Shown here: positions 1 through 64,000 of the stretch, in pieces
Layout: every line of letters starts with the position of its first letter
How positions within the stretch are numbered: position 1 is the first letter of the stretch
Source of the DNA: Halichondria panicea
Taxonomy: Eukaryota; Porifera; Demospongiae; Suberitida; Halichondriidae
DNA: 64,000 nt
NCBI RefSeq assembly: GCF_963675165.1
Contig: NC_087382.1
Location: forward strand, 1,116,001-1,180,000
Reading direction: 5' to 3'
Notes under the pieces: generated by a model
Told to the model about the DNA's origin: nothing
Seen by the model: only the letters and a program-made list of their open reading frames with translations
Databases searched by the model: none
Made by a program: the position numbers and the translations under genes

Positions 1-1306
1 ACACAACTTAGACACAAAACTGAACTGTTTTAAATACAAAACAAAACAGTTCTAGAACAAACCAGAACAATACATAGAATAGTCCAGAATTGCTTAGTGT
101 AAGAATACTCTAGAACAACTAAGATATTTCTAGTCCATAACACAGCACATAGTTCAACTTGACCACAGATTGAGTGTTTGTGGTTAGTGGCTACTAGGAG
201 TACGCCACAGTAATAATTATTTTATTCCCACAAAATGATGCCGGCTACCACCATAATTATGCATTATGAGGTCAATTCCGACACAATTAAGATGATATGA
301 AAACAAAGCAGTAATTGTGCTGAATAATTAAAAGTTTACTGTCAATTTCAAAAATCCGAATAATACACTCAGTCATTGATTGTGCATGTCCTGTTCTCAA
401 CAATCCACAACACCAATACCACTATCGTTCTATATCTTCAACCGGTTCTCATTGTAGCGTGGGAGGGAGAGAACCGTCTGGTGACTCTAGGCATACTTTT
501 CTGTCGTCGGACGGAATGTTGGTAGAGTATATTCATAATTGGAGCCTTACCCACAAGAATGTAAGATAGCTTTTAAGAATACAACTGTTTTATTTAGTGC
601 GCATGAAATTGTGGGTTATTATCCACGTAGTTGACAGGTGATTACATTCCGGACTGTCAGAACGTTCTGCCCAGAGTCTGGCATGTCAGTGGACAAAATG
701 CCACAGATACCATAAAATGTACGTCTTATTTTCGTGTAGATATACCTCTCGAAGTCTCTCCTATAGCTCTTCAACTGTTCCTGGAATTCTTGATGATTGA
801 GCCATTGTGAATGAGCGTGCATTGTGCTAAATCTATAGGGGCTTATTACTAAATACCTGCCAACCTTTGGCATGGGCGCACATGCACAATAGTAAAAAAG
901 TGAGGCCAACACCTTTAAAAAGTTAATTTCTGGATAACAAGATTAGAGTTGATTTGAGTTGATTTCAGGAGTTGAGTTGATCCTATGAAAAGTTAATTCT
1001 GTGAGAGTTGATCTATTGACAGTTGACTTCATGCAAAATTGCTCTGGTAAGAATTGATCTCGTGGGAGTTGATCTCATGAAAGTTGATCTCGTGTGAGGC
1101 AATCTTTGCGAGCCCTTGAATTGCACTTCCTTCCCATGTGACTTCTGAGCGTGTTTGGAAAAGCCCCCTATGCATACACGTGACGTGGCTTGAAAAAGCA
1201 TGACTTTTTTCCTGTGAAAGGCGTGGTCTAAACATTGAAAAATGTTACAAATGTAGCCACTTCCTGTTAAAACTAAGTGGTGGAATTTCAATGTGACGAA
1301 ACGCTT
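1..1306. other. AT-rich stretch without a recognisable gene
   Basis: No exon-like sequence seen on either strand. About 945-1097 holds a degenerate short tandem array built on gagttgatct-type units (seven or more imperfect copies). The open frames crossing it are explained by that repetitiveness. Confidence 0.5.
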
Positions 1307-1315
1307 GTGTTCCGT

Positions 1316-1668
1316 TAGTCGAGCGCCGCCGCCCTCCTTGAAGGAGGTCGGGAATCAAGCCTATCCACAGTTTTGTTCTGGCCTGTTACACAATAGTATC
1401 ATGAATATCATTCATTCTATGTGGGTGCTAACCAATAGCGATGAATATCATTTATTAAAGTGGGTGTTGGCCACGCCTCTCAGTCAATCCAACGTGTGCA
1501 AAATTCACACGTGGTACAGTTGAGTGGGTGTGATCAATCCCCTTGAGATACTGCAATCTGATTGGAGCTGGTGGAATTGTTGGATTTCCAACAACAGAAC
1601 AAAACTGTGGATAGGCTTGATTCCTGACCTCCTTCCGGGCAACGGTAGAGGGCGGCGGCGCCCGACTA
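1316..1668. mobile_element. 353-bp MITE, TAG...CTA termini, 9-bp TSD
   Basis: Terminal inverted repeats of about 65-74 bp (left 1316-1380, right about 1595-1668) begin tagtcgagcgccgccgccct and end in the complementary cgacta. The 9-bp direct repeat gtgttccgt lies at 1307-1315 and again at 1669-1677. A 9-bp TSD is typical of Mutator-like (MULE) transposons. The interior shares stretches (aagtgggtgtt, actgcaatctgattgg) with the RecQ-bearing element at 26260-28370, so this is probably a non-autonomous relative of it. Confidence 0.85.
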
Positions 1669-1744
1669 GTGTTCCGTATCAAATACTTGTCTCCTGTGAA
1701 GCTGTGGCTTATGCTCTCTATTGCGTTGTCGAGAAGACTTGCTG

Positions 1745-1930
1745 GCTAGCTGTGGCCCTCTATGGTGTTGTCGAGAAGGCTTGCACACTAGTCTAAAGCC
1801 AGAAGAGCTCTCATTTGTACAGTTCAATAAATCACGACCATCCAACCATCATAGAGGTAGATGAGAGCCTCTTCTGGTTTCAGATTAGTGTGCAAGCCTT
1901 CTCGACAACACCATAGAGGGCCACAGCTAG
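1745..1930. repeat. Foldback repeat
   Basis: Arms of about 70 bp (1745-1816 and 1862-1930) are near-perfect reverse complements around the core gttgtcgagaaggcttgcac. The same arm sequence occurs in inverted pairs at about 31577-31650 and 32158-32240, so this is a dispersed family. Confidence 0.75.
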
Positions 1931-2012
1931 CTAGCTAGGCTATAAAGCTGGTATAAAGCTTCATAGATAGTACGTGGGCGTGTATGGACCACGCCTATGA
2001 TTAATTACTAGA

Positions 2013-2050
2013 TACCAGGCCGTATTTTAATCGGCCTGGATTCGAGGCTA
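2013..2050 (-). repeat. Partial copy of the tagcctcga...ggccg palindrome family
   Basis: Contains ccaggccg ... cggcctgg and ends in gattcgaggcta, the terminus of the System I palindromes at 37948, 42184 and 45246. No TSD is visible, so it is probably a truncated copy. Further half copies occur near 31455, 32400, 33000 and 63850. Confidence 0.5.
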
Positions 2051-2121
2051 GTTATGCCCACACACAAACAAAAATTAATGATCAAATACTTGAGGCTTTT
2101 AATTAAAACCACAACTGAAAG

Positions 2122-2131
2122 CCTATATATA
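2122..2131 (+). promoter_or_regulatory. Possible TATA box for the TRAF-like gene
   Basis: The sequence ctatatataa lies about 70-80 bp upstream of the ATG at 2202. The spacing fits a short 5' UTR. The call rests on sequence match and position only. Confidence 0.35.
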
Positions 2132-2201
2132 AGGGAGATAACCTTCAGTAGGTGTGTCTAGTAACATAGAGAGAGAGAGTGTGTTTGGTACTATTAGAGC
2201 A

Positions 2202-3497
2202 ATGGCTAGTGCAGTTAATTACGAGTTTGTAGACAAAGTACCAGAAGATCATCACTGCACTATTTGCAAAGAGGTTCTAACTAATCCAGTACTGATTGAG
2301 TGTTGTGGCCAGCACTTCTGTGGGGCTTGCTTGGATCATTGGCTAACTAAAGAAATAAGCTGCCCTGCGTGTCGAAACAAAAACATCAAATTCATTAAGA
2401 GTCTACATATGAAAAGAAAAGTCCATAGCTTGAAGATTTACTGTCTTAATCGCTCCAAGGGGTGTGACAAAATCACTACACTGGGTGAATGCAATCAACA
2501 TCTCGAGAAATGCTTGTTTGTGGAGGTATCATGTACTAAAATATGTGGAGAAAGAATGCTACGAAAAGAGCTTGAAGATCACGAGGACAACAAGTGCCCA
2601 AATCGTCTAGTACTATGTCAGTATTGCAACGCAAAGGGGATGTACAGAGAAATAACAGCGAATAGTCACATAGACAAATGTCCACATTTTCCTATTTCTT
2701 GCCCCAACAGTTGTGGGCATGAGAAAATACAGCGCAAGAATTTAGCAGATCACCAGAAGGTGTGCCCTCTTGAACCAGTAAAGTGTCCCTTCTTTGAAGC
2801 TGGGTGTACGGAAATGATTCCAAGAAAAGATCTGGCAGCACATAAAGCATCAAACACAGAGCACCACCTGGAGCTAGTGATGACAGAGACTGTTACGTTT
2901 AAACAAAAGGCAGCAGCTGAGAAAGAATCAGTAAAACACGAGGCTAAGATTCAGCAACAGCAACTGTCACTGAGATTTGCTGCCTTAGCATTTTGTGTAA
3001 CTAAGCAGCTAGGTGCCATCAATTCTAGCCCTCAAAATACACAAGCAGCTATCAACAACATTAATAGCTCTCTAGAGACGATGTCTACAATGCTAGCACC
3101 AGGTGACACACGATACGAGTTACCACTAGTTAAAGTGGCCCAAAATATTGCTCGATCAGCTTCGTTCTATATCACACCTGGCTACAAAATGTACGTAACA
3201 TGTAATGCTGGACACTACATGGTCTACTTGGAGAAAGGCAAATACGATCATCAACTAAAGTGGCCCATGCCTGAACTGGACATTGAACTCAGTACTACTG
3301 AGAATATAATCCTGTATAGAGTAACAATCTGCGCCAGATGTGTCACCCCTCCCATCATAATGAACCGACTAGAGGGGGACAGAACAGAACAAGATATCCC
3401 CAACCCACGACTACTCAAGATAATTGGGAAAGGGGACAAAAGAGACATTTTACTTCTAACAGTAAGAGAACACAATTGTAAGCAACGAGCGACATGA
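2202..3497 (+). CDS. TRAF-like protein: RING, TRAF-type zinc fingers, MATH-like C-terminus
   Basis: 431 aa, intronless. The start is the ATG at 2202 (context gcaATGG); the frame stays open 16 codons further upstream but without an ATG. A RING-like finger occupies residues 19-57 (C19-x2-C22, CCGQHFCGAC, CPAC at 54-57). It is followed by four Cys/His blocks spaced like TRAF-type zinc fingers (about residues 75-225), a Gln/Glu-rich coiled-coil-like linker, and a C-terminal segment with GYKMYV and YDHQLKWPM, resembling the pocket end of a MATH (TRAF-C) domain. TRAF proteins are cytoplasmic adaptors and E3 ligases for TNF/Toll-type receptors; that role here is inferred from domain content. At the position where RING fingers carry a zinc-ligand His (CGH) this protein has Gln (CGQH), with a His one residue later. 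Partial copies lie downstream (3871, 5548) and elsewhere in the window. Confidence 0.85.
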   Translation: MASAVNYEFVDKVPEDHHCTICKEVLTNPVLIECCGQHFCGACLDHWLTKEISCPACRNKNIKFIKSLHMKRKVHSLKIYCLNRSKGCDKITTLGECNQHLEKCLFVEVSCTKICGERMLRKELEDHEDNKCPNRLVLCQYCNAKGMYREITANSHIDKCPHFPISCPNSCGHEKIQRKNLADHQKVCPLEPVKCPFFEAGCTEMIPRKDLAAHKASNTEHHLELVMTETVTFKQKAAAEKESVKHEAKIQQQQLSLRFAALAFCVTKQLGAINSSPQNTQAAINNINSSLETMSTMLAPGDTRYELPLVKVAQNIARSASFYITPGYKMYVTCNAGHYMVYLEKGKYDHQLKWPMPELDIELSTTENIILYRVTICARCVTPPIIMNRLEGDRTEQDIPNPRLLKIIGKGDKRDILLLTVREHNCKQRAT

Positions 3498-3711
3498 GAC
3501 TCTTGACTGACAATTATTATTATAGCCTGCACATTGTTATTACCAGAAACCTGTCTATAAGTATAGAGGTCACTCTGGGGTAGATGTAATCATAGAGATA
3601 TATACATGCTGTAAAAAAAGGATTTTAGTGCACAATGTGATAATAATTATTCTATCGTATTTTTATCTGGTATTATAATTATTTGCGGATGAGCTATTTT
3701 ATTTAACGTAC

Positions 3712-3902
3712 TTATGTGCTGCCAGATCTTGTCGTGGAATCATTTCGCTACGCCTACGCCCCTGCACTCCTCTTATAATTTCGAGTCACAAAGGTTGAAA
3801 CACACTCTATACAGTAAAACCTTTGTGACTCGAAATTATAAGAGGAGTGCAGGGGCGTAGGCGTAGCGAAATGATTCCACGACAAGATCTGGCAGCACAT
3901 AA
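3712..3902. repeat. 85-bp near-perfect palindrome at the 5' breakpoint of a TRAF copy
   Basis: Arms 3712-3796 and 3818-3902 are reverse complements around a loop of about 21 bases. The right arm runs into the coding sequence of the TRAF copy (MIPRQDLAAH). The left arm carries the same codons inverted. It also includes caggggcgtagg, the end motif of the System II elements. This marks an inverted-duplication junction rather than a normal gene start. Confidence 0.85.
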
Positions 3903-4554
3903 AGCATCACACACAGAGCACCACCTGGAGCTAGTGATGACAGAGACTGTTACGCTTAAACAAAAAGCAGCAGCTGAAAAAGAATCAATGAAACACGAGG
4001 CTAAGATTCAGCAGCAGCAACTGTCACTGAGATTTGATGCCTTAGCATTTTGTGTAACTAAGCAGCTAGCTACCATCGATTCTAACCCTCAAAATACACG
4101 AGCAGCTATCAAGAACATCAAAAGCTCTCTAGAGACAATGACCACAATGCTAGCATCAGGTGACACGCAATACGAACTACCACTAGTTAAAGTGACCCAA
4201 AATATTGCCCAATCAGCTTCGTTCTATATCACACCTGGCTACAAAATGTACGTAACATGTAATGCTGGACACTGCATGGTCTACTTGGAGAAAGGCAAAC
4301 ATGATCACCAACTAGAGTGGCCCATGCCTGAACTGGACATTGAACTCAGTACTATAGAGAATAAAACCCTGTACACAAATACAATCTGCACCAGGTGTGT
4401 CACCCCTCCCACCATAATGAACCGACTAGAGGGGGACAGAACAAAACAAGATATCCCCAACACAAGACTACTCAAGATAATTGGGAAAGGGGGTGAAAGA
4501 GACATCTTGCTTTTAACTGTAAAAGAACACAATTGTAAGCAACGAGCGACATGA
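3871..4554 (+). pseudogene. 5'-truncated tandem copy of the TRAF-like gene
   Basis: A 227-aa open frame from the ATG at 3871 matches residues about 207-431 of the intact gene upstream at high identity, including the coiled-coil-like linker and MATH-like end. RING and most zinc fingers are absent because the copy begins inside the palindrome at 3712-3902. The 3' flanks of both copies are also alike. The frame is undamaged, so a RING-less product is possible, but no promoter is apparent. Confidence 0.8.
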
Positions 4555-4856
4555 GACTCTTGACTGACACAATTATTATTATAGCCTGCACCGTGTTATT
4601 AGCAGAAACCTGTCTATAAATATAGAGGTCACTCTGAGGTAGATGTGATACACATGCTGTAATAAAAAGGTTTTAGTGCACAGTGTGTCATAGCTATAAA
4701 AATACCATATCTGGTGAGCCATTTTAATTGGCGGCTTTTAATTTGGCGTCTCAGGTGTGGCTACTGCTGCAATGACATTGTGTCTACCAAAAAACTTTAA
4801 TTAAAGACCTATTGTGACAACAGAAAAAGGAAGGCCTGCGAAGGAGGCTATACACT

Positions 4857-5073
4857 CAGGAGCGTAGCCAAGATGTTTTGGAAGAGGGGGAAAAGCTTAT
4901 CAGCCGCATAGCAGCGAAATTTTGACCGAAAGTCACGCCTCTTAATTATGACGTCATAATTGACTTACGAAGTGCTCAGCAAGATAATCAGCTACACTAA
5001 CCTGAGCTGAGTAGTAGAGATCCAGAAAAAGGGGGACATTTGCCCCCTTTGCCACCCCCTGGCTACGCAACTG
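4857..5073. mobile_element. 217-bp MITE, CAG...CTG termini, 5-bp TSD
   Basis: The left end is caggagcgtagcca and the right end tggctacgcaactg (imperfect inverted repeats). The direct repeat acact lies at 4852-4856 and 5074-5078. The parallel duplicate near 5945 lacks the insertion (ggaggctacactgtatg), giving a natural empty site. Confidence 0.8.
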
Positions 5074-5547
5074 ACACTGAACGTGGTGTGCACAACAGTT
5101 TTCCGGAGCACCTTTTTAGGTTGTCAGCTATGAATTTCTTTACGTTTGAATATAACCCCAAACTGAAAGTATTAATAGAAAGAAGAGTCAAAGTATACAT
5201 TTATCATAGCTGACAACCTAAAAAGGCTATTGTGGTTTTGCTGTTATGTAAACCGTTATAGGGGTAATCCGTGGTTTTTCCCTAGCTCACTAAGTGAATC
5301 AGGTGAATCACTGACGTGACTATTTTGTATACTCTATCTATATGGTCATGTTCTCAATGTATATTCAGTATAGATTTGCTGAGTGTGCAACTAAAAATAC
5401 ATGATTGTTGTTTTTGGCTTCTTAAACAAACAAACTTTTGTGTTTTTGCTTTTATGGTCCTATTATACCATCTGCTAAAGCTGTGATGTACATCTCAAAT
5501 TGGTGTATATACATGAGCATCTAATTATATACTACGCAGATTTACAT

Positions 5548-5670
5548 TATCCCCAACCCACGGCTACTCAAGATATAACTGGGAAAGGGGACGAAAGAGA
5601 TATTTTGCTTTTAACAGTAAGAATTGTAAGCTACGAGCTCGAGCAACAAGATACTCTTGACTGACACAAT
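5548..5670 (+). pseudogene. Third, short remnant of the TRAF-like 3' end
   Basis: Matches about the last 35 codons of the TRAF-like gene (IPNPRLLK..., then degenerate) and continues into the shared 3' flank. It has small indels and no start. Confidence 0.75.
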
Positions 5671-6399
5671 TATTAATATATCTTGCACCCAGAAACCTGT
5701 CTATAAGTATAGAGGTCACTCTGAGGTAGATGTGATACACATGCTGTAATAAAAGGTTTTTAGTGCACAATGTGTCATAGCTATAAAAATACCATATCTG
5801 GTGAGCCATTTTATTTTAATGTAATTGGCGGCTTTTAGTTTGGCGTCTCAGGTGTGGCTACTGCTGCAATGACATATTGTGGCAACCGGAAAACTTTAAT
5901 TTGATACCTATTGTGACAACAGAAAAACGAAGGCCTGTGAAGGAGGCTACACTGTATGTGGTTTGCACAACAGTTTTCCAGAGCAAGGGCTCAAAGCAAA
6001 GGTTGTCAGCTATGAATTTGAGTAAATCCTTGCTCTTTTGTTCTGGACAACAGTATAGTTATACATGCAGCTACAGAACAAGGATTGCTACAATATAACC
6101 CAAACTGAAAGAAAGAAGCGTCAGAGTATATTTTCATAGCTGACAACCTAAAAAGGCTATTGTGGTTTTGCTGTTATGCAAACTGCCATATAGGGGTAAT
6201 CCGTGGTTTTTCCCTAGCTCACTAAGAGAATCCATTATAATTATAGATAGAGTAAATCACTGACATGACCATTTTGTACTCTATCTATATATATGGTCAT
6301 GTTCTCAATGTATTCAGTGATTTGCACCAGATGTGGCTATACCTTGAACGACTAGTGATAACTATCTTGCTTTGTTCTGACCCCTCTAAATTATCACCA

Positions 6400-6732
6400 A
6401 CCCATGGGTACATTTTGGGAGCATTGCGTCAGAGGTCTTGAGAGTCTTTGTATTCCTATAAGGTACCACAAACTTTCGGACAATAATTACTTGTTGCCTA
6501 TACAGCCATTGCCTGCAACCCACAAGTAACTCATTGCGTACAATATACCTGTACCCTGACCTTTCAAATGGTGATTAAAAGTTGCTGTTTGCTATTAAAA
6601 AAGGAAAAGGAGGGGAAATCATCGAAATAGAGTCATTCGGACCGGAAAATGGATCCGAAATGACTTTATATTGTAAAAGCAGGGTCTCTCTTCTTCAGCA
6701 ATAAATTATTGGGTATACAATCAGGAGTGACA
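6400..6732. other. No recognisable feature
   Basis: AT-rich, without exon-like frames or inverted repeats that I could see. Confidence 0.4.
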
Positions 6733-7418
6733 ACTCCATGCACTTAAGGCCTGGGCCTTGTACTGATAGCATTAATTTTATTCATTACCCAAGATTGTGT
6801 AGATTATGTAGTGTTAATGAGATTCATAATCCTTATCAGTGCATGTGACGTCATGAGTCAATGTGTTTTGCCTAGCTAGCTGCTGGAACTATTATACAAT
6901 ATCTTTAGCAACAAAAGGGGCTGGCTTAAGCAAGGTAAGAGTAGCTGTTTAGGCCCTCAAAAGATGGAGTATGTTGTCATGATTATGTTTCCCAAGTGGG
7001 AAGTCAATATGTGCAAAATTGTCTTAGCTATACTGGCTTCTTTAGCTCTGGCAGCCACCCTAGAGGTAGGCTATGTTGTGTATCTCAAGAATACAGTAAC
7101 TGCTACTCTTCCCATTTATGATACTAGTACCTAGCAATGAGTTATTCATCTAGCCTTGTTTTTGAAGCTTGATCTTGGCATCTTCATGGCCTCTTTTTGC
7201 AGTTTTCTTACTAAAAGTGGCATGACGTCATCACCATTTATGGGGCTAATTAGCATAATTGAATTAAGCTAATTAGTTTTTTGGAAAAAGAAAACATTGA
7301 GCTTCATGTTGAATCATCTTGATGTAGCATAAATGGTATGTTGCAAATAATACAGCAGTATGAACATTGTGTTAAATTTTGGTATTCAGACTTTGACCCG
7401 GGCCTTAAGTGCGCAGAG
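6733..7418. mobile_element. TIR element (gcacttaaggcccggg ends) carrying a signal-peptide exon
   Basis: The ends are ctccatgcacttaaggcc and ggccttaagtgcgcagag. The same family, inverted, occupies 38053-39628. They share an interior of several hundred bases, including ctaattagcataattgaatt and the exon at 7009-7065. No clear TSD. It could alternatively be a dispersed gene-family fragment bounded by a palindromic motif. Confidence 0.5.
7009..7065 (+). CDS. Possible first coding exon of a secreted protein (signal peptide)
   Basis: An ATG-initiated 19-codon stretch, MCKIVLAILASLALAATLE, is followed at once by a donor-like GTAGGC. A second GTAAGA donor near 6940 would fit a 5' UTR intron. The peptide has a positive N-region and a hydrophobic core. 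A homologous exon (MSKTFLAMLASLALTATLE, same donor) lies on the minus strand at 38394-38450. No mature-protein exon was recognised downstream. Confidence 0.4.
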
Positions 7419-7730
7419 AACATGTACTCCTGGTGATAAATAAACTAATTAATCACATGCACATACAATTATTATAACAAACAATTCAGTACAAGAGTCC
7501 TATTCACATATAGTTCTATAGCTCTACATGCAGTCAGTTGCTCTCAGCATTCATAATCACTGTATGGGCCTGCATGCAAAGAAAGTACTAGTTACTCAAG
7601 CAGTACATGAATTCCATGGCAGGTATAATTATAATTATATACGAAGCTGGAAATTAATTAACACTGTATACAACAAGCTTGTATGTCAACACTGTATACT
7701 AGCGGAATAATTATGTTGGAAAGAATACAA

Positions 7731-10700
7731 TCACTGAATTACTTTTTCTTTCAAGTATTGACAGATCTTGGTAGCAATATCTTCCTTCCTCAAATCCAAT
7801 AAAATGGTAATCAGTACTCTGAAGGTTGCTTCGCTGGGTTTGTGACCCCTCCAGATTGACAAACAGTTGATCATTGTCACTTGATTGCCACTAACTTGAG
7901 CAATTTTCTTTACGTCAGCTTGTTCATTTCCAGTCAACTCAAGTCGGTGGATGTAGTTTTCAAAATCATCAAAGTGTGTAGAAATGAGGGCAGTGTCTTT
8001 GTCCTTGATTTCTTGATCCAACTGCTCGTAAGTGACTTCATGCTTGACCATCAACTCATGGAGGCTGGTGGTCCCTGGATCCTATACACATGAATTGTAG
8101 AAAATAGTACTAGCCATACAAACACTGCATGGTCTAGGGTAAACTCTAAAACTGGAACTTTAATTTGTACGTATATAAACATTAAGCTATATATTCTGAA
8201 GCACTCATTAAGGTGGGGGCCAATTAAAGGGGTCGAAGGGATTATTTAATTTACCCCAGATTTTGTACACATGCATGCATGCAGCTATACGGACAACGCA
8301 CCTTTTGCTCATCATCACTGATACTAAACACAGAGGGATCAATATCATCATGAGCCACACCAGCTAAGTCCTGTATGTACATAAAGAAATAGAGATATGT
8401 ATTCATCATTTTAACTCACCAGAGGGTTTCTCCCAGTGAAGACGCTGTACTTATTGAGAGTCTCCCTCAGACAGCTGTAAGTTCCCTCAGTCTCACTCCT
8501 CCACGTCTCAAGGGCCTGGACCACTTGTCTGGGACTGGCATTCTGAATTTTAATATTAGAAAGGCTCAGGATTCTTCTGTACATGCGACTGTTTCGAACT
8601 ACTTGATCCTGATCTTCACTGTCGGGGTCGGAAATTTTGCTGGCAAAATGGGAAATGAAAGCTCTGGAGATTTTGTCATCTTTCTTGGCATTCTTGTCAC
8701 TGTGGATACACTGTATGGTGCTTTGATCCAGGCCAGCGTACGGCTCAAACTGTAAGAGATGCTTGAAGGCAAAGGCAATTTGTTGCGTCGATTTGATTGT
8801 ACCTTTGTTGGAGGAAACAGCTGCTGCAATATCTGTGATGTTGACCAGTGGGAGGTCAGAGGGATTTTTCAGAGGATGCTTGACGACTTGATTTGGATCA
8901 ATCACGGTTTCAATCATATTTATATTGCGGCCAAAAGTTTCAACAGTCTCACGAATAATGCTCACAATTCTGGAGCGATGAATCATACCTTCAGGTCGAA
9001 GTGTGTCAGTGCGCATTTTGAGAACAAGAGATCGACCATTTTCAGCAAGCTCGAGGTGTGCGGTGATGCCATCATTGTTACACCAGCATATCCCACTCTT
9101 CCACACAGAGCAGAATCTTTGTAGGGAAGGGACATCATGCTGTACTCTCAGGGCAGGGGCAAGTCGGAATGTGAACACTATCCTCAGAATGAGGACCTGA
9201 AAGCAGCGAGGATCAAAAAACTCGGTATCTTGAGATGTTTGGAGTATCCAACCAAAGTGGTATTGGATGTTTTGAGATTCTTCCCACACTTGCTCTGGAG
9301 TTTCGATTCGAATCAGCCCTGGAAAGAAAAGATATCGAGTATCAGGCTCAGAAACAGAAGCAGCTCTGTCAGTGGAAAAAGCAATCTCCTCTAAAATGAA
9401 ATCCAAGACTTGCTTGTCTATAATTTCGAAACACAGCTCTAAATGGGACATGAAGGCAATTAGCATTTCTACGTCGAAGCCATCGAATGCTTTTTTGAAT
9501 TTCGACAAAGGCACCACTCCAGTGCTTGAAGCTAGCTTGCAGTGCTGGCGGAAACTTTCAGGAGCAAACACAGTCCCAGTTACTCTGGACAAAAGTATTG
9601 CTTGATCAATCACTAAGAAAGACTTCTCTGGAGAGCTGTCATTGCGGAGAAACAAGAGGAGTCCTCTTTTATGCAGCTGATTACAGATCTCTACAAGGTG
9701 AGGGATGGTGCTGGGTATGAAAGAAAGAATATCTTGAGTGCGTTTTGACAGATCTTCGTTAAGATCGCTCTTAATTCTTTCATAGACATTTTTTAACGAC
9801 AAAGCATGGTCGTCTTTAAAGCTTTTGGCAAGGTAGATGTAAAAAGTGTGAGCATTCAGGCTGATGGTTTCTGGAGAGCGGAGAATAGTGGAACTTTTCT
9901 TGATTTGCTCTTTCGCTTTTTTCATGTCATCCGAATCAACAAAACGGCAATCCATTGGAATAAACTCCTTGAACTCAAACTTTGAGAATTGCTTGATAAT
10001 GGGGGCAAAGATTTCCTCTTTGGCGCGTGGATCTTGACCCAGTCCCTTCACCTGATCGGCATGGCTACCAACTACTATGACATGTGCTTTGCCCTTCAGA
10101 TTGGTGCACTGGTTTTGGACGAGGGTCAACCAACGATACATGGAATCAATAATCGCCTGCTCACTTTCTACAAGCTTAGCACAGAGGATAATAATAGGTG
10201 GTGAGGTTTGAACAGCATTCTCCAGAATGGCACAGTGGCTCGTGTAAAACTCTTTCTGGCCAGCAAAATCAAAGTAGATGATTCTCCCAAACTCTTTGGT
10301 ATATACTTCGTACGGTATGATCCCCACTGTCCTCGCATCGACGCCATCTACGGGTGCTGCCTTCTGGAATATAGACCAAAACCCCTTTGAGCTTAGAATG
10401 GACTTCAACAGAGTGCTCTTTCCCACGCCACTGTCGCCAATGATGAGTACAAACAGAGGAAGGTGTGGGGGTCGCTCAGAGGAGAGCTTTCCGATGAGCT
10501 TGCTGTGTTCCTTGTAGACATTGGCAGCCTTGGCTCCGTGTTTCAAGAGGAGCTTTATGATCTCAGGGTTGTTGGCCAAATCGAGAGGTGTCTTGCCATC
10601 TTTGTCGGTCACATTTGGATCGCTGTGGCATTCTGCCAGTAGGAACTCTACTTTATATTTTTGCTTCACTGCTAGTAAGAGGAAACCTATAATACAAATT

Positions 10701-10825
10701 CAGTAGTTCAGTAAATACATTTTACGTTAGTACAGTCAACCTATAAATTGGTATGCATGACCGTCATATTATATATACCATAATTATGCCTCGGTGCGCA
10801 TGCGCAAGCGAGGTATACGGTAGAG

Positions 10826-10856
<31 letters not shown>

Positions 10857-13800
10857 CTGTGTAGACCGCTACAGCTGCTCAAGGATGAATCAAATGCAAG
10901 TAAGAGTTTCTATAGGCTTCTAGTCATGTTTACTTGGATTTTAATTCGTGGATTTGCAAAATAATGCTTCGTTCTCGAGTTATGCCTACTTGGAATGCTA
11001 TTGCAGCCTTTTCAGAAGAGTCCGTAGCAAAACTTGTTCACGAGTGTTACTACTCTACTTAGTAGTTAGCTCTGCATTAGAACGCTAGCTGCAAGAGTGA
11101 GCAGAGAGCTGCATGCAAGGCTCTGCTGACTTGCAGCCATAATTTTAGACTTGAACTTTTGGCATCGATCGTTTTTAACAACAATCATGGTTGATCATTA
11201 CCCACTATTCGGTTGATTGCATCATAGATTGAATAGGGAGAGGGTTGGAAACGGAAGTTACCTCGAATTATATCCGCGCTACGCCGGGGTTTAATCGAGG
11301 CTGTGTATCTAACGTTGGTAAAATCTTGTCTGCTAGATTATACTGCATTTGTACTAAAACTTGCACTTCCAACTGACATTTGAGACCATATGGGACACAG
11401 CACACCGATGAGTTGCACAGTCTCTTAGCTATATTAGAAGCATTCTAGGTACATAAAGATCTCATAGCATGTTTTGTACCTCTAGCTCTCTTCACAAAAG
11501 TCAAAAATGTATTTTTTCTTTTCCAACTGATGCTCACCATTAGGGGGCATGAGAATGACATTTTAGGGGGGCTCTGAATATCTTGTAGTGATCATAATTC
11601 ATGAAATATTGTTTCCCGCGTGTTGAGCAACCGTAACACGGATTGACATCAAAGACTCTCTGGTCCCATGCTGCAAATTCAATGTAAAATGTCACGTGAC
11701 GCTACTTCCGTTTCCAATCCCTCTCCCTATTCAATCTATGATGCAGCCAAGGGCGTATATGCCCTTGATGCAGCAAAATTAAAGATGTTCATCATGATAA
11801 TTATAATCAATGTGTGTATAAAAGCTATAGCTATTAGTAGTTTTATGTTATGTAGCTTTGGCACCTCCACCGAGGCATCAGCACCCGCGGTGCTTTCATT
11901 ATTACAGTAATACACCGCTTCATTTCGTGGAATAAAAACAGGTTTTTCGCAGATTGACCTAGAAATTATATTCCAGTATCGTTGTTTATTTCTGGTACTG
12001 TATACAGTAGGGTATGATCATTTGAACCTCTATCCTTGAAACTAAAATCCGCAAAATTTTTATTATGAGCAATCCGCAAAAATTAGTTCCTCGAAAATAA
12101 AGCGCTAGATCTATAATTATGCAGTTACATAATAATTATTATGCTACTTAACTTCTAACCTATAAAAATGGTATTGCCACTCAACACAAAATTACAATTA
12201 AATTATTTCATTTTTCAAGTGCAAGAATTTTTTTAACCATTATATTTTTACCTGCCGAATGATTTTCGCTAAAATTTCAATCTCTACTACCTCGCCCGAT
12301 TCATGTGCAGATTTATGCATCAAGCTCTCACCTACTGACTTAAATTTTGGCCCCTTCTTTTCCCTATATGGTAACTTAATCTAGCCACACCCAATACCCT
12401 AGTTAAACCCCTCCCCTTTTCCACATAATGGTCGGAAGTGCAGGGGATTCTTGTGTTCTCGGTGATTTCCAAGTATACTCTTGGAACTGCAGGTCGACAC
12501 CTATCAGGACATAATGAGGTAATTGCTACCACATACACCCTCGGCTACTTGCCAAATTACGTCTCGAGGGTGCTGAAACCTTAAAAGTACCAAAACCAAG
12601 ACGTGAACCCCAGTGAAATTCCCCCCTTAAGATTCTCCCCATATATACACGTTTGAGTGAGGGAACGCACCAAAACACGGGCGAAATATTACGCTTTTAA
12701 TTACTCCATGTGTCGATTTTAGAAACTTGTGCGCTCTCTGTGATATTTCTGATGGACGCAGGGCACGCGTTTATGGCAGAATTCCGTGGCCCGGCTATAG
12801 CCAAGCTGAATGTATGCGGTAATTAGGAAGAAGGCGTTTCAGAGAAAGAGCACGATGAACGTAAGATGTCCTTTGGCGAGCTAGTAGCCGAGGGTGCACA
12901 CGCTCCAGGTTTGGTACCAACTTCATCATAATTATGTATTGATCATGTATCTGCAAGACGACACCTATAGGTGTCTTGCAGATCCAGGAGGCTATCAAAA
13001 ACATCAAGGACCCCCTTCACATGCCATTATTTGCAAATGGGAAGTGTTTTACTAGGATATTGGGTGTGGCTGGCCTGGATTAGATTATCAATCGGGAGGT
13101 CAGTGAGGGAAAGCTTGTTGCAGAAATCTGCACGTGAATCGAGGCGAAGTATATAGCAGATATTAGCGAGAATCATTCGGCAGGTAAATGGAAATGAATT
13201 CAACGCTGAGAGTTCAATAAAGGGATTCACAAACAGTCATTCAAATAACTCTTTCTAGTGTCTTTGGCCACATGAGATCCGAGAAGAGGGGTTTAATTGT
13301 TCATCTTAATCTGCCCCAGCGATTCTACCGTATTCTACGTATCGTTTTATCAGTGAAAACCTTTGGAAATGAGCCGAATCAGAAGAAATTTTGACACATT
13401 GCTACCTAAATTTTCCTGGCAAGAATCGTAATGTCATACAATTGCAAGTACCTGTTAATTTTTAGCCACTAGCATGTATGTTTGATGCTCGTAGAAACAC
13501 TGTATTAGCATCACCATGCTCCTGATCTTATACAGTACGTGCTTTGTACAGAACCCATTAAACTCTGCATGTGTGATTTACTTTTTGTATCACAGTGATG
13601 AGTGATGGCGAGATACTTTACCACTTCCCAGTGTCCACCTTTGTAGGCCAGAGAGATTGGAGTGTCACCAGCCTTGTTGACTGTAGCTGCAAACACCAAA
13701 TGAACGAATAACAGTAGTTTAATTTGAGCCGCAATCATGGGTTGTAGGCTCATACTCAATAAACAAGTGCATGCATGGGCTCAGACTAACGAGCTAGTCT

Positions 13801-16800
13801 ATAGGAATGAAAGCTTGAGATCACTATTTCATTTCACCTTTTGGATCGAGGCCCACTGTTTCCACAAGATGCTTGACCCAGCCCAGCCAGCCATAGAATG
13901 CACTCACTGACAGAGTATTCTCACCTTCCCCTGCAGTTAATTGTACTTACATTGTACACTATACAGACATAATTATTATAGAAAAAGTTACTTTCCTTGT
14001 GATAAATCTGGTGTACAACATTGTTTCTCGCAAACAAAAATGTTATACAAACGCTCGTTACTTAACAGGAGCAGTAATTAACTAATTACTGACCTTGCTG
14101 TGTGCACACACTCTCTGCCAACTTGTACTTTCCGATGTTCACTAGAGCTCCCACAACATTCTTCCACTGCACGTCAATATTATTGATTTTGGCTTCGCGG
14201 AGAATTTCAAGTTGCCATTGGTCACATTCCAGCTGACTCAGCTGTTCCAGTGTTGGGTACAAGGACAGAGGATCTACAATGTCATAATAGTTAGTTATAC
14301 AAGGTAACGAGCCACCAAAGAGACCAAGTGTATACCGAAGGGGCCTAGCATACAAATAGTCCCATAAGGCATTGTCATAAACATAATTATACCACACTTA
14401 ATAATTGATCTCATTTGTCAACAGCTGTAGGATACATAGAAAAATACATAGTGATACAGCGCTAGGCTGGGCATACACGATTTCCAAGGTGTTTTTCATT
14501 CATTAGTTCAAGAAAGTAAGGAGCTATGCTTGACGGTACTATATATAAGACTCAACAGCGACGGCAGTGCTCTCCAACAAGATGGCTAAAAGCCTCCGTG
14601 GGTCCATGCAGGGGCGTTTCTAGAACTTGAACCAGCAGTGGCGGAGGTTCTTTGGGTTCAATTGAACCCCCCTTTGATAAAGAAGTGAGTGGGAGGCTCA
14701 AGCAACTAGTTAGCAAGTTATTCCTTTCTTACTAGCTTTCACTTGCACTTCTCACTTACCTTTAGTCCTTGTTAGTCCTGCAAAGCTTTGTCTGTGCAGT
14801 TTCAGTGACTATGAAGGCTAAAAAATCTCCAGTGTAGTGCATGCAGACTACTTATGAAAAGTGATGACCTTTTTTTAAAAAAAATTCGGTGTGTTAATTA
14901 ATGCCATGCTCACTGTTTCGAAGAAGTGACGACCTTTTTAAATTTACAGTCCTTGACCCGCTCAGAGCCCTGGAACCCCCCTTTCAAGAATCCTAAATCC
15001 ACTACTGACCAGGGGGTGCTCAAATTTAAAAAAAAGGTCAGCTGTTTTTTGAGAACCTGTCACGTCAGTGTATAACTTGCCAATGCTGATTATGCATGCT
15101 CAATATATAGGGCGTGGTCATCACGAGCCAATGTACTTTTATTTACGTAAGAGAATTCGAGACTACTGCTCAGTTAGCTAGCTCAGTTAGCTAGCTATAT
15201 AGACCAGTACGGATAGCTAAATTACTCTCATGGTTGTCTGGGAGGCCAGGGGGTGCTCAAGCCGGCCCCCAAAGACCCTCATTAGACATGCCACTGCCAT
15301 GGGCGTGGTTTAGATAGATTTTATAAAGCCCAAAGAAGAGCTTGCAACTGTAGCAAGTGACGTCGAATGCACAACGCTTGGACCAAGGAAAGCTCCGGAG
15401 CATCTGCACATAGGTTGTTGCTTAACTAGCTCTCCGACGGCTGCAAAATCCGGCATAGCTTTGCTCTTTTTGCAGTATGGCTAGGGGTTGCGTGTTTTTG
15501 TATAAACTGTTTATTTGGAACCTGGACAGTGGTTGTCTGCATGGCCTTCTTCTGGGGTGAACATTGCATCGTGCACTGAATCGTTGCTGAATTTTCAATT
15601 ACGTTCCAAACACCTTCAGAGAAATTATAATATGATCGCTAACTGCATGAGACATGTCACTTGTATTGAATGTATGGACTGTGCATGCACGGCACCACAG
15701 GGAAACCATTGATTCTAGAGCTGTATACCAACTATGTAACTCACTAGATACCTATACTGACTACTGCACAACAGCTGCACAACAGCTGATGGCTATAACT
15801 CACCTCTAGGTACAGGCTGGAATCCCTCCACATAGTCAGCCAAGGCACAGTATCCATACTTTCTGGCCCAATCAGCAGCAGTCACTCCATAACTGGTCTT
15901 GATATCTGTATATGGTTGGTTGAACAGGAAGTGATTATGAACTGACAAATAGCAGAAATTAATACCCGCGAAAATATTCACCTTAAGGTAATTTGTTATT
16001 CTTCAAGTCGCCAAGATTAAGCCGCTGTTGTACTAGTATTTCCATAATGAGGATAGCCCTATATAGTACCTACCAGGTCATGAAACATTCTAAAAAGTAT
16101 TTGTAAGTACGTTAAAATAATAGTGGCCACCATAATTTAATATAAGATGCGTATACTTCAGGGGAATGAACACAATGCCTTAATTGCCTTTTCATGGGCA
16201 AATCATTGACATGACACCCATTAAATCTAAGAATGTAGACTGTGAAGCTTTGCTAGCTACAATGGCCGCCACTGCCACACATCTGGACAAAATGACAGAC
16301 ACCTACTGACACAGCTGCACTAACACCCAGGCTCACCTGTGGGACAGTGGTGCTCCAGTAACAGCTTAGCACTGGCCTTCCAGTTGTTGAGACATGCCCA
16401 GTGTAAGGGAGTGTAGCCATCGTCATCTGAAGCTGCTAAAATCGCTCCAAATTTAATGAGTAGTTCTGCACTGCAGAGATGGTTGTGAGCACATGCCGTG
16501 TGTAGTGGAGTGTCTCCACGATGCGCTCTATTGTAGTAGTCACTGTTGGGTGGTGCTCCTCTCTGCAGCAGCTCAAGAACTTTTTGGTTACAGCCATCAT
16601 GACTGGCCTGGTAGAGTTGTCTAGTAAGGTCGTCACTTTATGGGGAGATACAATGATTTCAGTCATTAATTTGGGTGTGCATGTGTGTGATAGAATTTAC
16701 ATCATGAATTAGCCATGAAGTGTCTATTATATTATATAGGCATGCCGACTGATATATATTAATAGCTGCGCGGAATAACCAGTGAGTATAGTGTCATGCA

Positions 16801-16816
16801 CTATAGCTAACCTCAT
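7731..16816 (-). CDS. Ankyrin / Roc-COR GTPase / Death-domain protein (ROCO type), nine exons
   Basis: Gene model on the minus strand: 16816-16812, 16635-16337, 15905-15804, 14273-14094, 13930-13838, 13686-13582, 10686-8420, 8370-8302, 8081-7731; 1156 aa, stop TGA. Every junction has GT/AG ends and matching phase. The first exon (ATG plus two bases) is the least certain. Domains: ankyrin repeats (GDTPLHTAC, GYTPLHWAC; residues about 20-130); a Death-fold-like segment (about 136-195, ALVNIGKYKLAESV); more ankyrin (to about 310, GKTPLDLA); a Roc GTPase with P-loop GDSGVGKST (about 345), DFAGQ (about 401) and GSHAD (about 468); a COR-like region to about 1017; an acidic linker; and a C-terminal Death domain (NCLSIWRG..., about 1045-1150). 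ROCO proteins are GTP-dependent scaffolds; Death domains recruit apoptosis or immune adaptors. No kinase domain is present. Introns hold mobile elements at 10785-11741 and 14609-15296. Confidence 0.8.
10785..11160 (+). repeat. Dispersed repeat with gcctcggtgcgcatgcgc end and short (GT)n
   Basis: Starts at atgcctcggtgcgcatgcgc, then a (GT)n run at 10830-10856, gaccgctacagctgctcaag, and tagttagctctgcattagaa. Related sequence occurs inverted at about 46440-46756 and, in part, at 53270-53370. The complement ccaccgaggcatc at 11867-11879 may be the other end. Lies in an intron of the ROCO gene. Confidence 0.6.
11222..11741. mobile_element. 520-bp MITE with 38-bp TIRs
   Basis: The left end is tcatagattgaatagggaga and the right end is its complement, with TIRs extending through gagggttggaaacggaagt. 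TGCA occurs directly outside both ends (11218-11221, 11742-11745), consistent with a 4-bp TSD. A related terminal motif (gggagagggatgggaaacg) appears inside 38053-39628. Confidence 0.75.
11950..13580. other. ROCO-gene intron without further recognised features
   Basis: Contains a short imperfect palindrome at 12948-12983 (atctgcaagac...cttgcagat). No coding exon fitting the flanking splice phase was seen. Confidence 0.4.
14609..15296. mobile_element. 688-bp element, CAG...CTG termini, 5-bp TSD
   Basis: The left end caggggcgtttcta and the right end (complement cagtggcatgtcta) are imperfect TIRs. The direct repeat ccatg lies at 14604-14608 and 15297-15301. The interior is non-coding and includes decayed copies of similar ends. 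Sits in a ROCO intron. Confidence 0.65.
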
Positions 16817-18245
16817 TTCAGGGAGTTATTTTCTTCCAATGTAACCTCACTAGCTTATCAAGACTTGATACGATTAGTAGCAGCCACAGCTTTAGACAGT
16901 ATTACAACACTCTCAACTTCAGATCTGCAATTCAGTAATACACAATAGAAAGTGTGTGTTGACTCGAGGGGGAGGATTAGTGACATAATTATAATTATGA
17001 TAATGCCATGCAACTATCATAAATGCTAGACTTGCAGTAAACACATTAATACCTCCATGATTATTTTATGTATAGTGAGTTATACATGCGAGCGACAGGT
17101 ATGAAATCACTTATATATTAGTAAAACCAGTAGGTTTTACATAGGATTGGCAGTGGGTTTGCCCGTGTTTAGCAATATTTCAATTATTTTGACTCATGTT
17201 CAAACTGTTCTATCTCTGCAGGGAAAGGCCACATCAAGGAACTGGCTAGACAGATAGTTTATTTAGCCTTTTCTCTCTTTGTATCTCTCATTTCATAATC
17301 CATGAACATTTTAATGAATGAATATTGTCATTTTAAAAATTGCACTATTTTGACATTTCACCGCTCTTTGTCTGACTGACTAAGTAAGTAAGTGAGTAAG
17401 TAAGTAAGTAAGTTTCTTGCCCAGCATTTGCTCCAAGTACAGCCATCTCCAGGACATTCTGCACAGGGTTTCCAAACGACTACAACCTGGATTACAAAGC
17501 GCTTCTTCAGATTTGCGATTGCTTCCACAAGGCAGATGACCTCTCAGTCTCTATTTCTCTTACCTAGACAATTCCGCCATCTTTGATGACTCAGCAATTG
17601 CCTTGTTGCCAATTAATAATAGATAGGCGTGGCTAATAAACCGTGGTGCCTAAATCAGTGTAGCAGTGCTTTTCCGAGCCTGAGCCAGAGGTGTTGCTTT
17701 TCTTCACACTGTTCAGCTCTAGCTCCCTTTCTCTGACAGGCATGCTATATATATGCACTGGCTAGATACCATGCTCTTGAAATGGCTGTCATTAATTTTA
17801 ATACTGATTCGCAAATTCAACATGCATATCAAGCAATATTACTCATTACTATACTATAATTATTAGTCCAGAGATATTCAAGAAGATATCTGATCAGTCC
17901 TGTCTTCTCTTCTTGAACTTCTGTACTGCCTCTTGACGTTTCACTTATGCATGTCATGATACGTAAACTGTACTGAAAAAGAAAGGGAATCCGACTAGAA
18001 AAACATTTGCAATGTGAAAAATTGCTAGGATTGGCCAGGGGAACCACAAAAAAGTGTGGGAACAAGAAATCAGACGAGAGCATAACTCCAATCCGTTACA
18101 ACGTCATGAACATGTACAATACATTAAATAATAGACTGTGTTCCAGATCCATCTATCAACTTCCATCCACCACATCATTCCATGCAGGTCACCAGTACGG
18201 TCCGTGCATGTTATACTACGCATGGATGGACTGTGTGTATGGATG

Positions 18246-21168
18246 CAGTACGTGGCGGATCCAGGGGGGATCCCAGGGTGCATGCCATGGATCCCCCTTT
18301 CAGACTAAGCTATTGTGGCTTTACTACAGCTACCAGCTAGCTATTTATCAGTATATTGTAGCTATTGTAATTTGATTCAATGATTGTACCTATTGTTCTG
18401 ATGCGTCAACTGCCAAAGGAGTGTTCAGGTTAGCCTAGGTTAGCTAGTTGACTGTTCGTGGCAGAGCTAGCTAGCTCCAGTAGGTATCGCCACTGCACAT
18501 CAACTTCCTGTAAAATTAATTACAATGGGCGGAGTTCATAAATTTGCAATGCCAAAGAACGCTTTCGTTGCCCATGTTTGCTGATGTTCTACAGGAGTTT
18601 GGGCCACAGATGAGACTGAGAAGTAATGGTAAGCTAATAAAGGAGTATTATATAATGTATAACTGAAGTCAAAACAAGAAACCAACTATCCTGCGAGTAA
18701 TAATGTGCTATAGTATTAGGCCAACATTTGAAGATTCATTTATCAACTTTGGTTGGCCCTGGTAGCACTTTGAAAGTTGATACATCGCTGAATTTTGTTT
18801 TATGTGTTGTCTAGTATCTTAAGTACAGACTGTATAAGTTTTGAAGCATAATCCCAGGGAAGCTGGAAATGGCCCCAATGTGAATGACATGTAGTATTCA
18901 TTAAACATAGCTGACATACTATACAAACACATCTTCATTATCATTGTCTGGTCCATTCATGATTTCGTTTGTTTCTTCATCTTCCTCACAGTCTGTCTCA
19001 ACATAGTCATCTTCAGAATTAGAATGGCACTGCTCTGATAATACAAGATTGTGTACATCATCCTCTTCAAGTAGGTGATTACTCTGTGTATTTATACAGT
19101 TTACACACTTACAGCCAGGCCCACACCTTCTTTCCTGTTTGAAACATTTGCATCGTTTGTTTGTGCAACCAGTCTTGCACTTGCACCCGGATAATACATA
19201 TTCCACTCTTTCCTTTGACTTTGTCAGGTTTTCTGGAGAATCCCATTGAATCCCCAGTTCTCCATTTTCTCGCTTCCATCCATGTGTAGTGAGAGCTGAA
19301 ATAGGAATTAACAAGGTGAGCACATGCATAAGTATCAGGGTATAATGTGTGTACCTGGAAGGTCCATGTCATTTTGTGTTGCACTGTTCCACATTTGAAG
19401 TACCCATAAGCATCTCTTCCAGTGTAGCGCCAGAGCTTCGGTAGATGGTAAATTATGGCTTTCTGTATCTGCCCTTAGCCAGATAGTCTTTCTGATTATT
19501 TGTAACCATTCTTCATGGTGTTTAAGTGGGTTAACAATACCAATTGATTGGTACAGAGCAATTGGTGTAGGGTGTTCGAATGCCGATGTGTGTTTCTTAA
19601 AATATGCACAACCCACTAGACGTAAGAATGATAATAGTGCTGAGGAGGTCTCAAGAATTCCCATGCTTCCAATGGGTTGTCCGCCTGTTATAAATGATGC
19701 ATACTGGAAAAAAGTTGTCAGAAAAGTAATTTTTCCCACGCCAGAAAAAAATGAGATGTAGTCACAGCCAGTACTAACATAAATAGATTGGATAACTTGA
19801 GGTCTGTGTAAATCAGTAATGCCACTTAGGTCAGGGTCTTTCGAAAGGGCCTCAGCGAATGCCTTAAGATCAATAAATGTTCCACCTTTTTTGTAACTTT
19901 TACTGAGCTGTACAATTATGTGGTTAGTTGGGATTAGGTGAAGCACTGTCAGACCTATGTGGTAAACGTCTATATCTCTTGAAAATACCAATTTGTTTGT
20001 GCCGGCTGAATGTACACAGTGTAACCATACTCTTAAATCCCCCTCATCTGCATCTGTCCACAATGAAGGGCAAGGAAGCTGGTCATCCTCAACTGTAAAA
20101 CATGCTACTTTTTGTTGCAGCACTTCCTCAATCTCTTCAACTGAGGCAAGTTTTGTGGTTTTACAAAGTTTTTCGTTGCAAATATGTATACTACATTTCA
20201 ACGTCTCCTTGACAATTTTTGGTTTCCATCTCGATTGAAAGTTGGGATTATTACTTATGCTACGTTTTATTTGCTTTGAGCAACTGTAACAAATACAAGC
20301 ACTTTTGTCTATAGACACACTTTCCACTTTTAACAGTAATGAATATTCATTCTCACTCAACTTTTGGACGTGCATGTGTATATTTCTTTACTGTTTACAT
20401 ACAGAGACGACAGGGTCCACAAGAACCTTCGTGGAACGCATTGAGTCTGCCCATATACACTGCTGATGATTCTGTATACTGTGACAAATTTGATGTGTGA
20501 TGTATGGCTTTTAAACATCATTATTATTCATTGCTCATTCTTGTGTGTGTTTACAATTGTGTGTACATAGTATTTTTATGTCATCTTTGTACATCGATAT
20601 CTCGGAAAATATACAACATACATGACTGGAAATTTGCTTAAATAATTGGAAATTTCATACTGTTTCTTTTAGTAGTAATAAGTGTGGGTTACCTTGAGGA
20701 AGCTGGAAATGGCCCCAATTGAAATGACACCAAGTCAATCTTGGCTTCAGACCACACTTTTGAAATTTACAGAGAACTAAATTATCTATCTGCGTGCAAT
20801 TTTCTTGTGGTTATTACATGCATGAGCAGCAACTATGATGATGAAATTCATGTTAATAGGTCAGTGTGTGCATAAGATACAGAGCATAGTATTATGACTT
20901 AGTATACTGAAATTAGTAAATTTCCCGTAAATTTTTTTTCTGTCAATTGCAGATAAATTTGTGTACTATTGCAGTACTTCCGGTGCAGTGGCGATACCAC
21001 TGGCTCTACGCAAGTTTATTATGGGACTTCCCCTGGGATTTTACCTAGTCACGTGTGACCGGAAGTGGGCGTAACCCCAAAAATTTCGCGCTATGCGCGA
21101 CTTTCACTACTCACACTGCGCGCTCGTAGTTTGGAACCCCCCTTTCATATTTCCTGGATCCGCCACTG
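18246..21168. mobile_element. 2.9-kb element, CAG...CTG termini, 5-bp TSD, carrying a CXC-domain gene
   Basis: The left end is cagtacgtggcggatccagg; the right end reads cagtggcggatccagg on the other strand. The TSD ggatg lies at 18241-18245 and 21169-21173. It interrupts the left arm of the foldback element; the right arm at about 23550 shows the uninterrupted sequence. A 17-bp motif (ggatggactgtgtgtat) is also duplicated around the insertion, probably an older tandem duplication. About 40 bp (aagctggaaatggccccaat core) is directly repeated at about 18855 and 20700, bracketing the gene. Confidence 0.75.
18919..20375 (-). CDS. Element-borne protein with PIN/FEN1-like region and CXC cysteine motif
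   Basis: Two exons (20375-19355 and 19295-18919) with clean GT/AG ends and matching phase give 465 aa ending in TAG. Exon 1 has a CYSC motif near the N-terminus, DADEGDLRVWLH followed by FSRDIDVY, and GCDYISFFSGVGK. The Asp-rich spacing and GCD...GVGK resemble FEN1/PIN-type nucleases. Exon 2 carries CKCKTGCTNKRCKC...CGPGCKC, a tesmin/TSO1-type CXC DNA-binding motif, and an acidic C-terminal tail. The gene lies inside the 5-bp-TSD element and is the only intact ORF there, so it may be its mobility protein or cargo. I do not recognise a canonical DDE triad. The N-terminus may be incomplete. Confidence 0.65.
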
Positions 21169-22049
21169 GGATGGACTGTGTGTATACCCATGCTCAACAC
21201 TGCATGTATTAGGAACATCAATTCATCACAAATCATCATGATTATGTGCCCGCACATTCCAAAATGTATGTATAATAAATATATAGGGACTGGTCATCAC
21301 TCCACCAGTAAAAATTGCGTGGCATATTGGCTGGGAAAACATGGGAAAACTACCAGTACATGTGATTGATTTTGTAACGAATTGGAGTTATGCTCTCGTC
21401 TGATTTCTTGTTCCCACGCTTTTTTGTGGTTCCCCTGGCCAATCCTAGCAATTTTTCACATTGCAAATGTTTTTCTAGTCGGATATAATTATAGCCACTT
21501 GTCATCTAAGCCATCGAGATAACTCTAACTATAGACGCATTGACAACCCCCATCATAATTGATTATCTGTACTTAATTAAAGCTTAATAAGCTTATAATT
21601 ATTATACCTGATTCTTGTATATCACCAACTCCAATTATAGATCGACACAACATTCAGGCTGACATGTAGCCCTGAAACTCATCCAGGCAGATAGTAACAA
21701 ACAATACTTACATCATCATGTTCAAGTGACACTACCAAACTTGATTACGTCAGTACACACCCAAGAAAAGATGATGTCATAACTATATTTACAACGAGGT
21801 ACCACTTATAAAGCCAGCCACCCAAAGTTATAAGAATGACAACAATGCACACAACTGCAACCCAACACCAGCTATCAAATTTAACATAGAAACTGTTATT
21901 GCCTTTTGACCAATCACGCTTGAGACAGCAGTTTTGCCGGAATAGCGAGGTGGCTGAAGACTATACTTGCGGTTCTGTCTCGAGGATAATGTCATATCTG
22001 TCGGTGTACTACATTGTAGTATACCATATACGTAGAGAGATTTAGAAAC

Positions 22050-22175
22050 TGAATGGCTAGTCAGAATGAAGCAGAGTTGGTGGATGAGCTAACAGAAGAC
22101 AACATTTGCAGTATCTGCACTAACCTATATACTACTCAACAATGCTGACTGACTGTTGTGCATCACTAACCTCAG
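22050..22175 (+). pseudogene. N-terminal fragment of a TRAF-like RING gene
   Basis: Begins MASQNEAELVDELTEDNICS with CSIC of a RING, then hits stops. It resembles the first about 40 codons of the gene at 2202. Embedded in the centre of the foldback element. Confidence 0.6.
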
Positions 22176-22952
22176 GGGCGTAGCTTAATGGTTTCCTAGT
22201 TGCCCAGAAACCCCCTTGCTTGCTGAAAAATGGGTGGGGCTGATCATGTGCTGAAGTTAATATTGACCACAAGTAGATTAATATCATATCCACAGTCTGT
22301 ATTTATTGTGCCTATTAGTTACCTTCTGCAATCCAAGATAAGAGACCAAGATCAGCCCAGTTTGTTCCTCTACTTTGATCAAACAATTAGTTTTTAGGAC
22401 ACAGAGCCAAATAGCCGAAATTTGCACCTGCAAAACGTTTCTGCTATAACTATTACACAGTACAAATCAATTAGAAACTTTCTATAATATAAATGTAAAT
22501 AGGAATCATCAATTGAATCAAATACGACATATTAAGCTCTTTCAACATTATACATCGACATGCATGTCTCTTGTCTTCAGTAACAACTATATTATGATAT
22601 TATCCTATGGATACTGAAGATTATCACGAGTGTGTGCCAGTAACTGCACGAGTGCCTGCAAGGCACGAGTGACAGTTACTAGGCACGGACAAAACAATAA
22701 TTATAAGTGTGTAAACTATGTTTTTCTTGTTCTCTCACTGCTGAAAACGTTTTATTCCAAATAAGAATCACTTCCTAGTGTGCAATAACAAGTGTGCAAT
22801 AATACTTCAGGGTGTGCAATATGGAAAAATATCTGCACAGTCGGTGATGAGTCGCTTCCTGTGCAATTTGAATGTAAAACGCTGATGTCAGCACTTATTA
22901 AAAAGCAATAAATAATTATAATACTTTTTATCCTCATAGCTAATTGGTATAA

Positions 22953-23130
22953 TACAGTGGAACCTGTGTTAAGAACCACCTCCGAATAAATGCCAGCTGC
23001 TATATAACGGCCAGGCACCCAGGTCCCAAATGAACAGTTTGTGTATATACAAAACAACCCTCAACAAATGCCACCTCTGTATAAAGGCCAAAACAATGTT
23101 CCCCAAAGGTGTCCGTTATAGAGGGGTTCC
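22953..23130. repeat. Pogo-like MITE
   Basis: Starts acagtggaacctgtg and ends ccgttatagaggggttcca, a terminal pattern typical of pogo-type miniature elements. The right end is disrupted by tgcatgca. A similar end (tacagtagaacctcgctaat) occurs at about 62902, and inverted at about 33950. Confidence 0.5.
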
Positions 23131-24648
23131 ATGCATGCACTGTATACTTATACACATGCATGCAGTTGACAGATCAATCAGTTAAAAAGTTCTAATGAAA
23201 TAGCAGCTATACACATGCATGCAGTTCAGCTATATATATATCCGACTAGAAAAACATTTGCAATGTGAAAAATTACTAGGATTGGCCAGGGGAACCACAA
23301 AAAAGCGTGGGAACAAGAAATCAGACGAGAGCATAACTCCAATCCGTTACAACGTCAATCACATGTATACTGGTAGTTTTCCCATGTTTTCCCAGCCAAT
23401 ATGCCACGCAATTTTTACTGGTGGAGTGATGACCAATCCCTATATATATTTATTATACATCCATTTTAGAATGTGGGGCACATAATCATGATGATTTGTG
23501 ATGAATTGATGTTCCTAATACATGCAGTGTTGAGCACAGGTACACACAGTCCATCCATGCGTAGTAACATGCACGGACCGTACTGGTGACTGCATGGAAT
23601 GATGTGGTGGATGGAAGCTGATAGGTGGATCTGGAACACAATCTATTATTTAATATACTATGTATTGTACATGTTCATGACGTTGTAACGGATTGGAGTT
23701 ATGCTCTCGTCTGATTTCTTGTTCCCACGCTTTTTTGTGGTTCCCCTGGCCAATCCTAGCAATTTTTCACATTGCAAATGTTTTTCTAGTCGGATTCCCT
23801 TTCTTTTTCAGTACAGTTTACGTATCATGACATGCATAAGTGGAACGTCAAGAGGCAGTACAAGAAGAGAAGACAGGACTAATCAGATATCTTCTCAAAT
23901 ATCTCTGGACTAATAATTATAGTATAATGAGTAATAATTTATTACTTGATAATTATGTTGAATTTGCGAATCAGTATTAAATGACAGCCATTTTAAGAGC
24001 ATGATATCTAGCCAGTGCATATAGCATGCCTGTCAGAGAAAGGGAGCTAGAGCTGAACAGTGTGAAGAAAAGGAACACCTCAGGCTCTGGAAAAGCACTG
24101 CTGCACTGATTTTAGGCGCACGGTTTATTAGCCACGCCTATCTATTATTATTGGCCACAACGCAATTGCTGAGTCATTAAAGATGGCGGAATTGTCTAGG
24201 TAAGAGAAATAGAGACTGAGAGGTCATCTGCCTCGTGGAAGCAATCGCAAATCTGAAGAAGCGCTTTGTAATCCAGGTTGTAGTCGTTTGGAAACCCTGT
24301 GCAGAATGTCCTGGAGATGGCTGTACTTGGAGTAAATGCTGGGCAAGAAACTTACTTACTTACTTACTCACTTACTTACTTAGTCAGTCAGACAAAGAGC
24401 GGTGAAACGTCGAAATAGTGCAATTTTTAAAATGAAAATATTCATTCATTAAAATGTTTATGGATTATGAAATGAGAGATACAAAGAGAGAAAAGGCTAA
24501 ATAAACTATCTGTTCAGCCAGTTTCTTGATGTGGCCTTTCCCTGCAGAGATAGAACAGTTTGAACATGAGTCAAAATAATTGAAATATTGCTAAACACGG
24601 GCAAACCCACTGCCAATCCTATGTAAAACCTACTGGTTTTACTAATAC

Positions 24649-25460
24649 TCAGCAATGCAGAGAAAACGTCGTCCCCTCAGCTTCCTTTGACAAGAAGTCA
24701 GTTATGACGTCCCCATTGGGGCATTCTGCAATGGCAAGAAAGTCTTTTGCACAACCGTGGTAAGGATCCATGAGAACTGTAGTAGATACAGTTCCAGAGC
24801 AGCTGGTCCTTCCATTACACAACTTCCTGACCCAGTTAGTGCTAACGTATTGATCTAAGTACTCGAGCTCGTACTGAACACAGGATAAACCATAATAGGC
24901 AAACTGGACGGTCATACCTACACAAGATCAAGCGGAGGAAAAATTATTATGTATATGCCATCGCTATACTTTGATCAAACAATTAGATTTTAGGACACAG
25001 AACCATTAGAGTTTAGCATGCACTACATATAGAGGTAAACTGAATTATTATATAATTATGCTTGTTTATCCTATTGTATATATTGTTCACAAAAATAAAT
25101 GATATGTATGACATTCATACCGTTTCCATTGACATGAGCAGCTGGGCCATTTTGTTGTAGCAGGGCATTCTTTAGCTGATAATAGTGTTGCTGACGAGCT
25201 GTAGAATAAAATAATCATGCCAAATAATTATGTGAATTAATGGTGCATGTCACCTTCTTGTGCATGGTGGTGTTGGTGCATGGAAGGTACTTACCTGGGC
25301 CATCTTTTTGTTCAGCCATAGCATGCATATGCTTATCGGCCTGTTTAACATCTTTTTGCAGCTGGGCAAGTATCTCCTGATAATAATAACGATTAGAAGC
25401 AGAAGAGGCCAGAGCCAGGAGAGATAGCAGAGCCACAGTGGCAATCACTGAAATCTTCAT
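24649..25460 (-). CDS. Secreted SUEL-type (galactose/rhamnose-binding) lectin, three exons
   Basis: Exons 25460-25295, 25198-25121 and 24917-24649 have GT/AG borders and consistent phase, giving 170 aa. Residues 1-21 form a signal peptide (MKISVIATVALLSLL...). The middle is a short Gln-rich linker (RQQHYYQLKN). The last exon encodes a partial SUEL-like lectin domain: LSC..., W-x-R-K-L-C-N-G-R-T-S-C, DPYHGCAKDFLAIAEC. SUEL lectins bind galactose or rhamnose on cell surfaces and act in recognition and defence. The TGA stop is one base from the TA flanking the 7.5-kb foldback element, so the native 3' UTR has been separated from the gene. Two decayed paralogues of exons 1-2 lie in the inverted duplication at 33985-34494 and 62519-62872. 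Confidence 0.75.
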
Positions 25461-25627
25461 GATGATATATCCAAAGAAAATCTTTAACAACTTGAGAGTA
25501 ATTGCAGTGAACGCATGCATGCATGGTCATAAGAAAATGTGATTCTTTATATACATGCAGTATACAGACTGTATGCTTCCAGGTACAGGCTACATGCTTC
25601 CAGACAATCCTGTATAATTGCAATTGT

Positions 25628-26180
25628 GAATCCATTCGATGTTGCTATCATGCAGCCACGAAGCTTTAAGGTGCATCCATGTATGAAATTGGATCTCATC
25701 CTTCCATGAATTTATGAAGGGATAACATAAGCATGCATGCACGCTGTCAGTGTTATTACTCTACCCCGGAATGATTGTAAAGTGAAGCTACCGCTAATGG
25801 ACAATTCTGTAGCGTGATACACTGTGACAGTAAAAACACATTCGTTACAGTAACATAAAACATGTTAAGCATTTTTTGAAATAGCATACATTTCTGTCAT
25901 TTTAACACTAAAATACGATGATGCATCTCATAATTATTATAACATAATTATGTTTTTTTGCTGTGTAGCAACATTGAATAGATTCCCAATTACAGAATTG
26001 TCCATTAGCGGTAGCTTGACTTTACAATCATCCTGGGGTAGAGTATAATAACACTGACAGTGTGCATGCATGCATGCTTATGCTATCCCTTTATAAATTC
26101 ATGGAAGGATGAGATCCAATTTCATACATGGATGCACCTTAAAGCTTCGTGGCTGCATGATAGCAACATTGAATGGATTC
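25628..26180. repeat. Foldback repeat with about 185-bp arms
   Basis: 25628-25812 and 25992-26180 are reverse complements (gaatccattc, gaagctttaaggtgcatcca, gctgtcagtgttattactct). Further copies follow in direct orientation (26181-26259 continuing at 28380, then 28470-28628). Fragments also accompany the lectin-like copy near 34690-34940. Confidence 0.8.
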
Positions 26181-26469
26181 CGCCATGAAGCTTTAAGGTG
26201 TATCCATGTATGAAATTGGATCTCATCCTTCCATGAATTATTTTATGAAGGGATAGCATTAGTTGGGCGGAGCCCGACCGTCCCTGACGGGAGGTCGGGG
26301 GACATGCTTATATAGGATTTGTACTTGTGTGTTATGTAATACTGCTTGGAGCATCATGAATATAATCATTTTAAGTGGGTGTTAAACGCAATATGCACCG
26401 CACTGCACCACACTGGCTGGCACTGAACAACATGACTTTGCTACTAAATAAATAAAGTACTGAGCAAGA

Positions 26470-26748
26470 ATGGCCCAAGTGCTACAATGTTTTGGATGTG
26501 GGGATGAGCTATCAAGGCCTGGTAACAGGAGAGCTCTTGATGGTCCAGCTGGAAAGGAAGTGTTGGACCTGTGGACAATGCTACTGGAGAATGAGGAAGA
26601 ACAGATGTGTGCTGATGTCGACATTAACAGTATTGTAAATGGCAGTGATAAAAACAGATTGCCCAAAATGTGCAGGAAATGTTTCGGTAGATATAGCAGC
26701 TTTCTTGAAGCACAGGTAATAATGAAAATAAAATTTGTAATTAGCTGA
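26470..26748 (+). CDS. Small Cys-pair protein (ZAD-like zinc-binding), within the RecQ element
   Basis: 92 codons from ATG. CFGCGDEL near the start and PKMCRKCFGRYSSF towards the end give two CxxC pairs about 55 residues apart, the spacing of a treble-clef or ZAD-type zinc module. The frame may stop by splicing (GTAATAATG after EAQ). It is convergent with the RecQ remnant. The function is unknown; it could be the N-terminal exon of an element protein whose remainder is lost. Confidence 0.4.
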   Translation: MAQVLQCFGCGDELSRPGNRRALDGPAGKEVLDLWTMLLENEEEQMCADVDINSIVNGSDKNRLPKMCRKCFGRYSSFLEAQVIMKIKFVIS

Positions 26749-26761
26749 AAGAAGTAACTAA

Positions 26762-28195
26762 GTCTTAGGTCACACTGTCCACATAAACATGACTTAGAAC
26801 AAGCACAAGCAATTGAAACCGAGATCAACATGTTTGTAATTGTCAATATTTCGGAAAAGACTATCCCTTCTACAATCTGTAGTGTTGAAGTTTGAAGCAT
26901 ATTCTTTAATCTCATTATCAACTTGATGGTAAATTCTTGCCTTCAAAAGGGTTACACGTGATGGTTTACCATCTCGACCTGCTCTACCAGTCTCTTGTAC
27001 ATAGCTACTGATATCGTCTGACAGGCCAACATGAATGATTTACCGAATGTTGGGACAATCAACACCCATACCAAATTCCATAGTAGCTACAACAATGCGA
27101 AGATTGCCATCACCCTTAAATAAACGAATGATTTCAGATTTATGGGCTGGATCAGTGACACTTGTAAACATGTCCACGAGGCGAAATTCAGGAAGATCAG
27201 GTGCATCATCAGGATTTGTGAATGCAGCTCCAAGGTAATCCTTAAAGAAGAGGTACATGTCACCACACACCAAAAGAACGTCCATATATGATTGTTGTGG
27301 GAAACTTGTTTCTCTCGATTACCAATTTCTGGGCCAAGTTTTGGAATGTCTCTGGTATACTTTTGAACAATCCAACAGCATAAATCAAATTTGGGATTAC
27401 TGGGACTCTCGTAATGACAAATGGGTTTCTTAGGCCAACAATACGAGAAATGAATGAAATGTCACTTCGGGTAGCTGTTGCTGTTAGCGCCATCACATGA
27501 ACTGATGTTGGAATGAGGCTGCGCACTTCTCTAATTCTCAACAGCATTTGCCTGAAAGTCTCACCCCTGCAATAATATTATTGGTACACATGTTAATAAT
27601 AAACGATGAGTCAAATACATACCATTTCTTCACACAATGAGCTTCATCGATTATCAAAGCCTTGAGTCTATTAGCATACACATCTCCCCCCAGAAGTCTT
27701 CTCCAATGCTTCTTGCTGATGATCATTTCAGGTGTAAAGAATACTAGCTGATACTTTCCGTGGAAGATCGCATCCATTGTAGCTGCATCAGACATCTCGC
27801 CCGAGACATATGTGCTAGAGATGCCTTTAGAACAATAGATGGCTACCTATATAATAATAGAATAAAAGCATCCAGCTTAGAATGATCTAGTTATGTGTAA
27901 ACAGCTCATATGCACATGTACGTATAATTATATGTATGTTCTATCTAGCCTTACATACCTGATCATGAATGATGGCCAGCAGAGGACTGGAGTAACTACT
28001 ACTACTACAATAGAATGACCTTTCTCCTTCTCCAATATTTTGTCAAATGCTGCAGGCAAACAAGCATAGCAAAGGCTCTTTCCAAATCCAGTAGGCAATA
28101 CAGCAAAGACATCTCTGTCTCTCAGAAAAGAAGTGACTACTTCCAAGCTGGTTAGCAGCTTCTGTAGCTGTGACAACTTGTGTAACTTTCTCCAT
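26762..28195 (-). pseudogene. recQ-like: RecQ-like DNA helicase, decayed
   Basis: Read from ATG at 28195 down: LPTGFGKSLCY (motif I), IIDEAHCVKKW (motif II), MALTATATRSDI (motif III), ATMEFGMGVDCPNIR (motif V), SYVQETGRAGRDGKPSR (motif VI), then Cys codons of the RecQ zinc region (CLCGQCD). Two introns with GT/AG ends are visible (about 27847-27955 and 27567-27622). Lesions: frameshifts in the N-terminal part, at about 27990, at about 27280 and in the zinc region, plus an in-frame TAA at 27037-27039 just after motif V. RecQ proteins are 3'-5' helicases; this copy cannot make a full-length one. It lies wholly inside the 9-bp-TSD element. Confidence 0.8.
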
Positions 28196-28628
28196 TTTGC
28201 TCAAGGCAGCTCCGCCCAGCTGCACACCCACCTAGCTAAGTGGGTGTTAACCAACCACTTGCAATACTGCAATCTGATTGGGCTGCACTCCTCAGTGCAG
28301 CAGTACAAATCCTATATAAGCGTGTCACCCGGCCACCCGTTGGGAACGGGTGCCGGGCTCCGCCCAGCTAGGATAGCATAAGCATGCATGCACGCTGTCA
28401 GTGCTATTACTCTACCCCAGGATGATTGTAAAGTGAAGCTTCCGCTAATGGACGATTCTGTAATTAGGAATCCATTCAATGTTGCTATTATGCAGCCATG
28501 CACGCGAAGCTTCAAGATCCATGTATATGAAATTGGATCTCATCCTTCCATAAATTTATGAAGGTATAAATCCATAAGCATGTGTGAATGCCATCAGTGT
28601 TATTACTCTACCCTGGGATGGTTGTAAT

Positions 28629-29085
28629 CCCAGTTTTTGTTCGCGTTAACTGCTCTGCTCTCAAAAAACACGAAATTTGCACCTTATATACGGTATATGC
28701 TGTGTCAGGTTTGCACAATACCCATGCAGGAACAATAATACACACACACACACACAGAGAGAGTGATGGACAATGTGTTGAGTGAACCAGCTCACAATAT
28801 ACAAGGCCCTGCATGTGTGTGTAGTCCATTATACCACCCCATGCATGCATGCATATATAATTATGGTGAGCCTTTTGTTTCAAAATGGCGATACAAAATA
28901 TCATGTGTTGGTCAATGTCCCAAACTGGAAGAATAAATCGACTCGATGACGGTGTTTTATCAACTCGACTTCATCTGGTAGGGACCGACTCGATCAATCT
29001 GGTGGTAGGATTAGCCTCGATTCTATGGTGTGTAATCAATGACAAAATTAGCCAGTGTAATTTGTATGGGGCAGTACCAAAACTA
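28629..29085. other. No gene recognised; short (AC)n run
   Basis: A (CA)8 microsatellite at about 28738-28755 and AT-rich sequence. No splice-compatible coding exon seen. Confidence 0.4.
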
Positions 29086-29401
29086 AACCCTAAATGTTGG
29101 CAGTGCAGAGTGACCCTCAGAGAGTGACCCACAGAAATTAATACCTCAGAAACCATGCCCACACAAGGAAATCATGCCCACACAGGAAATCATTCCCACA
29201 CAAGGAAATCCTGCCCACACAAGGAAACAATATATACCCTCAGAAAATAATACCCATGCCACACGTACGCATGCACAAAAGGAATAATTTTATTAGAAAA
29301 TCATACATTACAATGATATTATTTATAAGGTTCCCTTTTTGTGGGGGTCACTCTAGACTGAAGGTATCACTTTCTGCACTGTCAACATTTTGGGGTTTAG
29401 G
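29086..29401. repeat. TIR repeat with internal minisatellite
   Basis: About 50-bp ends taaaccctaaatgttggcag and, inverted, taaaccccaaaatgttgaca. The interior has a tandem of about 20 bp (cccacacaaggaaatcatg), about four copies at 29158-29228. No TSD apparent. Confidence 0.55.
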
Positions 29402-29546
29402 CCTTACAATTTACATTGGCTAATGTTGTCATCGATTCCAGGCCACTGGAAAGAAGAAAGCGACTTTCAACTATGGCTGAGTAGTCAGACAAGGCACAGA
29501 GCTAGAGACGCTTACCGCCACGATGAACCGCGCACGCGGATGTTTT

Positions 29547-29870
29547 GTTAACCGTGCGCGCTTAATTCTAAACTCTCGCGGTTAAACAAAGAGCCGCCAC
29601 CAAAATTTGAGATCAGTTTGCACAAGGTCAAAGGTCAATAAATCATATCTGAATTCAAATTAACTCAAGGTATTCCTTGGCTATCGATGCAGACTGTAGG
29701 ACATGATTGCTTGACCTTTGACTTTGTGCAGACTAATGAGATTGGAGGTTCTTTGTTTAACCGCGCGCGCTGTGTGTGCATGTCTCCTACCGCGCGCGGA
29801 CATCAGGACAACCGCGCTCACTTAATGTCGCGAGCGTTTATAGAATTAAACGCGCCCGGTTAATAAAAGC
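29547..29870. repeat. CpG-rich palindromic repeat
   Basis: Arms around ctcgcggttaaacaaagagc (29573) and ctttgtttaaccgcgcgcgc (29751) are inverted, with an inner inverted pair ttgcacaaggtcaaaggtca / tgacctttgactttgtgcag. The density of cgcg contrasts strongly with the AT-rich surroundings. Confidence 0.6.
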
Positions 29871-29944
29871 ACATGACCTTAGGCTATTAATAGTAGTCTT
29901 ACAGTACAGTAACACAATTATTATAGAGCGCATTGGCTATATAT

Positions 29945-30448
29945 AATTACAAGTTTGTAGACAAAATACCGGAATTAAGATTATCAGTGTAATAATTTGC
30001 ACTATAGTATTCTAATGAACCCGGTATTGACGGATTGTTGTGGACAAGATTTTTGCAAGAGCTGTCTAACAAAATGGCTATATAGCTATATACAGGGAAA
30101 GAAAACAAGCCCCATGCACATTGTCGAGAGGCTAATTCAATAATATGAAAGATACAAGTCTAGTATACACTGGGTCAATGCAATCAACATCTCGAGAAAT
30201 ACTTGTTTGTAGAGATATCGTGCACTAGGAAATGTGAAGGAAGAAAACTACTAAAAGAGCTCAACAATCACGAGCCCAAACCGTCTGAGTATTGCAAAGA
30301 ATTGGGGATGCACTAAAAAAGAATGGCCAAAAGTCATTTCGACGAATGTCTATAGATTTTCCAAGTTCTTGCCTTAAATTGGCAATAATTGTGGGCATGA
30401 AAAACTACAGTGCTGAAAATTAGCAGGTCACCAGAAGGTCTGGAATAG
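29945..30448 (+). pseudogene. TRAF-like pseudogene, RING and zinc-finger part
   Basis: Follows 2220-2775 of the intact gene in order (YKFVDK, NPV..TDCCGQDFC, CNQHLEKY, GHEKLQ) with many stops and indels. The matching MATH-like part may be the fragment at about 33103-33330; the two are separated by about 2.6 kb of repeats. Confidence 0.75.
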
Positions 30449-30454
30449 ATCCTA

Positions 30455-31430
30455 TAGCGCATAGGTGCCAACTGTCCCAAATTGGCCGGGACTGTCCCAG
30501 ATTTAGCACCCCTGTCCCTTGTTTCTTGTCGCTTCCTCTCTCTCTCTCCATCTCATCTTGCAGTCCGCATGCAGTCGAGCAGCTTCCTCCTCTCGTCATT
30601 TACGCTCTTTCTCCTAGGGTGGGTGGGGTGGTGGGTGGGGGGTATATGTAACCATTGTTCCGAAAGGAAACTGCTGTTCACCTCAGATATCCCGGATTTT
30701 CAAGGTTGCTGCTCCTGAGCTGGGTTATACTAAGCTTCGATAAAGCTTAATAAGCCTGGAAAAGCTTAGAACCACTGTGGCTACTATCCAAGAAAATGGA
30801 CATACACGATGCTACCAGAGTTGGTGTACCAGACCCTTCATCACACTATAATTATCATTGTATCTTGAGCTAGAATCTTAAATATAAACAGCTAGCTTTA
30901 CACAAGAAATTAACTTACAAATAGCTAAAGTCTACTTGTTGAAGTTGACCTTCATGATGTTGTTATAATACTTCACACAAAATTATACCATTGGATTCCT
31001 TATAATCATCGTAACATAACATTATTATTAATAGAATGGGAGAGAAAAGCTCCAGCTTCTTCTTTTGGCTTTATTCGAGACTAGTATAGGGATTTTGGTC
31101 TGACAGAGGATGTGTATGGCTATATATGGATAACGTGATTTGGAGGGAGTCAAGCTGCCGTACAAATGGCTGGCAGTGGAGAGTCTAAACGATGCTATGA
31201 TACGACCGACGTGGTACATTGCTATATGATGTTGAATAATTAATTTGTATATTGAATTTTATTACTGTTCAATAATAATTATTGTTATTAACCCTTTCCT
31301 TGCTGAAGCCGTCTTTTTCCGGCCGCACTACTCAAAAATTGCTGTCCACGCTGTGTTGGAGCTATGCACACGCTGTAGGTACCAGCACATGCGCATGTAG
31401 GACTAGCCTTGTTCCCAGGTACGAGGCTAA
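30455..31430. other. Repeat-like, no gene recognised
   Basis: Begins with ataggtgccaactgtcccaa, which looks like a DNA-transposon end. The rest is AT-rich without exons. Confidence 0.35.
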
Positions 31431-31454
31431 TGTAGGACTAGGCTCGATTCAAGG

Positions 31455-32420
31455 CCTCAATTCAAGGCCGATGAAAATACGGCCTGGTACCTATTGCAAG
31501 GGTGATAGTGCGTATGCGTTAGTTTATTCACCAGAATCTGGGGAATCCCCTTTTTCTTCTATTTTCTACTATGTACATCAGCTTAGCTCTCTGTTGCGTT
31601 GTTCCAGAAGGCTTTCACACTAGTCTGAAGCCAGAAAAGAGGCTCTCATCTACATCTATATATGACGGCTGTATGGTCAGGATGTTGACGTCTTAGCTTG
31701 GATGTGTACAGTCTATGGGAAGTGTATGGCAGGGGCGGATCCAGGAAAAATGAAAGGGGGGGGGCTAGTATATAGAAGTACGAGGGTGGGTACGGGAGGG
31801 GGAGAAATTTTTTTGCTTTTTACAATTTGCTCACAATTTGACCTTTGAACTTTTATATTAATGAGTGAATACTGAATACGAGCTAGCTAGCCTATAGATC
31901 CTTAATTTATACTCTTAGTAGCTAGACCTGGCTGTTGTCTAGCATCTCTTAAGTCAGTGCATGAGTGTACATGCAGATGCATAAGTAACAAGGTTGGCGG
32001 CAAAATTGTTGTAACCTCAGACTAGCAATACATAGATCGTTTTTTTAAAAGGGAGGGCTTCAGCCCCTCAAAACCACCCCCTGGATCCGCCCCTGATTAT
32101 GGTGCCTCTTAACTGCTACTTGCGAAGACAACCTGGCTATATAGGACGATCGTAGCCGGAGATGAGAGCCTCTTCTGTCTTTAGACTAGTGTTCAAGCCT
32201 TCTACACCAACGCAATAGATTGCATAAGCCACAGCTTCACAGAACTCAGTCATGGAAATAAAGTATTACGGAACATATTCTTAGTAAACGAACTAATTTA
32301 CGGTATAATTTACTAAGGTTTTACGTTCGTAGTACGATTACCCATAATATTATTCTGAAGCGCATGCGCACTATCACCCTTGCAATAGGTACCAGGCCGT
32401 ATTTTAATCGGCCTTGAATC
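31455..32420. repeat. Inverted-repeat element of the ggccgattaaaatacggcc family
   Basis: About 80-bp inverted ends (aattcaaggccgatgaaaat..., ...cgcatgcgcactatcaccct...gaatcgaggcc). Inside it lies a second inverted pair (31577-31650 / 32158-32240) of the foldback family at 1745-1930, and inside that a third element at 31730-32096. No TSD found. Confidence 0.6.
31730..32096. mobile_element. 367-bp MITE with caggggcggatccag TIRs
   Basis: Both ends read caggggcggatccagg inwards. This resembles the ends of System II elements, but the flanks (tatgg versus attatgg) are not an exact TSD. Confidence 0.6.
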
Positions 32421-33102
32421 GAGGCCAGAGGAGGTTGGACACGCGTCATAATGTTTTACGGAGAAAATGTGTGTGCATGGAGAGATATACGGAAACTTGC
32501 AGAGAACATTCAGCCAAGTCAAAAGCCTGCTAGTAGTAAATGATGCTAAAAATACCCAGTGAAACTAGAAACTGAGTAGCATAGTCATACTAGAAGCAAT
32601 GCGGAGCCAGAAACATATAGATTAATCACAAACATCGAGTCAGTGTTGCTGCACTTGCCTTTGTTTTTTTACTCCTGTCTTGGTGTAGCAGGTATAGCAT
32701 CATATTGTTAAACTACTACGACTCATTAACTAACAGGAGATATAATACAAGAGCGATAGACAAGCAAGAATGGAAGAGTTAAGTAAAATGCTGACTCAGC
32801 AGGATCGAAAGGTTAAGTGTATTTATTGATGACTACGGATGACGCGTGTCTAGCCTCCTCTGAATCGAGGCTAATGTAGGACCAGAAAGCCAGAAATCAG
32901 AAAAGGTGGAAGTGAAGGGAAAATGAGTGGACGTAGCAGGGCAATGCATTCCAAAATTAACCCTTGCAGATGTAATAGCTAGCTGGAGCTTAGCCTCGAT
33001 TCCAGCCGTGAAGAGAAAGGCACGGCCTGGTATACCTTGCGCGAAATAATTGACAGCAATTTCATCATACAAAATTGAAATTGTAAAAAAACTGACCGAT
33101 CA

Positions 33103-33330
33103 TCAACTAAAACCTGAAATGGAAGTGAACTCAGTACTATGGAAAATGAAATTCTGTATAGAGCAACAATCTGCAGATGTGGTGTTACAATGAACCGACT
33201 ACGGAGTGACAGAATGGAGCGAGATATCAACCCACGATCACTTTACGTGGACAGTGCATGGGTTGGCTCTAAGAGACTTTGCGTTTCTGACAGTGAAAGA
33301 GCACACTTGCAGCTACGAGTGACAAGAGAC
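33103..33330 (+). pseudogene. TRAF-like MATH fragment
   Basis: MENEILYRATICRCGVTMNR... corresponds to the last about 75 codons of the intact TRAF-like gene (ENIILYRVTICARCV, MNRLEGDR) with substitutions and deletions. No start or RING. Confidence 0.65.
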
Positions 33331-33984
33331 TTTTTGAGATTTATATGCTTCAAACCAACATTTTTGTATTAGTGTGATTGCTAAAGCCTTAATTGATACG
33401 TATGCGTAACTCAATAGAGTATGGTCCATAATTAACTTCCCCAATTTTCTTCAGTATAATTTTTTGCTGATTAACTTCATCACGTGCGTGCTCCAATTAG
33501 CGTGAGAGCTCACATCACTAAGGACCTCTGCGGTCTGCTGCTTGGTCTCGTTTGGCCTTCAGATGCCCATGCGCAGGAATGGGTCCTACACTATATCCAC
33601 AGCTTGCGTCAAACCCGCAGTGAATTGTCTTGTCTATAATAAATTATGTGTCTACATATGCATGTTGCATATTATATACTAGGAAGTGTATACTTGTATA
33701 GAAGTGAAGGAAGTCAAAAATGCAGGATGGTTGTCTTGATGTCTCAAACAAGCCTTTTTATAAGCGCCAGAAAAAAATAATTCCAACAACGGTTGGCGCT
33801 TTTTTAGGACCTAAAAAATTATGCTGATGATGACGTGGCGCTTAAATTATGGTGGCGTTGTAATTACATCAATTACGGTAATGAAATAAAAAAATTTCAT
33901 TTATAATTGGATAGGGTCTGGTCCGGCTCTATTTGGATTAGCGAGGTTCCACTGTATTACAAACTTTTTGTATTCTGCTTATAA

Positions 33985-34494
33985 TGTTGAGCAGCTGGGC
34001 CATTCTTCAGCTGATAATAGTGTTGCTGACGAGCTGTAGTCAAAGTAATGTATGATTATTCTCATGTCAACTATCAATTTAACATGAACCAACTTAATAA
34101 TAGTGCTATCAAATTATAATGGTGCCACTTTCATTAATTCTAGTGGTGGTTAGTAACAAGATAATATATAATTAGTGATGTAGTTTGGTGAACACAAACT
34201 AATTATCACAGTGCAAGTACATGCAGTAGCACAACACATGCGTGTGTGCAACCAGATCATTGTTGCACTCTGAAGCCATTAGACACATAGTTAAAACACA
34301 CAATGAGTATTAAAACACACAAAAAAGACAAACAATCCGACGGTTCAAGTAATACCTGAGTCATCTTGTTGCTCCAGCTCCAGGGCATCTATCAGCTGCT
34401 GATAATAACCATGGTTATGAGGACTGAGCAGAAGAGGCCAAGGCCACGAGAGATAGCAGAGCCACAGTGGCAATCATTGAAATCTTAATGACGA
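33985..34494 (-). pseudogene. Lectin-family pseudogene (exons 1-2)
   Basis: Exon 1 at about 34494-34356 matches the signal-peptide exon of the lectin at 24649-25460, but its start codon is ATT and a stop follows the signal peptide. Exon 2 at about 34036-33985 (RQQHYYQLKNGPAA) is truncated by other sequence. No SUEL exon. Confidence 0.65.
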
Positions 34495-34639
34495 TATCCA
34501 GAGAAAATGCTTTAACATGCAACTTAAAGTGATGAACAATTGCAGTCAGTGGTTATGAGTCACTGTCAATGAGAAAATGTCACTAGAATATGCTAATACC
34601 AGTAAGCAATGCATGCATGCACTCTTAAGTGGGTACAAT

Positions 34640-35330
34640 AATTATAACGGAACTGTGTGCTATGTCCACTAACATGCATAATAGGCATGCGGCTTGGATT
34701 AAAGTGGAAGCTTCAGCTAATGGACATAGAAATTGGATCTAAGGGCTGTGGATGGGGTGAATCCATGCAATGATGTTGCTATACCATGTGCATTCAGCCA
34801 TGAAATCCATACAAGGCCTGTGCATGGGGTAAATCTATACACGTATACCAGCCATGTGCATGCACTCTAAAGTAGAAGCATCCAATGAATTCCTTGGCTC
34901 TAATGGACAATGAAATTGGATCTAGCTGGTTGTGTCTCTGTTCCATTCCATCCGGGCATGTTTCATGGCGACATGCAGAAGTGCGTTCTGAATCGTGAGC
35001 TGAAGAACTAAAACTGTTTGATAAGCAGACAAAAACAATGGAGAAACAAAAAAGAGAATAAAAGTGCCAGAAGTTGTACACCCGCACACACATCAATCAC
35101 TCTACCCTACTGCACGGCACTGCGCACGCACGGGGTAATTATATATAGCTATTATTCAACCTATATAGTTTATAATCATGTTTGTATTTCAGAATTATAG
35201 AGTTTAATACTCTTATTACTCTTGATTTACAAAACACCATCTTTGCAAAATTGCAGGGGTGGTAGGTTGACCTTTCTCTGCATGGATTTCTTTTCATGTG
35301 TGCATGCTGTCATTAGTTGAGATAGATGGT
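34640..35330. other. Degenerate repeat sequence
   Basis: Contains scattered pieces of the 25628-26180 repeat (gcttcagctaatggac, attggatct). No exon recognised. Confidence 0.35.
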
Positions 35331-35331
35331 G

Positions 35332-35430
35332 CTACATGATAGCCTCCAAGAGGCTCTCAAGGTCTTTACGGTTTTTTATGCAATCTGCAATCAGTTTGTG
35401 TAGAAGAAATTCTATATGTGTGCGGTTTGT
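35332..35430 (-). CDS. Possible terminal exon of an unidentified gene
   Basis: After the acceptor TTCTGTCAG, 33 codons (TNRTHIEFLLHKLIADCI...LESLLEAIM) run to TAG. The helical, charged composition looks coding, but no partner exon was found. Could be chance. Confidence 0.25.
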   Translation of the reverse strand, partial: TNRTHIEFLLHKLIADCIKNRKDLESLLEAIM

Positions 35431-35831
35431 CTGACAGAATGTGTACTGGTCACCATGCACAGTCAATTTTGTAGGAAGCCTAAGCACACACATGCAGAGG
35501 AAGCTAAGCACACACCACATCTATACATGCATGCTTGGTCAGTGACTCATTCACTGTCTGTCTGTGATCTAGCCACATGCAGCACTGTCTGTCTGTGATC
35601 TAGCCATGCACATGCACTATTAGCTTCAAATTATGTTTCCACCTGTGCAAACCAGCCACCTCTTTATTACAGCCACTGTTGGTCTGCCCAAGGGTGCAAC
35701 CATAAAAAGATTCTCAGGAATTATCTGAGCTCACTATAAATATACACAATGATCCTCAGGGAAACTAGTACATCCAACAAGTCAACCATGTCCGGCCTGC
35801 ATGCAGTACGTGTGTGTATCTATATATACGT

Positions 35832-35965
<134 letters not shown>

Positions 35966-36059
35966 TGTGTGAGTGTGCGGTGTGTGTGAGTGTGAGGTGG
36001 GGACAAAGAATATCGGCACTGGCAAGATCTTAAACGAGAGGTTCAAATAATAAAATCAT

Positions 36060-37070
36060 AGTGCTATGATTGTTACTCAATTAAAGATAACGCTGCATCT
36101 ACTTTTACATGCAGACTGAGACATTACAATAATTATGTGCATGTGTTTATGTGCGTGTGTCTATACCTGTAATGTGTGTGTGAATGTACTGGATGACAAC
36201 CAGTTTGTCTTTGTCTAGGTATGTACATAAATAGTAGGGGGCTGTAGGTGGAGGGGGGTATGCACTAGGCTATATAGGACACTGACTATCTAATTCCTGC
36301 ATGGAGAACAAGGTAGCTGAAGTGTTGTACTCTGTAACTGCTGAGCTGCTTCCTTCCCCCGTTGGTCCTGATGGCGTATGTTAGTATAACACTCTATTGA
36401 CTCGACCCAATTGACAGTGAAGGTGGTTTCATTCACTCTTACGACTCTCAGACTACCAACTGGACCAGGTTTTGAAGGAAGGATTTATCACATGACATTA
36501 AGCGTATATACTATATACATGCAATGTAACATGAGACTGCATGTATTGTATGCATGCACTAGCTCCTGCACTAAATCACTAACATAATATTATAATACTA
36601 TCTACATATGTTGTAATGACTCTTATTGTGACACATGCATGCATATAATTATACCACATGCACTTTAATTAAAAAATGTCATGAGACATAAACTGTGCAT
36701 ATATAGTCACTGAGAAATGTATTGCATGACTGGTTTTTTAGGGGAGCTCCCTCAATGGGAGTGCATGGAATACGAATACTGGGAATGCCTGTGGGGGTCC
36801 GATGATGGGGGGTCGAATCCATCGTTCATGAACAATAATCAAAACTACGTGTTAAAAAAGTAAATAATAGGTCTTAACTACACTGACATGCAATAAACAG
36901 TATGGACTTCAAATAAAACTTTGCACTACATGATTCATTCTGTTAATCTAGTATAGTAAATATAGCGGCACTAGGTGAAAAAAACTATATTACTGAGTAT
37001 ATATATATAGCTGTACTTCAATTAGGCTTTCCGTGAACATTTTATATTCTCTAGTAATAGTTTCGTGCCA
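36060..37070. other. No supported gene
   Basis: Two exon-like bits (ATG at about 36302 followed by 25 codons and GTATGT; an acceptor at about 36743) do not join in a convincing frame. Otherwise AT-rich. Confidence 0.35.
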
Positions 37071-37075
37071 CTTAA

Positions 37076-37829
37076 TTAATTGTTTGCATTTTCAAGCAAT
37101 CCTGCATTGTACGACTTCTCTGAGCTGAATTCAGATGCAGTCTCATCGACTTTAATGGCTTCATATTGCATGGTGCTATAATTGTGTTTGCTGAATCTAG
37201 AGTGACTTGGCTTGAGCTGAACACCACCATGCACTCACCGGATTCTTGCTCTGCAAAAAAATTGAAATTTCACAGTCTGGAATGTACTATAATTATATAT
37301 AGTTATAAACAGTCTAATTTCAACTATATATACAATCAATGGAAATGAGCATATAATTTTACACTCCCACCTGTCTAGACATACCGGATTGTTTTTCCTG
37401 AGGCAGAAGTTGATACAATGCTATCCATTCTCTGCATTGCTTTAGGAAGTTTGTAACCTAAAAATTAGTAGACATAAAAATATGCTAAAAAATGAAACGT
37501 GCACCCTTTCACTCCTGAGTACATGGAAGATGAAATCGAACAGGCCTTGCAGTGAGTTAAAGATAGAGAACAACCTAGCCTCAATCCCAGGCCGAGGCTA
37601 GAGAACAACCATGCAAACACAATAGTGCTGTTGTTGATTGAGAGTAGACTAAACACCCAAGATAGAAAAAAAAAACAATGCAAACACAACAGTACTGTTA
37701 TTGATTGAGAGTAGACAAACTCACAAGAATAACTGTAAAGATTCCTTTTTTCCACTTCGTTGCATGCATGGTTAACTTTCTCTGTTTATAGACACTGCGC
37801 AAAGCAGCCAAGAGGAAGAATACATTCAC
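37076..37829 (-). pseudogene. 3' part of an adhesion-class GPCR, interrupted in TM6-TM7
   Basis: Reading down from the acceptor at 37829: NVFFLLAALRSVYKQRK (end of TM5 and loop 3), KWKKGIFTVILVSLS (TM6 start), then LSWVFSLLSINNS and FAWLF. After an interruption comes SIFNSLQGLFDFIFHVLRSE, the typical class-B2 TM7 signature (NSLQG, F-x-F-H). An exon at 37457-37385 (VTNFLKQCREWIALYQLLPQ) fits helix 8, and a further exon encodes a cytoplasmic tail. Lesion 1: a tandem duplication of about 60 bp within TM6. Lesion 2: a 25-bp palindromic insertion plus a 10-bp TSD in TM7, shifting the frame. Exons for the extracellular region and TM1-4 were not found. Adhesion GPCRs are surface receptors; this copy looks non-functional. 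Confidence 0.7.
37576..37600. mobile_element. 25-bp palindromic micro-insertion, TAG...CTA, 10-bp TSD
   Basis: Starts tagcctcaat, ends gccgaggcta. The perfect direct repeat gagaacaacc lies at 37566-37575 and 37601-37610. Removing insert plus one repeat restores the GPCR TM7 frame, so the empty-site sequence is predicted by the protein. Confidence 0.85.
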
Positions 37830-37947
37830 CTGTATACATGCAGGTATATAGCTATAGTCATTATATAACTTGATGAGTGTACGTACTCTCAAAAACTGGC
37901 TGCTATACAATTATTTGAATATACACTATAATTAATATAGATCTCAC

Positions 37948-38005
37948 TAGCCTCAAGTCCACGCCGATTAAAATACGTATTTTAATCGGCGTGGATTCGA
38001 GGCTA
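37948..38005. mobile_element. 58-bp palindromic insertion, TAG...CTA, 9-bp TSD
   Basis: Near-perfect palindrome beginning tagcctcaag and ending ttcgaggcta, with core ccgattaaaatacgtatttt. The 9-bp repeat agatctcac flanks it exactly (37939-37947, 38006-38014). Confidence 0.9.
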
Positions 38006-38393
38006 AGATCTCACCAGAACATGCAACTATAGTAATAGCATCGGTACAACAACTCTGCGCACTTAAGGCCCGGGTCCAGATTTCAACACCAAAATTGACA
38101 CTACGTTCATACTGCTGTATTATTTGCAATATACAGTGTATGCTGCATTAAAATGAAGCTCAATGTTTTCTTTTTCCAAAAAACTAATTAGCTTAATTCA
38201 ATTATGCTAATTAGTCCCATAAATGATGATGACGTCATGCCACTTTCAGAAAGAGAAATGCAAATACAGCGTTGAAGATGCTAAGATCAAGCTTCAAAAA
38301 CAAGGCTAGATGAACATCTCATAGCTAGGTACTAGTATCCTTGATGGGAAGAGTAGGAGTTATTGTATTCTTGAGATACACAAAATAGCCTAC

Positions 38394-38450
38394 CTCTAGG
38401 GTGGCTGTCAGAGCTAAAGAAGCTAGCATAGCTAAGAAAGTTTTGGACAT
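38394..38450 (-). CDS. Possible signal-peptide first exon
   Basis: MSKTFLAMLASLALTATLE followed by GTAGGC. It is paralogous to 7009-7065 with amino-acid and synonymous changes. It lies upstream of the broken GPCR on the same strand, but no continuous gene can be assembled. Confidence 0.4.
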
Positions 38451-38765
38451 TTTTACTTCCCATCAAGGAAACATAATCATAACAACATAATCTATCTTTT
38501 GAGGGCCTAAACAGCTACTCTTACCTTGTTTAAGTCGGCCGTATTTGTTGCCAAAGATAATCTATAATAGTTCTAGCAGCTAGCTAAGGGAGAGGGATGG
38601 GAAACGCTACGTAAATAGCATTGACGATCCGCGTTTCGGTCAATGTTTTCTTCTTTATTTCCTCCAACCCATGCTTTTAGCTAGTACTATAGGCTATAAA
38701 CTAGCTATTGAGCTCCATGTATTAGCAATGACTAGTGGAACAGCCACAACAAGGTAGCAGCAATA

Positions 38766-38981
38766 GTTAGTGAGACCCTCCAAGCAGTAAAAAGCAGCTT
38801 GGACAGGCAAATTCTTGAGAGGAGCTCTGTCTGTACCGTTGAGTATTCCAGTACAGTCACAGACATGATAGAGAATTATAGAAATGTAGCAAAGTTCTGT
38901 CGTAAATTACTGTGCCGATACGATGAACCAACTATCAATGAATACAAAGAGACATTTACCTACATTCAATCATTGATGTAA
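38766..38981 (+). CDS. Exon-like ORF of unknown family
   Basis: An open stretch in one frame (SETLQAVKSSLDRQI ... RKLLCRYDEPTINEYKETF ... QSLM) ends in TAA. The amphipathic composition and possible upstream acceptors (caacaag, gtagcag) look coding. No recognised domain. Lies in the 38053-39628 element. Confidence 0.3.
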   Translation, partial: VSETLQAVKSSLDRQILERSSVCTVEYSSTVTDMIENYRNVAKFCRKLLCRYDEPTINEYKETFTYIQSLM

Positions 38982-39773
38982 CTTTCTAAATGGGTACACA
39001 AAAGTCTGCTTTTAAAAACCAGCTTACTAAGACAAAAATGAACATTACTTACCAATCTAAAGCCAAGTGGCTTTGATTTTACTTGCATACAATGCCCAGC
39101 TATACTTAAGAAAGAGAGAAAATCATTAATATTTTGGGCTGTAGTCACAGCCTCTCCTTGTAGAAGGTACACAAAGCCACTAGATAGAGCCGAAACGATA
39201 ATACAACACTCAAAAAACTGCCTTTGAAAGTTTTCAAGCTCTTGGTGAGATACACAACACCTCTATATGATGCACAGTAGGTGTGGATGCTCAGCACAGT
39301 ACTAAGAGTCTCAGTGGGGAGCTGTGAATGATAGTAATAATATTTCCCGCTGGGTTGGCGGGGTGTCTAGAGCCGAAACGCGGATCAACCTTTTTGGTAT
39401 TACACAGAAGTGATTGTGCGCACATGCTCCGTTTCCCATCCCTCTCCCTTCTTAAGATCTTATATCTATGGCTAAGCAAATACATTGACTTTACAACGTC
39501 ATGTGCAATGAATAACATTAATAAACATTATGAATTTCATTAACACTACATGATCTACATAATTATAATGTAGGCAATGAATAAAATTAGTCTTATCAGT
39601 GCCTGACCCAGGCCTTAACTGCCCAGAGTTAAGTTCTATAATTATTATATCAACCTAGCTACTCATTCAAGCTACTCTGATTTCCTTCCCCATATGCATG
39701 GTTTGACTGCAACTTGATGTGTTGCTTTGCCATCTGGGGTAGGATAAATCAGTATACACAAATCTCTATCAAT

Positions 39774-39898
39774 TTATTTCCTCACTACTTGTCCATAAGC
39801 TTTATTAGACTCCACTTGAATGTCCTGTGCTCTTGGTGTCATTGCTAGACCAACTTCCTCGTACACTGGACCAGCTGGGGCTAGTGGAGCTTCATTGC
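39774..39898 (-). CDS. Terminal exon encoding a receptor-like cytoplasmic tail
   Basis: After acceptor TGTCAG the frame reads GNEAPLAPAGPVYEEVGLAM...SNKAYGQVVRK, then TAA. A polyadenylation-like AATAAA overlaps the stop. The YEEV and YGQV motifs resemble tyrosine-based docking sites of metazoan receptor tails. Upstream exons would lie in or beyond the minisatellite and gap, so the gene cannot be completed. Confidence 0.4.
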
Positions 39899-40106
39899 CT
39901 GACAGTTGTCTATTTGAGGAGCCAAAGCACAAACGCATGCAAGATATAAAACTCATGGTGCAAGGCAGCTAGCTCAAGTAATTAGCCTCTGATTACTCTC
40001 CGCAAAAACATACGACGTTCCCTTGTGGGTTGTTTCTCCATGTAACCAATCCTAGATTACATCATCTATATACCTTTCTAATGACGTCATAGTAGCTGGT
40101 ACGTAA

Positions 40107-41001
40107 TTATAGTAGTAGGTAACTGGCAGTAGCACTGGTAGCGCTGGTAGCAGCAGTAGCACGCACTGGTAGCAGTAGTAGCATTGGTAGCAGTAGTAGC
40201 ACTGGTAGCGCTGGTAGCAGCAGTAGCACTAGTAGCACTGGTAGCAGCAGTAGCACTGGTAGCACTGGTAGCAGTAGATCTAGTAGCGCTGGTAGCAGCA
40301 GTAGCACTAGTAGCACTGGTAGTAGCAGTAGCACTGGTAGCACTGGTAGCAGCAGTAGCACTGGTAGCAGTAGTAGCATTGGTAGCAGCAGTAGCACTGG
40401 TATAGCAGCAGTAGCACTAGTAGCACTGGTAGCAGCAGTAGCACTGGTAGCACTGGTAGCAGCAGTAGCACTGGTAGCAGTAGTAGCACTGGTAGCGCTG
40501 GTACTGTAGCACTGGTAGCAGCAGTAGCACTAGTAGCACTGGTAGCAGCAGTAGCACTGGTAGCAGCAGTAGCACTGGTAGAAGTAGTAGCATCGGTAGC
40601 AGTAGTAGCACTGGTAGCAGCAGTAGCACTGGTAGCAGCAGTAGCACTGGTAGCAGTAGTAGCATTGGTAGCAGTAGTAGTACTGGTAGCGCTGGTAGCA
40701 GCAGTAGCACTGGTAGCACTGGTAGCAGCAGTAGCACTGGTAGCGCTGGTAGCAGCAGTAGCACTGGTAGCACTGGTAGCAGCAGTAGCATTGGTAGCAG
40801 TAGTAGCACTGGTAGCGCTGGTAGCAGCAGCACTGGTAGCAGCAGTAGTAGCAGTAGCACTGGTAGCACTGGTAGCAGCAGTAGCACTGGTAGCACTGGT
40901 AGCACTGGTAGCACTGGTAGCAGTAGATCTAGTAGCGCTGGTAGCACTGGTAGCATTGGTAGCAGCAGTAGCACTGGTAGCACTGGTAGCGCTGGTAGCA
41001 G
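40107..41001. repeat. Minisatellite of GTAGCA/GCAGTA/CTGGTA triplet blocks
   Basis: About 890 bp of imperfect units built from ctggtagcagcagtagca, in several higher-order lengths, running into the N gap. Long Leu/Val/Ala/Thr/Ser frames on both strands are compositional artefacts. Confidence 0.95.
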
Positions 41002-41201
41002 NNNNNNNNNNNNNNNNNNNNNNNNNNNNNNNNNNNNNNNNNNNNNNNNNNNNNNNNNNNNNNNNNNNNNNNNNNNNNNNNNNNNNNNNNNNNNNNNNNN
41101 NNNNNNNNNNNNNNNNNNNNNNNNNNNNNNNNNNNNNNNNNNNNNNNNNNNNNNNNNNNNNNNNNNNNNNNNNNNNNNNNNNNNNNNNNNNNNNNNNNNN
41201 N
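41002..41201. other. Assembly gap (200 N)
   Basis: Exactly 200 N between two different minisatellites. Round size suggests a placeholder, so the true distance is unknown. Confidence 0.95.
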
Positions 41202-41890
41202 TCTGCGTGTGCAGTGATCATGTCTGTACATGCAGTGATCATGTCTGCACATGCAACCATTAGTCTGTGCACATGCAGTGATCATGTCTCCTTGTCAAAG
41301 GTTTCTTTCAAAGATTTCACAATGACAGAGGGCATGTGATTTAAGCTGTTAGCCCTAAGACTTCGTCTGGAACTCTTATAGTCAAGAAGGAAGCTTATCT
41401 CCGTTGAAGGATGATCACTGCACACGCAGAGACTAATGGTTGCATGTGCAGACATGATCACTGCATGTGCAGAGATTAATGGTTGCATGTGCAGACATGA
41501 TCACTGCATGTGCACAGACTAATGGCTGCATGTGCAGACATGATCACTGCATGTGCAGAGATTAATGGTTGCATGTGCAGACATGATCACTGCATGTGCA
41601 TGCACAGACTAATGGTTGCATGTGCAGACATGATCGCAGAGATTAATGGTTGCGAGTGCAGACATGATCACTGCATGTGCACAGACTAATGGTTGCATGT
41701 GCAGACATGATCACTGCACACACAGAGATTAATGGTTGCATGTGCAGACATGATCACTGCATGTGCAGAGACTAATGGTTGCATGTGCAGACATGATCAC
41801 TGCATGTGCACAGACTAATGGTTGCATGTGCAGACATGATCACTGCACACGCAGAGATTAATGGTTGCATGTGCAGACATGATCACTGCA
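41202..41890. repeat. Minisatellite (gcagacatgatcactgcatg units) in two orientations
   Basis: Units of about 40-45 bp. 41202-41287 carries the complement strand; after a unique spacer (41288-41415) about 11 units run in the opposite orientation to 41890. Sub-variants (gagattaatggttgcatgtg / cagactaatggttgcatgtg) alternate. Confidence 0.9.
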
Positions 41891-42107
41891 TAAGGCGATC
41901 ATTGCACGTGCATGCTATCTCGGTATATTCACACCAGGGCACGCCTATGTACATGCAGACATTGTTATTGAAACACACGGTGCGCCATACGTAAGTGTGC
42001 GCATGTGCACACATTATTCTTAAACTATACTGACGGCATTCAGAGACTTAGCTCTAATACTTTATCTGGTACATACTACATACTGATAGTAGAGTTTGTA
42101 TACTGAC

Positions 42108-43122
42108 ATGTGGAGATCAGCAGAACCAACAAGAAGGGCATCTTATTCACAGGATCTCAGATGGAGAGTGGTATGGCAGAGGCTAGCCTCGATTCCAGGC
42201 CGATTAAAATCGGCCTTGAATCGAGGCTAGACAGAGGCTAGCTTTGGATTTAAGATATCTACGTATAGCAAGGAACCTTAACATTAGTGTTGGAACTGCT
42301 CACAACATTTTCAAATTGTTTGAAGCAACTGGTGTGTTGAGCCCAAGAAACTAATTCCTCGTGAACACAAACTTGATGGCCATCATGAATTATACATTAT
42401 TGGATTGATACTTCACTTTCCTACTCTTCAACTGTCAGAATTAGTGGATAAAGTTGCTGAAATAAGCGGCACGCTTGTATCTGTATCTACTATGTGCAGG
42501 CTACTTGCCAAATACGGCTTTACTCGGAAAAAAGTTCAGCAGATCGCTCTACAAAGACGTCTTGATCTGAGAGCCAGTTATATGGCCAGTATTTTCACCT
42601 ACCATAAAGAAATGTTTGTTTTCCTTGATGAAACTGGGACTGAACTAAAGGATATGCTCAGACAATATGGATATGCAATCTGTGGTGAGAGAGCATGCAA
42701 TTAATAACCGTTTACAGATTCAAGAACGTAATATGACGTCAATTGCTGCTATTTCAACAGAAGGTTTGGTGACTGTAGAAACAACTAATAACACTGTTGA
42801 CGGTGAAGCTTTTCTGGACTTTCTTCGTGGCACTTTGATACCAGAGTTGCATCCTTTTGATGAGTACACCCCTATGTCTATCATAGTAATGGACAATTGC
42901 TCAATTCATCGTGTGCAGGAGGTTCAAGAGCTCCTAAATTCTGCTGGTGTTCTGACATTCTACCTATCACCGTACAGCCCTGATTTCGAACTAACTTTTA
43001 GTTACATCAAACATTATTTAAAACAACATGAAGACATAATATATACAATATCACCATGCACATACACTGATAAAGGCAGCGTTCAACAGTATCACTCAAG
43101 ATATGTCCAAAAATTGGATTGA
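42108..43122 (+). pseudogene. IS630/Tc1-mariner-type transposase, inactivated
   Basis: Start ATG at 42108. The N-terminal helix-turn-helix region reads SYSQDLRWRVVW ... LRIARNLNISVGTAHNIFKL. The catalytic core has FVFLDETG (first Asp), IVMDNCSIHR (second Asp) and YSPDFELTFSYIKHYLK (third acidic residue, with a short deletion next to it). Lesions: a 46-bp insertion at 42184-42229, a frameshift at about 42345 (after GVLSP), and another at about 42700 (after GERAC). It catalysed cut-and-paste DNA transposition when intact. Terminal repeats were not identified. Confidence 0.85.
42184..42229. mobile_element. 46-bp palindromic insertion, TAG...CTA, 9-bp TSD (one mismatch)
   Basis: Begins tagcctcgattccaggccga and ends with the near complement. 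Flanks are ggcagaggc (42175-42183) and gacagaggc (42230-42238). Without it the transposase reads continuously from VVWQR to LALDL. Confidence 0.85.
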
Positions 43123-43129
43123 ACATTGT

Positions 43130-45060
43130 GGATACTAATAATCATAATAATTATAGTTATGTATACATGTAGTTGTAAGTCTCGATTATACACATGTCTG
43201 TCTCAATATTTTTTCACTGTCACCCATAATGGTAGACTGCATCTCGTCATATTGTTGCTTATTGATTCCACCTTTTCAAGAAGCTCATGTATAACTGCAG
43301 AAGCTGTTGCACACACTGACCACGTAAATTCACCCTCTTTCCTGGAGAGACATTAACTGCATCAGGTGTTACAGTATCAGTTGTCTCCTCAATCATTGAT
43401 TCCCAGCATGTGCTTTACTCGAGGCTGTCTTCCTACGTTGAAGTAGACAGCCTCGAGTAAAGCCGGGGCAACACGATAGTTATTCGAGGTCGATTTTTTG
43501 CCAATTCCTCTTTGCTCTATCTATGATTGAACTGCACTTGTGTTTATCAACCACTACCACCATCAGTCACTACTCAGTATCTTTTAGGAAGACCTATAAT
43601 TAGTGAATATTATGAATCAGTTCAAGTCAGCGAGATAACACTGAGAATCATAATTATGTCTTAGTGAGTTGGATGTTGTGTTTATTTCTATGTCTTAATT
43701 CACATTTTTTAGGTATAGCTAATCAGATTTTTATGAGAATAATCGGATTTTTTATGAGGCACAATTTTCAAGAATTAATTAAAGAATAGAATAATGGGTG
43801 AAAAAATGCATGTTAAGTTGTTATTTGAGAGTGCATGGGAAGGTAATCCGGCCTGCATGTGTTTCTTATAATCCCCTATAACAGCACTGTATATAATTAT
43901 AATTATGTGTGTGCATACAATGATACCCCTATATACAGTCATGCTAAGTGTCGAGATAGCTGTCATTTGCCTTAGTTTGTGGTATAATACTGATATAGGA
44001 CACAATCAAACAACCATGCACAGCATTAGGGGCATCAATACATAATGATCTGTCTCCAACAGTTAGTTATACAATGTGCACAAATCGATAATTATACTGA
44101 TAACGAGGTACATAATTGTTACAGGTACATAAATCAACAATAAACTTATAATTTCAGCTATGTTCGTAAGTGCATTCCTGAACACGTACGGGACCCAAAT
44201 CATGTCAATTTGACTTTTCTGAACACCAGACAGGGCGGAGCAGGTGGGCGGGATTTTGTCCTGCATTGGGGACACTATACTCCTTCACTCTTTATACAGA
44301 TAGAACACGATGTGTGGGGGAGGGGTCAGATATTATAATAGACAACTCTCTCAAAGATTGAGTACATGTATAGCTACCAAAACGGCTGAATTTCGGTAGC
44401 CCTTGCTCAATTATGCACCATAATTATACTATCAACTGACAGATTCCACTACAGGGAGGGAGGTTATTATTGTGACATCACTTCCTGCATGTAAAACCTC
44501 ACCATAAAACCACAAACATGACAAGATTGTGAGGCAAAGATGCAGAAGACTTAACTGACTGGTTTATAACTATTGTTGAGTGTCGTTAGCGTGTTGGGAG
44601 CATAGGCTTTATTGTCAGTTTGCTCATTTTCACAGTCAACTGATGAGTGTCTTAAATGGTGCATCTATATATACAGCAAAAACACTAATATGTTGTATCA
44701 GTGAGATGCGTCATCATACAAAAATTTATGTCATTTCTACATGGAATTTCAAAAGAGGCGTTTCATTTAACATGTTTTGTAAATATTATGTTACTGTAAC
44801 GAATGTGTTTTTACTGTATATATAAATGCATGCATCTCATGCACCTATATATAGCTGCCAGAGATAAAGTATTGATTGAATAGTCAACTGCATGCATGAA
44901 TGCATGCTTTGGTCAAATATAGCTACTGTAACAACTGATCGAGTCTAAATTAAAAGCTAGATCTCTCTACAAACCAATATTTAGAAGCTAGATCTCTCTA
45001 TGATTATAGTCCACTATATTTCAAGTCATTATGTATAGCTAAATGTAGTTTGTGCCCTTT
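43130..45060. other. No gene recognised; one 19-bp stem hairpin
   Basis: A hairpin at 43412-43463 has arms gctttactcgaggctgtct and its complement. The remainder is AT-rich with no splice-supported exon. Confidence 0.4.
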
Positions 45061-45063
45061 GGC

Positions 45064-45128
45064 TTAGTTGCTCATCTTCTCCTTCAGAATCTCTTCAACA
45101 GCAGCGAGAATCTCTCCCTCAAGCTCAT
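45064..45128 (-). CDS. Possible terminal exon
   Basis: After acceptor TATTTCAG the frame reads ELEGEILAAVEEILKEKMSN, then TAA. It is compact, acidic and helical. Any upstream exon would lie across the element at 45246-46317. Family unknown. Confidence 0.3.
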
Positions 45129-45245
45129 CTGAAATATTTTCACAATGAAAGCACTGCGGGTGATCAATGCATCAATGAATGTGTCAAAGCTACATAACAA
45201 TAATTTATAAAACTACCAGTTATTGCTAATACATTGCATGTATAC

Positions 45246-46317
45246 TAGCCTCGATCCCAGGCCGAGTTTTCGCTTTTATAACGGTTAGGCGAACAACCAG
45301 GCCTGGTACTAGTTGTCTGCGCATGCGTCAAATTTTCATTGTATTTGTGGTCGGCAAAAATATTTAATGAATCAATAATCGAAATTTGTACACAGAAAAT
45401 GCAGAGTGAGTACACACAAAATATGCACATAGGGAGCTGCTTCACAAGGGCCTGGGGAGTTGCCAGTTGTGTTGCAGCACGATTACAGTGACCCAGGGCA
45501 ACTTCAAGATGATTGAATGTCTTCAAATTACGTTTCAACGATTTAGCAGGCTGCTGGACTTCTCTGATTCTAGGCCCCAACTCGTATATAACTCAGTTAA
45601 ACTTTGCTTGAGAAAACGTAGATTCTCTTGATGCCTCTGAGCTACCCAGCAACGCTCGAACAAGCAGGTCATACTCCAGTCCTGTAAGTATAGGACAATA
45701 TTAAAGAAACCAAACACGGTTAAACCCTTACCTTAAACTGTCCAGTCTCGTCCATTAGTATAGCCAAGAGGAGCACTGTTGGGATAGCTGGATATTAGCC
45801 ATTGCTCCTGTACAGAGAAGTAGACATTCTAAATACGTGTAGATCTATATTAAATTTCTCGTATTTTAAACAGGTTATAGTGTCATTGTCGACGAGCTGA
45901 TGATGGCAGCACCAAGTTCTCTAGCTCACACTCTTCACTTGATCCACCATATTAATGATGAAACTATAGTCTATCTAGATCTTGCCAAACATGATGATAT
46001 ATAGCACAGGGCCCACACAAAAATGTCTGACCTTAATTAACAAGCTTGACAAAGCTTTATACCTCTTCCCTTGTTGTTCAGTCTTCAGAATAATGTTTTC
46101 TAGAGAAGCTTCAGCTAAGAGCCATTCCAATAATGATAAAACGGGAACTGACTTCTAGTACACGATAGTACACGAATATAAATGTCACAAAAGTGAACGA
46201 GAATATCCATTAGTCAGAATCTGACTAACGATTGACGCATGCGCAGACAACTAGTACCAGGCCTAGTTGTTCGCCTAACCGTTATAAAAGCGAAAACTCG
46301 GCCTGGAATCGAGGCTA
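45246..46317. mobile_element. 1072-bp TAG...CTA element with 86-bp TIRs and 9-bp TSD, holding exon-like fragments
   Basis: TIRs 45246-45331 and 46232-46317 differ at about two positions. They begin tagcctcgatcccaggccga, the motif of the 25-58-bp palindromes. TSD catgtatac at 45237-45245 and 46318-46326. Interior minus-strand fragments: EWLLAEASLENIILKTEQQG with a donor (about 46145-46080), EQWLISSYPNSAPLGYTNGR (about 45810-45745), and LEYDLLVRALLGSSEASRES... (about 45680-45440, one stop), each beside splice-like ends. A plus-strand fragment follows an acceptor at about 45874 (YSVIVDELMMAAPSSLAHTL ... DLAKHDD). This resembles plant Pack-MULEs. Gene identities are unknown. Confidence 0.75.
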
Positions 46318-46439
46318 CATGTATACATGATAATTATCATGATAAACGTTTTTGCATTAATTTTGCTGCATCAGTCTAATCGCTAATCATATACGGAAAC
46401 TCAAAGAGTCGACCATGATGTTGCTGAAAAGGATGCCAA

Positions 46440-46756
46440 AAGTCCAAATTAATGGATGCTGCTTCAGTAGAGCCTTGCAGTTCTCTCCTCACTCTTGCAG
46501 CTACTATATAGCTATAGCATTCTATAGTGCAGAGCTAACTACAAAGTATAATTATAATTATGGAGTAGCTACACTCCATGGACAAGTTTTTCTATGCACT
46601 CTTCTGAAAAGGCTATATAGTTATAGCTGCAATGGTATATTCAGCAAAAGGCATAACTCGAGAACCATGCAAGCATTATTTTGCAAATCTTCTTGAGCAG
46701 CTGTAGCAGTCTATACACACACTACCGTATACCATGCACACTTGCGCATGCGCACT
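46440..46756 (-). repeat. Inverted copy of the 10785 repeat
   Basis: Contains agagctaactac, ttgagcagctgtagcagtct, and ends at gcgcatgcgcactgaggcat, the complement of the 10785 start. Confidence 0.55.
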
Positions 46757-46774
46757 GAGGCATAAGTTATAGTT

Positions 46775-48183
46775 ATCAAAACTAAAAAACATTTGCAATG
46801 TGAACGTTGCTAGGATTGCCAGGAAAAGAAAAGCGCGAAAAAACAAGAAATTCGGCGAGTGCATAACTCCAATCCGTTACAACGTCATTCACATGTACAT
46901 GTACTGTTTCAATAAGTTATATTATTATTTTTGTTTTGGTACTTTTCCTGGCCAATCCTTTCACATTGCAAGTAATAATTATAGTGATGTTAATTATGTG
47001 CTTTTTTTGCAGGCTATAGTTATGTGTTTATGACTCCCTTACAGTGTTGAGCAAACACGCAAGTGTTGGATGTGTGGGTGGAAGTATTCCAAGTTATTCA
47101 TGACCAGCAGATAAAGACCAATGACTGTGACGTGTATTTACCCAACCTGTATTTCGATTTTAAAATTCCTTATCAACAGTAGGCCACTCGACTGTACATG
47201 TTCATGACGTTGTAACGGATTGGAGTTATGCACTCGCCGAATTTCTTGTTTCTTCGCTTTTTCGTGCTTTTCTTTTCCTGGCAATCCTAGCAACGTTCAC
47301 ATTGCAAATGTTTTTTAGTTTTGATTCCCTTTCTTTTTTCATACAGTAGTACATTATTGATAAGATAGAATTAATGTGACGTTGATTAACTTGTCATCGT
47401 CCTGTAATCTTGTTGAAGATAATATATAAGTGGTTGTTGGACAGAATTATATTATACTGTAGTGCCACAATGTTTTAATTTAATGGTATAGTGGCTTCGC
47501 CCAAAAAAACAATTGCAACAGTATACCATACTTATCTGACTTAAAGCCCCTCTCAAGTATAGTTCCCTTTCAAGTATAGTTATCTGCTACCTATAGTAAT
47601 TATATTATACTCCTCAATAGTCTCAATCCCAGGCCGCACTTCACTCAGGGAATTGAGGAGTTAGCCTCCTTCACCGGCCTTCTTTTCTCAATAATGAAAG
47701 TGAAATACCTATGAGGAACATCAAGAAGAGAAGACAGGACTGGAATAAACATTATTCAGTATTTTATTCAGTCATTTATCCATGATAAAAATAATGGCAG
47801 CCATGTTTATACTGTAGATGTACTTCCAAGTGCAAAAGCATGGAGGCCTATGGTAGATCCAGTCAGTGCATAAATAGCATACGTACCTGAAGTGAGAGAA
47901 TGGAGAGCTGAGCTGAAGAAAGGAGGTTTTGTGTTTATCGATGCACACAAAATAATGCAATTTTTCAAATATCAATAGTATTGCATGAGAATATTCATTG
48001 ACTATAATTTCACACATTTATACAGATAAAAGGCTAACTAAGCTATCTATCCAGTCCATTTCTTGCTGTGGCCTTTCCCTGCAGAAATAGAGCAGTCTAA
48101 ACACCAGTCAAAATTTATGCAATAATTGAAAACACACACAACTGCACTGTCAATCCTATGTACAACCTACTGGTTGTACTAAT
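46775..48183. repeat. Tandem unit 1 of a foldback/right-end family
   Basis: An inner foldback (aaactaaaaaacatttgcaa at 46782; complement at about 47325) is followed by a right end like that of 17118-24645 (ggcctttccctgcag, tacaacctactggttgtact). A part matching 50850-52440 of unit 2 is deleted. The matching outer left arm is absent. Confidence 0.75.
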
Positions 48184-48424
48184 AAAAACTAAAAAACATT
48201 TGCAATGTGAACGTTGCTAGGATTGCCAGGAAAAGAAAAAGCGAAGAAACAAGAAATTCGGCGAGTGCATAACTCCAATCCGTTACAACATCATTCACAT
48301 GTACTGTTTCAATAAGTTATAATTATTATTTTTGTTTTGATACTTTTCCTGGCCAATCCTTTCACATTGCAAGTAATAATTATAGTGATGTTAATTATGT
48401 GCATTTTTTGCAGGCTATAGTTAT

Positions 48425-49706
48425 CAGAGCCGGAGGAAGCAAATATGAAGTGGTCAGGCCGGACCCATAAAGGGGGGTCCGGGGGTCCTCCCCCGGGAAA
48501 TTTTTTGAATGGTGCTTGCTGGTGCATTCTGGTGCATTTTGAGTAATATTTAATAAATTTTAAAATTGACATTTTAATTGAGACAATCACAAAAATTAAT
48601 ATTGGTACAGGTATATGAGGTTGCACCTATAACTTTCCTGAGACGATGAATTATATATAACCTTAAGGAAGGAGATGTTCTTCTGCTGGTTTGGAGAGGC
48701 AGGGGCGTAGGCAGGAATTTGAGGAAGGGGGGGCTGAGCTGAAAGGGTGTGAAGGAGCGCCGAAAATTTTCGGCGACCGGAAACCACACCTCCTAATTAA
48801 TGACTGATTTCCGGGAATAGTTGTTGTACCAGGAGTGTCTGGTTGTGTACGATTTATGATGTTACAATAATTATTTTGTTGTTAATATGCATGAAACATT
48901 GCTAATATTTACAGTGCTAACTACATGTACAATGTATATGATAATGTAGCTGATCAGTTACTTTGCTGGCTCTTCATCAGTACTCAGGCTGGCAGTACTA
49001 GAGGCTAGAGCTTGGCAAACTGGCACTAGAGCTTGGCAAGTTGGCACTAGATCTTGGCCTTGACTCACGCTTGAGAAATAATGGTCCAGTTTCTGCGACA
49101 TAGTTGCTGCTCTCAATCAACCTCTGTGGTAGATTATTGATCAGTTGCACAGTGCATTGCACATGTGCAAGAAATAGTTTATAGCCACACCTGTTTCAAT
49201 TAAATGGTGCATGCTAGCCAGCTAGCTAGCTAGCTTAGTTACACTGAAGAATCAAAGTTACTAGTATAGTATAGAGCTAGCTCTTGGACATGCTGTTTGT
49301 CTGCCACTAATCTATACCTGTAATTCCCAGGCTCAGTGAAGACAGTCATCAGAGAAGGTGGGGCTCTTAGTGTGGTTTTTGCAGAGGAAGGGGGGGCTCC
49401 AGCCCCCAAAGCCCTGCCCCTCCCTACGCCCCTGAGAGGCACCAATGTGAGGACACTGAAAGGAACTCGATTGCAGTTTAGAGAGAGACATTTTCTTCTG
49501 GCTTGCAGCTAGATCTGACACTAGATAGTCTGATACTGCAGTCTACTAGTCTATTACAGTATCTAGCTATTACCAGCACCGTTGAGTAAAGATTATTACC
49601 TAATTTTTCATTTTTAATGTTAACCACCGTTACCAAATAAATAAGTGAACACGAGAAAAGTGGTCAGGTTTTGGCCTGACCAACCTGACCGGTTCCGCCG
49701 GCCCTG
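48425..49706. mobile_element. 1282-bp element, CAG...CTG termini, 5-bp TSD
   Basis: Ends cagagccggaggaagc and, inverted, cagggccggcggaacc. TSD gttat (48420-48424, 49707-49711). Unit 1 at about 47012-47030 shows the empty site (ctatagttatgtgttt). No intact ORF. Contains another System II element. Confidence 0.85.
48700..49434. mobile_element. 735-bp element nested in the previous one, CAG...CTG, 5-bp TSD
   Basis: Ends caggggcgtagg and its complement, TSD agagg (48695-48699, 49435-49439). The subterminal poly-G/poly-C stretches gaagggggggct are mirrored at both ends. Non-coding. Confidence 0.85.
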
Positions 49707-50320
49707 GTTATGTGTTTATGTGACTCCCACAGTGTTAAGCAAACACGCAAGTGTTGGATGTGTGGGTGGAAGTATTCCAATATTTACCCAACCTGTATTT
49801 CGATTTTAAAATTCCTTATCAACAGTAGGCCACTCGACTGTACATGTTCATGACGTTGTAACGGATTGGAGTTATACACTCGTCGAATTTCTTGTTTCTT
49901 CGCTTTTTCTTTTCCTGGCAATCCTAGCAACGTTCACATTGCAAATGTTTTTTAGTTTTGATTCCCTTTCTTTTTTCATACAGTAGTACATTAATGATAA
50001 GATAAAATTAATGTGACGTTGATTAATTTGTCATCGTCCTGTAATCTTGTTGAAGATAATATATAAGTGGTCGTTGGACAGAATTATATTATACTCCTCA
50101 ATAGTCTCGATCCCAGGCCGCACTTCACTCAGGGAATTGAGGAGTTAGCCTCCTTCACCGGCCTTCTTTCTCAATAATGAAAGTGATTCTGAAATACCTA
50201 TGAGGAACATCAAGAAGCAAGAGAAGTTCAAGAAGAGAAGACAGGACTGGAATAAACATTATTCAGTATTTTATTCAGTCATTTATCTACGATAAAAATA
50301 ATGGCAGCCATGTTTATACT

Positions 50321-50699
50321 TAGTCTGGGGGCCAGACCTAATAGCTCGGGGGCAAAATCAAGAGAGCTAGGATTAGGTCTGGAGACTCTTGCAGCATTTC
50401 CGTGTGCTCTAGCGGAATGTGGCCAGAGCCAATGAAATGCATATCCTATGTCATGTGATTTTTTAACCCAATGAAATGCGAGTATTGCCTTTGTGGAATT
50501 TGGATTACAGCCAATGGAATTTAGATACAGCCAATGAAATGAGAGTATTGCTACATCTACTCCTTCTTTATAACCTCCAATATCACAGTCTCCTCCCTAT
50601 TGACATTCCAAGAGCACACGGAAGTGCTGCAAGAGTCTCCAGACCTTCTTTCTCTCTTCCCCCTCCCCCCTCTGAGAAAAAGGTCTGGCCCCCAGACTA
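50321..50699. mobile_element. 379-bp MITE, TAG...CTA, 9-bp TSD
   Basis: TIR tagtctgggggccagacct and complement. TSD gtttatact (50312-50320, 50700-50708). Unit 1 at about 47809 has the uninterrupted catgtttatactgtagatg. Confidence 0.9.
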
Positions 50700-50893
50700 G
50701 TTTATACTGTAGATGTACTTCCAAGTGCAAAAGCATGGAGGCCTATGGTAGATCCAGTCAGTGCATACGTCTAGCATAAATAGCATACCTGAAGTGAGAG
50801 AATGGAGAGCTGAGCTGAAGAAAGGGAGGTTTTGTGTTTATTGATGTCACAGCCACGCCCACCTCATAAGTTACCATGATTGTGCGTTGCTGT

Positions 50894-52178
50894 TTTTTTT
50901 TTTGTTTTTTTTCAAGTAGTGATAATAATTATGAGAGCAAGTCAAGAAAAATAATTGTAATGTTAATAATTATGTCTTTAATTCAGTTTTCCTGCAGGTA
51001 GCTAGGAGTGGACTGATCAGATCAATTGGTGAGGACTTCACAGCGTGGCCCCTAGATGAGCGGGCGCCACGGATACATTGTATTGCAGATCTCAGTAGAG
51101 AGAAAGACAGGCGGGCACGTAGCCAGTACAGGGTTGAGCAGTATGTCTGCTCCCATTTTTCAGCTAGACGAGAGGCAAGTCGCTTGTAGAATGTTGTGGA
51201 CTGTTTTTCCATGCCCCCTGTGGCCGAAAGGACTATTGGAGTGAAGGTTGAGTGTTCGACATCTCGGACTCGTTGCTCATAAGCTCTTTTTTTTTCATTT
51301 TCGTGCTTTTTGTAACAGTTCGCAATGCTAGAGTTTTTGTTTGACGGAGCATGTGGGTTGAACACCCTGATATCCAGGAATGTCTTCTCTTGGCGTCCTC
51401 CCCAGAACCCCTTCATGGAGACATCAAGTCTGGCACCATTCGATATGTTGGCGGTTCTGTGAGCAAGGGTTTCGCCAGTCAGGGGTTGGAGATCAGGTTC
51501 CACCGAGACATCATGACAGATTTCTGTGAGTAGGTCGGCAGTGATATCCCTGATTTCATTGTGGCGGATCGATGGAAATCCTCCACGGGGGCAAGAGAGG
51601 ACGTGCTCGATCGAGAAGTTGGCACCACAGTCGCAGTGTATTGGCGTACCTCCAGGCGTCCAACCATAGCGTAGACATAGGGCGTCCACAAAGGCACCTT
51701 TGTGTAGACTGAAGCCGAACTCCGAGATCGGTAGTGAGGTTAGCCAATTGGAGGCACCTCTCTCGCTTGCGAGATCCAGCGTCCTAGTGTTGGCAGGGGT
51801 GAGACGCTGCTTGATTACTTCTGCTGCTTGGGTGGATTGTTCCCTGCGCATCTGTTTGACGGCAGATTTGGCTGACAGCTGGGCATCCATGCACCCGAAG
51901 GAGTATTCTTGATTTTGTAGCAGGATGGACTCTATCAGTGGCTTGGAAATGGAGTGGGAAGCAGAGAACTGTAGATCACACTGTTTTGCTGTAGATCACA
52001 CTGTTTTGCTGGGTTGCTTAGGCCCAGACCCCCGAATCTTGTGGGCAGGGCAAAGATATCCCTATCTGTGTCATTAGGGGGGGGGGGTCTTCCAGTGATG
52101 GTGGGAATGAACACAGTGCGTAGGATGTTCTCCAGCGGTTGAAACTGACTGCCCAGATTCGGCACGATACGGGAGAGA
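50894..52178 (-). mobile_element. 5'-truncated non-LTR retrotransposon insertion
   Basis: A poly-A tail (T run on the plus strand at 50893-50912) and a 13-bp TSD tgtgcgttgctgt (50881-50893, 52179-52191) frame an insertion lacking its 5' part. It is inserted in unit 2, in a segment also present at about 24155-24200 in the foldback element without the insertion. Confidence 0.85.
50970..52165 (-). pseudogene. C-terminal reverse transcriptase / restriction-like endonuclease ORF of the LINE
   Basis: Upstream frame (52165-51935) ends in ALPTRFGGLGLSNP, a typical region after the RT. The 306-aa downstream frame (51890-50970) has a Cys/His knuckle (CDCGANFSIEHVLSCPRGG), then RLDVSMKG and KTFLDIRVFNPH, the spaced Asp pattern of a restriction-like endonuclease, as in R2-group LINEs. 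The frames are separated by an exact 20-bp tandem duplication (gtagatcacactgttttgct twice, 51971-52010), which shifts the frame by two. The RT catalytic motifs lie beyond the 5' truncation. Confidence 0.75.
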
Positions 52179-52959
52179 TGTGCGTTGCTGTGGCAGTCAT
52201 TTAAAGATGGCGGAATTGCGTATGTAAGAAAAGTAGAGCCTGAGAGGTCATCTGCCTCTTGGAAGCGAACGCAATTCTGAGAAAAACGCCCATGGTCCAG
52301 GTTCTATTCGACTAGAGGCTGTATCTAGAATCTTCTGAACATGTCTGTACAAGGAGGAAATGCTTTTCAAGAAAGTTACTTACTTACTTACTTAGTCAGT
52401 CAGACAAAACGCGGTGAAATATGAAAATAGTGCAATTTTTCAAATATCAATAGTAATGCATGAGAATATTCATAGACTATAATATCACACAATTACACAG
52501 ATAAAAGGCTAACTAAGCTATCTATCCAGTTAGTTTCTTGATGTGGCCTTTCCCTGCAGAAATAGAGCAGTCTAAACACAAGTCAAAATTTGTGCAATAA
52601 TTGAAAACACACACAACTGCACTGTCAATCCTATGTACAACCTACTGGTTGTACTAACCTAATGGTTGTACTAACCTACTGGTTGTACTAATAATACAAC
52701 CTACTGGTTGTACTAATAATATGGAGAGAATTTATGTATGGAATTTATGTATGAGCTCCTGCGTGGTGTAATAGTGGGTAGTATATTAATTTTATGTTGC
52801 TCTTTTTCTATTGGTTTGCTATTCAGTGTTTCTTTGGTTTGAGCTGGTTGTAACTATGTGCCAGGGTTGAGGGGTGTGGCCTTCATTGCCATGTACGTGG
52901 TCTCGTACCTGGGAGGAGGTCTACTCATTCGATACGCGGCTTACCTTTCTATATAATAG

Positions 52960-53105
52960 TTATAGACTGAGTCCAAGGTCTCTATGGGGTTTTGAGACCT
53001 GAAGGCCCGAGGCTGTAGCATCTCGAGCGTAGCGAGGGTGCTACTAAGGGCCTGAGGGTCTCAAAACTCCATAGTGACCGTTGACGAGGCCTATAACTGG
53101 TTTAG
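52960..53105. repeat. Foldback repeat
   Basis: ggtctctatggggttttgag is inverted as ctcaaaactccatagtgacc. The inner gaaggcccgaggctgtagca / gctactaagggcctga also pair partially. Confidence 0.6.
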
Positions 53106-53269
53106 AATAGTGCTAAGCAAGCTAGGCTATATTAACACAAAGAAGACTCTGAAACCAAGAGTTTCTACAAGCCTCAAGCAACGTTAAAGCTTTGCTCTGG
53201 CTAGTCTACATAAAAAAACTCACATTGATGAAGGCAGTTTCTGTTTCTTGAGAATCACGCATTGCAAAT

Positions 53270-53610
53270 AAAAAGTTGCTATTGTCATAGTAGTTAGCTC
53301 TGCACTAGAGCACTAGCTATTGTAGCTGCAAGAGAGAGATAAAAGCTGCAAAGCGGCACTGCAGAACGCAAAACTTTAAAAAAAATTAATTTTTAATGAT
53401 GCACTGTATCATCGTTACTATGACTTCAACATAAACTGTGTGATGTTGCCATGTTCCATACAAGTTAATCTTGACATCATCTTGCCTGTAGGCATAATCA
53501 GTATTATATCCCGTTGCTACGTTGTTGCCAAGTGCAATATGAAGCATATTGCACTGCTGAAAGTCATATTGCACTGACCGCAAAGTCATATTGCACTGAC
53601 CGCAAAACGC
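53270..53610. repeat. Copy of the 10785 repeat followed by a short tandem repeat
   Basis: tagttagctctgcactagag and the ctgcaaagcggcactgcag region resemble 11060-11140. At 53560-53605 a 22-bp unit (gtcatattgcactgaccgca) is present twice. Confidence 0.5.
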
Positions 53611-53968
53611 CCCTCTGGCAATTAGACAGACAATTAAATTAAAATTAAATTAATACACATGAGAAATAACAAGTATCAAAGTATGTCCAGCCATGCAGGA
53701 ATGAATGTTCAGCACTGCTGGAGTTTCTTCTTGCAACTGTGCAGGTTTTAAAATTGTCCAAGATTTATTTTGTGGAAGATTCTGTGTTCCTAGATCGACC
53801 TAGTCCTCGACATCTTGATGCATGTCAATTCTGCTTCACCGTAGCACTCATAAGAAGTGGCTCTTTTTGCTGGGGGCATGAGCTGTTTTGCAGCAGTGTA
53901 GAAGCGAGCTTTCTTGGCTTGGTTATGAGGCCGAGCGTAGACCAGCAGCTAGTATTCACTGAGTAGTG

Positions 53969-54056
53969 GGGTGGGGCTGTTTCTTTGCAGCAGTAAGTGG
54001 GGTGGGGCTGTTTTGCAGCACCAGAAGTGGGGTGGGGCTGTTTTGCAGATTTCAGT
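53969..54056. repeat. Short tandem repeat
   Basis: Three units of about 28-35 bp around agtggggtggggctgttttg. Confidence 0.8.
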
Positions 54057-54230
54057 TAAAACTCCAACAATTTTATGTCAAGCCATTTGTCGGTCATGCC
54101 AATCTTATACGCTGCAGATAGATCTACTGGCGTCTAGAAGAGAGAAGAGATGGAGCTGTGTCTAGAGTTGTCTCTGTCTTTTTTTGTGCTGTTTATATTG
54201 TGTTACTAGGACAGTGTTATGTTGCTATGC

Positions 54231-54365
54231 CCTCGGGATATAAACTAGTTATAACACGTGCACTCGGGCTGCATGGCATATATTGCACTCAGCCCTCGGG
54301 GCTGGCGCCCTCGTGCTTCAGTGCAATATATTCCATACATCCCTCGTGCCCGTGTTATAACTATA
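54231..54365. repeat. Foldback repeat rich in ctcg blocks
   Basis: tataacacgtgcactcgggc at the left is mirrored by ctcgtgcccgtgttata at the right; the inner atatattgcact / agtgcaatatat also pair. A related decayed copy lies near 22635-22690. Confidence 0.7.
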
Positions 54366-54480
54366 ACTAATAGACCTACTTAGAAGACCTCAGGTCCATA
54401 AGTGAAATAATGGACCTCTCAGTGACCTATCAGATTGCAGTATTACTACAAGCATTTTCTAAAGTGCAGGTTATCATTGC

Positions 54481-54735
54481 ATGGAATGTGTAGTTTATGC
54501 TAATATTGTAGAATTACATCTCCCACCAAATCCCCTGCCCCCCATGCACATAGTAACTGGTGACCCCCCTGGGAGCTCTGTTGACTTAGATGTAGAGAAA
54601 AAAAGTTTTAAGTTGATATACAATCATGCTATATTGCGAAATTTGTCAGATAATCACATGCAAAAGTTTCCTCAGCCACAAATGTATAGTTTAGATGATT
54701 CTGATCCCAAACAGCAGTATGATAATTATTTGTAG
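54481..54735 (+). CDS. Short ORF of unknown function, possibly a terminal exon
   Basis: 84 codons to TAG (ELHLPPNPLPPMHIVTGD ... MYSLDDSDPKQQYDNYL). The acidic, Tyr-containing end looks like a receptor tail. A splice acceptor (atattgtag) lies 30 bases inside, so the first codons may not be used. No recognised domain. Confidence 0.25.
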   Translation: MECVVYANIVELHLPPNPLPPMHIVTGDPPGSSVDLDVEKKSFKLIYNHAILRNLSDNHMQKFPQPQMYSLDDSDPKQQYDNYL

Positions 54736-54789
54736 CATATCGTTTTATTATAAAGGGTTACAGTAGGCAGTCATTTGCTTGTACACTGT

Positions 54790-54920
54790 TTATCTGTTTT
54801 TGTCAACTGACACTTGCCATTTAATGGCTGGCAATAGCGATTGCAGTGTCTCCTTGAGTTGTTGGGTGGTCGGTCTTTGCTCCAGCACTCGTCAATGGTG
54901 GCCAGAACCAGTCGTGTGTT
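54790..54920 (-). pseudogene. Protein-kinase C-terminal exon fragment with frameshift
   Basis: After acceptor CACCACAG: LVLATIDECWSKDRP, then, after a one-base frameshift at about 54870, QQLKETLQSLLPAIKWQ and TAA. The ECW...DRP motif is the end of a protein-kinase lobe (subdomain XI). No upstream kinase exons were seen. Confidence 0.4.
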
Positions 54921-55507
54921 CTGTGGTGTGTGGGTGTGTGGGGTAACCACAAACTTCCTTTCAGTTTCTGGGAAGCAGGGTGGTACCGCTACTAATGGGT
55001 TTTCTGAAAACATACAGGGAATTGGAAGCCTGGACTATGTCTGATGACAGCTAATGTACATATGTGATACTATATAAATGTTGTTATTATTATTTGTATG
55101 TGTGTGCACTTGACTAATGTGTACATTGTTTACTTAGTTAATTTGTACTGTAGCTATATGCATGGTTTCTGTTATAGGTAGGTTAATTACTTCCTGTGGA
55201 GCAGAGCCTCCTTTTGTGTTAACAATAGATTCTTTGTTGTAAAGAGGCCCTGCGCGTTTCTCTTGTTTTTGGTGCATGTATGATCTCTGTTTTGTCAGTT
55301 GTTACTTTTGTCTATCTTGTTTAATGTTAAACCCTTGTCAAATCTTGAACTGACTCAGCCGCTTAGCTAGTTCTAGCACTCAACTCTGCCAACACTAAAC
55401 CCTCTGGCCTGTGGAAGACTACTTGTATACAATATATCTCCGCATACTCCACTGCTGTATTCACACGTGAGGCTGTGTTTGGATCTTGTAAGCTGAAAAG
55501 GAATTAG

Positions 55508-55772
55508 GTAAGTTATCAGTTATCACTGTGCAAACTTGCGTAGTGAAACTGAACGATTTTGATAAGAATTTTTGCCTTATTAAGTTCAATTGCATAAACT
55601 CTGGATACCACTATCTTGTTCCATGCACATATTCTAGATGATCTATAGCAAGTATTTTAAGTTTTGGTGTCAAACTAGAAGCAGCTATTGCTGCTTCTAG
55701 TTTGACACCAAAACTTAAAATAGTATACTGATACTGCATTAATTGTATTTAAATATACTTGTAATTTTATAG
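55508..55772 (+). other. Probable 5' UTR intron of the 1610-aa gene
   Basis: Donor aattag|gtaagt at 55508 and acceptor ttttatag before 55773, 13 bases ahead of the ATG. Inferred from splice motifs only. Confidence 0.45.
55653..55722. repeat. Perfect 33-bp hairpin with 4-base loop
   Basis: Arms 55653-55685 and 55690-55722 are exact reverse complements (start tattttaagttttggtgtca; loop tatt). Located in the probable 5' UTR intron. Could be a recent foldback insertion or a hairpin-RNA precursor. Confidence 0.9.
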
Positions 55773-55785
55773 TATCGGAGAGAAC

Positions 55786-58700
55786 ATGCACTGCACCTGG
55801 TTGATGCTGCTACTGACCCTAGCTACTGTTACCAGGAGTGAGCACTATCACATTGTGCCAGTGGATTCAACTGACTTGTGTCATGACTATCAAAATGGAA
55901 CTTGTTTCACTCTCGAGCAGCTTGTTCAAACAGACCTGTTATCTGGTGGAGACAATCTCACCTTGAGCTTTCTACCTGGAGATCATTTATTAAGTGAAAT
56001 GCTTTACATTTGTAATTTCACAGAGGTGATTATTGCTGGCCAAAATGCCACCATCAATTTGAACAATTCTGGTAGAGTGCAGATATCTAATATCAGTGCG
56101 TTGAGTATTGAAGGAGGTTTGCATTTCACTGGAGCAAGTGATGAAAGTAGTTCAGGCTACATGAACATTTCTCAATGCTATTTGGTAGACTTGAAATTGC
56201 TAAAGTTGGAAGCTTGTACACTCGGGATCACTCGTACGGTAACTGTGACGATTGAACAAGTTCTCTTTGTGAACAACACTAGCACTGACAGAGCATTGAT
56301 TGTTAAGGCTGATACTGTGTATATTGAAAAGAGCGACTTCTTCAGTAACAATGGCGGTGGAGCAGTTCACATTGAATCAAGTCAAACTGTTATTAATGGT
56401 TCAAGGTTCGATTCCAATACTGCTGCATATGGTGGAGCAGTGTTTGTGGCCTCTGCAAATGTGACTATCAGTTGGAGCAACTTTACAAATAATAGCGCTT
56501 ATTATAATGGTGGAGCGATTAGTACTTCCGAAAGTAATTTGTCCATATACAACTGTGCGCTACTAAACAATAGTGCTATCGTTGGCGGTGGAGCAATTAA
56601 TAGCCTGGAAGGGAGTGTCTCAATCTCCGACAGTGAGCTAGCGTACAACAGTGCTGAATATGGTGGAGCGATTTCCACCTTTGAAAGTAATTTGTCCATA
56701 TACAACTGTGCGCTACTAAACAATAGTGCTATCGTTGATGGTGGAGCAATTATTAGCCTGGAAGGGAGTGTCTCAATCTCCGACAGTGAGTTAGCGTACA
56801 ACAGTGCTGAATATGGTGGAGCAATTTCCACCTTCAAAAGTAATTTGTTCATTTCCAACTGTGCACTACTGAACAATAGTGCTATTTTTGGCAGTGGAGC
56901 AATTATTAGCCTGGAAGGGAGTGTCTCAATCTCCGACAGTGAGCTAGCGTATAACAGTGCTGAAAATGGTGGAGCAATTTCCACCTTCAAAAATCATTTG
57001 TCCATGTATAACTGTGCGCTACTAAACAATAGTGCTATCTATAGCGGTGGAGCAATTTATAGCCAGGGAGGGAGTGTCTCAATCTCTGACAGTGAGCTAG
57101 AGTACAACAGTGCTAAAAGATCAGATGGAGTGATTTTGGTTTTTAATGGAGAGTTACTAATATCCAATAGCAAGCTAATAAACAACAAGGCAGCCTTTGG
57201 TGGAGTGATTGCACTTTTCGTGGGTAATGCATCTATCTTGAGCTGTAATATAACAGACAATGAAGCTGTAGTTGGTAATGGAGGAACTAGTCTTGGTGGA
57301 GCAATTTTGATATATACTGGAACTATATCTGTCTCCAAAGTCATGTTTAAAAATAACAGTGCTGACGTTGGTGCAGTGTTTTTTGTCGCTGATGGCACTG
57401 TGATCATTTTCGACTCTCTGCTCACAAACAACAGAGCCACCCAACAAGATGGAGTGATTGCGGTTGCTTTCTCAAGTTTGATAATTACTAATACAAGCAT
57501 ATTTGACAATTTTGAGGGTGAAAATATCATTTACGTAGTACATTCTAACTTGTCATTTACGGGAGTTAACAACGTTAGCAATAATGTAAGCCCTGTGTAT
57601 TCTCTAAGCAGTCGAGTGGAGTTCAATGGACCCACAACTCTCAGTAACAATCGTGGTGTGCAGGGTGGAGCCATCAGAGCAGTCCTGAGTCAAATCTATA
57701 TCAATGCAGAAGGAGTGGTCATTTCTAACAATACTGCTACTGTTGGAGGAGGTGTTTTTCTGAGAGAGAGCACACTCTTTGTTCACTATCCCATAGAGAT
57801 TTCTCACAACACAGCACAAAATGGTGGTGGGATTTATGCATACTCAAGCGAAATTGAATTTGATTCGAAGGTCACTACTGGTTGTATATTTAATAATAAC
57901 TTTGTCCTGTGTACATGTAGTGACATGGAACCTGTACTGTTTGTGAGTATTATAGATCGAAATGATGCTCAAAATGGAGGAGGTATTTATGCAGTCGCTT
58001 CAAACATCAAGGCTTTTTCTCACGCTCACATCCACATACAGTCAAACTCAGCAAACAACAGTGGAGGTGGAGTGTATCTACAACAAAGTTCCAAGATCTA
58101 TATTTTGAAACAGAACTTGGAGATAGAACTTGGTAAAACGCTGGTCAAGCTAGAAATCCACAATAACACGGCTCAATATGGAGGGGGGATATTTGTGGCA
58201 GACAGTACTGAGAGTGGTGTGTGTAGAGGAGAGGATGTAACTACTGCAGGAGATCTGACACAAACAGAATGCTTCATTCAAACTCTAGATCTCCATGGTC
58301 TTGATATCAATTTTACTAATTTGTTAACTTTGGTCCTAACTTTTAATGAACAAGTTAAGTGTTTGAACAGTACAGTTAATTATTGCAATACTTTTTTGAC
58401 TAACAACACAGCTTCCCAGTCAGGAGCAGATATTTACGGAGGTCTGTTTGACAGGTGTACTGTGGATGTATCAGCCGAACTCTCTTCATCAGACAATGGA
58501 TTTGAGTACTTAAACAATACTGTGCATTATTCATCAATAGCTTCAAAGGCTGTCAGAGTAAAGTTGTGTAACACCACCAAGCAAACCATTTCTGTTAGAA
58601 AAGGACAAGCATTCACAATCAGTGTTATGGCTGTAGACCAAGCTGGAAATCCAATGAATAATGCCATAATTCACAGTTCTGTTATCACTGAGAGCCGTAG

Positions 58701-60618
58701 AGTTGATCGTCTCAAAGAAGGACAAGCACAACAAGAAGTTGGCAATCAGTGCACAGAATTAGAGTACAATGTATTCTCACAAGACAGCTCTGCTCAAGTG
58801 GAACTCTATGCTGAGGGTCCATGCAACAATTTGGGAATTTCAAGACAAATTCTAAACATCTCTTTTCTAAAGTGTGAATGTCCTATTGGACTCCAACCAA
58901 TCATGTCCTCAATTGAGTGCAAGTGTGACTGTGATCCAGTGTTGCAACAAGAATATCAGATAACAAACTGTTCTGATGAAAATGAGACCATAAAATTGGA
59001 AAGTAATAACAACATATGGATAGGAGTCACTAATACCACTAACGGAAGTAGGTATGTTGTTAGTAACTGTACATTTGACTATTGTGTACTAAAACCAGTC
59101 AACATCAGTCTAAGCAACCCTGACGAACAGTGTGCCCACAATCGAAGTGGTGTCTTGTGTGGAGAATGTGAACCAGGACTCAGTCTTGTGTTAGGTACTT
59201 CACGATGTGAACTCTGCTCAAACTCTTACCTTCTCCTGCTACTCCCGTTTGCCCTGGCAGGCATAGTACTAGTTGTATTCATTCTCGTTTTCAACATTAC
59301 CATAGCAACAGGCACTATCCATGGGCTGATCTTCTACACTAATATATTAGCTGCAAATCAGTCGATTTTCGTGCCTTTTCATAACCCTTTGACAGTTTTC
59401 ATATCGTGGGTGAATCTTGACTTAGGTATTGAGACATGCTTTTATGATAGAATGAACTCTCAAGCAAAAGTGCTCCTTCAAATGGTCTTTCCTGCTTACC
59501 TGTTTCTTCTGATGTTCTTAATAATCATTTTGAGCAAGTACTTTGACTTTTTTGCAAAGCTCCTCTCCAACAGGAACCCAGTTGCTGCCCTAGGCACACT
59601 CGTCCTACTCTCTTATTCCAAACTCTTACGGTTTATCATTGCTGCACTGCAATACAGGGTCTTGAATTATCCTGATGGTGCAACCAAGGTGTTGGATTTT
59701 CCCAACAATTCAAGTGATAATATAGTTTGGTTGTATGACGGCAATGTGCAATATTTCACTCCCGGTCATGTCCCTCGGTTTATTTTTGCCACCATAATCA
59801 TCATTTCTGGTATATTGTTCACTGTACTGCTCTTCTTTGGACAATGGTTTTCTCGGTGCTCAAAATGGAAGCTCATGAAATGGACTAAGAACACATACTA
59901 CAATGGCTTCATGGATGCATACCATGCTCCATTCACTCCCAAGCATCGCTACTGGGTGGGACTGCTCCTATTTTCTTTGATTGCTCATAACCTAATAACA
60001 GCTTTGGCTTTGGACACTTCTCTCCCTGTACTATCAGCTGGATCTATAACTGTTGGACTGATTGTTTTCAAATTGCAGAATTATCCAGTGTACAAAATAC
60101 GATTCAATGAGTTACTGGAAACACTCTTTTTCCTCAATCTTGCAATTCTAGCGTATGGCACCCTCTACATAGGAAACATCAATGAGAGTCAAAACATAAT
60201 ATCCAACATTTCAATGGCAGTGGCTTTTATTTTGTTTGTGGTGATAGTTTGCTACCATTGTTACGAGTATATGTTGAAGAAAGTCCCTGTTCTGCAAAAC
60301 TCACTCAAACTGAGAAAAATGATTCCACGAGTTCACAAACTGGAACAATACGAAATGGAGAATAATGAAACCTGGACAAACGTGGACAGATATGATCCGT
60401 ACACTGATGGAGCCATGGAAGAAGCTGACCCTGATCGTTACATCACTCCTCCCATCATCCGACCTGCCACGAGGCCGGACCAGCTGAGAGAGCCTGCCCT
60501 GGACGTACTAGCCCCCCTCACCACAGAGGACTACAGACCAGCCCCTCCCCCTCCTCAAGCTACAGCTGACAATGCACCCAAAGTCACACACACTGTAATC
60601 GATGTCGTGAAAGAGTAA
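55786..60618 (+). CDS. Large secreted-type beta-helix plus multi-TM membrane protein (pmp-like repeats)
   Basis: 1610 aa in one exon. Signal peptide 1-18. Residues about 100-900 are repeats of GGAI...N...F/L-x-x-N with NNS/NNT glycosylation sites, a parallel beta-helix pattern like chlamydial polymorphic membrane protein repeats. Residues 242-445 are four near-identical 51-aa units (153-bp period, starts 56509, 56662, 56815, 56968). A Cys-rich stalk follows (CECP...CKCDC, GVLCGECEPGLSL, C-x2-C; about 1029-1143), then seven to nine TM helices from about 1146 to 1495, and a cytoplasmic tail with tyrosines and a Pro-rich RPAPPPP. It is probably a cell-surface receptor or adhesion protein; the ligand is unknown. 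The single exon suggests retro-origin or family expansion without introns. Confidence 0.85.
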   Translation: MHCTWLMLLLTLATVTRSEHYHIVPVDSTDLCHDYQNGTCFTLEQLVQTDLLSGGDNLTLSFLPGDHLLSEMLYICNFTEVIIAGQNATINLNNSGRVQISNISALSIEGGLHFTGASDESSSGYMNISQCYLVDLKLLKLEACTLGITRTVTVTIEQVLFVNNTSTDRALIVKADTVYIEKSDFFSNNGGGAVHIESSQTVINGSRFDSNTAAYGGAVFVASANVTISWSNFTNNSAYYNGGAISTSESNLSIYNCALLNNSAIVGGGAINSLEGSVSISDSELAYNSAEYGGAISTFESNLSIYNCALLNNSAIVDGGAIISLEGSVSISDSELAYNSAEYGGAISTFKSNLFISNCALLNNSAIFGSGAIISLEGSVSISDSELAYNSAENGGAISTFKNHLSMYNCALLNNSAIYSGGAIYSQGGSVSISDSELEYNSAKRSDGVILVFNGELLISNSKLINNKAAFGGVIALFVGNASILSCNITDNEAVVGNGGTSLGGAILIYTGTISVSKVMFKNNSADVGAVFFVADGTVIIFDSLLTNNRATQQDGVIAVAFSSLIITNTSIFDNFEGENIIYVVHSNLSFTGVNNVSNNVSPVYSLSSRVEFNGPTTLSNNRGVQGGAIRAVLSQIYINAEGVVISNNTATVGGGVFLRESTLFVHYPIEISHNTAQNGGGIYAYSSEIEFDSKVTTGCIFNNNFVLCTCSDMEPVLFVSIIDRNDAQNGGGIYAVASNIKAFSHAHIHIQSNSANNSGGGVYLQQSSKIYILKQNLEIELGKTLVKLEIHNNTAQYGGGIFVADSTESGVCRGEDVTTAGDLTQTECFIQTLDLHGLDINFTNLLTLVLTFNEQVKCLNSTVNYCNTFLTNNTASQSGADIYGGLFDRCTVDVSAELSSSDNGFEYLNNTVHYSSIASKAVRVKLCNTTKQTISVRKGQAFTISVMAVDQAGNPMNNAIIHSSVITESRRVDRLKEGQAQQEVGNQCTELEYNVFSQDSSAQVELYAEGPCNNLGISRQILNISFLKCECPIGLQPIMSSIECKCDCDPVLQQEYQITNCSDENETIKLESNNNIWIGVTNTTNGSRYVVSNCTFDYCVLKPVNISLSNPDEQCAHNRSGVLCGECEPGLSLVLGTSRCELCSNSYLLLLLPFALAGIVLVVFILVFNITIATGTIHGLIFYTNILAANQSIFVPFHNPLTVFISWVNLDLGIETCFYDRMNSQAKVLLQMVFPAYLFLLMFLIIILSKYFDFFAKLLSNRNPVAALGTLVLLSYSKLLRFIIAALQYRVLNYPDGATKVLDFPNNSSDNIVWLYDGNVQYFTPGHVPRFIFATIIIISGILFTVLLFFGQWFSRCSKWKLMKWTKNTYYNGFMDAYHAPFTPKHRYWVGLLLFSLIAHNLITALALDTSLPVLSAGSITVGLIVFKLQNYPVYKIRFNELLETLFFLNLAILAYGTLYIGNINESQNIISNISMAVAFILFVVIVCYHCYEYMLKKVPVLQNSLKLRKMIPRVHKLEQYEMENNETWTNVDRYDPYTDGAMEEADPDRYITPPIIRPATRPDQLREPALDVLAPLTTEDYRPAPPPPQATADNAPKVTHTVIDVVKE

Positions 60619-60712
60619 CATTAACATAATTATAGATGCACAATTTTATATTTATTGACTTTTTGTGGACTAGATTCAGTTACTTGTAACGACTTTGCTA
60701 GTTAGTTTCCTG

Positions 60713-60915
60713 TATACTCCTGTGTTGTACTGTATCAAGCATGGGTTCCTGTACTCCTGTGTTGTACTGTATCAAGCATGGGTTCCTGTACTCCTGTGTT
60801 GTACTGTATCAAGCATGGGTTCCTGTACTCCTGTGTTGTACTGTATCAAGCATGGGTTCCTGTACTCCTGTGTTGTACTGTATCAAGCATGGGTTCCTGT
60901 ACTCCTGTGTCAGTA
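60713..60915. repeat. 37-bp tandem repeat, about 5.5 copies
   Basis: Unit contains gttgtactgtatcaagcatg. Copies are almost identical, just 3' of the large gene. ORFs over it are repetitive artefacts. Confidence 0.95.
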
Positions 60916-61435
60916 TACTATAGACAATTTAAGTCCTGTGTGTTATACTATTTATTACTTCTTTTGTATAGTTCTCTAATTTATTGCTTTGTGCTCTAGC
61001 AGCTTGCTCCTATATAGTGTCACCCCTATATAGCTTTGTGTATGGGAGCCTCTGCTCCGCTTGTCTTTGTTGTACTTAGTCTTTACAGTCTATGTTATTG
61101 TGCATGTGTTAGTTGATCTATGGTTGAATGATAGAATCTCATCTTGAACTGTCGCACGCTGCTCAGTGCACAAACTTTAAATTACCATTTGAATTTGAAC
61201 AAGGGGAATAGTTTGCCCAATGGAACAGCATCGTATACGATACTACTGTTGACCAAGTTACTGGTCACTTCACGGGGAACCTAAATAACTAACACCAACC
61301 CATCTTGTACATCCTTGTTGGTGTTTGAGCGGCTCAGCCAGCCCTACTTCCCCCTATTTTTCCACAAAATGCTTTTGCACTTGTATAATTATAGTTCAGT
61401 GAAATGTGAGTGAAATAATACCAGTCGTTTGTTCT

Positions 61436-61635
<200 letters not shown>

Positions 61636-61689
61636 TGAGTGTGAGTGTGTGTGTGTCGGTGTGAGTGAGGTGTGGGTGGAGTAGAGTTT

Positions 61690-62205
61690 TATTCGTGCAA
61701 CCTCGCGGCCACTCCTATACCCTCGTGCAACCTCGCGGCCATACTCTTATACCCTTGTGCAACCTCATGGCCATACTCCTATACCCTCGTGCAACCTCGC
61801 AGCCATGCTCCTATACCCTCGTGCAACCTCATGGCCATACTCCTATACCCTCGTGCAACCTCGCAGCCATGCTCCTATACCCTCGTGCAACCTCATGGCC
61901 ATACTCCTATACACTCGTGCAACCTCACGGCCACTCCTATACCCTCGTGCAACCTCGCGGCCATACTCTTATACCCTTGTGCAACCTCATGGCCATACTC
62001 CTATACCCTCGTGCAACCTCGCAGCCATACTCCTATACCCTCGTGCAACCTCATGGCCATACTCCTATACACTCGTGCAACCTCGCGGCCATACTCCAAT
62101 ACCCTCGTGCAACCTCACGTGCAATCTCATGGCCATACTCCTATACCCTTCTGCAACCTCGTGGCCATACTCCTATACCCTCGTGCAACCTCATGGCCAT
62201 ATATA
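61690..62205. repeat. 32-bp minisatellite, about 16 copies
   Basis: Unit includes tataccctcgtgcaacctc and ggccatactc, with variant forms (gcggcc, atggcc, gcagcc) in a mixed order and a few length variants. Confidence 0.95.
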
Positions 62206-62518
62206 CCTTTTTTTTTAAGTGTCCTAATTGAACAGCTCAGCAGAACTTCAAAGGATAATCGCATTCATGATACTATCCAATCTGCCACAGAATCCAATAT
62301 CATGCAACATTCACAAGTTGATAGCACGCTCCCTCCCAGATTGTTGTTGTAAAATTTACAACAATTTGACCAGTAAAGGGTTAAGAGTGCATGCATGCAT
62401 TACTTACTGGTATTAGCTATTCTAGTGACATTTTCTCATTGACAGTGACTCATAACCACTGACTGCAATTGTTCATCACTTCAAGTTGCATGTTAAAGCA
62501 TTTTCTCTGGATATCGTC

Positions 62519-62872
62519 ATGAAGATTTCAATGATTGCCAATGTGGCTCTGCTATATCTCTCGTGGCCTTGGCCTCTTCTGCTCAGTCCTCATGACCATG
62601 GTTATTATCAGCAGCTGATAGATGCCCTGGAGCTGGAGCAACAAGATGACTCAGGTATATAATAATGTATTATCTTGTTACTAACCACCACTAGAATTAA
62701 TGAAAGTGGCACCATTATAATTTGATAGCTTGCACTATTAAGTTGGTTCATGTTAAATTGATAGTTGACATGAGAATAATCATACATTACTTTGACTACA
62801 GCTCGTCAGCAACACTATTATCAGCTGAAAAATGGCCCAGCTGCTCATATCAATGAAAAAACGGGTATGACA
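62519..62872 (+). pseudogene. Lectin-family exons 1-2, SUEL exon missing
   Basis: ATG at 62519. Exon 1 ends DALELEQQDDS before a GTATAT donor. Exon 2 (RQQHYYQLKNGPAAHIN) ends before GTATGA with the same phases as the lectin at 24649. Relative to arm A, a two-base insertion alters the signal-peptide frame. No third exon follows in this window. Confidence 0.6.
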
Positions 62873-63496
62873 TTATAAGCAGAATACAAAAAGTTTGTAA
62901 TACAGTAGAACCTCGCTAATCCAAATAGAGCCGGACCAGACCCTATCCAATTATAATTTTTTATTTCATTACCGTAATTGATGTAATTACAGCGCCACCA
63001 TAATTTAAGCGCCACGTCATCATCAGCATAATTTTTTAGGTCCTAAAAAAGCACCAACCGTTGTTGGAATTATTTTTTTCTGGCGCTTATAAAAAGGCTT
63101 GTTTGAGACATCAAGACAATCATCCTGCATCTTTGACTTCCTTCACTTCTAACCTAATTACAAGTACACTTCCTAGTAAAATATGCGACATGCATATGTA
63201 GACACATAATTTATTATAGACAAGACAATTCACTGCGGATTTAACGCAAGCTGTGGATATAGTGTATGACCCATTCCTGCGCATGGGCATCTGAAGGCCA
63301 AACGAGACCAAGCAGCAGACCGCAGAGGTCCTTAGTGATGTGAGCTCTCACGCTAATCAGAGCATGCACGTGATGAAGTTAATCAGCCAAAAATTATACT
63401 GAAGAAAATTGGGGAAGTTAATTATGGACCATACTCTATTGAGTTACGCATACGTATCAATTTAAGGCTTTAGCAATCACACTAATACAAAAATGT

Positions 63497-63735
63497 TGGT
63501 TTGAAGCATATAAAGTCTCTTGTCACTCGTAGCTGCAAGTGTGCTCTTTCACTGTCAGAAACGCAAAGTCTCTTAGAGCCAACCCATGCACTGTCCACGT
63601 AAAGTGATCGTGGGTTGATATCTCGCTCCATTCTATCACTCCGTAGTCGGTTCATTGTAACTCCACATCTGCATGGTGCAGATTGTTGCTCTATACAGAA
63701 TTTCATTTTCCGTAGTACTGAGTTCACTTCCATTT
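63497..63735 (-). pseudogene. TRAF-like MATH fragment, arm B copy
   Basis: Inverted counterpart of 33103-33330 (RCGVTMNRLRSDRMERDINP) with small differences. Confidence 0.65.
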
Positions 63736-64000
63736 CAGGCATAGGCCACTTTAGTTGATGATCGGTCCGTTTTCAATTTTGTATGATGAAATTGCTGTCA
63801 ATTATTTCGGGCAAGGTATACCAGGCCGCGCCTTTCTCTTCGCGACTGGAATCGAGGCTAAGCTGCTAGCTATTACATCTGCAAGGGTTAATTTTGGAAT
63901 GCATTGCCCTGCTACGTCCACTCATTTTCCCTTCACTTCCACCTTTTCTGATTTCTGGCTTTCTTATGGGGTGCCATTTGTGTCAAAATTAATACAAATT

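Follow-up and report, generated by a model that had tools for sequence, protein, structure and literature searches.

A very short insert that interrupts a receptor gene copy of the sponge Halichondria panicea raises the question of whether so small an element moved as a unit or is the remnant of something larger. It lies within a 64,000-nucleotide stretch of genomic DNA, the whole of which is referred to as the window; the coordinates of all features are compiled in the table. A preliminary description had reported an insert of 25 bp, TAGCCTC...GAGGCTA, bounded by a perfect 10-bp target-site duplication (TSD) inside the exon encoding TM7, and this was confirmed by direct reading and by empty paralogues. 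The same description had called the insert palindromic. Its ends are indeed inverted, but pairing is limited to the outer 7 bp of each end and the 25-mer is not a full palindrome: as single-stranded DNA it folds, at -4.8 kcal/mol (z -1.9), into a stem of 7 bp closed by a loop of 11 nt. One end contributes 17–21 bp and the other 8–4 bp, the joint being ambiguous over CGAG. Removal of 35 bp rejoins one TM7 reading frame on the minus strand (WVFSLLSINNSTIVFAWLFSIFNSLQGLFDFIFHVLRSERV), as had been stated, and with the insert present no frame crosses both exon halves. As detailed below, the 25-mer is most probably (we estimate about 0.88) a derivative of a longer hairpin element that would have arisen by deletion in place.

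The homologous exon of a paralogue (L003) matches PF00002 (7tm_2, secretin family) at 7.3e-12, and we take the host receptor to be of the adhesion type. The gene copy in the window is also broken at 37659, where the paralogous sequence gives way to a second copy of an exon piece. This second piece, which looks like the outcome of template switching or of gene conversion from another paralogue, starts with a run of A. Elsewhere in the window (~40100–41300) there is a long low-complexity stretch that includes unreadable bases and that, in several frames, is rich in Ala/Thr/Val or in Ser/Gly.

Table. Features of the insertion site, of related elements in the window and of the sister copy. Positions are those of the window unless a contig is named.
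Feature	Position	Strand	Basis or remark
Left TSD copy, 10 bp, GAGAACAACC	37566..37575	.	Window sequence read directly
25-bp internally deleted TIR element (probable), TAGCCTCAATCCCAGGCCGAGGCTA	37576..37600	.	Sequence and paralogue comparison
Right TSD copy, 10 bp, GAGAACAACC	37601..37610	.	Window sequence read directly
TM7 exon remnant of 7tm_2 GPCR pseudogene, split by the insert	37465..37658	-	Homology and frame reading
Second copy of a TM7 exon portion, lacking the insert	37659..37727	-	Stands where paralogues have the preceding (TM6) part
58-bp hairpin element, similar ends, TSD AGATCTCAC	37948..38005	.	Sister copy: same base, same length
70-bp element of the sister copy	G000:C6:1096950-1097019 (in L009/L002)		Same base and TSD as the 25-mer of the window
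46-bp hairpin element, TSD 8/9	42184..42229	.	Window sequence
1,072-bp non-coding long member, 84-bp TIRs (82/84 matching), 9-bp TSD CATGTATAC	45246..46317	.	Sequence comparison
26-bp remnant, related ends, TSD ATGTAGGAC	31404..31429	.	Window sequence
1,435-bp stretch, TAGGCTC/GAGGCTA ends	31439..32873	.	Adjoins the 26-bp remnant, the 9-bp TSD between them being shared

When the genome (131 Mb in 39 contigs) was searched with window positions 37500–37680, 30 rows were obtained. Apart from the window site and the second copy within it, these were 28 rows, counted as 27 paralogous places since two rows were pieces of one place. Alignment took in 20 of the 27. This comparison with GPCR paralogues, which the preliminary description had proposed, gave an empty site with one target copy in 19 of the 20 aligned; the target reads GAGAACAAC in 17 of these, GAAAACAAC in L022 and GTGAACAAC in L027. 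The empty sites rule out that the 25-mer is a spliced intron or ordinary exon sequence. No supporting point was found for the idea that it is a chance palindrome or a piece of a spliced intron, against which stand both the retention of a single target copy by these 19 paralogues and a control in which the flanks of different sites gave 0 perfect 9-bp matches in 4290 comparisons; its probability is negligible.

The 20th paralogue (C6:1096884-1097084) is located on the same contig, about 57 kb away, and carries an element of 70 bp at the same base and within the same TSD. This 70-mer forms a hairpin whose arms measure 34 and 36; 64 of its 70 positions are self-complementary (-34.9 kcal/mol, z -14). 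Taking 45 bp out of it yields the 25-mer with one mismatch; as CGAG is present at both breakpoints, five placements of the joint are equivalent. Window and sister copy are identical in 578 of 629 ungapped columns and have changes in common that are absent from the other 19 paralogues, e.g. GAGTACATGG for GAGCACATGG; the 58-bp hairpin element, too, sits at one and the same base in both. Because of these common flank changes, a single insertion preceding duplication of the locus is the simplest reading of the pair. Since the sister has the 70-mer at the same site and TSD, and since removal of 45 bp from the 70-mer gives the 25-mer, the short form would be a deletion derivative formed after insertion. 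The preliminary description had ranked the 25-mer, were it to have moved as a unit, with the smallest products of transposition and had considered, as an alternative, that a larger element was shortened by deletion once inserted. With the 70-mer at the same base and TSD in the closest paralogue, the former claim is unsupported at this site, and the comparison of the two forms favors the latter.

Judged from the common flank changes, the history of the site would have begun with one insertion of a hairpin element, followed by duplication of the locus and then by loss of 45 bp from the window copy. The 70-bp form is probably itself a centre-eroded relative of a palindromic MITE of ~106 bp, which in turn may be related via its arms to the 1.07-kb MITE with 84-bp TIRs. 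The site would be an instance of a known process in which a MITE loses internal sequence, observed here at a single place where a sister copy has kept the longer form. The 70/25-bp pair at a fixed site is a long/short record of the shrinkage of a hairpin transposon, and it cautions that very short TSD-flanked palindromes are not necessarily transposition products.

The loss could have occurred as microhomology-mediated deletion across the hairpin, either by replication slippage or by opening of the hairpin and joining at microhomologies. We computed 571 different single-deletion products of 14–50 bp for the 70-mer, 4 of which use the maximal microhomology of 4 bp, the 25-mer being among them. 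Microhomology length alone fails to predict the products, because a GGCC junction in the 1,072-bp element has microhomology equal to that of the CGAG joint and its 32-bp product was not among the 38 places listed, while the 14-bp product, also with 4-bp microhomology, occurs at 5 places in the genome and mostly without a TSD (an 8/9 TSD at one place, a 9-bp TSD at another provided that 20 bp are counted, no TSD at three). A second choice for the last step is repair of a transposase-made break, i.e. an excision remnant: after a cut at the element by the transposase, portions of the two ends would have persisted through break repair or abortive gap repair. Microhomology at the joints of internal deletions is commonly explained in this way in the available part of PMC5490172, and several copies of a related family have differing internal junctions. 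The MULE Muta1 is also described to leave occasionally up to 13 bp of TIR, a finding reported for donor sites without TSDs in the part of PMC5225508 at hand; at donor sites with TSDs, however, ~90% of Muta1 excisions are precise according to the same source. Moreover, no transposase was linked to the TAGCCTC-ended family in the loci examined, and the one-sided losses at palindrome centres (see below) point to hairpin processing, not to end cuts. An excision remnant is a conceivable but somewhat doubtful variant of the last step, and the present data do not distinguish slippage from excision repair.

To place the 25-mer among its relatives, we surveyed short inserts throughout the genome. TAGCCTC ends are found 28 times in the window, with 6 expected, and the pattern TAGCCTC(2–32)GAGGCTA occurs at 723 places in the genome (reversed-pattern control: 0). 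Fifty of the 723 places were listed, all on contig C1, and 47 of these were fetched. Together with other places from pattern searches, locus L143 and two window sites they made up 78 rows, which collapse to 66 distinct sites. At 33 of the 66 distinct sites, direct comparison of the flanks revealed a perfect TSD of 9 bp or more, mostly of 9 bp; the other 33 lack such a perfect TSD. A search for the 25-mer with up to two mismatches returned 27 rows, of which 12 were examined: all five exact matches, six of eight with one mismatch (window site included) and one of 14 with two. The last one, L143, had been fetched for another purpose and was not chosen as a 25-mer. All 15 rows left out have a changed base in a terminal 7-mer, as do L072, L073 and L143 among those examined. 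Perfect TSDs of 9–10 bp, all mutually different and within differing flanks, surround 11 of the 12 examined 25-mers. The search for further 20–30-bp inserts with 9–10-bp TSDs, suggested at the outset, was thus positive, a result that alone cannot separate mobility from recurrent deletion.

These numbers bear on the proposal that the 25-mer is mobile as a unit, with a transposase using its 7–8-bp ends and most 25-mers of the genome being transposition products. In line with it, perfect TSDs, all different, flank 11 of the 12 25-mers and, among the other short inserts, 22 of 54 (p = 0.0027 by Fisher test; the two groups were picked differently). However, perfect 9–10-bp TSDs are also present in 8 of 11 copies of 75–103 bp (scored by eye), and the repeated 28-, 41- and 46-mers have flanks in common, the insertions having been multiplied as part of larger repeats, which rules them out as mobile units. 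The 70-bp form in the sister copy argues in the same direction at the window site, the one 25-mer site of the 12 whose flanks were searched for sister copies and the only one for which a longer form is known. As a young family would explain TSD intactness in 25-mers and longer copies alike, intact TSDs may mark youth rather than mobility. We consider it improbable that the 25-mer moves as a unit. Equally unlikely is the joint proposition that the 25-bp end-to-end form transposes at some other sites and that the superfamily re-inserts into the 9-bp TSD next to a copy already present; if true, the 25-bp form would rank with the shortest substrates of transposition of which we are aware. In yeast, smaller elements excise and insert more readily, the smallest size being 430 bp in the part of PMC10288884 available. 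Of note, an insert even smaller than the 25-mer of the window, the 19-bp TAGCCTGGGATCGAGGCTA with the perfect 9-bp TSD CATTGGAAC, is present in L030 (1714-1732) and also in L043, with an empty site in L037.

The examined 25-mers carry either GATCCC (with variants) or GACCCC. Arms of the type GATCCC...CGAGTTT occur 1087 times in the genome and those of the type GACCCC...CGAGTTT once. The sequence GACCCCAGG is found at 173 places, and in 20 stretches fetched 19 of the 22 arms read continue as CCGATCCG or CCGATCTG. Because GACCCC arms belong mostly to this CCGATCCG/CCGATCTG type and GATCCC arms to the CGAGTTT type, the same joint would most simply have arisen in at least two families; a single base change within one 25-mer lineage is an admissible alternative. 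A diagnostic-base test for mobility, which set three GACCCC 25-mers against the one GACCCC...CGAGTTT arm, at first seemed to favor movement as a unit but was dropped since GACCCC arms are common in another family.

The source of the short forms is illustrated by the long member in the window. Of the six stop-to-stop ORFs in this member that reach 50 aa, none had a Pfam match over the cut-off, one showing a weak DUF6450 match of 15 bits vs a cut-off of 25. The genome contains 1087 occurrences of a 24-base segment of its arm. The family consists of short, non-coding elements with TIRs and a TSD in many copies, which is what characterizes MITEs. For the palindromic members, the centre pattern was found at 89 places (control: 0); the length of ~106 bp is deduced from arms plus centre, no full-centre copy having been read whole. 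Among 50 centres listed of the 89 (39 different), 14 are of full length, 32 shorter and 4 longer. Centre loss is one-sided, since 24 of these 32 shorter centres keep one arm nearly whole, i.e. at no fewer than 20 of 22 positions. Moreover, eleven copies read together with their flanks (L153-L163), ten of 90–103 bp and one of 75 bp, all differ from each other in their centres. These sequence comparisons suggest that the centre of the ~106-bp MITE eroded after insertion, and the 25-mer would represent a further erosion step beyond the 70-mer. The palindromic copies thus provide a natural record of centre erosion, and as the genome holds hundreds of short products, often still TSD-tagged, the decay of palindromic MITEs becomes measurable.

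Centre revision of palindromes is a known process. The losses observed here resemble it in being limited to the centre and mostly one-sided; what sets them apart is that a series of natural copies of a single MITE displays them. What PMC7999016 describes for palindromes, in the part available, is extrusion from the centre, breaks and deletions, and not centre revision as such. Internal deletion with microhomology is a described origin of MITEs (PMC5490172), and the aphid mariner MITEs characterized there in the accessible sections share with the sponge elements two intact ends, an internal deletion and microhomology at most joints. However, they measure 349–578 bp where sized, whereas the remnant here has 25 bp, and the longer form is visible here at the same site in the sister copy. 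The family also shares some traits with other element types. Foldback elements, an example of which is Tetris of Drosophila virilis, in general have long inverted arms, a feature that the present family shares. A literature search by kind of element, not by the TAGCCTC sequence, found no naming of these elements.

The length of its TSDs and its long TIRs make the family resemble Mutator-type (MULE) MITEs, which does not establish membership. MULEs are described, in the available parts of the sources, to have TSDs of 8–10 bp and TIRs typically exceeding 100 bp (PMC5225508) or TSDs of 9–11 bp (PMC3310237). The perfect TSDs counted above fall within this combined range of 8–11 bp, and the 84-bp TIRs are somewhat below the usual length. 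Like Mutator-type MITEs, the family is non-coding, of high copy number and internally deleted, with TSDs mostly of 9 bp (8–10 seen); unlike these, it reaches down to 19–25 bp and includes the ~106-bp palindrome. A further difference is that no MULE transposase with the ends of the family was present in the loci examined. The genome contains 31 matches to the MULE transposase (PF10551), and in the 20 of these 31 loci read with ~1.5 kb flanks none was linked between TAGCC ends. Four MULE loci were read over 7–8 kb; none of them is spanned by TAGCC ends and one is flanked by inverted repeats of another sequence.

Finally, some elements are arranged in tandem around one target. Window positions 31395–32882 read TSD-element-TSD-element-TSD, with ATGTAGGAC present three times. 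Likewise, L049 contains elements of 57 and 36 bp with GCAACTTCC three times, and the related MULE copies L044 and L046 have the 36-mer alone, without the 57-bp partner. In L030, L037 and L043, which are copies of one locus, elements of 41–43 and 216–242 bp are accompanied by TTCTAGAGT three times. Genome-wide, head-to-tail pairs with 2–20 bases between them occur at 232 places; among the 50 listed of these, the spacing is 9 in 19 cases, or in 14 of 41 different spacers, and any other spacing is found at most 4 times. The simplest reading is that the second element used the same 9-bp target beside the first, with unequal repair between TSDs as a rival. Tandem reuse of one 9-bp target would be a separate property of the transposase. 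In plants, MULEs with tandem TIRs are known and their origin is given as unclear in the part of PMC3310237 available. Locus L146 probably has the same tandem architecture as window positions 31395–32882.
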